Of a DNA stretch of 46,370 nucleotides, positions 1-46,370 are shown one piece after another. The stretch is taken from contig JAFMEZ010000010.1 in the NCBI GenBank assembly GCA_017856455.1, positions 1 through 46,370 on the forward strand, read 5' to 3'. The notes below the pieces were generated by a model. That model had not been told where the DNA came from, made no database searches, and saw only the letters and a list, made by a program, of their open reading frames with translations. The first letter of the stretch is position 1; each line of letters begins with the position of its first letter. The position numbers and the translations under genes were made by a program. Source of the stretch: Parafilimonas sp. GTDB taxonomy: Bacteria; Bacteroidota; Bacteroidia; Chitinophagales; Chitinophagaceae.

Positions 1-1
1 T

Positions 2-1684
2 ATGCCAGAATCAAATGTTTACGACGCGATTGTTGTGGGATCAGGAATCAGTGGTGGATGGGCTGCAAAAGAACTTACTGAAAAAGGTCTTAAAGTAATC
101 ATGCTCGAAAGAGGTGAGAACATCGAGCACGTAAAAGATTATGTGAATGCAACAAAAGATCCTTGGGAATTTCCACACCGCGGTGGAAGAACACAAGAGA
201 TGATTGAAAAATATCCGGTGTTGAAGCGCGACTATCCGTTGAGTGAAACGAATTTGAATTATTGGGTGAAAGACTGGGAATGTCCGTATACAGAAGTAAA
301 GAGATTTGACTGGTTTCGTGGTTATCATGTTGGTGGAAGATCACTGATGTGGGGAAGACAAAGCTATCGTTGGAGCAATATGGATTTTGAAGCCAACGCA
401 AAAGATGGCATAGGAACAGATTGGCCTATTCGTTATAAAGACATTGCACCTTGGTATGATTATGTAGAAGGATTTGCAGGTATCAGCGGATCAAGAGAAG
501 GATTGGATGTATTGCCAGATGGAAACTTCTTGCCTCCAATGGAATTGACATGTCTTGAAAAAGATGTAGCTGCAAGATGGAAAGAACATTATAAAGGTCA
601 AAGACATTTGATCATCGGAAGAACAGCCAATCTAACAAAACCACTTCCCGGCAGAACCAATTGCCAATTCAGAAACAAGTGTTCGCTGGGATGCCCATTT
701 GGTGCATATTTCAGCACACAAGCTTCTACACTTCCTGCTGCAATGAAAACAGGAAATCTAACACTTCGTCCTTATTCTATTGTTACGAAAGTGTTGTATG
801 ATAAAGACACTCAACGTGCAACAGGTGTTGAAGTGTTGGATGCTGAAACAAACAAGACATATGAATTCAAAGCAAAAATTGTTTTCCTTAATGCATCAAC
901 ATTAAACAGCACTTGGGTATTGTTGAACTCTGCAACTGATGTCTTCCCTGATGGATTGGGTAGTTCAAGCGGACAACTAGGACACAACCTGATGGATCAT
1001 CACCTTGGTGTACGCATCACAGGAAAAGCTGAAGGTTACGAAGACAAATATTATTTCGGCCGTCGTCCAAATGGATTCTATATTCCACGATTCAGAAACT
1101 TGAATGGAGAAAAGAGAGACTATATCAGAGGATTTGGATATCAGGGTCAGGGCAACAGAGAAAACTGGAACAGAAATATTGCTGAATATAATATTGGTGT
1201 GGAATTGAAAGAATTGTTGACCGAGCCTGGTTCATGGCAAGTTGGAATGGGTGGATTCGGAGAAATTCTACCATACCATGAAAACAAAGTCACACTCGAC
1301 AAAACAAAAACTGATAAGTGGGGATTGAATGTATTGGCCATCGATTGCGAACTCAAACAAAATGAGTTGAACATGCGCAAAGACATGTTGAATGATGGTA
1401 TTGAAATGCTTGAAGCAGCTGGGCTGAAAAATGTAAAAGGTGTTGATGGAGATGGTACTCCTGGTCGTGGTATTCACGAAATGGGTACTGCAAGAATGGG
1501 TACTGATCCAAAAAATTCAGTGCTCAATAAATTCAATCAGGTTTGGGATGCAAAGAATGTATTCGTAACTGATGGTGCGTTCATGACTTCTGCAAATTGC
1601 GTGAACCCATCCCTCACCTACATGGCAATGACAGCGCGTGCTGCAGACTTTGCCGTAAGTGAGTTGAAAAAAGGTAATTTATAA
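2..1684 (+). CDS. GMC-family FAD-dependent oxidoreductase
   Basis: Predicted flavoenzyme of the glucose-methanol-choline family, which oxidises sugar or alcohol hydroxyls using FAD. The N-terminus carries the dinucleotide-binding motif GSGISGG (about residues 13-19) followed by an acidic strand end (MLERGE). A Cys-bearing segment (NKCSLGCPFGAYF) lies near residue 225. The C-terminus has the family's HEMGTARMG block and the NPSLT signature. At 560 aa it matches full-length Bacteroidota members. The ATG begins at the second base of the window, so nothing upstream can be seen and a few more N-terminal residues cannot be excluded. In related genomes a small gluconate-dehydrogenase-type subunit often lies upstream; that is knowledge of the family, not visible here. 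The substrate is unknown. Confidence 0.9.
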   Translation: MPESNVYDAIVVGSGISGGWAAKELTEKGLKVIMLERGENIEHVKDYVNATKDPWEFPHRGGRTQEMIEKYPVLKRDYPLSETNLNYWVKDWECPYTEVKRFDWFRGYHVGGRSLMWGRQSYRWSNMDFEANAKDGIGTDWPIRYKDIAPWYDYVEGFAGISGSREGLDVLPDGNFLPPMELTCLEKDVAARWKEHYKGQRHLIIGRTANLTKPLPGRTNCQFRNKCSLGCPFGAYFSTQASTLPAAMKTGNLTLRPYSIVTKVLYDKDTQRATGVEVLDAETNKTYEFKAKIVFLNASTLNSTWVLLNSATDVFPDGLGSSSGQLGHNLMDHHLGVRITGKAEGYEDKYYFGRRPNGFYIPRFRNLNGEKRDYIRGFGYQGQGNRENWNRNIAEYNIGVELKELLTEPGSWQVGMGGFGEILPYHENKVTLDKTKTDKWGLNVLAIDCELKQNELNMRKDMLNDGIEMLEAAGLKNVKGVDGDGTPGRGIHEMGTARMGTDPKNSVLNKFNQVWDAKNVFVTDGAFMTSANCVNPSLTYMAMTARAADFAVSELKKGNL

Positions 1685-1686
1685 AA

Positions 1687-1742
1687 GTTATAAGTTGTAT
1701 GTTCTAGGTTATAAGTTTAACTTAGAACTTACAACCTACAAC
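1687..1742. repeat. Heptad-phased imperfect palindrome
   Basis: The sequence reads as four forward heptamers of form GTTNTAN (1687-1714), a centre GTTTAAC (1715-1721), then three reversed heptamers NTANAAC (1722-1742). Folding about T1718 pairs 1693-1717 with 1719-1743, with three mismatches and one G.U in 25 positions. It fills nearly the whole gap between the oxidoreductase stop and the next gene. It could act as an RNA hairpin or terminator, but no clear T-tract follows. It may belong to a dispersed genomic repeat family. Confidence 0.8.
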
Positions 1743-1761
1743 TCTTTCGTACCTTCGCTCC

Positions 1762-2538
1762 ATGTTAAAATCCACGCTCATCAAGGCTGCAAAAGCTTCT
1801 GGTGCACTCATCAAAGAAAAAATCAACGGAAAATTTCTGGTCGAACACAAAGAGGGTCCGAATAATCTCGTAACTGAAGTAGACAAGGCTTCGGAAGCCT
1901 TGATCATGAATATCATCCGTGAAGCATTTCCTGATCATTATATATTAAGTGAAGAAATTGGAGCATTGGAAATGGACTCCTCTTACAAATGGATCATTGA
2001 CCCCATTGATGGTACAGTAAATTTTGCAAATGGTATTCCTTTGTGCTGTGTGAGTATCGCAATCGAAAAGGATGGTGAAATGATTATGGGCGCAGTATAC
2101 AATCCGATGATGGATGAATTCTTCTTTGCAGAAAAACATCATGGTGCATTTTTAAATGATCGCCGCATTCATGTTAGTGAACAACATCAAGTGCGTCACG
2201 CTTGTCTTGTTACTGGTTTTCCCTACTCATATTTAAACAGCGAAAACGGTCCACTTGAAGTTTTTGGTAGATTGATCAGAGAAGGAATACCTGTTCGTCG
2301 TCTTGGCTCAGCTGCAATCGATCTTTGTTGGGTAGCTGCAGGAAGATTTGATGGATACTATGAACACAAGTTGCAGGCTTGGGATAGTGCAGCAGGATTT
2401 TTAATGGTTGAAGAAGCAGGTGGGAAAGTAACAGATTTTAAAGGTGATTATTATTCTCCTTATCAGCCACACCTTGTTGCTACCAATGGAAAAATACACG
2501 ACGAACTGTTGAAATGGATTTCAAACACGCATCAATAA
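1762..2538 (+). CDS. Inositol monophosphatase family protein
   Basis: Predicted Mg2+/Li+-sensitive phosphatase of the IMPase/SuhB/CysQ superfamily. Metal-site residues are visible: SEE at about 63-65, the IIDPIDGT block at 78-85, and the C-terminal AWDSAAGFLMVEEAGG block. The length of 258 aa is normal. The likely substrate is myo-inositol-1-phosphate or a related sugar phosphate; a CysQ-like role on 3'-phosphoadenosine phosphate cannot be excluded from motifs alone. The ATG is preceded 5 nt upstream by TACCTTCG (1750-1757), resembling the Bacteroidota -7 box, so the transcript may have almost no leader. thiL follows after 6 nt, so the two are probably co-transcribed. Confidence 0.9.
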   Translation: MLKSTLIKAAKASGALIKEKINGKFLVEHKEGPNNLVTEVDKASEALIMNIIREAFPDHYILSEEIGALEMDSSYKWIIDPIDGTVNFANGIPLCCVSIAIEKDGEMIMGAVYNPMMDEFFFAEKHHGAFLNDRRIHVSEQHQVRHACLVTGFPYSYLNSENGPLEVFGRLIREGIPVRRLGSAAIDLCWVAAGRFDGYYEHKLQAWDSAAGFLMVEEAGGKVTDFKGDYYSPYQPHLVATNGKIHDELLKWISNTHQ

Positions 2539-2544
2539 AATTAT

Positions 2545-3576
2545 ATGTCGAACAGAACTGAAGTCAATGATTATGGTGAATTCGGATTGATTCATCACCT
2601 CACAAAAAATATTGAACTCCAAAACGCATCATCTATACTGGGTGTAGGTGACGATGCTGCTGTCATTGATCATTTTGGAAAACAAACAGTGGTTACAACC
2701 GACCTGTTGTTGGAAGGAGTGCATTTTGATTTGGCATATACACCACTAAAACATCTTGGATATAAATCGGTTGTTGTAAACCTGAGTGATATCTATGCAA
2801 TGAATGCAACGCCTACACAAATCACACTCAGTATTGGCATCAGCAGCAAAGTAAGTGTTGAAGCGCTTGAAGAGTTTTATGATGGTGTATACATCGCTTG
2901 TGAAGAATATGGTGTTGATTTAGTAGGTGGTGATACTTCGGCTTCACAAAAAGGATTTATCATTTCTGTAACGGCAATTGGAGAAGTGAATGAAGAAAAA
3001 GTTGTGAAAAGATCAACTGCCCAAAAAGGAGACCTGATCTGTGTTTCAGGAGATTTAGGTGCGGCTTATATTGGATTGCTTTTTCTGGAAAGAGAGAAAA
3101 AAATATTTTTGGAATCACCACAAGTACAGCCCGATCTTGAAAACGAATCTTATGTTATCGGCCGTTTACTCAAACCAAAAGCAAGAAAAGATATTGTTGA
3201 GTTTTTAGAACAACAGGGAGTTACTCCAACATCAATGATGGATATCAGCGATGGACTGAGCTCTGAAATTTTACATATCTGTGAAAAAAGTGGCGTGGGT
3301 TGCGTGATATACGAAGAAAAAATTCCCATTGCAGAAGACTCAAGAAATGCAGCATATAAATTTGAAATTGATCCAACTGCTTGTGCATTGAGTGGGGGAG
3401 AGGATTATGAACTGCTGTTTACCATAAAGCAGGATGATTATGAAAAGCTTACACTAAATGAACAAATCAGTGTAATTGGATATATCACTGAAGCTGATCA
3501 GGGAGCAAAAATCAAAACCAAGGGTGGTAACACATTTGATGTTACTGCACAAGGTTGGAATGCTTTTAAAAAATAA
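2545..3576 (+). CDS. thiL: Thiamine-monophosphate kinase ThiL
   Basis: Phosphorylates thiamine monophosphate to the cofactor thiamine diphosphate using ATP, the last step of the pathway; cytoplasmic. It belongs to the PurM/SelD/ThiL fold. Visible motifs are the N-terminal GEFGLI, GVGDDAAV near residue 35, TTDLLLEGVHF, NLSDIYAMNA, and LVGGDTSAS in the middle, with GGEDYELLF toward the C-terminus. The length of 343 aa is typical. It lies 6 nt downstream of the IMPase-like gene. Its TAA abuts the stop of the oppositely oriented amidase with no base between. No thi biosynthesis genes are adjacent. Confidence 0.95.
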   Translation: MSNRTEVNDYGEFGLIHHLTKNIELQNASSILGVGDDAAVIDHFGKQTVVTTDLLLEGVHFDLAYTPLKHLGYKSVVVNLSDIYAMNATPTQITLSIGISSKVSVEALEEFYDGVYIACEEYGVDLVGGDTSASQKGFIISVTAIGEVNEEKVVKRSTAQKGDLICVSGDLGAAYIGLLFLEREKKIFLESPQVQPDLENESYVIGRLLKPKARKDIVEFLEQQGVTPTSMMDISDGLSSEILHICEKSGVGCVIYEEKIPIAEDSRNAAYKFEIDPTACALSGGEDYELLFTIKQDDYEKLTLNEQISVIGYITEADQGAKIKTKGGNTFDVTAQGWNAFKK

Positions 3577-4380
3577 TTAATCAGCAATATAGAAAGCATC
3601 AGCATCGCTCCAGAAAGGAAAGCGAGCTCTTACTGCATCAAGTTTTTCTCTGCTTAATGTTATCGTATGAATGTCTTCATGCTCAGAAGCGTGATACAAC
3701 ACTTCACCCAATGGATCAATTACCATAGAATCACCAGCATGATCTGTGCCATTGAAATCTTTGCCAATCCTGTTTACACCAATAACGAAAGACTGGTTCT
3801 CTATCGCTCTTGCATTTAATAAGGTTTTCCAAGCGTGACTTCTTGAAGCTGGCCAATTGGCAACATAAAGCAATACATCATACTCTGGATAAACACCTTC
3901 ATCATCCTGTTGCAATTGCTGTCTTGCCCAAACTGGAAACCTCAAGTCGTAACATATCTGAAGATTAATTCTCCATCCACCAACACTTGCTATTGCTCTC
4001 TTTGATCCATGTGCATAATGTTGGTCTTCGCCGGCCAATGAAAAACAATGTCGTTTATTATATTGTCCAACCTGCCCATTGGGCAAAACCCATAGCAGTC
4101 GATTGTAAAACTGGTCGTCCTCTTCAATAATTAAGCTGCCTGCTAGAATTACATTTTTCTTCTTCGCGATTGACTTCATCCACTCAACGGTATCACCATC
4201 CATTTTTTCAGCAAGCTTTTCCGGCTCCATGCTAAATCCAGTAGAAAACATTTCCGGAAGCACAATAATGTTAGTAGGCGCCTCTATGGATAAAATCTTT
4301 TCTTCAAAATTTTTAATGTTTGCTTGTTTATCCTCCCAAACCAAATTGCTTTGAATCAATGAAAATGTAAGTGTATCCAT
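3577..4380 (-). CDS. Nitrilase-superfamily amidohydrolase (omega-amidase/YafV-like)
   Basis: Carbon-nitrogen hydrolase with the complete Glu-Lys-Cys triad: E43 in LPEMFSTGF, K109 in YNKRHCF and C143 in QICYDLRFPVW. The 267-aa length and the ICYDLRFP motif place it nearest the YafV/Nit2 omega-amidase group, which deaminates 2-oxoglutaramate or 2-oxosuccinamate in metabolite repair; a precise substrate is inferred only. It has no signal peptide, so it is cytoplasmic. It lies 9 nt downstream of recX on the same strand and is probably co-transcribed with it. Confidence 0.88.
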   Translation of the reverse strand: MDTLTFSLIQSNLVWEDKQANIKNFEEKILSIEAPTNIIVLPEMFSTGFSMEPEKLAEKMDGDTVEWMKSIAKKKNVILAGSLIIEEDDQFYNRLLWVLPNGQVGQYNKRHCFSLAGEDQHYAHGSKRAIASVGGWRINLQICYDLRFPVWARQQLQQDDEGVYPEYDVLLYVANWPASRSHAWKTLLNARAIENQSFVIGVNRIGKDFNGTDHAGDSMVIDPLGEVLYHASEHEDIHTITLSREKLDAVRARFPFWSDADAFYIAD

Positions 4381-4389
4381 TGTTTAAAA

Positions 4390-4893
4390 TTAATCCTTTT
4401 CTTTTTCTACAAGTTGTTTTAACAGTTTGCTGATGACAGGATTTTCAAATCCTCGAGATAAAAAATATTGTCGCGTTTTTGCTTGCTTAACATAAATGGT
4501 AATGCCCTGTCCCTTTATTGAGGTCCATTTTTTTTGCATAAGCCTGTTCAGTGTTTTTTCATAATCAGCAGGATCAATTTCTTCCCTGATTGCTTTTTGG
4601 ATGCTGTATGTTGAAACACCTTTCTTTCTCAACTCTAGTTCTATTTTCTTTTTACCCCATCCCTTCATCCTAAACTTACCCCCAGCAAAAGCTTTTGCAA
4701 AGCGCTCTTCATTTAAAAAACCATCTTCAATCAGTTTTGCAATGATTTCATTTGCGGCGGTCCACCCAATGCCCATGTTGGAGAGTTTTGCCTTAACCTC
4801 TGCGTGGTTTCTTTCCTGAAACGCACAATAGTGCCGGATCTTTACAAGCGCCTGTTCGGGTGTAATGGGTTTTCTAAATGATTTCTTTTCCAT
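4390..4893 (-). CDS. recX: Recombination regulator RecX
   Basis: Small helical protein that modulates RecA filaments. It shows the RecX three-helix tandem architecture: an initial ALVKIRHYCAFQERNHAEVKAKL block, then IIAKLIEDGFLNEERFAKAFAGGKFRMKGWGKKKI split over two repeats. The motif LxxxGFLNExRFAxA is diagnostic. I chose the ATG at 4893 (MEKKSF...); an in-frame TTG at 4905 would add four residues but has no advantage. The length is 167 aa. It is divergent from dnaN, with 146 bp between the starts. recA is not in the window. Confidence 0.88.
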   Translation of the reverse strand: MEKKSFRKPITPEQALVKIRHYCAFQERNHAEVKAKLSNMGIGWTAANEIIAKLIEDGFLNEERFAKAFAGGKFRMKGWGKKKIELELRKKGVSTYSIQKAIREEIDPADYEKTLNRLMQKKWTSIKGQGITIYVKQAKTRQYFLSRGFENPVISKLLKQLVEKEKD

Positions 4894-5007
4894 TATGATG
4901 GGCAAGTTACTCGATGATTCAGATTAGACATTCGGTTTTCAACATTAAAACATTGTTTTTCGCTCAAAATGTCGAAAAATCAGCATTTCATTTCGTGCTG
5001 GTCCAAC

Positions 5008-5015
5008 TATATTTG
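5008..5015 (+). promoter_or_regulatory. Candidate -7 box of dnaN (TATATTTG)
   Basis: TATATTTG is an exact match to the Bacteroidota -7 consensus TAnnTTTG, 24 nt before the dnaN ATG. A TTTC at 4986-4989 is a weak candidate for the -33 TTTG element. The spacing predicts a short leader of roughly 20 nt. Confidence 0.5.
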
Positions 5016-5039
5016 CTTCATACAAATCATATCTATTTT

Positions 5040-6152
5040 ATGAAATTTATTGTTTCTTCTTCGGCATTGCTAAAACAACTGCAACAGATCAATGGTGTTA
5101 TTGGATCAAACAACGTATTGCCGATTTTAGAGGATTTTCTATTTGAGATTGAAAAAAATAAACTTACCGTTGTGGCGACCGACTTGGAGACGGTGATGAA
5201 AATTCATTTGGATATAGAAGCCAAAGACAGTGGTCGCGTATGTATTCCAGCAAAAATTTTGATGGATTCACTCAAAAACCTTCCTAATCAGCCATTGACG
5301 TTTGATATTGATAAAAATTTTGGAATTGAAATCACAAGCGATAATGGTAAATACAAGGTGATGGGTGAGAACCCGGATAATTTTCCAAAAGAACCTCCTG
5401 CAGATGGAACATCTGCGTTTACATTGAGCAGTCATGCGCTATTGACGGCAATCAACAAAACCATCTACGCTGTAAGCAACGACGATCTTCGTCCAGCTAT
5501 GACAGGTGTGTTTTTTGAATTGGAAAAAGCAGGACTCACATGTGTTGCAACAGATGCACACCGACTGGTAAGATATAAACTGAAAGACGTGAAGTGTCCA
5601 AAACAAGACTCTTTCATCGTTCCAAAAAAACCGCTCAATCTTTTAAAGACTTCACTGCCAGATAACGACGATGAAATTTCTGTTTCTTACAACAGCAATC
5701 ATATGTTTGTAACACATGGCACAGTGGAACTTTCATGTCGCTTGCTTGATGCAAGGTTCCCAGATTATAAGGTGGTCATCCCCGCAGAGAATCCTTACAG
5801 AATGACAGTTGGTCGACAGGATTTCCAAGCTGCACTAAGACGTGTAAGCATCTTCAGTAATAAGAGTACCAATCTTGTTACATTGAATATTTCAGGAAAT
5901 GAACTTCAGTTGACTGCCCAAGATGTTGATTTTAGTTTTGAGGGAAATGAAAGAATGTCTTGTCAATACAAAGGAGAAGATATTATCATTTCTTTCAATG
6001 CAAGGTTTTTAATTGAAATGTTGTCTGGAACAGAAAGCGACGAAGTGAATGTTGAATTGTCGACTCCAACAAAGGCTGGTTTGATTAAGCCGGTTGAACA
6101 GGATGAAAATGAAGACTTATTGATGCTTGCTATGCCATTGATGTCTAATTAA
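5040..6152 (+). CDS. dnaN: DNA polymerase III beta subunit (sliding clamp)
   Basis: The ring-shaped processivity clamp that tethers DNA polymerase III to DNA. The start at 5040 (MKFIVSSSALLKQLQQING) gives 370 aa, the standard length, and matches the family N-terminus. The open frame extends 42 codons further upstream, but that stretch has no homology and contains the -7 box at 5008-5015. Three clamp domains can be followed, including GVFFELEKAGLTCVATDAHRL in domain 2 and the hydrophobic C-terminal tail LMLAMPLMSN. A membrane hydroxylase gene follows after 7 nt, so this is the first gene of a dnaN-hydroxylase-kdsB operon. dnaA is not in the window. Confidence 0.95.
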   Translation: MKFIVSSSALLKQLQQINGVIGSNNVLPILEDFLFEIEKNKLTVVATDLETVMKIHLDIEAKDSGRVCIPAKILMDSLKNLPNQPLTFDIDKNFGIEITSDNGKYKVMGENPDNFPKEPPADGTSAFTLSSHALLTAINKTIYAVSNDDLRPAMTGVFFELEKAGLTCVATDAHRLVRYKLKDVKCPKQDSFIVPKKPLNLLKTSLPDNDDEISVSYNSNHMFVTHGTVELSCRLLDARFPDYKVVIPAENPYRMTVGRQDFQAALRRVSIFSNKSTNLVTLNISGNELQLTAQDVDFSFEGNERMSCQYKGEDIIISFNARFLIEMLSGTESDEVNVELSTPTKAGLIKPVEQDENEDLLMLAMPLMSN

Positions 6153-6159
6153 TAATCAT

Positions 6160-6978
6160 ATGGATAAAATCATAACATATTTCAGTGACCTGGAAAAAAG
6201 ACCCCTCGAAAGAGCGGGTTTTTTTATCGCCGGCATGATCCTGCTTTGGGCAATCGAACACCTCGTTCCGCTTATTCATAATCATTATAAAAAAAATAAA
6301 TTGCGCCATGCCGGTACGAACCTGGCGTTTACAGCAATCCATTTTGTCATACATACCCTTTTGGCTGGAGGAATTGTTTTGATTGCTGGATATACCACAA
6401 CCAATGGCTGGGGAATTGTACAATGGACCAACGCAGGAGCGTTGTCAACCATTTTAATCACTTGTTTAACATTGGATTTTTTTGCTGGATGGCTTTGTCA
6501 TTTTGTTGAACATAAAATAAGTTTGTTTTGGAGATTCCACATCATTCATCATGCAGACAATAATGTTGATGTAACAACGGGATTAAGACACCATCCGCTT
6601 GAATCTGTTTGGAGGGGTTTGTTTTTTTACATGGGAATTTTTGCGGCGGGCGCACCCATGTACGCCGTTCTTTTGTATCAAACCATATTGGTGTTTATAA
6701 CTGGATTTACCCACGCAAACATCAGCCTTCCTGGTTGGATAGATAAAATTATTTCTTTCATATTGGTATCTCCAAACATGCACAAGGTGCACCACCACTG
6801 GAAACAACCCTATACAGACAGCAACTATGGTGCGGTGTTTTCAATTTGGGATAGAATGCTTGGTACCTATATGGAGTTGGACCACAATAAAATTAAATAC
6901 GGACTTGATCGATATTATCCAAATGAAAAGGATGAAGAGTTTGTATCATTAATGAAACGGCCGTTTCAAAAACTTTAA
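6160..6978 (+). CDS. Sterol desaturase / fatty acid hydroxylase family membrane protein
   Basis: Integral membrane di-iron enzyme. Three histidine clusters match the fatty acid hydroxylase superfamily: HFVEH (near 114-118), HIIHHAD (near 126-132) and HKVHHHW (near 209-215). Hydrophobic segments surround them (about 20-38, 55-80, 95-112, 150-180). The length is 272 aa. Family members hydroxylate or desaturate lipids or carotenoids; the substrate here is unknown. It sits 7 nt after dnaN, and its stop overlaps the kdsB start as TAATG (6976-6980), which implies translational coupling with a lipopolysaccharide gene and perhaps a lipid A or membrane-lipid role; this is inference. Confidence 0.85.
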   Translation: MDKIITYFSDLEKRPLERAGFFIAGMILLWAIEHLVPLIHNHYKKNKLRHAGTNLAFTAIHFVIHTLLAGGIVLIAGYTTTNGWGIVQWTNAGALSTILITCLTLDFFAGWLCHFVEHKISLFWRFHIIHHADNNVDVTTGLRHHPLESVWRGLFFYMGIFAAGAPMYAVLLYQTILVFITGFTHANISLPGWIDKIISFILVSPNMHKVHHHWKQPYTDSNYGAVFSIWDRMLGTYMELDHNKIKYGLDRYYPNEKDEEFVSLMKRPFQKL

Positions 6979-7706
6979 TGGTGAAAAAAATCGCATTCAT
7001 TCCTGCCAGATATGCTGCTACAAGGTTTCCCGGAAAACTCATGCAAAAAATTGGTGAGAAAACCATTATCAATATGGTTTATGAAAATGCCAAAGAGATG
7101 AATTTATTTGATGATGTGATTGTTGTTACAGACAGTGATATCATTGCTGAAGAGATTAGCCACATAGGTGGAAGGTGTATAAAAAGTAAAAAAGAGCACC
7201 AAAGTGGAAGCGACAGAATAGCTGAAGCTTGTGTTGATATGGATGTTGATGTGATTATTAACATCCAAGGTGATGAGCCGTTTATAAAAAAACAACCGCT
7301 TGAAGACCTTGTGAATTGTTTTAATGACAAAAGTGTTTCGGTAGCGTCTCTCATGCAAAAATTTCCAGAAAACGAATCATACGAAAATTCAAATCTTGTT
7401 AAGGTTGTTTGCAACAAACTCAATGATGCTCTTTATTTCAGCAGGTCTGTGATTCCATACAAGAGAAATAAAGAGATTGAGGAAATTTTATACAGACATA
7501 TTGGTGTTTATGCATATAGAAAAGATATGCTTTTACAATTTACCAAGTGGCCTATGGGAAGGTTGGAAAAACTGGAAATGCTGGAGCAATTAAGATATCT
7601 TGAAAACGGAGTTTCAATCAGGATGGTTGAAACCGATGAAGCAAGCGTTGGAATTGACACACCAGAAGACCTTAAAAAAGCAATCGCTTTTTACAACAAC
7701 AAATAA
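6978..7706 (+). CDS. kdsB: 3-deoxy-manno-octulosonate cytidylyltransferase KdsB
   Basis: Activates Kdo with CTP to give CMP-Kdo for the lipopolysaccharide inner core; cytoplasmic. Hallmarks are the N-terminal IPARYAATRFPGKLMQKIG loop (about 7-25), the INIQGDEPF metal/nucleotide motif near residue 95, YFSRSVIPYKR, and the C-terminal GIDTPEDLKKA. At 242 aa it is standard length. The ATG overlaps the preceding stop by one base. The Kdo-5-phosphate-pathway gene kdsD lies far away at 34.8-35.8 kb on the other strand, so the pathway is not clustered. Confidence 0.95.
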   Translation: MVKKIAFIPARYAATRFPGKLMQKIGEKTIINMVYENAKEMNLFDDVIVVTDSDIIAEEISHIGGRCIKSKKEHQSGSDRIAEACVDMDVDVIINIQGDEPFIKKQPLEDLVNCFNDKSVSVASLMQKFPENESYENSNLVKVVCNKLNDALYFSRSVIPYKRNKEIEEILYRHIGVYAYRKDMLLQFTKWPMGRLEKLEMLEQLRYLENGVSIRMVETDEASVGIDTPEDLKKAIAFYNNK

Positions 7707-7708
7707 TA

Positions 7709-8212
7709 TTATTTTTTCTTGAACACGGGGACGGTGCTGCAGGGCTCACCATACATTAGTGACTTTGCAACAGGAACAAGCTTGTTGGCAATCATCAGAA
7801 ATGCTGCAGAGGGAATTTCTAGGTCTCCACAACCTTTTACAACAACCCTTTTGTCTTTGTATTCATCCGTAGAGATTGAATCAATATTTTTTTCTATTGT
7901 TTTTTCAATCGCTTCTGATTTATTTCCAAAGTATATATCGTTTGTATATGGAGATAGTTTTGCGCTTATGAGCATGTATGCCCACATGGGAATCACTGCG
8001 TCTACCGAACAAAAAACAGCTACCAGCTTATCTTTATAATCTTGCCAGTTGATTTTATCAAGCTGTTCTCTAAAATCTTTTTCTTTCAATATCATTTCCA
8101 TGAAAAGAAAGTTTTTTAGATCCAACTCTACAACTTCGTTTTTGGGATAAAATATTTCCAGGTCTAATGTAATGATTCCACTATCTGCAACCTTGTTTAC
8201 AATTCCTTCCAT
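7709..8212 (-). CDS. DUF2480 family protein
   Basis: Conserved Bacteroidota protein of unknown function (167 aa). It is recognised by the N-terminal block MEGIVNKVADSGIITLDLE, the segment LVAVFCSVDAVIPMWAYML, and the C-terminal VVVKGCGDLEIPSAAFLMI. No signal peptide or membrane helix is evident. The two Cys residues sit in conserved-looking hydrophobic strands. It lies downstream of the ppiD-like gene on the same strand, but a hairpin separates them, so it may have its own promoter. It ends 2 nt from kdsB, which points the other way. Confidence 0.85.
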   Translation of the reverse strand: MEGIVNKVADSGIITLDLEIFYPKNEVVELDLKNFLFMEMILKEKDFREQLDKINWQDYKDKLVAVFCSVDAVIPMWAYMLISAKLSPYTNDIYFGNKSEAIEKTIEKNIDSISTDEYKDKRVVVKGCGDLEIPSAAFLMIANKLVPVAKSLMYGEPCSTVPVFKKK

Positions 8213-8235
8213 TGTACAAAATTACCCAAAATACA

Positions 8236-8258
8236 ACAGCCACCCATGGGGCGGCTGT
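8236..8258 (-). terminator. Candidate intrinsic terminator after the ppiD-like gene
   Basis: The hairpin pairs ACAGCC with GGCTGT and continues CCC with GGG around an ATG loop (one A.C mismatch). On the minus strand it is followed by a moderately T-rich stretch (TGTATTTTG). It lies 28 nt downstream of the ppiD-like stop and upstream of the DUF2480 gene on the same strand. The T-run is imperfect, so termination may be partial. Confidence 0.5.
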
Positions 8259-8286
8259 GTGTGTTGTTTTCTCATTAGCAGACTTT

Positions 8287-10413
8287 CTAATATCCTGATT
8301 CCCTTCTTTTATCAACGATCTCGGCTGATTTTCTGAGGGCTTCCATTGTGCTGTATCCTGCATATTGCTTCAGCTGTGATTCAAGTGATTTCTTTTGAGA
8401 AACCAAATCAACCGCTGCAGAAGGAAGAGATGATACGTTGTTTACTTTAATGTAAAACACGCCACCTTGTCCCGCAATAGCTTCTGATACATTAGACAAG
8501 TTCTTTTTATTAAACGCTGCTCCAATTACTTTTATTTCTGTACCAATATTTGTAACAAATGGATCGGCAAACCTTAGTGTGTCTACTCTACCAGTTGATC
8601 CGCCAAGAATACTTGCTATTTTTTCAAGGTTTTTCTCGGCTCCAACCTTTTGAGACAATAGCGCTGCTTTTTTCTTTGATTTTAAAATAGGTTCAACAAT
8701 CACCCTAGCAAGGCCTGGAGGTTGAACACCTTCTTTGATTTCGTTAGTTATTACTGCTACCACATATTGGTCTTTTAAATCAAATGGCTCTGAAACAGTC
8801 CCAACCTTGTTTTCAAAAACCCATTTTACCAATGCTCTTGAGCTCAGTTGTCCTGCTCCATAATCCATCTCTCTAATATTATCTGCAAAGTTTTTTTCAA
8901 CTTTCATTTTGAGAGCGGTTTCATCAAAAGATTTTGCATCTCTACTTGTTCCGACAAACTGGGTTGCTGCAGAAGAAGCTGCATTATCTGTCTCTTCACT
9001 TGCAACAATGCTTTTAGCTAAATATGCAACCTTATAGGCTGGTTCAAAATTCTTTTGGTCTAATATTTCTATTACATGATATCCAAATGATGTTTTAAGT
9101 ACCTCAAATGATCCTTTCGGCTTATTTAACATGTAATTTGAAAAATCTTTATCAAGTGTTGAGGCGTCTGTTGATGAGAATTGATATTCACCTCCATTTT
9201 GTTTGCTTCCTTCGTCTTCACTAAGTTGTGCAGCAAGTTGTCCAAAATTTCCGCCTGACTTTATTACAGCAAAAATACTGTCCGCTTTAAGTTTTGCTAT
9301 ACTGTCGGGTCTTGTTTGTTGTCCGGTTTGAGGATTAATTGTTCCAACCAAAATGTGTCTGAGTTTTACCGAATCAGGCAATGTTTTTGTCGCAATCTTT
9401 TTTGCGATAACATAACTTCCTCCGTCTATATACGGACCAACTACAGATCCTACTGACATTCCAATGATGGTGTCTTTTGCACCCATCTGAAGTTTAGACT
9501 TTAATGCGAAACCATCATAAAAAGGTAGAGTGGTATTGTTTCTTGTAACAAACCCCTTCTCATCATTAGATGCTAAAAACTCTTGTTTTAAAGAAACTAA
9601 ATTATTGAAAACCCTTTGAGAGTCTGCTGTTGTTGGATTTGCACTGAATGTAACATAAGAGATGCTTTTTACATACTCCTGTTTGAAATCATCTTTATGG
9701 TTATTTACATACTCAGAGATTTCTTGGTCTGAAATTTTCACGTTGGCATCAGGAATAGATGTATATGGTCCTCCTGCAAAATCCACTGAAGCAATCATTG
9801 CGTTGTCTGCGTTCATTTTTTCCAACATCCATTTTGGAACATATGAAGCCTGTGTAAACAATGAAACATATTTCTGGGTAAGCAGGTTAATCTCAACCGG
9901 TTTTATCAGTTGATCAACAACCATGCGCACGTCTTCTTCTTTTGTGCTTTTCTTTACCCCGTTGAACCAATTCTTTGCAGCATTCACATCATACATGCCA
10001 GTGTTTCTGTCAGTAAACATTTGTCTAAACTCCTGTGGAGCATCTTCAGAAAACAAAACTGCGCCAAGCTCTTTTGGGGTTACTGTGATACCAAGTTTTT
10101 TTACTTCGCTGTTCACCAACTCTTCCTGGATATAACCATTCCAAACATTTTCAATGATGGACTGTGTCATCATGTCGTTTGTTTGCAATCCCTGAGCGCG
10201 GTAAGACTGCTCTGCGGAGTTTACTTTCTGGTTAAATTCCACTAAATCAATTGCCGTTCCATTGATTGTACCGGCTGTATTTGACTGGCCGCTAAACAAA
10301 TTGCCGCTTCTGCCAATAAAAGCATCCTGAACCAAAAAGCCAATAAGACTGATGGCAATCATAACAGACAACAGAACCGCTGCCTTATCTCTTAAACTTT
10401 GAATAATTGACAT
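8287..10413 (-). CDS. PpiD/SurA-like peptidylprolyl isomerase, membrane-anchored
   Basis: Periplasmic foldase that assists outer-membrane and secreted proteins. A single N-terminal membrane helix (about 12-32: AAVLLSVMIAISLIGFLV) anchors a SurA_N-type chaperone domain. A parvulin rotamase domain starts near residue 345 (KLRHILVGT... SEDEGSKQNGG... FGYHVIEIL). The length of 708 aa is typical of Bacteroidota PpiD-like proteins. I chose ATG 10413 because an upstream in-frame ATG at 10467 would put a hydrophobic, non-homologous leader over the promoter at 10438-10468. It has a monocistronic look, with its own promoter upstream and a hairpin downstream. Confidence 0.9.
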   Translation of the reverse strand: MSIIQSLRDKAAVLLSVMIAISLIGFLVQDAFIGRSGNLFSGQSNTAGTINGTAIDLVEFNQKVNSAEQSYRAQGLQTNDMMTQSIIENVWNGYIQEELVNSEVKKLGITVTPKELGAVLFSEDAPQEFRQMFTDRNTGMYDVNAAKNWFNGVKKSTKEEDVRMVVDQLIKPVEINLLTQKYVSLFTQASYVPKWMLEKMNADNAMIASVDFAGGPYTSIPDANVKISDQEISEYVNNHKDDFKQEYVKSISYVTFSANPTTADSQRVFNNLVSLKQEFLASNDEKGFVTRNNTTLPFYDGFALKSKLQMGAKDTIIGMSVGSVVGPYIDGGSYVIAKKIATKTLPDSVKLRHILVGTINPQTGQQTRPDSIAKLKADSIFAVIKSGGNFGQLAAQLSEDEGSKQNGGEYQFSSTDASTLDKDFSNYMLNKPKGSFEVLKTSFGYHVIEILDQKNFEPAYKVAYLAKSIVASEETDNAASSAATQFVGTSRDAKSFDETALKMKVEKNFADNIREMDYGAGQLSSRALVKWVFENKVGTVSEPFDLKDQYVVAVITNEIKEGVQPPGLARVIVEPILKSKKKAALLSQKVGAEKNLEKIASILGGSTGRVDTLRFADPFVTNIGTEIKVIGAAFNKKNLSNVSEAIAGQGGVFYIKVNNVSSLPSAAVDLVSQKKSLESQLKQYAGYSTMEALRKSAEIVDKRRESGY

Positions 10414-10437
10414 ATATATTATATTATATAGGGTCGG

Positions 10438-10468
10438 CAAAAATAGGTTAAAAACGGGTATTAACAAA
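10438..10468 (-). promoter_or_regulatory. Bacteroidota-type promoter of the ppiD-like gene
   Basis: On the minus strand TTTG (10465-10468) is separated by exactly 19 bases from TATTTTTG (10438-10445). This is a full match to the Bacteroidota consensus TTTG-N19-21-TAnnTTTG, and the ATG lies 24 nt further on. A perfect DnaA box (10470-10478) sits one base upstream of the -33 element. Confidence 0.75.
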
Positions 10469-10469
10469 C

Positions 10470-10478
10470 TGTGGATAA
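10470..10478 (-). promoter_or_regulatory. Perfect DnaA box
   Basis: TGTGGATAA on the plus strand is the exact complement of the DnaA-box consensus TTATCCACA. It directly abuts the -33 element of the ppiD-like promoter, so DnaA binding could also influence that gene. Confidence 0.55.
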
Positions 10479-10730
10479 CTGCGTTTTATGCCTTGATAAT
10501 CAGGTGTTTTTGGATTAAGACACCTGTTCGGGTGTTGATATTCCAGGGTTAACTTTTGGGTATTTTGGTGGGTGTTCTACCCAACAGGAATTTTAAAACA
10601 ATTTTTCAATGATTAATCAACATGGTTGATATGATCTTGGTTATGTTAAAAACTATAAATTAGTAATCCTTAGTTGTTGATAATATCCTCTGAACATCCG
10701 CTTTTTACTGATTTATAATTTTTTTTAGTT

Positions 10731-10770
10731 TGTGGATTGCTGTGAATTAATGTGATTTATTGTGGGATAA
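10731..10770. repeat. Four tandem TGTG decamers, 10-bp period
   Basis: TGTGGATTGC, TGTGAATTAA, TGTGATTTAT and TGTGGGATAA start at 10731, 10741, 10751 and 10761, exactly one helical turn apart. Each resembles the DnaA box TGTGGATAA with two or three differences. They are followed by an AT-rich tract and an inverted AAATCCACA at 10795-10803. This could be a cooperative protein-binding array. Confidence 0.7.
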
Positions 10771-10856
10771 AATTTCAAAAAATAATTTTTCAACAAATCC
10801 ACATACATAATAGTAATAAGTCTTTTAAATAAATAAGTATAATTATAATTAATACA

Positions 10857-11297
10857 ATGAATATCAACATTCGTTTTTTTAGTGTTATATCTTTTTTTCT
10901 TTTTTTATTTTCTTGTGCAGAAATTAAACTTATCCAAGATTATGATGCAGTATCAAATAATAAAATAAATCTGCTTCATGATAAAACCACTAAGTTTTTT
11001 GTGAAAATTCAAAGAACTGTAGGATTACCAGAAAACAAATATGAAAAACATATTGATTTTTATGATGATGTAAAATCAGATGTACACGTGTTGCAAACAA
11101 GAACGAAAGCAATTGATAAAAGTAATATCACACAGAAACAATTAACTTCATTATTAACACAAATAAATACACTGGAAAAACTTCATCAACTAGGATTTAA
11201 ATCAAATGAAGAAATTATTATAATTCAGTCTGCTATTGATGAATCTTTTACAGCAATACTTAAACTTCAAATCGCCTTAAAAAATAAAAGCAATTGA
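10857..11297 (+). CDS. Hypothetical lipoprotein
   Basis: Not recognised. It encodes a 146-aa protein with an N-terminal hydrophobic run ending in a lipobox-like LFSC (Cys about residue 20), so it is likely exported and lipid-anchored. The rest is polar and helix-prone (for example KQLTSLLTQINTLEKLHQLGF), compatible with a helical bundle. Base composition is visibly lower in GC than the neighbours: sample 60-base rows give about 23-27% against about 35% in the ppiD-like gene. It follows the candidate origin region and precedes another orphan by 3 nt, so they form a two- or three-gene operon with the HAD gene. Confidence 0.7.
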   Translation: MNINIRFFSVISFFLFLFSCAEIKLIQDYDAVSNNKINLLHDKTTKFFVKIQRTVGLPENKYEKHIDFYDDVKSDVHVLQTRTKAIDKSNITQKQLTSLLTQINTLEKLHQLGFKSNEEIIIIQSAIDESFTAILKLQIALKNKSN

Positions 11298-11300
11298 TTT

Positions 11301-11639
11301 ATGTCAGGAAAAAAAATAAACTTTCAAGAACTTCTAAATACTATGTTATCTGCAAGTAAAGAGGTTTTAAAAAAAGAATGGAAAAATGTGGGTCCTGTTG
11401 CTGAATTGCAAATAAAAAATATCATTCATAATCTTGAACAAATTGCAATCCTTAAACTGAGTGGTAAAATTTCTGAGGAACAAGCTAAACTTCATTTAAC
11501 ATTACAAAGAGAGTCGTTTAAAACAATTCTTCTTAGTTTTGAAGGTATTGGTATCATTATAGCGGAAAAGACGATTAATGCGGCTTTAAATGCCGTTAAA
11601 AACAGTTTTAATAAAGCTATTGGTTGGAGGTTATTATAA
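11301..11639 (+). CDS. Hypothetical small helical protein
   Basis: Not recognised. It is 112 aa with no signal peptide. Residues about 1-75 look alpha-helical and charged. The C-terminal third (FEGIGIIIAEKTINAALNAV) is hydrophobic and Ala/Ile-rich and could be an amphipathic or membrane-associating helix. GC content is as low as in the preceding lipoprotein gene, 3 nt upstream. Its stop overlaps the HAD-phosphatase start as TAATG (11637-11641), and a GGAGG at 11626-11630 lies 8 nt before that start, so the downstream gene is probably translated in a coupled way. Confidence 0.65.
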   Translation: MSGKKINFQELLNTMLSASKEVLKKEWKNVGPVAELQIKNIIHNLEQIAILKLSGKISEEQAKLHLTLQRESFKTILLSFEGIGIIIAEKTINAALNAVKNSFNKAIGWRLL

Positions 11640-12250
11640 TGGAAATTAAAAATATCATATTTGATCTTGGAGGTGTACTGATTGATTGGAATCCTGATTA
11701 TATGTACAAAAAGATTATTCCTGATGTAGATCAAAGAAAGTGGTTTCTAGAAAATATCTGTACGCTGGATTGGAATGAAGCTCAAGATGGAGGTCGATTA
11801 ATAAAAGAGGCTAATGAGTTATTAATCAATCAACACCCAGAGTATAAAGAACTAATACTTGCTTATTATTCAAGATGGGAAGAAATGTTAAGTGGTTCAA
11901 TTTCAGGAACCGTAGATATTTTCAAAGAGCTTAAAACAAATAAAAAACATGGGATATATGCACTTACCAATTGGAGTGCTGAAACTTTTCCCAGGGCATT
12001 GGAAATATTTGATTTTTTACATTGGTTTGATGGTAGGGTAGTCTCCGGAGAAGAAAACACCAGAAAGCCACATAAAGAAATCTATGATATTATTTTAACC
12101 CGCTTTAATCTCACACCCAACTCCACAGTTTTTATTGATGATAATCTTAGAAACATCAAAGCAGCGGAAGAACTTGGTATTGTTACTATCCATTTTCAGT
12201 CTCCCGAGCAACTAAGAAAATCATTGCAAGAGAAAAACATACTTGCTTAA
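11639..12250 (+). CDS. HAD-family phosphatase (subfamily IA, YihX-like)
   Basis: Haloacid-dehalogenase hydrolase with all four motifs: I, FDLGGVLIDWNP (about 6-17), with the two catalytic aspartates; II, ALTNWS; III, a Lys in RKPHKEIY; IV, FIDDN near residue 167. The DLGGVLIDW form and a small helical cap are typical of the YihX/alpha-D-glucose-1-phosphatase group. Substrate assignment is inference. I use ATG 11639 (203 aa), not the upstream TTG at 11624, because the motif then sits at the normal distance. The stop overlaps the feoB stop by 3-4 bases. Confidence 0.88.
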   Translation: MEIKNIIFDLGGVLIDWNPDYMYKKIIPDVDQRKWFLENICTLDWNEAQDGGRLIKEANELLINQHPEYKELILAYYSRWEEMLSGSISGTVDIFKELKTNKKHGIYALTNWSAETFPRALEIFDFLHWFDGRVVSGEENTRKPHKEIYDIILTRFNLTPNSTVFIDDNLRNIKAAEELGIVTIHFQSPEQLRKSLQEKNILA

Positions 12251-14361
12251 CTAAGTAATTGATAGGTAATAAAGCTTAATAAATAAGCTAAAGCTGTCAT
12301 ATAAAACAACTGAATCATTGGCCACTTCCATGATCCTGTTTCTCTTTTAACTACTGCAAGCGTACTCATACACTGCATTGCCAATAAATAAAAAATCAAC
12401 AAGGAATATCCCGTTGCTCTTGTATATACTTTTGTTCCATCACTGCGTTTTGCTGATTGCATTTTATTTGTAAGCGTTTCTCCTGTTTCATCTTCACCCT
12501 CACCCACACTATATAGTGTTGCCATTGTTCCAACAAAAACTTCCCTTGCAGCAAAAGAAGTAATTAACGCTATCCCAATTTTCCAATCATAACCCAGCGG
12601 CTGTATTGCAGGCTCTATTGCTCGTCCTAATATACCAGCATAAGAAAACTCCAACAATTCTGCAGCACGCGCTCTTTCATATTGTATTGTATTAATTGAA
12701 TCCTGCTCAATTTTTACTGCATAATTATTTTCAATCTCTTTTCTTTTTTCATTTGGTCCAAACGAGCTTAACGCCCAAAGCAACAAAGAGATAACCATGA
12801 TTACTTTACCTGCGTCAAAAACAAAGACCCTGGCTTTTTCAATCATCGTTATAAAAATATTATTCCATCTTGGCTGCTTATATATTGGCAGCTCAAGAAT
12901 AAAAAAACTTTTTTCTTTCATCTTAATAAAGATGTTCAACACATAAGAAACCAACATTGCAATCAAAACACCAAAAACATATAAACCCATTAATACCAAT
13001 CCCTGTAAACTCAATACTCCCAATATTTTTTCATTGGGTACAACAAGCGCGGCAAGTATAGTAAACACGGGCAATCTTGCACTACAACTCATAAAGGGCG
13101 TTACCATTATTGTCAACAACCGCTCTTTTCTGTTTTCAATATTTCTCGCACTCATGATTGCCGGAACCGCACAAGCAAACCCTCCCACCATTGGCATCAC
13201 ACTTTTCCCGTTCAAACCCACCCTTCTCATAACCCTATCTGTTAAGAAGCTGATTCTGGCCATATATCCAGTGTCCTCTAATAATGTGATTAATCCAAAT
13301 AATATCATTATCTGTGGAACAAAAACAAGAATTCCTCCTAAACCAGCTAACACACCATTGATCAACAAATCACTATACCAGGATGAAGTAAGCGTCTGAC
13401 TAAGATATCCACTCAACAAACCCATACCTTCTTCTATTGCATTCATCGGATACTCAGCAACCAAAAACACACTTTGAAACAAAAGAAACAATACCACGCC
13501 CATGATCAAAGAGCCCCATGTTCTATGTAAAAAGAAGCTATCAAGCTTTTCTGAAAACATTTTTTTAGACTCAATACTATCTTCTTCAACAGTTCTTTTA
13601 ATGATCTCTCCAATTCTCTTGTAACGCTGCTGTATGTCTTCTGCCTGAATTTTATTGTGGTTGAAATCAAACTTCCTTTCTATGTTTTCAATTTGTGCTT
13701 GAGTATCGGCAGGTAAATCAAAAGACTCGTGATTGATGAGGTGATGTACCAATGCATAGTCGCTCAAAGAAGGTAATAATAGCCTTGCTTCTTTTATCGG
13801 TTCATCTGCAATGCTGCTGATGGAAAAAAAATCTTTTGCGTTTACACCATTCCCCAATACTTGTGATAATGTGGTTTTTAAATCTTCAATACCCTTTCCG
13901 CTTCTTGCATTTACTGAAACAATGGGCACCTGCATCTCTCTCGACAATTGAGCTACGTTTACTTTTATCCCCCTCTTTTTTGCAATATCTGTCATGGTAA
14001 GCGCAACCACAACAGGAATTTTTAAATCAATCACTTGGGAGACATACAGAAGATTTCTTCTAAGTGCTGTTGCATCCACTACCACAATCGCCACATCAAT
14101 TTTTTCTCCTTCGCTGGGCGACATCAATTGTTTGTACGAAACCCATTCATCACTTCTTCTTGGATATAAACTATAGGTTCCGGGAAGGTCAATTACAACA
14201 GCTTCTTCCTTGCTGTTTAATTTAAAAACACCTGATTTTTTTTCTACAGTAACTCCAGGAAAATTTCCCACCTTCTGTCTTAATCCCGTTAAATGGTTAA
14301 AAACAGAACTTTTCCCGCTGTTTGGGTTGCCAATTAATGCAATATGTGGACTCCTGCTCAC
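12247..14361 (-). CDS. feoB: Ferrous iron transporter FeoB
   Basis: Inner-membrane Fe2+ transporter with a cytosolic GTPase domain. G1 is GNPNSGKSS (11-19), G3 is DLPGTY (58-63) and the G4-like motif is TMTD near 122. Two Gate-type membrane modules follow, with conserved FVPQIMILFGLITLLEDTGYMAR-like and PMVGGFACAVPAIMSARN-like stretches. At 704 aa it is full length for FeoB alone; there is no FeoA domain fused at the N-terminus. A separate feoA lies at 26.6-26.9 kb. A -7 box (14375-14382) lies 13 nt before the ATG. No FeoC is seen. Confidence 0.96.
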   Translation of the reverse strand: MSRSPHIALIGNPNSGKSSVFNHLTGLRQKVGNFPGVTVEKKSGVFKLNSKEEAVVIDLPGTYSLYPRRSDEWVSYKQLMSPSEGEKIDVAIVVVDATALRRNLLYVSQVIDLKIPVVVALTMTDIAKKRGIKVNVAQLSREMQVPIVSVNARSGKGIEDLKTTLSQVLGNGVNAKDFFSISSIADEPIKEARLLLPSLSDYALVHHLINHESFDLPADTQAQIENIERKFDFNHNKIQAEDIQQRYKRIGEIIKRTVEEDSIESKKMFSEKLDSFFLHRTWGSLIMGVVLFLLFQSVFLVAEYPMNAIEEGMGLLSGYLSQTLTSSWYSDLLINGVLAGLGGILVFVPQIMILFGLITLLEDTGYMARISFLTDRVMRRVGLNGKSVMPMVGGFACAVPAIMSARNIENRKERLLTIMVTPFMSCSARLPVFTILAALVVPNEKILGVLSLQGLVLMGLYVFGVLIAMLVSYVLNIFIKMKEKSFFILELPIYKQPRWNNIFITMIEKARVFVFDAGKVIMVISLLLWALSSFGPNEKRKEIENNYAVKIEQDSINTIQYERARAAELLEFSYAGILGRAIEPAIQPLGYDWKIGIALITSFAAREVFVGTMATLYSVGEGEDETGETLTNKMQSAKRSDGTKVYTRATGYSLLIFYLLAMQCMSTLAVVKRETGSWKWPMIQLFYMTALAYLLSFITYQLLS

Positions 14362-14374
14362 GAAATTTAAAACA

Positions 14375-14382
14375 CAAATGTA
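14375..14382 (-). promoter_or_regulatory. Candidate -7 box of feoB (TACATTTG)
   Basis: The minus-strand TACATTTG matches TAnnTTTG and lies 13 nt from the feoB ATG. I see no TTTG at the -33 distance, so the promoter may depend on an activator. A 10-bp palindrome (14392-14401) lies just upstream. Confidence 0.45.
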
Positions 14383-14391
14383 CTGCTAAAT

Positions 14392-14401
14392 GCAGGCCTG
14401 C
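14392..14401. promoter_or_regulatory. 10-bp perfect palindrome between divergent promoters
   Basis: GCAGGCCTGC lies between the feoB and M28-peptidase -7 boxes. It could be an operator for either gene, but a 10-mer palindrome can arise by chance and it does not resemble a Fur box. Confidence 0.25.
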
Positions 14402-14433
14402 TCTTACGAAAGCGGTAAAAAGGCCGATTGTAC

Positions 14434-14441
14434 TAACTTTG
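14434..14441 (+). promoter_or_regulatory. Candidate -7 box of the M28 peptidase gene (TAACTTTG)
   Basis: TAACTTTG matches the Bacteroidota -7 consensus and ends 12 nt before the ATG at 14454. The -33 position lacks a TTTG. It implies a very short leader. Confidence 0.45.
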
Positions 14442-14453
14442 TAAAAAATTGGA

Positions 14454-16082
14454 ATGATGTACAGGATTGTTTTTGCATTATTATTGGTTTCGTCTTTTGG
14501 ATACGGTCAAAAACAAAATAAAAAGCTTTTAGCGGCACTTCAGAAACACACGTACTATTTAGCATCTGATGAGCTTCAGGGCAGAAGGGCTGGAGATGCC
14601 GGAGAAAAGTTGGCCTCCCAATACATAGCTGATCAATTTAAAAATAACGGTCTATTACCCAAAGGGTCGGTTGAATATTTTCAGCCCTTTGAAATTAACG
14701 ACGGAAGAAAGGTTGATGAGAAGACCAACTTAAAAATCAACGGCAAATCACTCAAGCTAAAAGAGGAGTTTGAGGTTTTGTCGAATTCAACTTCTGGTAG
14801 TTTTAGCGGAGATGCTTCTCCTTCAATCCAAGAAGCCAACCAAGTGTGGTTTGTTGATCTATCAGAATCATTAGAAGAAAATAAAGAAAACCCCCACTTC
14901 GACGTTGCAAATCTTATTTCCGAGAAAATAAAAAATGCAAAAAGCAAAAACGCAACTGCGGTAATTTTTTTCAATTCAAACGGAAACAATATTCTTTCTT
15001 TTAATGGGAAAGACAGAACCGAGCAAACGCCAATACCCGCAATTTTCTTAACAAAACAAGGAAGAGAAAAACACCTCTCAGATTTATCTACAACGTACAG
15101 TGTTGAGTCTACAATTTCTCTATCACCTAAAATTAGAAATGCAAGAAACGTAGTTGGGTATATTGACAATGGTGCTCCTCTTACAATTGTTATTGGCGCC
15201 CATCTTGATCATCTTGGATACGGAGAAGACGGAAACTCAATGATTAAAAACGGAGAACCATCAATTCATAATGGAGCAGACGACAACGCAAGTGGCACAT
15301 CATCATTGGTTGAGCTTTCTGCTATTTTAAAAAAGTCAAAACAAAAAAAATATAATTATCTCCTTATTGCTTTTTCTGCAGAGGAGCTTGGTTTGAACGG
15401 ATCCAAATATTTTGTTGAAAACCCAACCATTTCTCTCAATACCGTTAATTACATGATCAATATGGATATGGTAGGAAGATTGAATGACAGCACCAATACC
15501 ATTACGCTTGGTGGATATGGAACATCTCCATCCTGGAAATCAATGATTGATGGGGTTAAAGAAAAGGGGTTCAATATCAAATATGATTCAAGTGGAACAG
15601 GACCAAGCGATCATACCTCTTTTTATAGAAAAGATATTCCTGTTTTGTTTTTCTTTACAGGACTACACACCGATTATCATAAGCCCAGTGATGATGCTGA
15701 TAAAATTAATTATAATGGAATGTCAAAGGTGGTAAGGTTCATACAGCAAATGATAGAACTCGACAAGCCCGCACAAAAAATTGCCTTTGCTAAAACAAGA
15801 GAATCTCAAACGGGTACTTCCGCGCGCTTTACTGTTTCTATGGGCATCATGCCCGATTATTCCTTTTCTGGTTATGGTGTTCGTGTTGATGGTGTTTCTG
15901 AAAATCGCCCTGCAAAAAAGGTGGGTATTATAGCTGGTGATATTGTCAAACAACTTGGGGAACATAAAACCTCTTCAGTTGAAGCGTATATGCAAGCACT
16001 TTCTAAATTTAAAAAAGGAGATAAAACAACTGTTGTTGTTTCAAGAGCCAACCAAGAACTTTCTTTTGAAATTATTTTCTAA
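14454..16082 (+). CDS. Exported M28-family metallopeptidase with C-terminal PDZ domain
   Basis: Zinc aminopeptidase-type enzyme with a signal peptide (MMYRIVFALLLVSSFGYGQ). A PA-like insert lies between the N-terminal segment containing YYLASDELQGRRAG and the catalytic core. Candidate zinc ligands and catalytic residues are H250 (GAHLDHLGYG), D276 (NGADDNASG), E310/E311 (FSAEELG), D338 (INMDMVGR) and H409 (TDYHKPSD), a complete set. A PDZ-like domain occupies roughly 450-540 (GYGVRVDGVSENRPAKKVGI). The length is 542 aa. The stop overlaps the next start (TAATG, 16080-16084). It is likely periplasmic or surface-exposed. A second, shorter M28 gene lies at the right edge. Confidence 0.92.
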   Translation: MMYRIVFALLLVSSFGYGQKQNKKLLAALQKHTYYLASDELQGRRAGDAGEKLASQYIADQFKNNGLLPKGSVEYFQPFEINDGRKVDEKTNLKINGKSLKLKEEFEVLSNSTSGSFSGDASPSIQEANQVWFVDLSESLEENKENPHFDVANLISEKIKNAKSKNATAVIFFNSNGNNILSFNGKDRTEQTPIPAIFLTKQGREKHLSDLSTTYSVESTISLSPKIRNARNVVGYIDNGAPLTIVIGAHLDHLGYGEDGNSMIKNGEPSIHNGADDNASGTSSLVELSAILKKSKQKKYNYLLIAFSAEELGLNGSKYFVENPTISLNTVNYMINMDMVGRLNDSTNTITLGGYGTSPSWKSMIDGVKEKGFNIKYDSSGTGPSDHTSFYRKDIPVLFFFTGLHTDYHKPSDDADKINYNGMSKVVRFIQQMIELDKPAQKIAFAKTRESQTGTSARFTVSMGIMPDYSFSGYGVRVDGVSENRPAKKVGIIAGDIVKQLGEHKTSSVEAYMQALSKFKKGDKTTVVVSRANQELSFEIIF

Positions 16083-16516
16083 TGAAGCTTAAGCTTGATG
16101 ATGAAAGAATGTCGGATGATTTTTTCGAGGATACCAAAATCCTTGGGATAGCTTGTCCGCTAAAAAACTACCAATTCTGTTGGCATGTAGAAAAAATACT
16201 TAATATTCCTTTTGCAACATCTGCTGATTTGCAAATTGGAATGGAAAAAAATAAACGCTCATATTCTTTCACGGTTTATGAGTTTATACATCCCATCACT
16301 TCAAAAGAACATTTTTTGTACAGCAATAAACACGAAGGTGAATTTTTATTGCCCGAACTGCAACACCTCGATTTTATTTGGCTGATCAGAGATCCATATA
16401 ATGATGTTGCTGAATTCAATGATCTTCAACAAAGATTGAGAACCATACCAGGCGTTCAATTGGTATCAGAAGTACCACACGAAAAAATAAAATCAAGAGA
16501 TAACCTACAACGCTGA
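16082..16516 (+). CDS. [IL]PExxxVDY-family protein
   Basis: Bacteroidota-restricted family of unknown function. The N-terminal segment (MKLKLDDERMSDDFFEDTKI), the name-giving motif present here in variant form as LPELQHLDF (residues about 90-98), and the C-terminal IKSRDNL tail agree with what I know of the family. It is 144 aa with no signal peptide. Members are often found near pyruvate kinase or acyl carrier protein genes; here the gene is translationally coupled by one overlapping base to an exported M28 peptidase, an unexpected partner. Function is not assigned. Confidence 0.78.
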   Translation: MKLKLDDERMSDDFFEDTKILGIACPLKNYQFCWHVEKILNIPFATSADLQIGMEKNKRSYSFTVYEFIHPITSKEHFLYSNKHEGEFLLPELQHLDFIWLIRDPYNDVAEFNDLQQRLRTIPGVQLVSEVPHEKIKSRDNLQR

Positions 16517-16517
16517 A

Positions 16518-17570
16518 TCAACAAACGGTTACAGCGTAATTATTTTTCTCGGTGATTTCACCTATAGGCTGTATGAAATTTTCCAATCCTTCATGTTTTA
16601 ATAGTGCAGCAGCCTCTTCATAACTTTCTTTTGCAACCGAAATCAGCAAACCACCGCTGGTTTGAGGATCGGCTAAAATATTTTTATACAAACCAACAGC
16701 TTCGTTGTTTTCAATATGAACCCTCTGTCCATAACTGTCCCAGTTTCTATTTGTTCCACCAGGAACAGAACCCTTTTCAACATACTCAATCAAATCCTTG
16801 CTAATCAATGGAACACTATTAAAATCAATCCTTGCTGAAAGTTCACTTCCATCCGCCATTTCAATTAAATGGCCGAATAACCCAAAGCCAGTAACATCGG
16901 TCATGGCGTGTACGCCATCAATCTCTGATAATAATGCACCAATCTTATTCAGCTTCATCATTTGATTTGCTGCAAGCATTTTATGTTCTTCTTTTAAAAT
17001 ACCCTTTTTCTCAGCTGTTGTCAAAATACCTACACCAATTGCTTTTGTAAGCAATAACAAATCACCCTTTTTTGCTGTATTGTTTTGTTTGAGATTTTTT
17101 ATGTCCACCAAACCATTCACTGCCAATCCGAATATGGGTTCAGGGGAATCAATACTATGCCCACCTGCTAAAGGAATACCCGCTTCAAGACAAATGCTTT
17201 TACTTCCCTCAATTACTCTGGTTGCTACTTTGGGTGGAATGACATTGATGGGCCATCCTAAAATTGCAATTGCCATGATGGGGTTTCCGCCCATTGCATA
17301 CACATCACTTATTGCATTGGCAGACGCAATTCTTCCGAAATTGAATGGATCATCAACAATCGGCATAAAAAAATCTGTTGTTGAGATCAGCGCCTTCCCG
17401 TTTTTTAAATCATATGCAGCTGCATCATCTTTGCTGTGGTTTCCAACAATCAAACGATCGTTGTCTGGCATACTAAAACTTGAATGAAGGATTTCATCCA
17501 AAATTTTTGGTGAAATTTTACATCCACATCCAGCACCATGAGAATATTGCGTGAGTTTAATGTCTTCCAT
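16518..17570 (-). CDS. selD: Selenide, water dikinase SelD
   Basis: Makes selenophosphate from selenide and ATP. The N-terminal catalytic segment YSHGAGCGCKISP supplies Cys15 and Lys18, equivalent to Cys17/Lys20 of the E. coli enzyme. It is thus the cysteine form, and no in-frame TGA is used. Other motifs are STTDFFMPIVDDPFNFG, NAISDVYAMGG and DPQTSGGLL. The length of 350 aa is normal. It follows mnmH by 2 nt on the same strand, so the selenophosphate is likely used for 2-selenouridine in tRNA. selA, selB and selC are not in the window. Confidence 0.95.
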   Translation of the reverse strand: MEDIKLTQYSHGAGCGCKISPKILDEILHSSFSMPDNDRLIVGNHSKDDAAAYDLKNGKALISTTDFFMPIVDDPFNFGRIASANAISDVYAMGGNPIMAIAILGWPINVIPPKVATRVIEGSKSICLEAGIPLAGGHSIDSPEPIFGLAVNGLVDIKNLKQNNTAKKGDLLLLTKAIGVGILTTAEKKGILKEEHKMLAANQMMKLNKIGALLSEIDGVHAMTDVTGFGLFGHLIEMADGSELSARIDFNSVPLISKDLIEYVEKGSVPGGTNRNWDSYGQRVHIENNEAVGLYKNILADPQTSGGLLISVAKESYEEAAALLKHEGLENFIQPIGEITEKNNYAVTVC

Positions 17571-17572
17571 TT

Positions 17573-18616
17573 TTATTTGATTAAAAGTGTTGCGTTCGCG
17601 TCTGCGTCAACTTTTGTAGATGGATACGATATGATTGGCGGTTTAGGATCTTCTCTTTTCTCCAATCCTTTATGATAAAGCTTATCATAGTACTTTAATA
17701 ATATTGAAAAAGCATCTTTAATATTTTTTTCTTCTAAGAACCCTAATGCTGTTTTCGTTTCCAGTCCCCCTAATTTCTTCTGAATTCTCTCCGTTGCTGA
17801 TTTTAATTCTTCTATTGGCAGTTTTCCATAGGTTTCAACCAAATAATCCAATCTTCTTTCAAAGGGGATGTCTAAAAAGTGAACAGGACTATTCCTCATA
17901 TGAATCCAAAAGGATTGCGGAATATTTACCGTTCCAATTCTTTGGCTTTCATCTTCCAGCCATATTTCAGGATTTTTATTTCCTTCAGTATGTATAAATA
18001 TTTCTCTCGCCAATTTGTTTTCAAACATTTCCTGCGTGGGTTGTTTGGGCAATCCAATATTTCCAAAAGCAGAACCTCGGTGACCTGCAAGTCCTTCTAA
18101 ATCTATCACAACCTGATTCAATTTTTTTAATCCATCCAACACAATCGTTTTTCCCGATCCGGTATATCCACCCAATATTTTTAATGATGGTTTTGTTTCA
18201 AGCATTTTCAATACCCAGTTTCGGTATGCTTTATATCCCCCAACAAGTGTATAAACTTTAAAACCATAAAGATCTAAAAGCCATGCTACGCCTGCACTTC
18301 GCATCCCCCCTCTCCAACAGTGCACGAGGATGGTTTTGTTGGATGAATTTGCTTCATTCATTTTTCCCTCAACGAAAAGAATCATTTCTTTCATCTTAGG
18401 ACCAAAAAATTCCAACCCTTTTTTGATGGCTTGCTCTCTTGAATCTTGTTTGTAGATTGTTCCGACTATTTTTCTTTCATCGTTATTAAACAATGGAAGA
18501 TTCCATGCGCCAGGAATATGAGCATGCTCGAATTCAGCTTCGCTCCTTACGTCAATTATCGGAAAGTTTTTTGCATGGGCAACAAATGAATCAACTGAAA
18601 TTTTCTCTACGCCCAT
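17573..18616 (-). CDS. mnmH: tRNA 2-selenouridine synthase MnmH (SelU)
   Basis: Converts 2-thiouridine at the tRNA wobble position to 2-selenouridine through a geranylated intermediate, using selenophosphate. An N-terminal rhodanese domain has its active Cys at residue 100 in VHCWRGGMRSAG. A C-terminal P-loop domain carries GYTGSGKT (150-157). The length of 347 aa is full. It lies 12 nt after rho and 2 nt before selD on the minus strand, so the order rho-mnmH-selD looks like one transcription unit. Confidence 0.95.
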   Translation of the reverse strand: MGVEKISVDSFVAHAKNFPIIDVRSEAEFEHAHIPGAWNLPLFNNDERKIVGTIYKQDSREQAIKKGLEFFGPKMKEMILFVEGKMNEANSSNKTILVHCWRGGMRSAGVAWLLDLYGFKVYTLVGGYKAYRNWVLKMLETKPSLKILGGYTGSGKTIVLDGLKKLNQVVIDLEGLAGHRGSAFGNIGLPKQPTQEMFENKLAREIFIHTEGNKNPEIWLEDESQRIGTVNIPQSFWIHMRNSPVHFLDIPFERRLDYLVETYGKLPIEELKSATERIQKKLGGLETKTALGFLEEKNIKDAFSILLKYYDKLYHKGLEKREDPKPPIISYPSTKVDADANATLLIK

Positions 18617-18628
18617 ATCAAAACATCA

Positions 18629-20194
18629 TCATTTGTTCATGCTGGTGAGGAACTCATAATTGTCCTTTGTTCCTTTCATTTGTTTCAACAACAAAGACAT
18701 TGCTTCTTCGCTGTTCATATCTGCAATATGATTTCTGATGATCCACATGCGTTGTAAAACATCTTTATCCAACAACAAATCTTCTCTTCTTGTTGATGAA
18801 GCTGTAAGATCAATTGCAGGGAATACACGCTTATTCGCCAATCTTCTGTCGAGTGCCAATTCCATATTACCCGTACCCTTGAATTCTTCAAAGATTACTT
18901 CATCCATTTTGCTTCCTGTGTCAATCAATGCTGTGGCAAGTATGGTAAGTGAACCACCGTGTTCAATTTTTCTTGCTGCACCAAAAAATTGTTTTGGCTT
19001 TTGCATCGCATTTGCTTCCACACCACCTGATAATACCTTACCAGATGAAGGCGCAACTGTATTGTGTGCTCGTGCAAGTCGTGTAATAGAATCTAACAAT
19101 ATCACTACATCGTGTCCGCACTCTACCAATCTTTTTGCTTTTTGCAATGCCATGGTAGACACCTTCACGTGTTTTTCTGCGGGTTCATCGAATGTTGAGG
19201 CAAGCACTTCTGCTTTTACACTTCTTTCCATATCTGTTACCTCTTCAGGACGCTCATCGATCAAGACCACCATGAGATAACATTCAGGATGATTGGTTGA
19301 AATTGCATTGGCAACTTCTTTCAACAACATGGTTTTACCAACCTTTGGTTGTGCAACAATCAATCCCCTTTGTCCTTTACCCAACGGAGTGAATAGGTCC
19401 ATCATTCTTGTTGAATAATTATCCTGCTTTGTATAAAGATTGAATTTTTCAAAGGGGAACAATGGCGTCAGGTAATCAAAAGGTACACGATCTCTTACTT
19501 CTTCCGGAAGTCTTCCATTTACGGTATCCACTTTCAGCAGTGCGAAATATTTTTCACCTTCTTTAGGTGGACGAATACTTCCTGTAATTGTATCACCGGT
19601 TTTAATGCCGAAAAGTTTTATTTGAGATGGAGAAACATATACATCATCAGGCGACGATAAATAATTATAGTCACTGCTTCTCAAAAATCCATATCCATCC
19701 GGCATCATTTCCAATACTCCTTCTCCTTCAATTATTCCATCGAACTCTACAGTAAATGCAGGCTCTTTTTTGATAAACAATTGTTTTGATGCGCTGTTGT
19801 CCTCTCCGGTTTGCGCTTCTTGTGGCGCCTGTTCGTTGCTTTCTTTCTTTTCTTCCTCTTGCTCTTCTTTCTTGTCTACTCCAACTTCTTTTTGAATAGT
19901 TGGCCTACCTCTTTTTTGTGGCTTTTTTTCACCGCCATTTTCAGGATCATTTTCAACAATAGCTTCCTCTGTTGAATTGCCTGTTGTAGTTTTTACAATT
20001 CTTTTCTTTTTGGCAGATTTATCATCTTTTGCATCTCCACCCTTAACTGCGCTGTTTAACACAGCCTGCTTGTCGAGTATTTTATAAATCAGTTCCTGTT
20101 TGTCGAGTTTTTTTGCTCCGGTAATCTTGAGTTGTTCTGCGATGTCCAATAATTCTGGAACAAGCATGTCATTCAGCTGTAAAATGTCGTACAT
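18629..20194 (-). CDS. rho: Transcription termination factor Rho
   Basis: Hexameric RNA helicase that ends transcription. Order: a Rho_N domain (1-45); a low-complexity charged insertion (about 51-138) rich in Lys, Glu and Asp and carrying KRGRP (94-98), an AT-hook-like core; the RNA-binding cold-shock domain (about 148-225, with [13 protein letters not shown]); then the ATPase domain with Walker A AQPKVGKT (281-288), [14 protein letters not shown] and the Q-loop region. The length of 521 aa exceeds the 419 aa of E. coli Rho because of the insertion, a Bacteroidota trait. It is divergent from asnS and leads mnmH-selD. Confidence 0.96.
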
Positions 20195-20383
20195 ATGTTT
20201 TATTTGATAATAGACCCGTAGGGTTTGATATGCGAAGGATAAATTATGGTGGAAAAGAAAGAGGCTGTGTAGCTAAAAGGCCCCTTTGCAAGTGCAATGT
20301 TACGTCTTTTTTGGAAACCCAAAAAAAATTTACCTCATGTGGGCGGGCCTCATTTTGTACCTTCGCAAGCGAAAAATTGGCTT

Positions 20384-21820
20384 ATGTTCAACAAAAGAAT
20401 CAAAATCAAGGAAATTTTGCTGCAATCACCCGGACAAAAGGGGGTTGTTGTAATGGGGTGGGTAAGAACATTCAGGAACAATCAGTTCATTGCATTGAAC
20501 GATGGTTCTACCAATTTAAACCTGCAGGTAGTTTTGGAACTGGGGAAGTTTGACGAAAACACACTTAAAAGAATTACCACAAGTGCTGCCTTAAAAATAA
20601 CAGGAGAATTGGTTGCTTCTCAGGGAAAGGGACAGGCCGTTGAACTGATTGCAACCGAACTTGAGGTGTTGGGCGATTCGGATGCTTCAGCATATCCTCT
20701 TCAACCCAAAAAGCATAGTTTGGAATTCCTAAGAGAAATTGCTCACTTAAGGTTCAGAACAAACACGTTTGGTGCTGTTTTTCGCGTAAGACATTCATTA
20801 GCTTTTGCTATTCATAAATTTTTTCACGAGAAAGGATTTCTTTATTTGCATACTCCGATTGTTACTGCCAGTGATGCTGAAGGTGCAGGAGAAATGTTTC
20901 GTGTAACAACACTTCCGTTTGACAATCCACCTAGAAACGAAAAAGGTGAAATTGATTTCAAAGAAGATTTTTTTGGAAGAAGTACCAATCTTACAGTAAG
21001 TGGACAATTAGAGGGAGAGCTTGGTGCCACTGCATTTGGTGAGATTTACACTTTCGGTCCAACCTTTCGCGCTGAGAACTCAAACACTACAAGACACCTT
21101 GCAGAATTTTGGATGATAGAACCTGAAATGGCATTTCATGATTTGGAAGACAACATGAATCTTGCTGAATCATTCATCAAATACATCATTCAATTTGCAA
21201 TGGACAATAACATGGATGATTTGCAATTTCTTGATCAGCGTCTTGCTGAAGAAGAAAAACAACTTCCAACTGACAAGAGAAGTCCAATGGGACTCCTTGA
21301 AAAATTGCGCTTTGTATTGGACAATGATTTTGAGCGCATCACTTATACAGAAGCTATTGATATTTTATTGAATTCTCCAGCTTATAAAAAGAAAAAGTTT
21401 CAATATGATGTGAAGTGGGGAATTGATATGCAAAGTGAACATGAGCGCTATCTTGTTGAAAAGCATTTTAAGAAACCAGTAATTGTTAGCAATTATCCAA
21501 AAGACATCAAGGCTTTCTACATGCGTCAAAATGATGATGGAAAGACGGTTGCTGCGATGGATATCCTCGCTCCTGGTATTGGTGAAATTGTGGGTGGATC
21601 TCAAAGAGAAGAGCGACTAGATCGACTTACTCAACGCATGAAGGATATGCATATTTCAGAGGAAGAGCTTTGGTGGTATCTAGACACCAGACGCTTTGGA
21701 ACGGTTCCCCATGCTGGATTTGGACTCGGTTTTGAGAGAATGGTTTTGTTTGTTACTGGTATGACCAATATCAGAGACGTTATTGCATTTCCGAGAACGC
21801 CAAAGAGTGCTGAATTCTAA
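20384..21820 (+). CDS. asnS: Asparagine--tRNA ligase
   Basis: Class II aminoacyl-tRNA synthetase that charges tRNA-Asn. An N-terminal OB-fold anticodon-binding domain ([18 protein letters not shown]) is followed by the catalytic domain, with motif 2 [17 protein letters not shown] and motif 3 [13 protein letters not shown] use ATG 20384 ([14 protein letters not shown]; 478 aa), not the in-frame ATG at 20297, which would add 29 residues unlike the family and overlap the -7-like TACCTTCG at 20358-20365. Its stop overlaps that of the convergent universal stress gene. The 189-bp gap to rho holds no recognisable gene. Confidence 0.95.
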
Positions 21821-22662
21821 ACAACTGGTTCTGGAACTGTCTTCCTGATACACATCATCGGGATGCTGGTGTGGTGGATGAGTTCTCTAGTAAAGCTTTT
21901 TTCAAACAAGCCTTCTATAAACCTGTGTTTTTTGGGAAGCGTTATAATCAGGTCGAGATTGTTTTTAACTGCAAATTCATTGATTCCTTCATCCACATCT
22001 TTATTCTCAATAAAATCATAGGTTGGATTAAGTCCGGATAACATTGTATCAAGATTTAATGTTTCTTCCGGCGTATATGTGGTGAAATGTTTTCTTTCAA
22101 AATCAACATTCAATACATGCAATTCAGCATTAAACATGTTAATCAAAGATTTAATCGGACTAACCGATACTGTATCTACAACATTTCTCAAATCCGTTGC
22201 CAGTCCCACTTTCCTTATTGGTTTAAATGTTGCACCAGGCGGGATGATAAAAACAGGCGTATTGATTTTTCCAATCACTGAAAGAGAATTGCTTCCTAAA
22301 AAAAATCTTCCAGCACCCGTAACACCTCTTGTTCCCATTACAACAGCAAAAGGATTCAATGTTTTACAAAGACTATCAACTTCTTCAGCAACATCTCCCA
22401 ACTTACTCTCTGTATATATTTTTATTTTTCCTCCAGTTATCCTTTCAATCTGTTGCTTAATTTCTGCTAGTTTTTCTTCACTGATTTTTCTAAGCTCATC
22501 TACTGAAATGGTTACCATTGGAACTTCGGAGAAACTGATGGGCAATTGGTATACATTCAACAACATCAGACTGCCTTCCATCGCTGAGGCCAAATCCATT
22601 CCATATTTTAGGGCATTATCTGCCAGTGGAGAAAAGTCGGTAGGTACGATGATGAGTTTCAT
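21817..22662 (-). CDS. Universal stress protein, two tandem Usp domains
   Basis: Two UspA-like alpha/beta domains in one 281-aa chain. Domain 1 begins [21 protein letters not shown] and contains an ATP-binding-like loop ([18 protein letters not shown]). Domain 2 (from about 150) begins with [10 protein letters not shown] and lacks an obvious G-x2-G-x9-G loop, suggesting only one nucleotide site. It is cytoplasmic; its role is a general stress or energy response by family analogy. It stands alone, with a stop overlapping asnS by 3 bases. Confidence 0.9.
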
Positions 22663-22725
22663 GAGTGTGGTTTTCTCAAACTTAACAGCAGAGAAAATCA
22701 GTACGCATGATGTTGCTCATAATGA

Positions 22726-23772
22726 TCAATGACCTTGATTATGTTTTTCTTTATACGCATCTATTCTTTGCGAAACGTTTTCACGAATATCTACGTAAAA
22801 GAGATTGATATCACCAGCGTGATAGTTTTTGCTTCTATATAAAAAAGAACCTGGAAACTTAGGATGGCTCACCCTTAAAGCATTTCCTTCCACCTGCGCA
22901 TCCTGTGTATGCTGGTATACCTTATTTAGATTGTAAAGGATTGCTCCCTTATGGAAAAGTTTGTCTACCAATTTTTCATCTGAGCTCCAGCTAATTGGGT
23001 TTACCACAGCGATGCTTGTATCAAGTCGACTTACCCAATCGCCCAAATAATCATATCTGTAGGTCCTCCAACTTACAAAGCAACCTGTTTGTTTTGGATC
23101 TGTGCACACTGGGATTGATGTGTATTTATTTTTTTCAACGCGCATGCCAATTACATATGCGCAAACCAATTGATTCATCAGTGGTTTGTTGTCAAAAAAT
23201 TCTTTCAGCAGTTGAGTTGAATGTGTTGTACCCTGACTATGGGAAGCAATAATGATTGGCCTACCGTTATTTTCATGTTGGAGGTAATATTCAAATGCTT
23301 TCTTAATATCATTATAGGCAAGCATAAACGCTTGATATAGTTTTAAGCTGTCTTGCTCTCCGTACATTTTTATATGCGCTTGTCTGTACCTAGGAGCAAA
23401 AATTCTGGCTCTTTCATTAAAAGCAGAAGCCTGGTAAAGGATGGGAGAATAATCCGTTTTGTAGTTGAGGTTAGGATCATCTATATCCGCATTGGGTTTA
23501 CCGTCTGGCATTTCACCAGTATAGGTGGTTGGATGCAGAAAAAAGACATCCACTTCTTTTTCCTTTTCCTGTCCTTTTAATGGCAGTGGAATAGTATCTG
23601 AGGGGTCCCATTTATTTGGATGGGCAGCCCAGTATTCTATTTTGGAATAATCAGGTTCTCCATTGAGGCTTTTAAAAACCTTTTCGCCTGTATAGCTTGA
23701 AATTTTGGGCGAGCAAGCCACTCCGCCCAATAGCATAAAAAGCACCCATTGAATTCCCCTAATCCGATTCAT
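22726..23772 (-). CDS. DUF3089 family lipoprotein, alpha/beta-hydrolase-like
   Basis: Exported protein with a lipobox (LLGGVAC) after the hydrophobic segment IQWVLFMLLGG, so probably anchored in the envelope. The core resembles an alpha/beta hydrolase: a nucleophile elbow-like IIASHSQGTTHS, and a C-terminal YHAGDINLFYVDIREN that may supply the His. VDVFFLHPTTY near the N-terminus is typical of DUF3089. I chose ATG 23772 (348 aa); an ATG at 23793 would lengthen the n-region by seven residues. The reaction is unknown; esterase or lipase activity is inference. It is divergent from the oxygenase gene. Confidence 0.8.
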   Translation of the reverse strand: MNRIRGIQWVLFMLLGGVACSPKISSYTGEKVFKSLNGEPDYSKIEYWAAHPNKWDPSDTIPLPLKGQEKEKEVDVFFLHPTTYTGEMPDGKPNADIDDPNLNYKTDYSPILYQASAFNERARIFAPRYRQAHIKMYGEQDSLKLYQAFMLAYNDIKKAFEYYLQHENNGRPIIIASHSQGTTHSTQLLKEFFDNKPLMNQLVCAYVIGMRVEKNKYTSIPVCTDPKQTGCFVSWRTYRYDYLGDWVSRLDTSIAVVNPISWSSDEKLVDKLFHKGAILYNLNKVYQHTQDAQVEGNALRVSHPKFPGSFLYRSKNYHAGDINLFYVDIRENVSQRIDAYKEKHNQGH

Positions 23773-23829
23773 TTTGTTGAAATTATACATCAAAATTATG
23801 TTTGTTATTTTTACAATACAATCTTTATT

Positions 23830-24774
23830 ATGAATATACCTCTAGTAGATCTATCACTGTATACAAACGGAACCGAAGCACAAAAAGTTCAGTTTTCTCA
23901 AGAACTCGGCAAAGCATTTGAAGACGTTGGATTTGTAGCTGTCAAAAACCATGGAATTGACCAGCAGTTGATTGATAATGTTTATGCAACAGTAAAATCT
24001 TTTTTCGAATTACCCCATGACACAAAAAAGAAGTACGAAATAGCAGGATTGGCCGGACAAAGAGGATATACTTCATTTGGAAAGGAACATGCAAAGGGTA
24101 GCGATGCGCCGGATTTGAAAGAGTTTTTTCAGTACGGACAAACTGTGCCAAAAGGAGAATCTGCTCCGGAGGCCTATCCTGATAATGTTCAAGTGAGTGA
24201 AATTGCTGATTTCAATGAGTTGTTTTTAAATACGTACAGGGCATTCGAAAAATCTGGTGCTGCACTATTAAGTGCAATTGCCAGTTTTTTGGAATTGGGC
24301 AACAATTATTTCAGTGAACACATTCATTTGGGCAATAGTATTTTACGTGCTATTCACTATCCTCCAATAACCGTTGAACCAAAGTCGGCCATCAGGGCAG
24401 AACAACACGAAGACATCAATCTTATTACATTATTGGTTGGTGCATCTGCAGAAGGTTTGGAAATTCTTTCCAAACAAAATGAGTGGTTGCCTATTCAGGC
24501 CGGAGAGGGACAAATTGTTGTGAATGTAGGCGACATGTTGCAACGCTTAACAAATGATCGTTTGAAATCTACTACCCATCGAGTAGTAAATCCTCCTCGC
24601 GAAAAATGGAACACATCTAGGTTTTCACTTCCGTTTTTCCTTCATCCGAAGAGTCAAATGTCTCTTGCCTGTTTGGATTCATGCATCACTCCATCACATC
24701 CTAAACAATACGAAGATTATACCGCTGGTCAGTATCTCGATGAAAGGCTGAAAGAAATTGGATTAAAAAAATAA
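23830..24774 (+). CDS. Isopenicillin N synthase-like 2-oxoglutarate/Fe(II) oxygenase
   Basis: Non-haem iron oxygenase. The N-terminal DIOX_N domain (MNIPLVDLSLY..., GFVAVKNHGI) precedes a jelly-roll core with the Fe ligands H193 and D195 (EQHEDINL) and H250 (STTHRVVNP), and R264 (NTSRFSLPFF) for the 2-oxoacid carboxylate. The length of 314 aa is normal. The start is ATG 23830; an in-frame ATG at 23749 lies inside the divergent gene and is unlikely. The substrate is unknown; bacterial relatives act in diverse primary and secondary metabolism. A chromate transporter gene follows after 3 nt, in the same frame. Confidence 0.87.
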   Translation: MNIPLVDLSLYTNGTEAQKVQFSQELGKAFEDVGFVAVKNHGIDQQLIDNVYATVKSFFELPHDTKKKYEIAGLAGQRGYTSFGKEHAKGSDAPDLKEFFQYGQTVPKGESAPEAYPDNVQVSEIADFNELFLNTYRAFEKSGAALLSAIASFLELGNNYFSEHIHLGNSILRAIHYPPITVEPKSAIRAEQHEDINLITLLVGASAEGLEILSKQNEWLPIQAGEGQIVVNVGDMLQRLTNDRLKSTTHRVVNPPREKWNTSRFSLPFFLHPKSQMSLACLDSCITPSHPKQYEDYTAGQYLDERLKEIGLKK

Positions 24775-24777
24775 CCG

Positions 24778-26031
24778 TTGGTCCTGATTCGCCACATACC
24801 CTTTTTACGTGCAGTTTTCTTCCATAGCATTTCTGCGTTTGGTGGACCGCAAGGCCATTTTGGTATGATGATGAAAACATTTGTAGAAAAAAGGAAAGAT
24901 GTAACCAGCAAAGAGTTGCTTGACATCAATGCTTTTTGTCAGCTGATGCCAGGTGCAACTTCTACACAAACGCTTACATTGATTGGATATAAAAGAGGTG
25001 GAGTGCCCTTGGCAATTTTGACGCTATTGATTTGGATGCTTCCAGCTATTATTATTATGTCTGCGCTTTCTTTTATCGTTAATCAAACAGCTGAAAACAG
25101 GTTACCCATATTTCATTTTATTCAACCTATGGCATTGGGATTTCTTGCATTTGCTTCATTTAAAACTCTGAAGCTTGTTCAAAACAAGTCATCCCAGTTC
25201 ATCCTTCTTTTAAGCGCCGTTGCCACCTATGTTTTTTTTAAAACACCTTGGATTTTTCCCATCATTCTGATTGTAGGTGGAATTGCCGGCGCATTCTTTA
25301 ATGAAAAAAATAATGAACCGGTAAAGTGGAAAGAACGTCCGATTAAATGGTTGCCGATTGTTTTGTTTTCTTTTGTTTTTATTAGTGCAGCATTTGTATC
25401 TGAATCTGCAAGAAAAAATGATTGGAAATATCGTGCTCCTTTCAACCTATTTGAAAACATGTATCGATTTGGAAGTTTTGTTTTCGGTGGAGCGGATGTA
25501 TTGATTCCTGTGATGTATGAACAATATGTAGTGCGACCAGAAACTGAAAGAATAAAATCCAACAATCAAAATGTTATTAAAATCAATCGCGAAGATTTTC
25601 TAACTGGTGCTGGAATGGTGCGTGCAATACCCGGACCAGCATTTTCAATTAGTGCATACATTGGCGGACTTTCTATACCCAATAAAAGTTGGAACTGGCA
25701 ATTGGCGGGCTGTGTAATTGCAAGCATTGGAATTTTTCTGCCCAGTTTTTTATTGTGTATTTTCTTTTATCCCATGTGGGAGAATCTGCACAAGTACAAA
25801 GCAATGGAACGCATGATGCAGGGCATCAATGCAGCAGTAGTTGGTATTATGCTTTCAAGTATTATTTATTTGATTAACGATACCGTTGTTCCTCAAATGA
25901 ATCAACCAATGGTTGATGCCGGACTTTTCTTTTTTGTGATTATTGCAACTTTCTTATCACTCACTTTTACGAAAATTCAAGCCCCATATGTTGCACTTGT
26001 TTGTTTAGTATTGGGGTGGATAGTTGGATAA
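24778..26031 (+). CDS. chrA: Chromate transporter (ChrA/CHR family)
   Basis: Inner-membrane anion transporter of two CHR modules. The first opens with [18 protein letters not shown] and contains [13 protein letters not shown]. The second has [16 protein letters not shown] and the matching [20 protein letters not shown]. About ten membrane segments are visible. The gene must start between 24778 and 24787: the preceding in-frame codon is the upstream stop, the conserved motif begins near residue 14, and the first ATG falls inside that motif. TTG at 24778 is the best candidate, giving 417 aa. Family members export chromate with sulfate competition; actual substrates may differ. Confidence 0.85.
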
Positions 26032-26032
26032 A

Positions 26033-26605
26033 CTATCTGTAATAATTTCCTTTTTCAATTTCTTCATTCACTGCATCTGGAACAAGGTATCGAATTGATT
26101 TCCCTTCTTTCAACATTCTTCTGATCAGTGAGGATGAGATATTTAATAATGGAGCTTTCATGTCAATGATCATTGCATCATCTAAATCATCTCTCATTGG
26201 ATAACCCTGACGCTCGTATACATAGAGCGGAAAATTTTTCATGATCAATTCAGCATTTTTCCAACGATCCAGATTATTTAAACTATCCGAACCCATAATA
26301 ATTCCAAACTCATGCTCAGGATATTTTTCCTGTAAATAGGCAAGTGTATTTATGGTATAAGATGGTTTAGGCAAACCAAATTCAATATCAACTGCTCTGA
26401 TTTTTGTTTCACCTTCAAGTGCTTGTTGCACAAGAAACAATCTGTGGTATTCATTGAGCAAACTATGATTTTGTTTGAATGGATTTTGTGGTGAAACGAT
26501 CATCCAAACCTGATCTAATTTTGCATACTGAAGTATATAGTTTGCAATGATCAAATGACCGTTGTGGATTGGGTTAAAGGTGCCGAAATAAAGTCCAATC
26601 TTCAT
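26033..26605 (-). CDS. nadD: Nicotinate-nucleotide adenylyltransferase NadD
   Basis: Transfers AMP from ATP to nicotinate mononucleotide in NAD synthesis. The N-terminal nucleotidyltransferase motif GLYFGTFNPIHNGHL (3-17) and the C-terminal ISSSLIRRML (near 155-164) are diagnostic. The length of 190 aa is standard. It follows feoA by 21 nt on the minus strand, and its stop is 1 nt from that of chrA. It is cytoplasmic and essential in most bacteria. Confidence 0.95.
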   Translation of the reverse strand: MKIGLYFGTFNPIHNGHLIIANYILQYAKLDQVWMIVSPQNPFKQNHSLLNEYHRLFLVQQALEGETKIRAVDIEFGLPKPSYTINTLAYLQEKYPEHEFGIIMGSDSLNNLDRWKNAELIMKNFPLYVYERQGYPMRDDLDDAMIIDMKAPLLNISSSLIRRMLKEGKSIRYLVPDAVNEEIEKGNYYR

Positions 26606-26626
26606 AAATAATTGACAATCAATATA

Positions 26627-26854
26627 TTATGCAGTTTCCACCAAGATGGAAGCTGCTTCGTTTAATCTAAGGCTTACCTGATATCCTGCAACAGTTACTG
26701 AAATTGGATCACCAAGTGGTGCAATTTGCTCAACTACCACTTCTTCGCCCTGAAGGAATCCCATTTCCATTAATTTCAAAATCAATTCCTGGTCCTCCAG
26801 TGACTGAATCACAGCTTTCTGCCCAACATTTAAATCTGATAGTTTTTTAAGCAT
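26627..26854 (-). CDS. feoA: FeoA-domain protein (ferrous iron transport)
   Basis: A 75-aa SH3-like FeoA protein. The signature is LSDLNVGQKAVIQSLED, followed by LKLMEMGFLQGEEVVVEQIAPLGDPISVTVAGYQVSLR, with the MGF and GDP blocks conserved in FeoA. Such proteins bind the FeoB cytosolic domain and are needed for Fe2+ uptake. Here it sits with nadD, about 12 kb from feoB, which is unusual because the two are normally adjacent or fused. It could instead be a second FeoA-like protein; a fused or adjacent copy may exist elsewhere. Confidence 0.88.
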   Translation of the reverse strand: MLKKLSDLNVGQKAVIQSLEDQELILKLMEMGFLQGEEVVVEQIAPLGDPISVTVAGYQVSLRLNEAASILVETA

Positions 26855-26919
26855 GATAGTTATATCAGGAACGCAAAGCTACTTCGCTTCGGGGGATTTC
26901 TTGTACTTTTATTCCTTCA

Positions 26920-27345
26920 ATGTCAACCATTCAATTTTTTTATCAAAAACGCCTCAATTCTTTCAGAAACAGAGAGAAACTGAAGCAATTTCTCATAAAA
27001 ACGGCCAAATCACATAAAAGAGGGGTTGATGAAATCAATATTATATTTTGCTCCGATCCCTATCTTTTAGAGATCAATAAAAAACATTTATCACACGATT
27101 ATTATACTGATATCATCACTTTCGATCTTTCACAAAAAGGCTCCCCATTACAGGCTGAAATTTACATCAGCATTGACCGTGTGAAGGACAATGCAAAATC
27201 TATTGGGACTTCCTTTAATCAAGAGCTTCACCGGGTAATATTTCACGGGATGCTTCATTTACTGGGATTGAAAGACAAATTACCGGCAGATCAAAAAAAG
27301 ATGAGAAAGGCAGAGGATGAGTTGCTTGGCAAGTATTTTAAATAA
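26920..27345 (+). CDS. ybeY: rRNA maturation endoribonuclease YbeY
   Basis: Metal-dependent RNase of UPF0054, used in 16S rRNA 3' maturation and ribosome quality control. The zinc-site region is HGMLHLLGLKDK (109-120): His109 and His113 are present, but the third position of the classic HGxLHLxGYDH motif is Asp119. SHDYYTDIITFDL (58-70) is a well-conserved strand-turn. The length is 141 aa. The stop overlaps the start of the CAP gene (TAATG, 27343-27347), inside which a parS-like site begins. Confidence 0.9.
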   Translation: MSTIQFFYQKRLNSFRNREKLKQFLIKTAKSHKRGVDEINIIFCSDPYLLEINKKHLSHDYYTDIITFDLSQKGSPLQAEIYISIDRVKDNAKSIGTSFNQELHRVIFHGMLHLLGLKDKLPADQKKMRKAEDELLGKYFK

Positions 27346-28007
27346 TGTTCCACGTGAAACATCTTGTTTTCATCTTATTATTTCCACTCTTATCCAGTGC
27401 ACAAGGAAGCTTTACTTTAAAGGATACGCCATTGATAGTTAAGCTGGAAGTAGACCAAACCATCAAAGCACATGTAGATAGAGAATTGATAAAGTCGGGA
27501 CTCTCAAATGAGGAGAGAGAGTTTTTCTATTGGGTCAATTATCTGAGAAAAAACCCTCCACAGTTCTATACAGATTGTATCCTTCCTTTTCTAAAACAAT
27601 TCCCTGAGGCCAATGGCAAAGAGGCAAAAAGCCTTCAAAAAGATCTTTTGTCATCTCCCAAACTAAATCTCTTGTCTTTTTCTGCTGCTGCTACAGATGC
27701 AGCAAAAATTCATTGTGCAGATTTGGCCCTGAAACAGAATAATATCGGACACAATAGTTCAGATGGAAAGAACTTCTCAACGAGAATGCGACTTGCAGGC
27801 ATTACCAAGTGTGCAGCAGAGAATATTTATACCGGTAAAAACGAGCCACTGCTTTCCCTCATTATGCTCTTGCTCGACTTAGGACTCGAAGTGCCGGGAC
27901 ACAGAAAGAATTTGTTGGCCCCATGGTATAATCTAATGGGACTCTCCATGCAAACCCATCGATCCATGAAAAGGATTGTTCTGGTACAAATTTTCTCCTG
28001 CTCCTGA
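27345..28007 (+). CDS. Exported CAP-domain (SCP/PR-1-like) protein
   Basis: The 220-aa protein has a signal peptide (MFHVKHLVFILLFPLLSSAQG) and a CAP domain toward the C-terminus, with the motifs HNSSDGKNFSTRM, CAAENIY and PGHRKNLL. The function of bacterial CAP proteins is mostly unknown; they are usually secreted. The first 16 bases after the A of the start codon form a parS-like site that encodes the signal-peptide n-region (MFHVKH). A second parS-like palindrome begins directly after the TGA. The gene is coupled to ybeY by a one-base overlap. The CAP-domain His/Glu residues look present, but the AENI tetrad His context is only partly conserved. Confidence 0.82.
   Translation: MFHVKHLVFILLFPLLSSAQGSFTLKDTPLIVKLEVDQTIKAHVDRELIKSGLSNEEREFFYWVNYLRKNPPQFYTDCILPFLKQFPEANGKEAKSLQKDLLSSPKLNLLSFSAAATDAAKIHCADLALKQNNIGHNSSDGKNFSTRMRLAGITKCAAENIYTGKNEPLLSLIMLLLDLGLEVPGHRKNLLAPWYNLMGLSMQTHRSMKRIVLVQIFSCS
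27346..27361. promoter_or_regulatory. parS-like ParB-binding site 1
   Basis: TGTTCCACGTGAAACA matches the bacterial chromosomal parS consensus TGTTnCACGTGAAACA at every defined base. It starts at the T of the CAP gene's ATG and ends inside codon 6. ParB would be expected to nucleate here for origin segregation. Confidence 0.8.
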
Positions 28008-28023
28008 TGTTCCACGTGGAACA
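28008..28023. promoter_or_regulatory. parS-like ParB-binding site 2
   Basis: TGTTCCACGTGGAACA is a perfect 16-bp palindrome, differing from the parS consensus only by G for A in the right half (the mirror of the n position). It begins at the base after the CAP gene's stop, 662 bp from site 1, and lies 58 bp upstream of mnmG. Confidence 0.75.
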
Positions 28024-28026
28024 CTT

Positions 28027-28067
28027 ACAGTTAACTGTTAACGGCAACTGTTAACTGCAAACTCCTG
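28027..28067. repeat. Heptad-phased ACTGNNA repeat
   Basis: Between parS site 2 and mnmG the sequence reads ACAGTTA, ACTGTTA, ACGGCA (one base short), ACTGTTA, ACTGCAA, ACTCCTG. The 7-bp phase parallels the different heptad array at 1687-1742. The core CAGTTAACTG (28028-28037) is a perfect palindrome. It sits just upstream of the mnmG -7 box. Confidence 0.6.
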
Positions 28068-28069
28068 TT

Positions 28070-28077
28070 TATCTTTG
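28070..28077 (+). promoter_or_regulatory. Candidate -7 box of mnmG (TATCTTTG)
   Basis: TATCTTTG matches TAnnTTTG and ends only 4 nt before the mnmG ATG. Transcription starting about 7 nt downstream of the box would begin at or beside the start codon, predicting a leaderless or near-leaderless mRNA. No TTTG is seen at -33. Confidence 0.5.
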
Positions 28078-28081
28078 CAAT

Positions 28082-29950
28082 ATGTTTCCAAAGTATGATG
28101 TGATCGTTGTGGGAGCTGGACATGCCGGCTCAGAGGCCGCCGCAGCCGCAGCCAATATGGGCAGCAAGGTTTTATTGGTGACCATGAACTTGCAGAACAT
28201 TGCCCAAATGAGTTGCAATCCCGCTATGGGAGGCATTGCAAAGGGGCAAATTGTACGTGAAATAGATGCTTTGGGAGGATATTCTGGAATTGTGACCGAT
28301 CAAACCATGATCCAGTTCAGAATGCTTAATCGGTCGAAGGGTCCTGCTATGTGGAGCCCAAGAGCCCAAAGTGACCGCATGTTGTTTTCTCAGCGTTGGA
28401 GGGAAAAATTGGAGGCAACACCAGGACTGGATTTTTATCAGGATATGGTGAAAGGGTTGTTGGTGAAAAATGGAGTCGTGAGAGGCGTTATCACAGGAAT
28501 GGGAAATGAGATTGAAGCCAAGGCTGTGGTACTTACAAATGGTACATTTTTAAATGGGATCATTCATATTGGAGAGAAAAATTTTGGTGGAGGAAGGATG
28601 GCAGAGCGAGCAGCGACGGGCATTACAGAGCAATTGGTAGCATTGGGATTTGAAAGTGATCGTCTGAAAACAGGCACACCGCCAAGGATTGATGGAAGGA
28701 GTTTGGATTATTCCAAGATGGAAGAGCAGAAAGGAGACGATGAAATAACTGGATTTTCATATTTGAATTTCGAGCGCATCAAACCCGAGCAGCAGAGAAG
28801 TTGTTGGGTTGCCTATACCAATGAGCTGGTGCACGATACACTTAAAACCGGATTCGATAGGAGTCCTATGTTCGCCGGCAGAATCGAAGGAACAGGTCCA
28901 AGGTATTGCCCAAGTATTGAAGACAAAATCAACCGCTTTGCTGAGCGCGACCGCCATCAGCTTTTTGTAGAGCCTGAAGGATGGAACACCGTGGAGATCT
29001 ATTTAAATGGATTTTCAACCTCTTTACCAGAAGATGTTCAGTATCAAGCACTTATAAAGATACCAGGATTTGAAAATGTGAGGGTATTCAGGCCGGGTTA
29101 TGCCATTGAATACGATTATTTTCCACCCCATCAGCTTCATTACTCATTGGAAACCAAGCAGTTACGTGGTTTATTTTTCGCCGGACAGATCAATGGAACT
29201 ACGGGTTACGAGGAAGCAGCTTGTCAGGGACTCATGGCGGGGATCAATGCACATAATTATGTGGTTGACAGGGAACCATTGGTTTTAAAAAGAAGTGAAG
29301 CATATATCGGTGTCTTGATTGATGATCTGATAACAAAAGGAACTGAAGAACCATATAGGATGTTTACATCAAGAGCAGAGTATCGAACATTGTTGCGACA
29401 AGACAATGCAGATTTGCGATTGACAACGATTGGTTATGATTTGGGATTGGCAAGTGAGGAAAGATTTCAAATGGTTCAAAAGAAAAAAGAAAACATTGAA
29501 ACGATCATAAAAAAATTCAATGAAGTTTCTGTAGATCCAATTGACATCAATTCATTTTTTGAAAACGTTGGATCAACACCGCTCTCACAAAAACAAAAAT
29601 TAGCACAGCTCGTATTACGTCCGGGTATTGGTGCAAAAGAAATGATTGATCATCATGATGGGTTGAAAAAAGATTTTTCTCATTATCATGAAGTTGAAAT
29701 TGAGCAGGCGGAAATACAAATGAAATATGCAGTGTACATAGAGAAGGAAAGAGAAATGGTGGAGCGCATGGGACAAATGGAAGATCTTGAAATCCCTGCC
29801 AGCTTTGACTTTTCAAGGGTTCAGGCCATCAGTGCTGAAGCAAGAGAGAAGCTTAAAAAAATACAGCCGAAAACACTTGGACAAGCATCACGTATTTCAG
29901 GAATCAATCCAAGTGATGTTCAAATTCTCATGGTATACATGGGCAGATAA
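28082..29950 (+). CDS. mnmG: tRNA uridine-5-carboxymethylaminomethyl modification enzyme MnmG (GidA)
   Basis: FAD enzyme that, with MnmE, installs the cmnm5 group on wobble uridine of several tRNAs. The dinucleotide motif GAGHAGSEAA (11-20) is at the N-terminus. Other blocks are MSCNPAMGGIAKGQIVREIDALGG, GRCNP-type FGGGRMAERAATG, and the GIDA C-terminal helical domain ending in GINPSDVQILMVYMGR. The length of 622 aa is full. It is classically origin-linked in many bacteria, consistent with the parS sites immediately upstream. The wobble uridine it modifies is also the substrate position of MnmH in this window. Confidence 0.97.
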   Translation: MFPKYDVIVVGAGHAGSEAAAAAANMGSKVLLVTMNLQNIAQMSCNPAMGGIAKGQIVREIDALGGYSGIVTDQTMIQFRMLNRSKGPAMWSPRAQSDRMLFSQRWREKLEATPGLDFYQDMVKGLLVKNGVVRGVITGMGNEIEAKAVVLTNGTFLNGIIHIGEKNFGGGRMAERAATGITEQLVALGFESDRLKTGTPPRIDGRSLDYSKMEEQKGDDEITGFSYLNFERIKPEQQRSCWVAYTNELVHDTLKTGFDRSPMFAGRIEGTGPRYCPSIEDKINRFAERDRHQLFVEPEGWNTVEIYLNGFSTSLPEDVQYQALIKIPGFENVRVFRPGYAIEYDYFPPHQLHYSLETKQLRGLFFAGQINGTTGYEEAACQGLMAGINAHNYVVDREPLVLKRSEAYIGVLIDDLITKGTEEPYRMFTSRAEYRTLLRQDNADLRLTTIGYDLGLASEERFQMVQKKKENIETIIKKFNEVSVDPIDINSFFENVGSTPLSQKQKLAQLVLRPGIGAKEMIDHHDGLKKDFSHYHEVEIEQAEIQMKYAVYIEKEREMVERMGQMEDLEIPASFDFSRVQAISAEAREKLKKIQPKTLGQASRISGINPSDVQILMVYMGR

Positions 29951-29979
29951 ATTATCTTAGCTAAAATTAAAAAATCCGG

Positions 29980-30615
29980 ATGACATCATTGAATGCAATA
30001 CAGTTGATGGAAGTATTCCCTATTTTTACTTCAGACCTTGCGGAGTTCATTCATCAAAATGGAGAAACAGCAGTTTTCAAAGCAGGTGAAGTTTTAATGC
30101 GTCCCGGTCAGTTTTTCAAGTCTGCCATGTTGATTGTAAATGGAAAAGTGAAACTCTACAGAGAAGGCGAAGAAGGAGAAGAGTTTTTCATGTATTTTCT
30201 TGAAAGAGGTGAAGCCTGTGCATTGAGCATGCTGTGTATGGCAAGAAACCAATTCAGTACAGTGATGGCTGTTTCGGTTGAAGAAACAGAAGTCATCATG
30301 ATTCCCATCCAGCTGATGGATACATTAATGAAATCATATGCTTCCTGGTATCATTTTGTGATAGAAACATATCGGTCAAGATTTGAAGAGTTGTTGACAG
30401 TGGTAGATCAGATTGCGTTTAAGAATATGGACGAAAGACTCGAGTGGTATCTTCAGCGGCAGGCGGCTGCTTTTGGAAAAGATTTAAACTTAACCCATCA
30501 GCAAATTGCACACGATATCAATTCTTCAAGAGAAGTTGTTTCAAGGCTATTAAAAAAACTTGAAAAACTGGATAGGATTAAAATGGAAAGAAATACTATT
30601 CACTGGGTAGGTTAA
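29980..30615 (+). CDS. Crp/Fnr family transcriptional regulator
   Basis: The 211-aa protein has an N-terminal cyclic-nucleotide-type beta-roll (about 25-115: FKAGEVLMRPGQFFKSAMLIVNGKVKLYREG) and a C-terminal winged helix (LTHQQIAHDINSSREVVSRLLKKLEK). It lacks the N-terminal Cys cluster of oxygen-sensing Fnr, so any iron-sulfur sensing is unlikely. The candidate -7 TATCTTAG (29953-29960) has one mismatch. It lies 61 nt upstream of an exported DsrE protein; related Bacteroidota regulators control sulfur or redox genes, so it may regulate its neighbour (inference). Confidence 0.88.
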   Translation: MTSLNAIQLMEVFPIFTSDLAEFIHQNGETAVFKAGEVLMRPGQFFKSAMLIVNGKVKLYREGEEGEEFFMYFLERGEACALSMLCMARNQFSTVMAVSVEETEVIMIPIQLMDTLMKSYASWYHFVIETYRSRFEELLTVVDQIAFKNMDERLEWYLQRQAAAFGKDLNLTHQQIAHDINSSREVVSRLLKKLEKLDRIKMERNTIHWVG

Positions 30616-30676
30616 GATTCTCTTTTGATTATTAACCGTATTATTGATAACTTTTGTTTCTAAAGCCATTTTTAAA

Positions 30677-31087
30677 ATGAAGTATTTACACATTGTTTTT
30701 TTGCTCTTGATGATTTCTTTTTCATCCAATGCTCAATCGAACAAACATAGAGTGGTATGGGATTTATCAAGTACTGATACAACAGTTCAAGCAGCTGTAT
30801 TTCGTCAAATCAACAACGCACGTGTAGAATTACCAGATCTTGATATTGAAGTGGTGTTTCACGGACAAGCAGTTTATGTAATGATGAAAGACTCCACACA
30901 ATTTGCTGATCGCATTAAAATAGCAAAAGATAAAGGTGTTACACTCGCAGTATGCAACAATTCATTGCGCAGGTTAAAAATTGATCCATCACAAGTATCT
31001 CCATCTGCAATTGTAGTTCCAAGTGCTGTTGCAGAATTGATCAAAAAGCAAACTGATGGATGGAGCTATTTGAAAGCCTCGCATTAA
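30677..31087 (+). CDS. Exported DsrE/DsrF-like protein
   Basis: A 136-aa protein with a signal peptide (MKYLHIVFLLLMISFSSNAQ) before a DsrE-fold domain (RVVWDLSSTDTTVQAAVFRQINN, DIEVVFHGQAVYVMM, KDKGVTLAVCNNSL). A single Cys in LAVCNNSL is at the position of the sulfur-carrying residue in DsrE-type sulfurtransferases. Most DsrE proteins are cytoplasmic; this one appears periplasmic. I use ATG 30677 instead of 30644, since the signal peptide starts there. It is preceded by the Crp/Fnr gene and followed 10 nt later by a sulfatase. Confidence 0.82.
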   Translation: MKYLHIVFLLLMISFSSNAQSNKHRVVWDLSSTDTTVQAAVFRQINNARVELPDLDIEVVFHGQAVYVMMKDSTQFADRIKIAKDKGVTLAVCNNSLRRLKIDPSQVSPSAIVVPSAVAELIKKQTDGWSYLKASH

Positions 31088-31097
31088 TCTCTTAGTT

Positions 31098-32600
31098 ATG
31101 GGTTATGCCATTCATGTTTTGGGTTATCGATGTTATCGGGTTGTCTTTGTTGTCGGTTTACTATTCGTTTTTTCTTTCTCATTTTCACAGTCGAAAGTAA
31201 AACCCAATATCATTTATATCTATGCGGATGATTTGGGATATGGCGAGCTGGGCTCATATGGTCAGACCAAAATAAAAACTCCTCATCTTGACCAAATGGC
31301 AAGAGAGGGAATGCGTTTCACACAACATTACAGCAGTGCACCAGTTTGTGCACCTTCCAGATGCATGTTGATGACTGGTAAAAATCCGGGTCATTCTTAT
31401 ATAAGAGGTAATTATGAGTTAGGCGGATTTGAAGATGAGAAGGAAAGGGGACAAATGCCACTTCATGAAGGTGCCTATACCATTGCAAAAATGTTGAAGG
31501 AAAGAAATTATGCAACAGGCATGGTGGGAAAATGGGGAATGGGCGTGGTTGGCACAACAGGGAGTCCACTTAATCATGGCTTTGATTATTATTATGGCTA
31601 TCTCGATCAAAAGCAGGCACATAATTTTTATCCAACACATCTTTGGGAAAATGACCGATGGGATTCTTTAAACAATCCATTCATCTACGTTCATCGTCCA
31701 CTTGATTCAACTACCGCCACCGAAAATGATTTCAATTATTATAAGGGCAATGATTATGCACCACAAAAAATGACGGAGAAAGCATTGGCATTTATTGAGC
31801 AGCATAAATCCAACTCATTTTTTCTTTATCTCCCTTATACCATTCCACACCTTTCGCTTCAACTGCCTGATGAATATGTAAATAAATACAAGGGACAGTT
31901 TGATGAGCGTCCTTATTACGGACAAAAAGGCTATGCTGCAAACAGGTTTCCACTTTCAACCTATGCAGGAATGATTTCATATTTGGATGATCAGGTGGGA
32001 ATCATTCTAAAGAAAATAAAATCATTGGGGCTAGACTCGAATACCATTGTGATGTTTTCATCTGATAATGGCACAACTTTTTCATCTCCTGTTAATAAAG
32101 ATTATTTTAACAGCGTGAGTGGATTAAGGGGATTGAAAATGGAATTATATGAAGGAGGAATAAGGGTACCGTTTATTGCAAGATGGCCAGGTAAAATAAG
32201 GGCTGGCTCAATTGCAGATTTGGTTTCCGTTCAATATGATGTGCTTGCAACATTGTCTGAATTAACCGGAAAGAAAATAGCAAATACAGATGGCATTTCT
32301 TTTCTACCAACATTATTTGGAAGGCAACAAAAAGAAGTACATCCTCATTTATATTTTGAATATCCTGAAAACGGCGGACAGGTTGCCATCAGGATGGGGA
32401 ATTGGAAAGCAGTGAAAAAAAATATGATCAAAAATTCATCTGCTACATGGGAGCTCTATGATTTGTCTAATGATCCTCAAGAAAAAAACAATCTTGCAGA
32501 TTTACATAAAGAATTGCTGAAAGAATTTGATGCTATTGTAAAAAAGGAACATCAGCATCCTGTTGTCAATGATTGGGAAGTAGTTGACCGTATTAAATGA
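31098..32600 (+). CDS. Exported sulfatase (arylsulfatase type)
   Basis: Sulfate-ester hydrolase with a signal-type N-terminus (VVFVVGLLFVFSFSFSQ). Metal-binding DD (44-45, IYADDLGYGELG) and the catalytic signature CAPSR with Cys84 (APVCAPSRCMLMTG) are present; this Cys is normally converted to formylglycine. The core continues with GKWGMGVVG, SDNGTTF and GGIRVPFIARWPG. The length is 500 aa. It cleaves sulfate from polysaccharides or small esters; substrate unknown. A maturation enzyme (anSME or FGE) is not in the window. Its stop abuts the convergent aminotransferase gene. The 5' end has short GGTTATnG-like repeats, so the exact start is less certain. Confidence 0.9.
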   Translation: MGYAIHVLGYRCYRVVFVVGLLFVFSFSFSQSKVKPNIIYIYADDLGYGELGSYGQTKIKTPHLDQMAREGMRFTQHYSSAPVCAPSRCMLMTGKNPGHSYIRGNYELGGFEDEKERGQMPLHEGAYTIAKMLKERNYATGMVGKWGMGVVGTTGSPLNHGFDYYYGYLDQKQAHNFYPTHLWENDRWDSLNNPFIYVHRPLDSTTATENDFNYYKGNDYAPQKMTEKALAFIEQHKSNSFFLYLPYTIPHLSLQLPDEYVNKYKGQFDERPYYGQKGYAANRFPLSTYAGMISYLDDQVGIILKKIKSLGLDSNTIVMFSSDNGTTFSSPVNKDYFNSVSGLRGLKMELYEGGIRVPFIARWPGKIRAGSIADLVSVQYDVLATLSELTGKKIANTDGISFLPTLFGRQQKEVHPHLYFEYPENGGQVAIRMGNWKAVKKNMIKNSSATWELYDLSNDPQEKNNLADLHKELLKEFDAIVKKEHQHPVVNDWEVVDRIK

Positions 32601-33746
32601 TTAAAGTGCACATAAACGCTCAATTGCATTTTGGAGCGTTGTTTCTTTTTTCGCAAAACAAAATCTGAGCACCTTATCATCTTCTCCATTTTGGTAGAAG
32701 GCAGATACTGGAATCGTTGCAACGCCAATCGATTTGGTCAGATGAATAGCCATGTCCATTGAAGACAAGTCAGAAATATTTTCATAAGTACCACAAACAA
32801 AATAGCTTCCAAAAGATGGGAGCAAGGTAAAGCGAGACGACTTCATTTTTTCAACGAAGAAATCTCTTTTGTTTTGCATAAATCCAGCCAGAGATAAGTA
32901 ACGCTCTTTCTTTTTGAGGTGTTCGGCCAATGCTACCTGTGTTGGAGTGAAGCAGCAGAATGCATCAAATTGATGCAGCCTTCTAAATTCCGCTGTATAG
33001 GCTTTCGGAGCAACACAATAACCCAATTTCCATCCGGTGCAATTGTATACTTTTCCAAAAGAGAAACAGACAAAACTTCTGTTGTAGAGTTCAGGATATT
33101 TTAGTGCACTATTGTGCTGCTTTCCATCAAATACCAAATGTTCATATACTTCATCGCTGATCAAAAAAATATTAGTATTGCTCAGTATAGATTGAAGCGT
33201 GAGCATATCATCATGTGAAAGAATTGTTCCAGTTGGATTATGTGGAGAGTTGATGATGATTGCTTTTGTTTTCGCATTGATGGCATCTTTCACTTTGTTC
33301 CAATCAACTGTATAGTCTGGAAATTTCAAAGGTACACGGACAGGAATACCTCCATTTGCGATGATGTTGGGAATATAACAATCATAAGCAGGCTCTAGAA
33401 CTATTACTTCATCACCGGGTTGCAGTATCGTTGTAAATGCAGTATAGATTGCATAACTGCCACCAGGTGTGATGGTGATTTCATCTGCTGCAGAGACATT
33501 ATTATTGTATAAAGAAGAAATTTTTTCTGCGATGGACTCCCTCAATGGCATATATCCTGCCATTGGAGCGTATTGATTGTATCCGTCTAATATTTTTTGT
33601 GAAGCGAGTGCTGCCAGCTCTTGGTCCATTTCAAAATCTGGAAATCCTTGTCCAATGTTGATCGCATTGTGTTCTGATGCCAACGCGCTCATCACTGTAA
33701 AGATGGATGTGCCTGTATTAGGAAGTTTGGATTGAATGGGAATCAT
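32601..33746 (-). CDS. PLP-dependent aminotransferase, methionine-type
   Basis: Fold-type I class I/II aminotransferase (381 aa). PLP-site blocks are present: GYNQYAPMAGYMPLRESIA, INSPHNPTGTILS, LISDEVYEHLVFDG, and the catalytic Lys in SFGKVYNCTGWKLGY. The GYNQYAPMxG stretch and KxxNCTGWKxGY pattern fit YbdL/MtnE-like methionine aminotransferase, giving a methionine salvage or transamination role; kynurenine aminotransferase activity is also known in this group. It is the third gene of kdsD-manC-aminotransferase on the minus strand (3-nt gap to manC). Confidence 0.88.
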   Translation of the reverse strand: MIPIQSKLPNTGTSIFTVMSALASEHNAINIGQGFPDFEMDQELAALASQKILDGYNQYAPMAGYMPLRESIAEKISSLYNNNVSAADEITITPGGSYAIYTAFTTILQPGDEVIVLEPAYDCYIPNIIANGGIPVRVPLKFPDYTVDWNKVKDAINAKTKAIIINSPHNPTGTILSHDDMLTLQSILSNTNIFLISDEVYEHLVFDGKQHNSALKYPELYNRSFVCFSFGKVYNCTGWKLGYCVAPKAYTAEFRRLHQFDAFCCFTPTQVALAEHLKKKERYLSLAGFMQNKRDFFVEKMKSSRFTLLPSFGSYFVCGTYENISDLSSMDMAIHLTKSIGVATIPVSAFYQNGEDDKVLRFCFAKKETTLQNAIERLCAL

Positions 33747-33749
33747 TCA

Positions 33750-34835
33750 CTAAAGATATTTATCTCCCTTGTTTCTTTTTACTTCAGCAACGTATTGTTT
33801 TATTTCCTGTTCTTTATCTTTTTTACAGATCATCAATACATCATCTGTATCAACGACGATGTAATCATCCATTCCCTGCAACAAAACCAGTTTATTGTTG
33901 GGGGCATGCACCATGCAACGTGTTGCATCAATCACCATCACTTCGTTTCCTGCAACAGCGTTACCAAGATAATCTTTCTCCATATTGTCGTGTGCTGAAT
34001 TCCAGGTACCGAGATCGCTCCAGCCAAACGAGGATGGAATAATGTAAACATTTTCTGCTTTTTCCATGATGCCAAAATCAATGGAGATATTGGAACACAG
34101 AGGATAAATTTTTTCAATGGAATCTTTTTCTTTTGGGGAATTGAAAGCAGATTTTTCTGTTTCAAACAATTCTGCCATTTCAGGCAAATGTTTTTCGAAC
34201 GCAGCAATAATGCTTCCCACCTGCCAAACGAAGATGCCTGCGTTCCAGAGAAACTCTCCGCTCGACAAAAATGTTTTCGCCAATTCAAGATTTGGTTTCT
34301 CAGTAAAAGTTTTCACTTTATATACATTGTCACTTGCAGGCTGTTGTTCAAATTGAATATAGCCGTAACCGGTGTTGGGGTGTGAAGGTTTGATACCCAG
34401 GGTAATCAAAGCTTTATGTTGGGCAACGAAGCTCAATGCTTCGAGACAAACTTTTGTAAATCCGGTTTCATCCAATATCAAATGATCAGCAGGCGCACAA
34501 ATCAGTGAACCTTTCTCATTGAGTGCTCTCAGTTTGTATGAAATATATGCAACGCATGGAGCTGTATTTTTCCTTGATGGCTCAGCTACAATGTTTTCAA
34601 ATTTTAATTCAGGCAATTGTTCCTGTACAATTGGAACATATTCTTCAGAGGTTACAATGAAAATATTTTCTTCAGGAATAAATTTTTTGAATCGGTCGTA
34701 TGTCGATTGAATCAAAGTTCTTCCACTGCCAAGAATATCCAGAAATTGTTTTGGATAAGTAGTTCTACTCATCGGCCAGAACCTGCTTCCTATCCCTCCA
34801 GCCATGATGGCTACATAGTGTTGTTTGTTTTTCAT
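33750..34835 (-). CDS. manC: Mannose-1-phosphate guanylyltransferase
   Basis: Makes GDP-mannose from mannose-1-phosphate and GTP for polysaccharide or glycoconjugate synthesis. The N-terminal nucleotidyltransferase loop MAGGIGSRFWPMSRTTYPKQF (11-31; the pyrophosphorylase signature) is followed by AEPSRKNTAPCVAY, FTEKP, NAGIFVW and SFGWSDLGTWN. At 361 aa it lacks the C-terminal phosphomannose isomerase domain of bifunctional ManC/AlgA. It lies 9 nt downstream of kdsD, in a minus-strand operon with an aminotransferase. Confidence 0.93.
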   Translation of the reverse strand: MKNKQHYVAIMAGGIGSRFWPMSRTTYPKQFLDILGSGRTLIQSTYDRFKKFIPEENIFIVTSEEYVPIVQEQLPELKFENIVAEPSRKNTAPCVAYISYKLRALNEKGSLICAPADHLILDETGFTKVCLEALSFVAQHKALITLGIKPSHPNTGYGYIQFEQQPASDNVYKVKTFTEKPNLELAKTFLSSGEFLWNAGIFVWQVGSIIAAFEKHLPEMAELFETEKSAFNSPKEKDSIEKIYPLCSNISIDFGIMEKAENVYIIPSSFGWSDLGTWNSAHDNMEKDYLGNAVAGNEVMVIDATRCMVHAPNNKLVLLQGMDDYIVVDTDDVLMICKKDKEQEIKQYVAEVKRNKGDKYL

Positions 34836-34844
34836 GGTTGCTAT

Positions 34845-35810
34845 TTATACCAATCCTTCCTTTATTAGATCATGCAAATGTATAACACCTGCATATGCTT
34901 CATTTGTTTTTACGATCAACTGTGTGATATTATTTTTTCTCATCTTATCTAGCGCATCAACAGCAAGTGCATCAGGAGCAATGGTCTTGGGATTATTGCT
35001 CATGATATCTTTTGCCATTTTATGTTCAATATCAATATCTTTTTCCAGCATTCTTCTCAGGTCTCCATCGGTGATTACTCCCAATAGTTTTGATGCATCA
35101 TCAACCACTGCAGTTAATCCGAGTCTCTTTCTGGTCATCTCTACAATTACTTCTTTGATGTTGCTGTCGGATTTCACTTCAGGTTTTTCATTCATTTTAC
35201 TCAGGTCACTCACTCTTAAGTATAGTTTTTTTCCAAGTGTTCCACCTGGATGAAACTTTGCGAAATCATCAGCTGTAAATCCTTTCAATTCCATCAAACT
35301 CACTGCAACAGCATCCCCCATTGCCATTTGCGCAGTAGTACTTGCAGTTGGTGCGAGGTTATTGGGACAAGCTTCCTGGCTAACTGTTGTGTCTAACAAA
35401 TAATCAGATGATTTTGCAAGTATGGATGCTGTATTTCCCACCATCCCGATCAGTTTGTTCCCCAGATTTTTGATGAGGGTGATGAGCATTTTGATTTCAG
35501 GACTTTCCCCGCTTTTGGAGATGATCATTACTACATCATCATGTTGTATCATGCCAAGATCACCATGAATGGCATCTGCTGCATGCATGAAAATCGATGG
35601 GGTTCCAGTGCTGTTAAGTGTGGCAACAATTTTCTGTCCAACGATTGCACTTTTCCCAATTCCACTGATTACCAATCTGCCTTTCATGTCATTTAAGACA
35701 TGGATAATTTCATCAAATGAAGGATTGATTGATTTTGACAGCTCCATCAAGGCTTCTGCCTCGAGCTCTAATGTGCGCCTTGCGATTTCCTTGATAGAAG
35801 GGCTTATCAT
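34845..35810 (-). CDS. kdsD: Arabinose-5-phosphate isomerase (KpsF/GutQ/KdsD family)
   Basis: Converts ribulose-5-phosphate to arabinose-5-phosphate, the first committed step to Kdo. The N-terminal SIS domain (about 35-170: GRLVISGIGKSAIVGQKIVA, ISKSGESPEI) precedes two CBS repeats (about 200-321). DDFAKFHPGGTLGKKL connects them. The length of 321 aa is normal. It leads the operon with manC and the aminotransferase. It complements kdsB in the same pathway 28 kb away. Confidence 0.93.
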   Translation of the reverse strand: MISPSIKEIARRTLELEAEALMELSKSINPSFDEIIHVLNDMKGRLVISGIGKSAIVGQKIVATLNSTGTPSIFMHAADAIHGDLGMIQHDDVVMIISKSGESPEIKMLITLIKNLGNKLIGMVGNTASILAKSSDYLLDTTVSQEACPNNLAPTASTTAQMAMGDAVAVSLMELKGFTADDFAKFHPGGTLGKKLYLRVSDLSKMNEKPEVKSDSNIKEVIVEMTRKRLGLTAVVDDASKLLGVITDGDLRRMLEKDIDIEHKMAKDIMSNNPKTIAPDALAVDALDKMRKNNITQLIVKTNEAYAGVIHLHDLIKEGLV

Positions 35811-35948
35811 TCGGTGTTATTCTCTGGGAGCACGAATTTAGTGAGCGACAAAATTACCATAAATTATAAATGTTTTAGCTTGAATCAGAGTGGTTTTAGC
35901 ATTGCTTTTAGGTAATTTCGTTGCCCTTTCGTATATTATAGGAGAAAG

Positions 35949-38210
35949 ATGTCCCCAGTTAAGCATAATAAAACAAACACAGCAAAAGCTTCCACAAAAA
36001 AAACTGCGAAGAAATCAGGTATAGACCTCCTCGGACCTTTGCATGATTACTTTGGATTTGAAGGATTTCGAGGAAATCAGGAAGCGATCATTGAGAACCT
36101 GCTCAATGGAAACGATACGTTTGTGATCAAACCAACGGGTGGTGGCAAGAGTCTTTGCTATCAGTTACCTGCCTTGATCAGCGAGGGATGTGCCATAGTG
36201 GTTTCTCCACTGATTGCCCTGATGAAAAATCAGGTTGATTTGGTAAGAAGTTATAGCAGTAAAGATGATGTGGCCCACTTTTTAAATTCTACACTGACCA
36301 AAAAAGAAACAAAAGAAGTGCACGATGATTTGAAGTCGGGCAAGACCAAGATGTTATATGTTGCTCCTGAAACATTAACCCGTCAGGAGAACCTTGATTT
36401 TTTCAGTGATTTGAATGTTTCTTTTTTTGCGGTGGATGAAGCACATTGTATTTCAGAATGGGGACATGATTTCAGGCCAGAGTACCGCAGGCTAAAAGAA
36501 ATGATGGACCAAATCAATCCGGATGTTCCCATCATAGCACTTACTGCAACAGCAACGCCTAAAGTACAGCAGGATATCGTTGCTAATCTTGGATTGAGAA
36601 ATCCAGATATATTTATATCATCATTCAATAGACCCAATCTCGATTATGAGGTTAGGCCAAAAGTTGCAAAAGATCAAACGATCAAGGGTATTGTAAAATT
36701 CATTCACGAAAACAGGGGAAAGAGTGGAATCATTTATACCCTCAACAGAAAAACAACAGAAGAACTTTCTGAAATACTAAAAGTAAATGGCATCAGTGCT
36801 GGGGCATATCACGCCGGACTCGACAGCAAATTAAGGGCAGAGCGGCAGGATATGTTTTTGAATGAAGACATGCAAGTGATTGTTGCCACCATTGCGTTTG
36901 GCATGGGTATTGATAAACCCGACATCCGATTTGTAATACATTATAATATTCCAAAGAGTCTTGAAAATTATTATCAGGAAACAGGAAGAGCAGGCAGAGA
37001 TGGGATGGAGGGCAAATGCGTGCTTTATTATTCGCATAAGGATGTTTCAAAACTCGAACACTTTTTAAGAGATAAACAACTCAGTGAAAGAGAAGTCGGT
37101 TCACAGCTGATTGATGAAATGGTTGCCTTTGCAGAGAGTGGTCAGTGCAGAAGAAAAGTGTTGATGAAATACTTTGGCGAAGATTATACCAATGAAAATT
37201 GTGGAAGGTGTGATAATTGTAATCATCCCAAAGAAAAAATTGAAGCTAAAGCTTCAGCAACAAGTTTATTGAAAGTTGTAAAAGCACTAGACGAAAGATT
37301 TGCATCCGATTATGTGGTTAATATTTTAATTGGCAGGATGATTCCTCAAATGAAAATGTATCGACATGATGAATTGGATGTGTTTGCATCTGGTAATGAT
37401 CAGCCAGAGCATTACTGGACTTCACTGATTCGTCAGATGCTGTTGGAAGGGTTGCTTGAAAAAGATATCACAGAACATGGCGTTTTAAAAATTGGAAAGA
37501 AAGGATTGGCGTTTTTGAAAAAGCCCACTTCGCTCAAAATGGTCATGAGCAATTTATTTGAAGATGCAAATGAAGATGATGAAGATGGTATTGATGGAGG
37601 CGGATCGACAGCAGCTGTAGACAGCAAGCTTTTTGTAATGCTGAAAGACCTTAGAAAGCAATTTGCCAAAGAAAAAAAACTTCCTCCTTTTGTCATTTTC
37701 CTTGAGTCATCTTTGGAAGACATGGCTACACAGTATCCAACCTCATTGGAAGAATTAGAAAAAATAAGTGGCGTCAGCAAAGGCAAGGCTATTCGATACG
37801 GTCAAAAATTTGTGGATTTGATTTCCAAGTATGTTGAGGAAAACGATGTCGTCAAGCCAGACGATTTTGTCATGAGAAGCGTTGTGAATAAGAGCGGTGA
37901 TAAGGTTTTTATCATTCAACAGGTTGATAAAAAAGTTTCATTGGATGTAATTGCAAAGAACCGCGACATGAAGATGGAGCAATTGTTGGAAGCCATGGAA
38001 ACCATTGTTGCAAGCGGAACTAAATTGAACCTGAACTATGCTATCGACCAAATGGTTGATGAAGATCACCAGGAGGAAATCATAGAATATTTTAAGAGTT
38101 GTGAAACGAGTAGTCTTGATGTTGCAAGAGAAGAGCTTTCAGATTTGGATTTAGAATGGGAGCAATTGAAAATTATGAGAATAAAATTCCTGAGCGAATT
38201 TGGTATGTAA
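35949..38210 (+). CDS. recQ: ATP-dependent DNA helicase RecQ
   Basis: Superfamily 2 3'-5' helicase in recombination and replication-fork repair. Walker A TGGGKS (63-68), DEAH (163-166, AVDEAHCISEWGHDFRPEY) and the motif VI GRAGRDG are present. The RecQ zinc domain has four Cys (CRRKVLMKYFG...CGRCDNC), followed by a winged helix and an HRDC domain (about 560-625). The 753-aa chain is longer than E. coli RecQ (609 aa), with an acidic linker DANEDDEDG and about 120 extra C-terminal residues that resemble a helical RQC-like extension. The ATG is preceded closely by AGGAGA (35940-35945). Confidence 0.94.
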   Translation: MSPVKHNKTNTAKASTKKTAKKSGIDLLGPLHDYFGFEGFRGNQEAIIENLLNGNDTFVIKPTGGGKSLCYQLPALISEGCAIVVSPLIALMKNQVDLVRSYSSKDDVAHFLNSTLTKKETKEVHDDLKSGKTKMLYVAPETLTRQENLDFFSDLNVSFFAVDEAHCISEWGHDFRPEYRRLKEMMDQINPDVPIIALTATATPKVQQDIVANLGLRNPDIFISSFNRPNLDYEVRPKVAKDQTIKGIVKFIHENRGKSGIIYTLNRKTTEELSEILKVNGISAGAYHAGLDSKLRAERQDMFLNEDMQVIVATIAFGMGIDKPDIRFVIHYNIPKSLENYYQETGRAGRDGMEGKCVLYYSHKDVSKLEHFLRDKQLSEREVGSQLIDEMVAFAESGQCRRKVLMKYFGEDYTNENCGRCDNCNHPKEKIEAKASATSLLKVVKALDERFASDYVVNILIGRMIPQMKMYRHDELDVFASGNDQPEHYWTSLIRQMLLEGLLEKDITEHGVLKIGKKGLAFLKKPTSLKMVMSNLFEDANEDDEDGIDGGGSTAAVDSKLFVMLKDLRKQFAKEKKLPPFVIFLESSLEDMATQYPTSLEELEKISGVSKGKAIRYGQKFVDLISKYVEENDVVKPDDFVMRSVVNKSGDKVFIIQQVDKKVSLDVIAKNRDMKMEQLLEAMETIVASGTKLNLNYAIDQMVDEDHQEEIIEYFKSCETSSLDVAREELSDLDLEWEQLKIMRIKFLSEFGM

Positions 38211-38211
38211 T

Positions 38212-38832
38212 TTATATCTCTCCTATTTCCTTTAAGTAATTCATCAAGTCAATCGGATTTTTTGCATTTAGTTTTCTCAGAATATTTTTTCTATGTGAAT
38301 TGATTGTATGCAGACTGAGTGACAGCTGCTCAGCTATCTGCTCGCTCGATATACCCTGCGTTACCATTTTGGCAATTTGCATTTCTCTTGGGGTAAGCAA
38401 TGTTTTATAGTTTGGATCTTTTGCTTTTATTTCCTCTTCTATTGAATCAAAAAATTCCATTTGCAGTTCAGTGATCTGATCCAACCCTTCTAGTAACTGT
38501 TCAGCACCAATTGATTTTAGCATATATCCTTTTGCCCCCATCTCTTTTGCCTTATTGCGGATATTTATATCTCTTCTCATCGTAAGGATGATGGATATAC
38601 AATCAACTTTTGCTTCGTTTATGTTTTTCAACAACTCAATACCAGTAGTTTCTTCCAGGTGGTAGTCAATTAAAACGATGTCTGGTTTCAAGGTTACAAT
38701 ATCATTGGTCGCTTTTTCCAGATGGGTTGAATGACCTATAACATTGTATTTACCCTGCAGATTCAGAAAAGCCTCAATGCTCTCCAAGAAGAGAGAATGA
38801 TCGTCACATATATATATGGTAAAGGTCCGCAT
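38212..38832 (-). CDS. NarL/LuxR-type response regulator
   Basis: Receiver domain with acidic pocket D10-D11, phospho-acceptor D56 (VLIDYHLEETTG) and Lys in the SIGAEQLL region, then a LuxR-type helix-turn-helix (TPREMQIAKMVTQGISSEQIAEQLSLS...). The start is ATG 38832 (206 aa); a GTG at 38838 overlapping the kinase stop as TAGTG is possible. It is directly downstream of a membrane histidine kinase and so its likely partner. Target genes are unknown; no operator can be named. Its stop is 1 nt from that of recQ. Confidence 0.9.
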   Translation of the reverse strand: MRTFTIYICDDHSLFLESIEAFLNLQGKYNVIGHSTHLEKATNDIVTLKPDIVLIDYHLEETTGIELLKNINEAKVDCISIILTMRRDINIRNKAKEMGAKGYMLKSIGAEQLLEGLDQITELQMEFFDSIEEEIKAKDPNYKTLLTPREMQIAKMVTQGISSEQIAEQLSLSLHTINSHRKNILRKLNAKNPIDLMNYLKEIGEI

Positions 38833-38837
38833 AATCA

Positions 38838-40595
38838 CTACAAAGGTAATTTGATATAAAATGAAGTTTTACCAGGATTGCTACTTGTTTCTATTTCACC
38901 ATTCAAAAACTTAACCCTGTTGAATATGCTGTCAATCCCGTGCTTTTTTCTTACACCATCAAAATTAAGTCCAATTCCATTATCACTGAAATTGATATGA
39001 AGCATATCTTTTTCTCTCAATAAACCGATGCTGATTTCAGTGCAATTTGAATGTTTAAAAGCGTTGGTAATCATTTCAGAAATGATTCTATAAACATTCA
39101 AGCTGATATTTTTATTGATATTAAGTTTAATTGGATTGTAATTGAATTTAATGTTTGTAGCATTTTCAATCAGCCTTATTCTTGTCAATAAAATTTCGGA
39201 AAAATCTTGCTCATCAAATTGTGGAGGAACCAAGTCATCAATTATATCATTCAATTCATTTGAACACTGATCAATGATTTCAATAAATTGATCGAGGTCC
39301 TTGTTCAATTCCGTATCATTTTTTTTGATTTTCACAGTTTGCAACTTGATTTTCATCGCTGATAATAATCCGCCTACCTGATCATGAATATTTTTACCGA
39401 TCGTTGTTCTTTCATGTTCCTGTGCTTCCATGATTTTACCCGACACTTCCATGTCTCGCACATGCGACTCTTCCAATTGTCTTTCAAATTTCCTTTTCTT
39501 ATTCGACCTGTATTGTTGAATGTTGGCAAGTGAAAACATGGAAACCAGAAAAAACTGTGAGAATACTGGTAAGAATAAATTTGTCTTATCTAATTCGGAT
39601 AGATCAATCCCAAAAAGCTTCAAGGTTTCTTTAACGAGGTAAAGAAAATAAATTGCAAATCCAATGTTGTGAAAAATAAATTCTTTTTTCTTGAAAAATT
39701 TGATCAAGTATATCAGGAAAAAAATAATACCAGTTCCTAGTAAAGGGGTTCCGACGATCTGGAAAATATACTTTAAGTTGGAGTCATTGTACAGCTGAGG
39801 TATCATCAATACAGTTAGTGCACGAAGCACCAAAAAAATGATAAAGCTTTTGAAAATGAGCAGGGCCTTCGGACCAATATCTTTTCTATAAAAAGTAATA
39901 AAATAGTAGATGAAGAATCCGATCGAAAGGGCTGAAAGGGATGTTCTGGAAATATGTTGCAAAATCAAATCATTGGGCCAGAGTATCTGAAACCATATTC
40001 CATTGTTGTTGTATAACCAAAACGTTGATATTAAAATAAATGCTGCGAATACGAAATTGTGTTTCTCTTTTTTCAATATTCCCAATAGCATGAATCCTAC
40101 TGTGAAAATCATTGAAAAGGCAAATAATCCTCCAAAAAGCATGAGCTCCCAATTCTTCACGATGTCGAGTTCCCGATCGTTATAAAGTTGCAAGTTATAT
40201 GCTAGACTTTCACCCGATTTGTCCATTGTTAAAAGAAGTGAGTCTGAAATTTTTGGCTCTTTTTGAATATGGAAGATGAAATCCCAAAAATGTATAGGCC
40301 TTGAACTGAATGGAAGGTGGTCGCCAGATTTGTACAGTGTATCTTTTGTAACATAATCTGTCAGGTATATATAATTGATGTTCGCATTATTGATTTTTAA
40401 AAAATGCTTCTCCTGATGGACAGCATTCAAATCAAGAACCAATCCAATTTTTACCGGCTCCTTTGTAAATCCATGATTATGGTAATAACCTTCTGTTGCT
40501 ATTTTATTCATACTAATCCATGGAATGGAATCCTCTGCATGAACAAATCCTGCGCAACATACCATCAGAACGATATAGAAGCATTTCCTGATCAC
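38838..40595 (-). CDS. Membrane sensor histidine kinase (HisKA_3 type, 7TM/DISM-like)
   Basis: Extracytoplasmic N-terminal region (after a signal segment CFYIVLMVCCAGFVHA) of about 120 residues, then seven hydrophobic segments (about 150-360) as in 7TMR-DISM receptors, then a coiled-coil linker, the phospho-acceptor His near 404 (KNIHDQVGGLLSAMK, the HisKA_3 dimerisation helix) and an HATPase_c domain with EMITNAFKHSN, DNGIGLNF and HGIDSIFNRV. The start is uncertain: GTG 40595 gives a clean signal peptide (585 aa), and TTG 40616 would add seven residues. It is adjacent to the response regulator. The sensed ligand is unknown. Confidence 0.86.
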   Translation of the reverse strand: MIRKCFYIVLMVCCAGFVHAEDSIPWISMNKIATEGYYHNHGFTKEPVKIGLVLDLNAVHQEKHFLKINNANINYIYLTDYVTKDTLYKSGDHLPFSSRPIHFWDFIFHIQKEPKISDSLLLTMDKSGESLAYNLQLYNDRELDIVKNWELMLFGGLFAFSMIFTVGFMLLGILKKEKHNFVFAAFILISTFWLYNNNGIWFQILWPNDLILQHISRTSLSALSIGFFIYYFITFYRKDIGPKALLIFKSFIIFLVLRALTVLMIPQLYNDSNLKYIFQIVGTPLLGTGIIFFLIYLIKFFKKKEFIFHNIGFAIYFLYLVKETLKLFGIDLSELDKTNLFLPVFSQFFLVSMFSLANIQQYRSNKKRKFERQLEESHVRDMEVSGKIMEAQEHERTTIGKNIHDQVGGLLSAMKIKLQTVKIKKNDTELNKDLDQFIEIIDQCSNELNDIIDDLVPPQFDEQDFSEILLTRIRLIENATNIKFNYNPIKLNINKNISLNVYRIISEMITNAFKHSNCTEISIGLLREKDMLHINFSDNGIGLNFDGVRKKHGIDSIFNRVKFLNGEIETSSNPGKTSFYIKLPL

Positions 40596-40670
40596 ATCCA
40601 AATATACAACCTTCAAGCAGAGATAAACCGTTCTAAAAGTCTACCAATTAGATATACTAATAGAATGTTG

Positions 40671-40678
40671 TATCTTTA
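40671..40678 (+). promoter_or_regulatory. Weak candidate -7 box (TATCTTTA)
   Basis: TATCTTTA differs from TAnnTTTG at the last base and ends 16 nt before the ATG at 40695. No TTTG is seen at the -33 distance. It is the best candidate promoter for the DUF1684 gene. Confidence 0.3.
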
Positions 40679-40694
40679 TACTTCAATTGTACAC

Positions 40695-41582
40695 ATGAAA
40701 TATTTTTTAAATATAATCGCGGTGGTATTGATTGCACAAGTATCATTTGGGCAGTCTAACGAGAAGAAATATAAAGAAGAGATAAAGCAATGGGATGCAA
40801 AAAGAATTGAATCATTAAAAAGCGCAACCGGTTGGGTGAATCTTGCCGGCTTGTTTTGGCTTGAACCTGGCGAAAATAAATTTGGAGCAGCAGCTGAAAA
40901 TCAACTTGTATTCAATGATCCTCGATTTCCTGCTCATTTAGGGACATTTATATTAACCGATAAAGAAGTGATTTGGAAAACAAATCCGGGCAATGAAGTT
41001 TTTAATAAACAACAACAGGTTGAACAAACAACCATTTTTGATCTTGGTAAAAATCAGGGAATTCAATTGGCTTATAAAACATTCAGGTGGACAATCATAA
41101 AAAGAGAAGATAAAGTTGGTGTGAGGTTTAGGGATTTGGATCATCCAAACCTGAAGACATTTAATCACATTGAACGTTTTAATGTTTCACCCAAATGGAG
41201 CATCAATGCAAAACTTGAACCAAGTTTGTACGCAAGTGTGCCCATCACCAATGTACTTGGACAAACTTATCAAATGCCATCACCTGGGAAAATTGTATTT
41301 GAAATCGATGGGAAGAAGTATAAGTTGGATGCAGTTGATGAAGGCGGAGAGGATTTATTCATTTTATTTGGTGATGAAACCAATGCTGCATACAGCTATG
41401 AATCAGGAAGATTCTTATATATACCCAAACCAGATGCAGAAGGAAAAACGGTGATTGATTTCAACAAAGCCATCAATCCACCTTGTGCGTTTTCAACCTT
41501 TGCAACCTGTCCTCTTCCACCAAAACAAAATGTATTACCCATTGCAATAACAGCAGGTGAGAAAAGGGTTCACCTCAAATAA
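40695..41582 (+). CDS. DUF1684 family exported protein
   Basis: The 295-aa protein with a signal peptide (MKYFLNIIAVVLIAQVSFG) belongs to the DUF1684 family: KYKEEIKQWDAKRIESLKSATGW, LAGLFWLEPGENKFGA, then VRFRDLDHPNLKTF and the C-terminal FNKAINPPCAFSTFATCPLPP. Function is unknown; a secreted beta-rich fold is suspected. I use ATG 40695. An upstream in-frame ATG at 40404 would place about 97 residues inside the kinase gene on the other strand and is unlikely. It precedes a Na+/solute symporter by 43 nt. Confidence 0.85.
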   Translation: MKYFLNIIAVVLIAQVSFGQSNEKKYKEEIKQWDAKRIESLKSATGWVNLAGLFWLEPGENKFGAAAENQLVFNDPRFPAHLGTFILTDKEVIWKTNPGNEVFNKQQQVEQTTIFDLGKNQGIQLAYKTFRWTIIKREDKVGVRFRDLDHPNLKTFNHIERFNVSPKWSINAKLEPSLYASVPITNVLGQTYQMPSPGKIVFEIDGKKYKLDAVDEGGEDLFILFGDETNAAYSYESGRFLYIPKPDAEGKTVIDFNKAINPPCAFSTFATCPLPPKQNVLPIAITAGEKRVHLK

Positions 41583-41625
41583 AGTTCTGCAGTAATTTGG
41601 TTATATTGATATCAAATTGCTGCAT

Positions 41626-43257
41626 ATGAATTTTCTTGGTCCTATTGATTGGCTATTTGTTATCGCGTATTTAATTGTAATTGGACTTGTTTCCATTTGG
41701 AGTATTCGTAAGAGCAAAGAAACCACTTCAGATTATTTTCTTGCCAACAGAAACCTGGGATGGTTTGTGATCGGAGCATCTATCTTGGCTTCAAATGTAG
41801 GCTCGGAGCATATTGTAGGACTCGCAGGTTCTGCTGCACAATCGGGAACAGTATTGGGTCATTATGAATTGCATTCATATATCGTTTTGATTTTGGGTTG
41901 GGTGTTTGTACCCTTTTATATCAGAAGCTCTGTATACACAATGCCAGAATTTTTGGAAAAAAGATTCAATCCACAATCACGCAGATTATTAACCATCATT
42001 CAACTCATCAGTTATGTCATTGCAAAAGCATCTGTTACTATTTTTGCAGGTGCCTTGGTTTTCAATCAATTCATTGGAGTTGATTTTTGGACCGGTGCAA
42101 TTATTCTCGTTGTTGTGACTGGTGTTTATACAGTATTGGGTGGATTGCATGCAGTGATGTATACAGAGGCGATTCAAGCTATTGTATTGTTATTGGGTTC
42201 ATTGGTATTGATGATTTTTGGTTTGAATGAAGTGGGAGGATGGGACAGTTTGATGCAGGCTATTCCAAAAGAAAAATTGAATATGTTTCTGCCATTGAGT
42301 GATCCTGAATTTCCTTGGTTGGGAATTTTATTTGCATCACCGATTGTAGGCGTCTGGTATTGGTGTACCGATCAGCATATTGTACAAAGATGTTTGGCTG
42401 CGAAGAACGAAAAGGAAGCAAGACGAGGAACCATCTTTGCTGCGTTTTTGAAACTGATGCCCTTCTTCATTTTTTTGATACCCGGATTGATTGCATACGC
42501 ACTGCATCAGCAAGGAAAAATACAATTGGATGATGCCAATGCTGCATTTCCCGTGATGGTAAAATCCATTATGCCCATTGGATTGCGTGGCGTGTTGGCA
42601 GGTGGATTGCTCGCAGCTTTGATGAGCTCACTTGCATCTGTTTACAATGCATGTTCTACTTTGTATACGATTGATATTTATAAAAAATCTCATCCTGATG
42701 CAACTGAAAAAGAATTGGTGAAGGTGGGAAGGATTGCAACCGGAATTGTGGTATTGATGGGAATGGCATGGATTCCTTTGATGGGAAGAGTCAGTGATGG
42801 ATTGTATAATTATTTGCAGAGTGTTCAATCGTACATGGCACCTCCGATCACTGCAGTTTTTTTATTGGGTGTTTTCTTCAAGCGACTCAATGCACAAGGC
42901 GCTTACAGTTCAATGGTAATAGGATTTGTTGTTGGGATGTCTAAACTTGCTTTGCAATTGATGCAAGATCAATTGACGCCAGGCAGTATGGTACATCAGT
43001 TTGCGACGATGAACTTTTTGTATTTCTGTATTTATCTCTTCATCTTCAGCATTGTCATTTTTGTTGTTGTGAGTTTGCTCACACCAGCACCAACTGAAGA
43101 GAAGGTAAAGGGACTAACATTTTCAACGACTGTTGCAGAAGACAAAGCAAGCAGCAGGGCAAGCTGGAATTCAACAGATGTTATACTTTCATTGATTGTG
43201 ATTGCCGTGATTATTGGCATCATGATGTACTTCTCTCCTCTCGGAGTAGCAGCATAA
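41626..43257 (+). CDS. Sodium:solute symporter (SSS/SGLT family)
   Basis: Inner-membrane transporter coupling Na+ to solute uptake. It has about 13-14 hydrophobic helices across 543 aa. The motif block YWCTDQHIVQRCLAAKNEKEARRG is characteristic of the SGLT subfamily, and GLAGSAAQSG and SDYFLANRNLGWF are SSS-typical. The substrate may be a sugar or related compound; not assigned. The start is ATG 41626; an in-frame TTG at 41617 is less likely. It lies between DUF1684 and the convergent M20 gene, so it may move products of nearby exported hydrolases (inference). Confidence 0.9.
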   Translation: MNFLGPIDWLFVIAYLIVIGLVSIWSIRKSKETTSDYFLANRNLGWFVIGASILASNVGSEHIVGLAGSAAQSGTVLGHYELHSYIVLILGWVFVPFYIRSSVYTMPEFLEKRFNPQSRRLLTIIQLISYVIAKASVTIFAGALVFNQFIGVDFWTGAIILVVVTGVYTVLGGLHAVMYTEAIQAIVLLLGSLVLMIFGLNEVGGWDSLMQAIPKEKLNMFLPLSDPEFPWLGILFASPIVGVWYWCTDQHIVQRCLAAKNEKEARRGTIFAAFLKLMPFFIFLIPGLIAYALHQQGKIQLDDANAAFPVMVKSIMPIGLRGVLAGGLLAALMSSLASVYNACSTLYTIDIYKKSHPDATEKELVKVGRIATGIVVLMGMAWIPLMGRVSDGLYNYLQSVQSYMAPPITAVFLLGVFFKRLNAQGAYSSMVIGFVVGMSKLALQLMQDQLTPGSMVHQFATMNFLYFCIYLFIFSIVIFVVVSLLTPAPTEEKVKGLTFSTTVAEDKASSRASWNSTDVILSLIVIAVIIGIMMYFSPLGVAA

Positions 43258-44694
43258 TTATTGTTTTGGAACAGGCGGTGGACCATCTGGTAACATCGCC
43301 TTCCAAACTTCATTGCCTTTTCTTTTTTCAAATTCTGCACGGATTTCTTTTCTCAGTGTTTCGTTTTCGAAAAGATCCACCATCGTTGTACCCAAGGACT
43401 TTGCTGCAAACAACATGCCTTTATGACCAATACTCATTCCTCCACATGCAACAACTACCCATGAGTGCCATGGCGATTTATATGGGGCAGTAGCTGCATT
43501 CAATGTGATTTCAGGAACGATATAACTGATGTCGCCTACATCTGTAGAGCCTCCGCTTGGATCAGCTTTTGTTTCTTCTAATGGTTTGATGCTACCATCT
43601 ATACCTAAAGCCTCTGCTCCATATTCTTTCATGATTTTATCTGCAAATGCTTTTTCTTCATTGGTATAAGTAACAGGACCAACAATTTCCATATTCTTGT
43701 GAAGTGTTTTTGCACCCGTTTCATTCACTAATAATTCATACAATCCATTTTCCATTTCAAACGATACATTGGTTCTTGTCATTTGTGCTGCTCCTTTTGC
43801 AACTTCTTTCATTCTTTCTTCCACCTCTGCCACACCACTTCTTTTTGAATCCCTGATCCATATCCAAACACTTGCTTCATCAGGAATCACGTTCGGAACA
43901 TTTCCAGCTTGTTTATATACATAATGTATTCTCACGCTCGGCTTCACATGTTCGCGCATAAAGTTCATTCCGATGTTGAACAATTCAGCAGCATCCAAAG
44001 CGCTTTTGCCATTCCATGGATCGGCCGCAGCATGTGCACTTTTTCCTTTGAACTTTACTGTATAGCTCACGATTGCCTGCGTACTTTGCATGTTGGCCTT
44101 GTTCTCATAATCAGGATGCCAATCGAGACAAACATCCAAATCATTGAAAACGCCTGCTCTTGCCATGTATACTTTACCAGCGAGATCTTCTTCAGCTGGT
44201 GTACCATAAAAACGCACAGTGCCTTTCAGTTTTCCTGATGCAATCAGTTCTTTCACTGCTACCGCCGCACCCAAACTTGCTGCTCCGAACATATTGTGTC
44301 CACATCCATGTCCTGCTGCACCTGCATTCAACGCTTCTTTTGTTGGTTGTGCTTTCTGTGAGAGTCCGGGTAATGCATCAAACTCACCCAAGATTCCAAT
44401 GATTGGTTTACCCGATCCATATTCTGCAATAAATGCAGTGGGTATATCAGCAATATTGCGTGTTACTTTAAATCCCTTTTTCTCAGCATATGCTGAAAGT
44501 ACTTTTGCTGACTGCTGTTCTTTCATTGCAATTTCTGCGAAAGACCAAACCTGATCACTCAGTGTAATCAATTCTTTTTCCTGATTGACAATTGAGTTCA
44601 ATACAGATTGTTTGTTTACGGGAACTGTTTTATTTTCTTGTGCATGAGTGCCAATAGCCATCAATACAAAAAAAATTGTCAGTAATTTTTTCAT
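43258..44694 (-). CDS. Exported M20-family amidohydrolase (AbgB-like)
   Basis: Peptidase/amidohydrolase of the M20D group. Signal peptide: MKKLLTIFFVLMAIGTHA. Metal-binding features include GILGEFDALPGLSQ, GAAGHGCGHNMFGAASLGA and the FYGTPAEEDLAGK loop, and later KSAHAAADPWNGKSAL in the dimerisation domain. It resembles p-aminobenzoyl-glutamate utilisation subunit B; related enzymes cleave indole-acetyl or hippurate amides. The signal peptide makes it periplasmic, unlike E. coli AbgB. The length is 478 aa. It forms a minus-strand run with a GDPD-like gene and an M28 peptidase. Confidence 0.88.
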   Translation of the reverse strand: MKKLLTIFFVLMAIGTHAQENKTVPVNKQSVLNSIVNQEKELITLSDQVWSFAEIAMKEQQSAKVLSAYAEKKGFKVTRNIADIPTAFIAEYGSGKPIIGILGEFDALPGLSQKAQPTKEALNAGAAGHGCGHNMFGAASLGAAVAVKELIASGKLKGTVRFYGTPAEEDLAGKVYMARAGVFNDLDVCLDWHPDYENKANMQSTQAIVSYTVKFKGKSAHAAADPWNGKSALDAAELFNIGMNFMREHVKPSVRIHYVYKQAGNVPNVIPDEASVWIWIRDSKRSGVAEVEERMKEVAKGAAQMTRTNVSFEMENGLYELLVNETGAKTLHKNMEIVGPVTYTNEEKAFADKIMKEYGAEALGIDGSIKPLEETKADPSGGSTDVGDISYIVPEITLNAATAPYKSPWHSWVVVACGGMSIGHKGMLFAAKSLGTTMVDLFENETLRKEIRAEFEKRKGNEVWKAMLPDGPPPVPKQ

Positions 44695-44706
44695 ATCATT
44701 TAAGTT

Positions 44707-45465
44707 TTACTGTTTTAAAAATTTACCAAGTTGTTCAATATGATCGGTGTTGATGAAGTCGGCATTAACCTCCATCAGTGTTTTCCAACTCTGTTCTGTA
44801 TCTGGAGTAGCCCAAAAGCGAAATGGTTTTTTCATTTTATGTGATGCGCTTACTGCATCAATCATTTTTTTCTTTTCTTCTTCCTTGATTGTTCCCTCTC
44901 CTTTCCACAAAGAAAATTTATAAAATGCTTCGCTGATGAGTGCAACTTTTTCCAGCGATTGTTGATTGTAAATTTCTGTTGGTCTTCCATCAAAATAAAT
45001 GAATGAAGGGTAATGGATATAATCATCTGGCTTCGGGCGATTGCCGCTTACAGCGATGATGATATTTTTATTCTTTATGATGGATGGGTATGCTTGCAAT
45101 TGACTAACCAATGCATCAAGAGAAGCTTTTGCTTCGGTTTTGATATCAATCAGTAAATATAATTTATGCTGCTTGGGGTAAATATGTTTTGATAATTGCA
45201 GAAGTTTATTGATGGGTTCAAGGTATAGTTTAGAAAGGGTTCTTTCTGATTGAATATCTTTTGCATCATGTGCGACATAGATATTTCCATCTTTCAACCA
45301 TATGTCTGCTTCAATTGATCCAAATTGATGTTGATAGGCTAAGCTGAATGGCAAAGCCTGTTCATAATCATTATGTGAATGGGCATTGAAGCTGGTATAT
45401 GTTTTTTGTGCCTGTGCAGAAACAATTGAAAAACAAAGAACAAATACGAGCAACTTTTTCATCAT
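44707..45465 (-). CDS. Exported GDPD/PI-PLC-like phosphodiesterase family protein
   Basis: A 252-aa protein with a signal peptide (MMKKLLVFVLCFSIVSAQAQ). The start of the mature part, NAHSHNDYEQ, with GSIEADIWLKDGNIYVAHD, fits the TIM-barrel glycerophosphodiester phosphodiesterase/PI-PLC-like group: the HN pair, E and D of EAD, and the H of AHD form the expected metal/catalytic cluster. The substrate is unknown. It lies 12 nt upstream of the M20 gene in transcription order, and its ATG overlaps the stop of the M28 gene (TAATG on the minus strand). Confidence 0.83.
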   Translation of the reverse strand: MMKKLLVFVLCFSIVSAQAQKTYTSFNAHSHNDYEQALPFSLAYQHQFGSIEADIWLKDGNIYVAHDAKDIQSERTLSKLYLEPINKLLQLSKHIYPKQHKLYLLIDIKTEAKASLDALVSQLQAYPSIIKNKNIIIAVSGNRPKPDDYIHYPSFIYFDGRPTEIYNQQSLEKVALISEAFYKFSLWKGEGTIKEEEKKKMIDAVSASHKMKKPFRFWATPDTEQSWKTLMEVNADFINTDHIEQLGKFLKQ

Positions 45466-46370
45466 TATCTTTTCAATGAAGATGTATCAACGCGTGAAGG
45501 TGTTTCTGTACCGGCAACGATACCTCTTGAACTCAATGCGATAGCCTTGATGATTTCATTCATGTTTTTTAAATCAAGTGTGCCAATTTCATCACTGGCT
45601 TTGTGATAGTTTGGTTCACTGTCCATTTTTGATGTAGAGATGGTATGTGCAGGAACACCTAATCTTGCGAGTGTTGCATTGTCTGATCTGTAAAAAAGTT
45701 GTTGATCTGGATAAGGATCAGGTTGGAATGTAAAAGAAGTGCCCGTTAAATTCTTTTGAAGGATTTCACCCATATTGGTTTTTTCATAACCGGTAATATA
45801 TGCTGAATTCTTACCCCATTTACTCTCTGTTCCAATCATTTCAATATTGAACATGGCAACTACTTGCGCGGGATCGAATTGCTTTGAAAAATAGGTTGCA
45901 CCGAATCCACCCATTTCTTCTGCATTGAAGGCAGCGAATATCAATGTTCTTTCGTTGTTGTTGAGTTTTTTGAAATACTTGGCCAGCATGATCATTGCTG
46001 TGGTTCCTGCTGCATCATCGTTTGCACCATTAAAGATGCTATCATTGTTTTGCATGTTGCGGCTGCTGATGCCGATATGATCAAAATGTCCGGAGAAGAT
46101 TACATATTCATTCGGCTTTGATTTACCGGGGATTACTCCAACTACATTTGAGAGTTTTACCTGTTCGCCTTCCTGAGTAAGGTCAAATGTAAAAATGGTG
46201 CGCTTGTTGGCATTCATTTTTTTCACCATTGAAAAAGTTTGCAAGTATGAATCTCCGTTATTCCACTTTTGGAGTCCAATTTTTTCAAATTCATCTGCAA
46301 TGAAAGCAGCAGCTTTTTCATTGCCTGCAGAAAAAGCTCTTCTGCCTTGCATATCATCTGCAGATAGAAT
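45465..46370 (-). CDS. M28-family metallopeptidase, 5' end outside the window
   Basis: The frame remains open to the window edge, and DDMQGRRAFSAGNEKAAAFIA matches the N-terminal helix of the other M28 protein (SDELQGRRAG), so the Met at 46352 is internal and the true start is missing. Visible metal-site residues: GHFDHIGI, NGANDDAAGT, FNAEEMGG, IEMIGT and YHKASDE, a complete set. There is no PDZ domain; the chain ends 295 residues after that Met. It heads a minus-strand operon with the GDPD-like and M20 genes. It is likely exported, but the signal peptide is not visible. Confidence 0.88.
   Translation of the reverse strand: MLSADDMQGRRAFSAGNEKAAAFIADEFEKIGLQKWNNGDSYLQTFSMVKKMNANKRTIFTFDLTQEGEQVKLSNVVGVIPGKSKPNEYVIFSGHFDHIGISSRNMQNNDSIFNGANDDAAGTTAMIMLAKYFKKLNNNERTLIFAAFNAEEMGGFGATYFSKQFDPAQVVAMFNIEMIGTESKWGKNSAYITGYEKTNMGEILQKNLTGTSFTFQPDPYPDQQLFYRSDNATLARLGVPAHTISTSKMDSEPNYHKASDEIGTLDLKNMNEIIKAIALSSRGIVAGTETPSRVDTSSLKR

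Follow-up and report, generated by a model that had tools for sequence, protein, structure and literature searches.

The locus considered here raises the question of why a gene for a CAP-domain protein is enclosed, to the base, by two parS-like palindromes directly beside mnmG. The window analyzed is a stretch of 46,370 nucleotides from Parafilimonas sp., corresponding to one entire contig (G000:C38). Within this window, the endoribonuclease gene ybeY (26920..27345; an ORF with Pfam PF02130, 87.2 bits), the CAP-domain gene of 220 amino acids (27345..28007; Pfam CAP PF00188, AlphaFold2 model and Foldseek) and mnmG, also called gidA (28082..29950; Pfam GIDA PF01134, 538.7 bits), follow each other on the forward strand. 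Since ybeY ends at 27345, its TAA and the ATG of the CAP gene have one base in common. The first palindromic site, parS1 (TGTTCCACGTGAAACA, 27346..27361), starts with the second base of this ATG (27345-27347), overlapping the start codon and encoding residues 2-6 of the protein, while parS2 (TGTTCCACGTGGAACA, 28008..28023) starts with the very next base after the TGA (28005-28007). The spacing of both sites from start to start is 662 bp. The first-pass annotation had described the CAP gene as enclosed without a spare base, and a re-reading of both sites, the ATG and the TGA agrees with it throughout: site 1 matches the consensus TGTTNCACGTGNAACA at all defined bases with zero mismatches, as does site 2, the latter is a perfect 16-bp palindrome, and mnmG starts just beyond it. 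Downstream of parS2, mnmG has a -7-like promoter motif, TAnnTTTG, on the forward strand (TATCTTTG, 28070..28077). The same interval also harbors a GTTAAC-rich inverted repeat (28027-28060), which folds as a hairpin and is possibly a terminator or an origin element. RNA structure over site 1 does not go beyond shuffled sequences (z -0.42) and is weak over site 2 (z -1.80; 6/200 shuffles).

Identification of the two palindromes as parS is based on their rarity and on the partition proteins encoded in the same genome. At up to three mismatches to TGTTNCACGTGNAACA, 11 places are found in the window compared to 2.85 expected from shuffles, and only parS1 and parS2 match with zero mismatches. The genome itself is a fragmented MAG (1,940,313 bases searched, 102 contigs, 89% complete), in which these two sites are the only places at one mismatch or fewer, while a reversed control pattern gives no match in the same 1,940,313 bases. 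Hence, many similar palindromes scattered far from the origin, which had been named at first pass as the finding that would speak against ParB sites, are not seen in this genome, and the pair displays the parS-type features of 16-bp palindromes that are few and clustered, as far as a genome of this completeness covers them. Of 119 genomes, the own one among them, 78 contain at least one exact site and 41 contain none, and the control pattern occurs in three of the 119. The genome yields one ParB match, located beside a ParA-like ORF; the putative parB and parA are the ORFs at 1246-2166 and 2156-2971 of record L062, of which the second was named ParA by eye. This ParB matches Spo0J/ParB structures with a best E of 1.3e-54 (phmmer) and carries the CTP motif GERRWRAA. 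In a hand alignment using the numbering of PMC7383237, it exhibits the parS-type pair R173 and G201, both absolutely conserved in ParB orthologs according to the accessible part of that paper. N178 and R204 fit as well, with Tyr at 179 and Lys at 184, and the protein departs at 171 (Met) and 172 (Asp), where Lys and Ser are given as conserved contacts in the same part of the paper.

The linkage of such sites to mnmG extends far beyond the genus. Of 134 exact sites in 77 relatives, 117 are no more than 2.5 kb away from mnmG, and 71 of these genomes have such a site (the two sites of the own genome, the 78th, are excluded and one G020 site was added from reading its neighborhood). Among these 117 sites, 106 lie on the 5' side of mnmG, nine inside and two on the 3' side; the remaining 17 are found on contigs without a listed mnmG match, and four sites of G012 were scored as not near, though the mnmG start was found beside them. 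For 47 genomes from other families of the order, only site-mnmG distances were determined. A draw from the class, comprising 39 of 46 site-bearing genomes (three had been counted already and four were beyond the matches listed), gave 52 of 68 sites in 34 of the 39 genomes within 2.5 kb of mnmG among the matches listed, with 24 on the 5' side, one inside and 27 on the 3' side, again among the matches listed. Thus, parS is tied to mnmG well outside Chitinophagaceae. For seven family genomes, a search of the 6 kb before mnmG gave no ybeY, and in six of them (L127, L133, L139, L142, L148, L152) an exact parS is located within the mnmG coding sequence, in all cases at +380; the seventh, G041, is without it.

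As dnaA, parB and the window are each located on separate contigs in the fragmented own genome, nearness to the replication origin is carried over from relatives. In three single-contig relatives, the sampled GC skew switches sign at the locus, from minus to plus. The last value before, the first after and the next after it are -0.034, +0.004 and +0.037 in G062, and -0.055, -0.005 and +0.031 in G058, where one left-arm sample (1089 kb) is of opposite sign. The change is weak in G044 (-0.004, +0.013 and +0.018), which has no exact parS and one site with one mismatch. Taking the shorter way if these contigs are circles, the distance of the locus from dnaA is about 1.4 Mb in G062, 1.9 Mb in G058 and 1.8 Mb in G044, and that from parB about 0.7, 1.8 and 2.2 Mb, respectively. 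DnaA boxes show no excess in the window (3 TTATNCACA vs 2.76 expected). According to the part of PMC10197239 available, the origins of 12 gut species, two Bacteroidales among them, were assigned to the skew change nearest to a parS cluster, in agreement with read coverage, and an origin may lie apart from dnaA. By analogy, the parS locus is probably at or near the replication origin. Taken together, consensus, rarity, a ParAB pair with parS-type residues, mnmG linkage and the skew change in three relatives support, by inference, the earlier reading of the locus as a ParB-bound domain.

How the CAP gene came to lie exactly between the sites can be addressed by comparing the ybeY-mnmG region in relatives. 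Genus and family comprise 72 genomes (own included), of which 12 were left out due to an absent or truncated mnmG (G003, G005, G009, G015, G018, G021, G028, G029, G031, G033, G035 and G070; the CAP neighborhood of G070 was read separately as L055), and 60 stretches were fetched from the 59 others. A CAP homologue directly follows ybeY in 21 stretches, or 22 with the own one, and mnmG lies beyond it in 20, the exceptions being G036, which is divided between two contigs, and G039, which is cut. Any CAP match at E <= 0.001 is found in 36 of 119 genomes, 14 of which, G070 excepted, have it elsewhere or only weakly; at E <= 1e-30 there are 21 matches, counting the own gene, each of which sits after ybeY. 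The nearest CAP genes share 75-77% identity and stem from Chitinophagales and Chitinophagaceae MAGs. Allowing up to two mismatches, parS1 begins with the middle base of the first CAP codon in each of the 20 relatives counted. The distance between the CAP stop and parS2 amounts to -1 to +4 nt in 15 of 19 relatives, with other gaps in G026 (11 nt), G047 (32 nt), G014 (54 nt) and G056 (-30 nt). G054 was excluded from codon and offset counts due to its divergent N-terminus; its CAP copy is divergent, with an ATG 2 nt after parS rather than within it. In a further record, L227, the gene is bracketed likewise, each of the sites having two mismatches. Hence, the question posed at first pass, whether the CAP gene lies between the two sites in related genomes, can be answered with yes for close homologues after ybeY.

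The same sites are also found where the gene is absent. At up to two mismatches, parS is present in every ybeY-mnmG slot counted, both in the 18 with CAP and in the 27 without, the latter carrying one to nine parS-like sites each. These counts cover 18 of the 21 CAP relatives (G039, at a contig end, was excluded here as well as from trees and parS2 counts, G034, with a cut or shifted mnmG match, here and from later trees, and G036 from slot counts) and 27 of the 38 CAP-less stretches, ybeY being absent or cut in the other 11. The median distance from the ybeY stop to the first parS is 2 nt in CAP slots and 19 nt in CAP-less slots, and that from the last parS to mnmG is 56.5 and 61 nt, respectively. 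A decayed CAP gene was not recognized in the 38 CAP-less stretches using a slot-CAP profile (best E 0.078); their slots mainly contain short ORFs, with large ORFs in genomes in which ybeY does not adjoin mnmG. The bracket thus results from parS1 hugging ybeY and parS2 hugging mnmG, with CAP occupying the gap. Accounting for this anatomy, one parS would be kept just 3' of ybeY and another just 5' of the mnmG promoter, and the CAP gene would sit in the space between, having taken parS1 as its 5' end. By the general ParABS mechanism, ParB-CTP would load at both sites and slide onto adjacent DNA, where the loaded ParB would serve ParA and SMC. We consider it likely that the palindromes represent a chromosomal parS centromere at or near the origin, with CAP filling the ybeY-mnmG gap and using parS1 as its 5' end. 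In G043 and G055 (L125, L137), nine parS-like sites at up to two mismatches are spread across 0.9-1.4 kb from ybeY to mnmG, a stretch without long ORFs.

The enclosed protein itself exceeds the Pfam cut-off for the CAP domain PF00188 (30.2 vs 21.1 bits), and its AlphaFold2 model has a mean pLDDT of 88.8. A Foldseek search with this model returned four PDB matches at E <= 0.001, namely, an SCP-domain protein as top match (4ifa, E 3.6e-5), two snake proteins, which we take to be CRISPs, and an unrelated linker. With a TM of about 0.4, the fold match is partial; model and matches together place the protein in the CAP fold, and the sequence alone has no PDB match at E <= 1. It is probably secreted, as judged by eye from a hydrophobic stretch following its N-terminal FHVKH. 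Purifying selection is evident from a pN of 0.14 vs a pS of about 0.8 (own gene vs two nearest), and CAP evolves faster than mnmG.

Regarding expression, TAnnTTTG, presumably the Bacteroidota -7 element, is found in the 60 nt upstream of mnmG in 44 of 57 relatives, but ahead of CAP in only one of 20, compared to 30 of 1200 random 60-nt stretches. Hence, CAP appears to have no promoter motif of its own and is probably read through from ybeY. ParB control of CAP is possible, and the centromere might at the same time be a switch, in which ParB at parS1 and parS2 silences or times CAP, as the first-pass annotation had suggested for ParB spreading, and the bracket is kept for this reason. The placement of parS1 exactly at the CAP start in all 20 relatives counted would fit such a function, as would the lack of a promoter motif, due to which polymerase would have to cross parS1. 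Moreover, the accessible parts of two papers describe silencing of neighboring genes over kilobases by the ParBs of plasmids P1 and F (PMC7333895, PMC3909081) and, for overproduced Pseudomonas ParB in Escherichia coli, silencing of genes near a site likewise named parS2 (PMC3909081). KorB, a DNA-sliding clamp capable of distant repression, could serve as a model, but as far as covered by the accessible text of PMC11790492 it belongs to a plasmid system with the partner KorA. However, some of the silencing described in the parts available was observed upon overproduction, and Par proteins did not regulate the gidA and parA promoters of Pseudomonas according to one of these papers (PMC3909081). 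Furthermore, parS is similarly placed in all 27 CAP-less slots counted, so the sites need no CAP gene to persist; a parS at the ybeY stop automatically coincides with the start of any gene abutting ybeY; and ybeY-CAP has been retained without parS in G070. A bracket kept as a switch is therefore possible but rather unlikely. The more specific proposal, in which a secreted CAP protein obtains its start codon and the beginning of its signal sequence from parS, and occupancy of the whole parS-CAP-parS block by ParB would couple its synthesis to origin duplication or segregation, is decidedly doubtful.

Besides a ParB-bound domain, the first-pass annotation had suggested a transferable unit, that is, a mobile parS-CAP-parS cassette ended by the palindromes. 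Near-identical direct and inverted repeats of 17-18 bp at both ends would suit such an element, as would the patchy occurrence of CAP, which is present in 20 of 57 genomes and requires 11 changes on the mnmG tree. However, the same repeats occur without CAP in all 27 CAP-less slots counted, as well as inside mnmG in the six genomes mentioned above, all 21 close CAP matches follow ybeY, and the CAP tree mostly tracks the mnmG tree. For 19 genomes, both trees have nine of 16 splits in common, compared to a mean of 0.26 and a maximum of four after label shuffling, with seven CAP and seven mnmG splits not shared. Of five CAP splits with a bootstrap of at least 95, four are also found in the mnmG tree, and the fifth (G036+G037, 97) is not resolved there. 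Shuffling CAP presence gave a mean of about 16.8 changes, with one of 500 shuffles as low as 11. The best reading of CAP is that of an old resident, repeatedly lost, with the limitation that the change count cannot separate gain from loss; the gene appears to be mostly vertically inherited, and some horizontal events remain conceivable given the unshared splits and the 11 presence changes. In one scan of viral contigs no close CAP relative was found, and neither integrase nor transposase was noticed by eye among the window ORFs. The transferable unit thus finds no support, the cassette being very improbable, and the palindromes were rejected as cassette or transposon ends, since these ends occur without cargo and the cargo tree largely agrees with that of mnmG. 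In G070 (L055), CAP follows ybeY without any parS-like site at up to three mismatches, and mnmG was found neither in the genome nor downstream of CAP. This arrangement points to ybeY as the partner of CAP and to mnmG as that of parS, and ybeY may be CAP's older partner.

As the 5' end of the CAP gene, parS1 also writes its protein sequence, the N-terminus reading M-FHVKH. All 21 slot CAP genes considered, among them the own one but not G054, have CAC as codon 3 and GTG as codon 4, and 20 have AAA as codon 5, counts that do not represent independent events as the lineages are related. In the rest of the same genes, CAC accounts for 27% of His and GTG for 17% of Val codons. Conservation in 19 or more of the 20 rows is seen at 32 columns, and just two of these, CAC and GTG, which form the core of parS, are spelled with a single codon. 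Codon 1, in turn, varies (13 ATG, three ACG, three TAG, one TGG and one CTG), and the start codon that all 21 genes share is the GTG at codon 4 inside parS, which in the own gene lies on the forward strand within the CACGTG core of parS1 (27354..27356) as an alternative CAP start. Of the eight genes without ATG at codon 1, six offer no usable in-frame start before this GTG; in the other two, G001 and G056, an in-frame ATG lies upstream. We infer that translation starts inside parS in some species; in the own species either ATG or GTG may serve. The same bases would consequently act as ParB site, as start codon, either the ATG at the edge of the site or the GTG in its core, and as the first residues of a likely signal sequence. 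That FHVKH is instead retained merely for the protein, as a signal sequence, with the palindromes being coding or intergenic coincidence, is hardly credible: residues 2-5 indeed do not vary in any of the 20 rows, and a signal sequence would be consistent with a Lys so close to the N-terminus, but the single spelling of CAC and GTG is unlike the other 30 conserved columns, the non-coding site 2 bears the same word, and this word is found just twice in 1.94 Mb.

A parS centromere enclosing a CAP gene, with one site doubling as gene start, can be regarded as real and conserved judging from the sequences compared. It shares the 16-bp consensus and a ParB family with R173/G201 with Spo0J-parS of Bacillus subtilis and ParB-parS of Caulobacter, and resembles chromosomal ParABS in having one to few clustered sites, in relatives probably on the chromosome's origin side. 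Unlike in those two systems, the cluster is found at ybeY-mnmG, which in the three single-contig relatives is remote from dnaA as well as parB, and one of the sites forms the start of a protein gene. The gut-bacterial origins of PMC10197239 were likewise placed at the skew change next to a parS cluster, with dnaA not necessarily at the same place; its available part does not mention mnmG, ybeY or a bracketed gene. A parS within a protein-coding gene is also described for recF of Pseudomonas aeruginosa in the accessible text of PMC3909081; in comparison, the CAP site extends over the start codon and includes the start codon that the family shares. With a Pfam score above cut-off and mostly SCP/CAP proteins among its Foldseek matches, the enclosed gene belongs to the CAP/SCP superfamily, here with a member inside a centromere. 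Thus, the kind of element, a chromosomal parS, is known, while the variant is new as far as the literature searched shows: none of the titles and abstract beginnings covered concerned a ybeY-CAP-mnmG parS arrangement, with the standard survey (Livny 2007) outside this coverage and a prior report possible.

The locus offers a natural, conserved case of a putative ParB loading site inseparable from a gene start, so that whether chromosomal ParB clamps disturb transcription becomes testable at one gene. It also shows a DNA-binding word written into coding sequence. Additionally, parS at mnmG can serve as a sequence landmark in Bacteroidia genomes, in which dnaA is a poor marker, indicating the centromere and probably also the origin. 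In one class-level relative (L228, G148:C24:11500-13825), 99-bp tandem units with seven exact parS span 1703-2324 and reach the contig end, with more copies beside mnmG on C40 and at two other contig ends (L229-L231); this array looks like an amplified centromere which broke the assembly.
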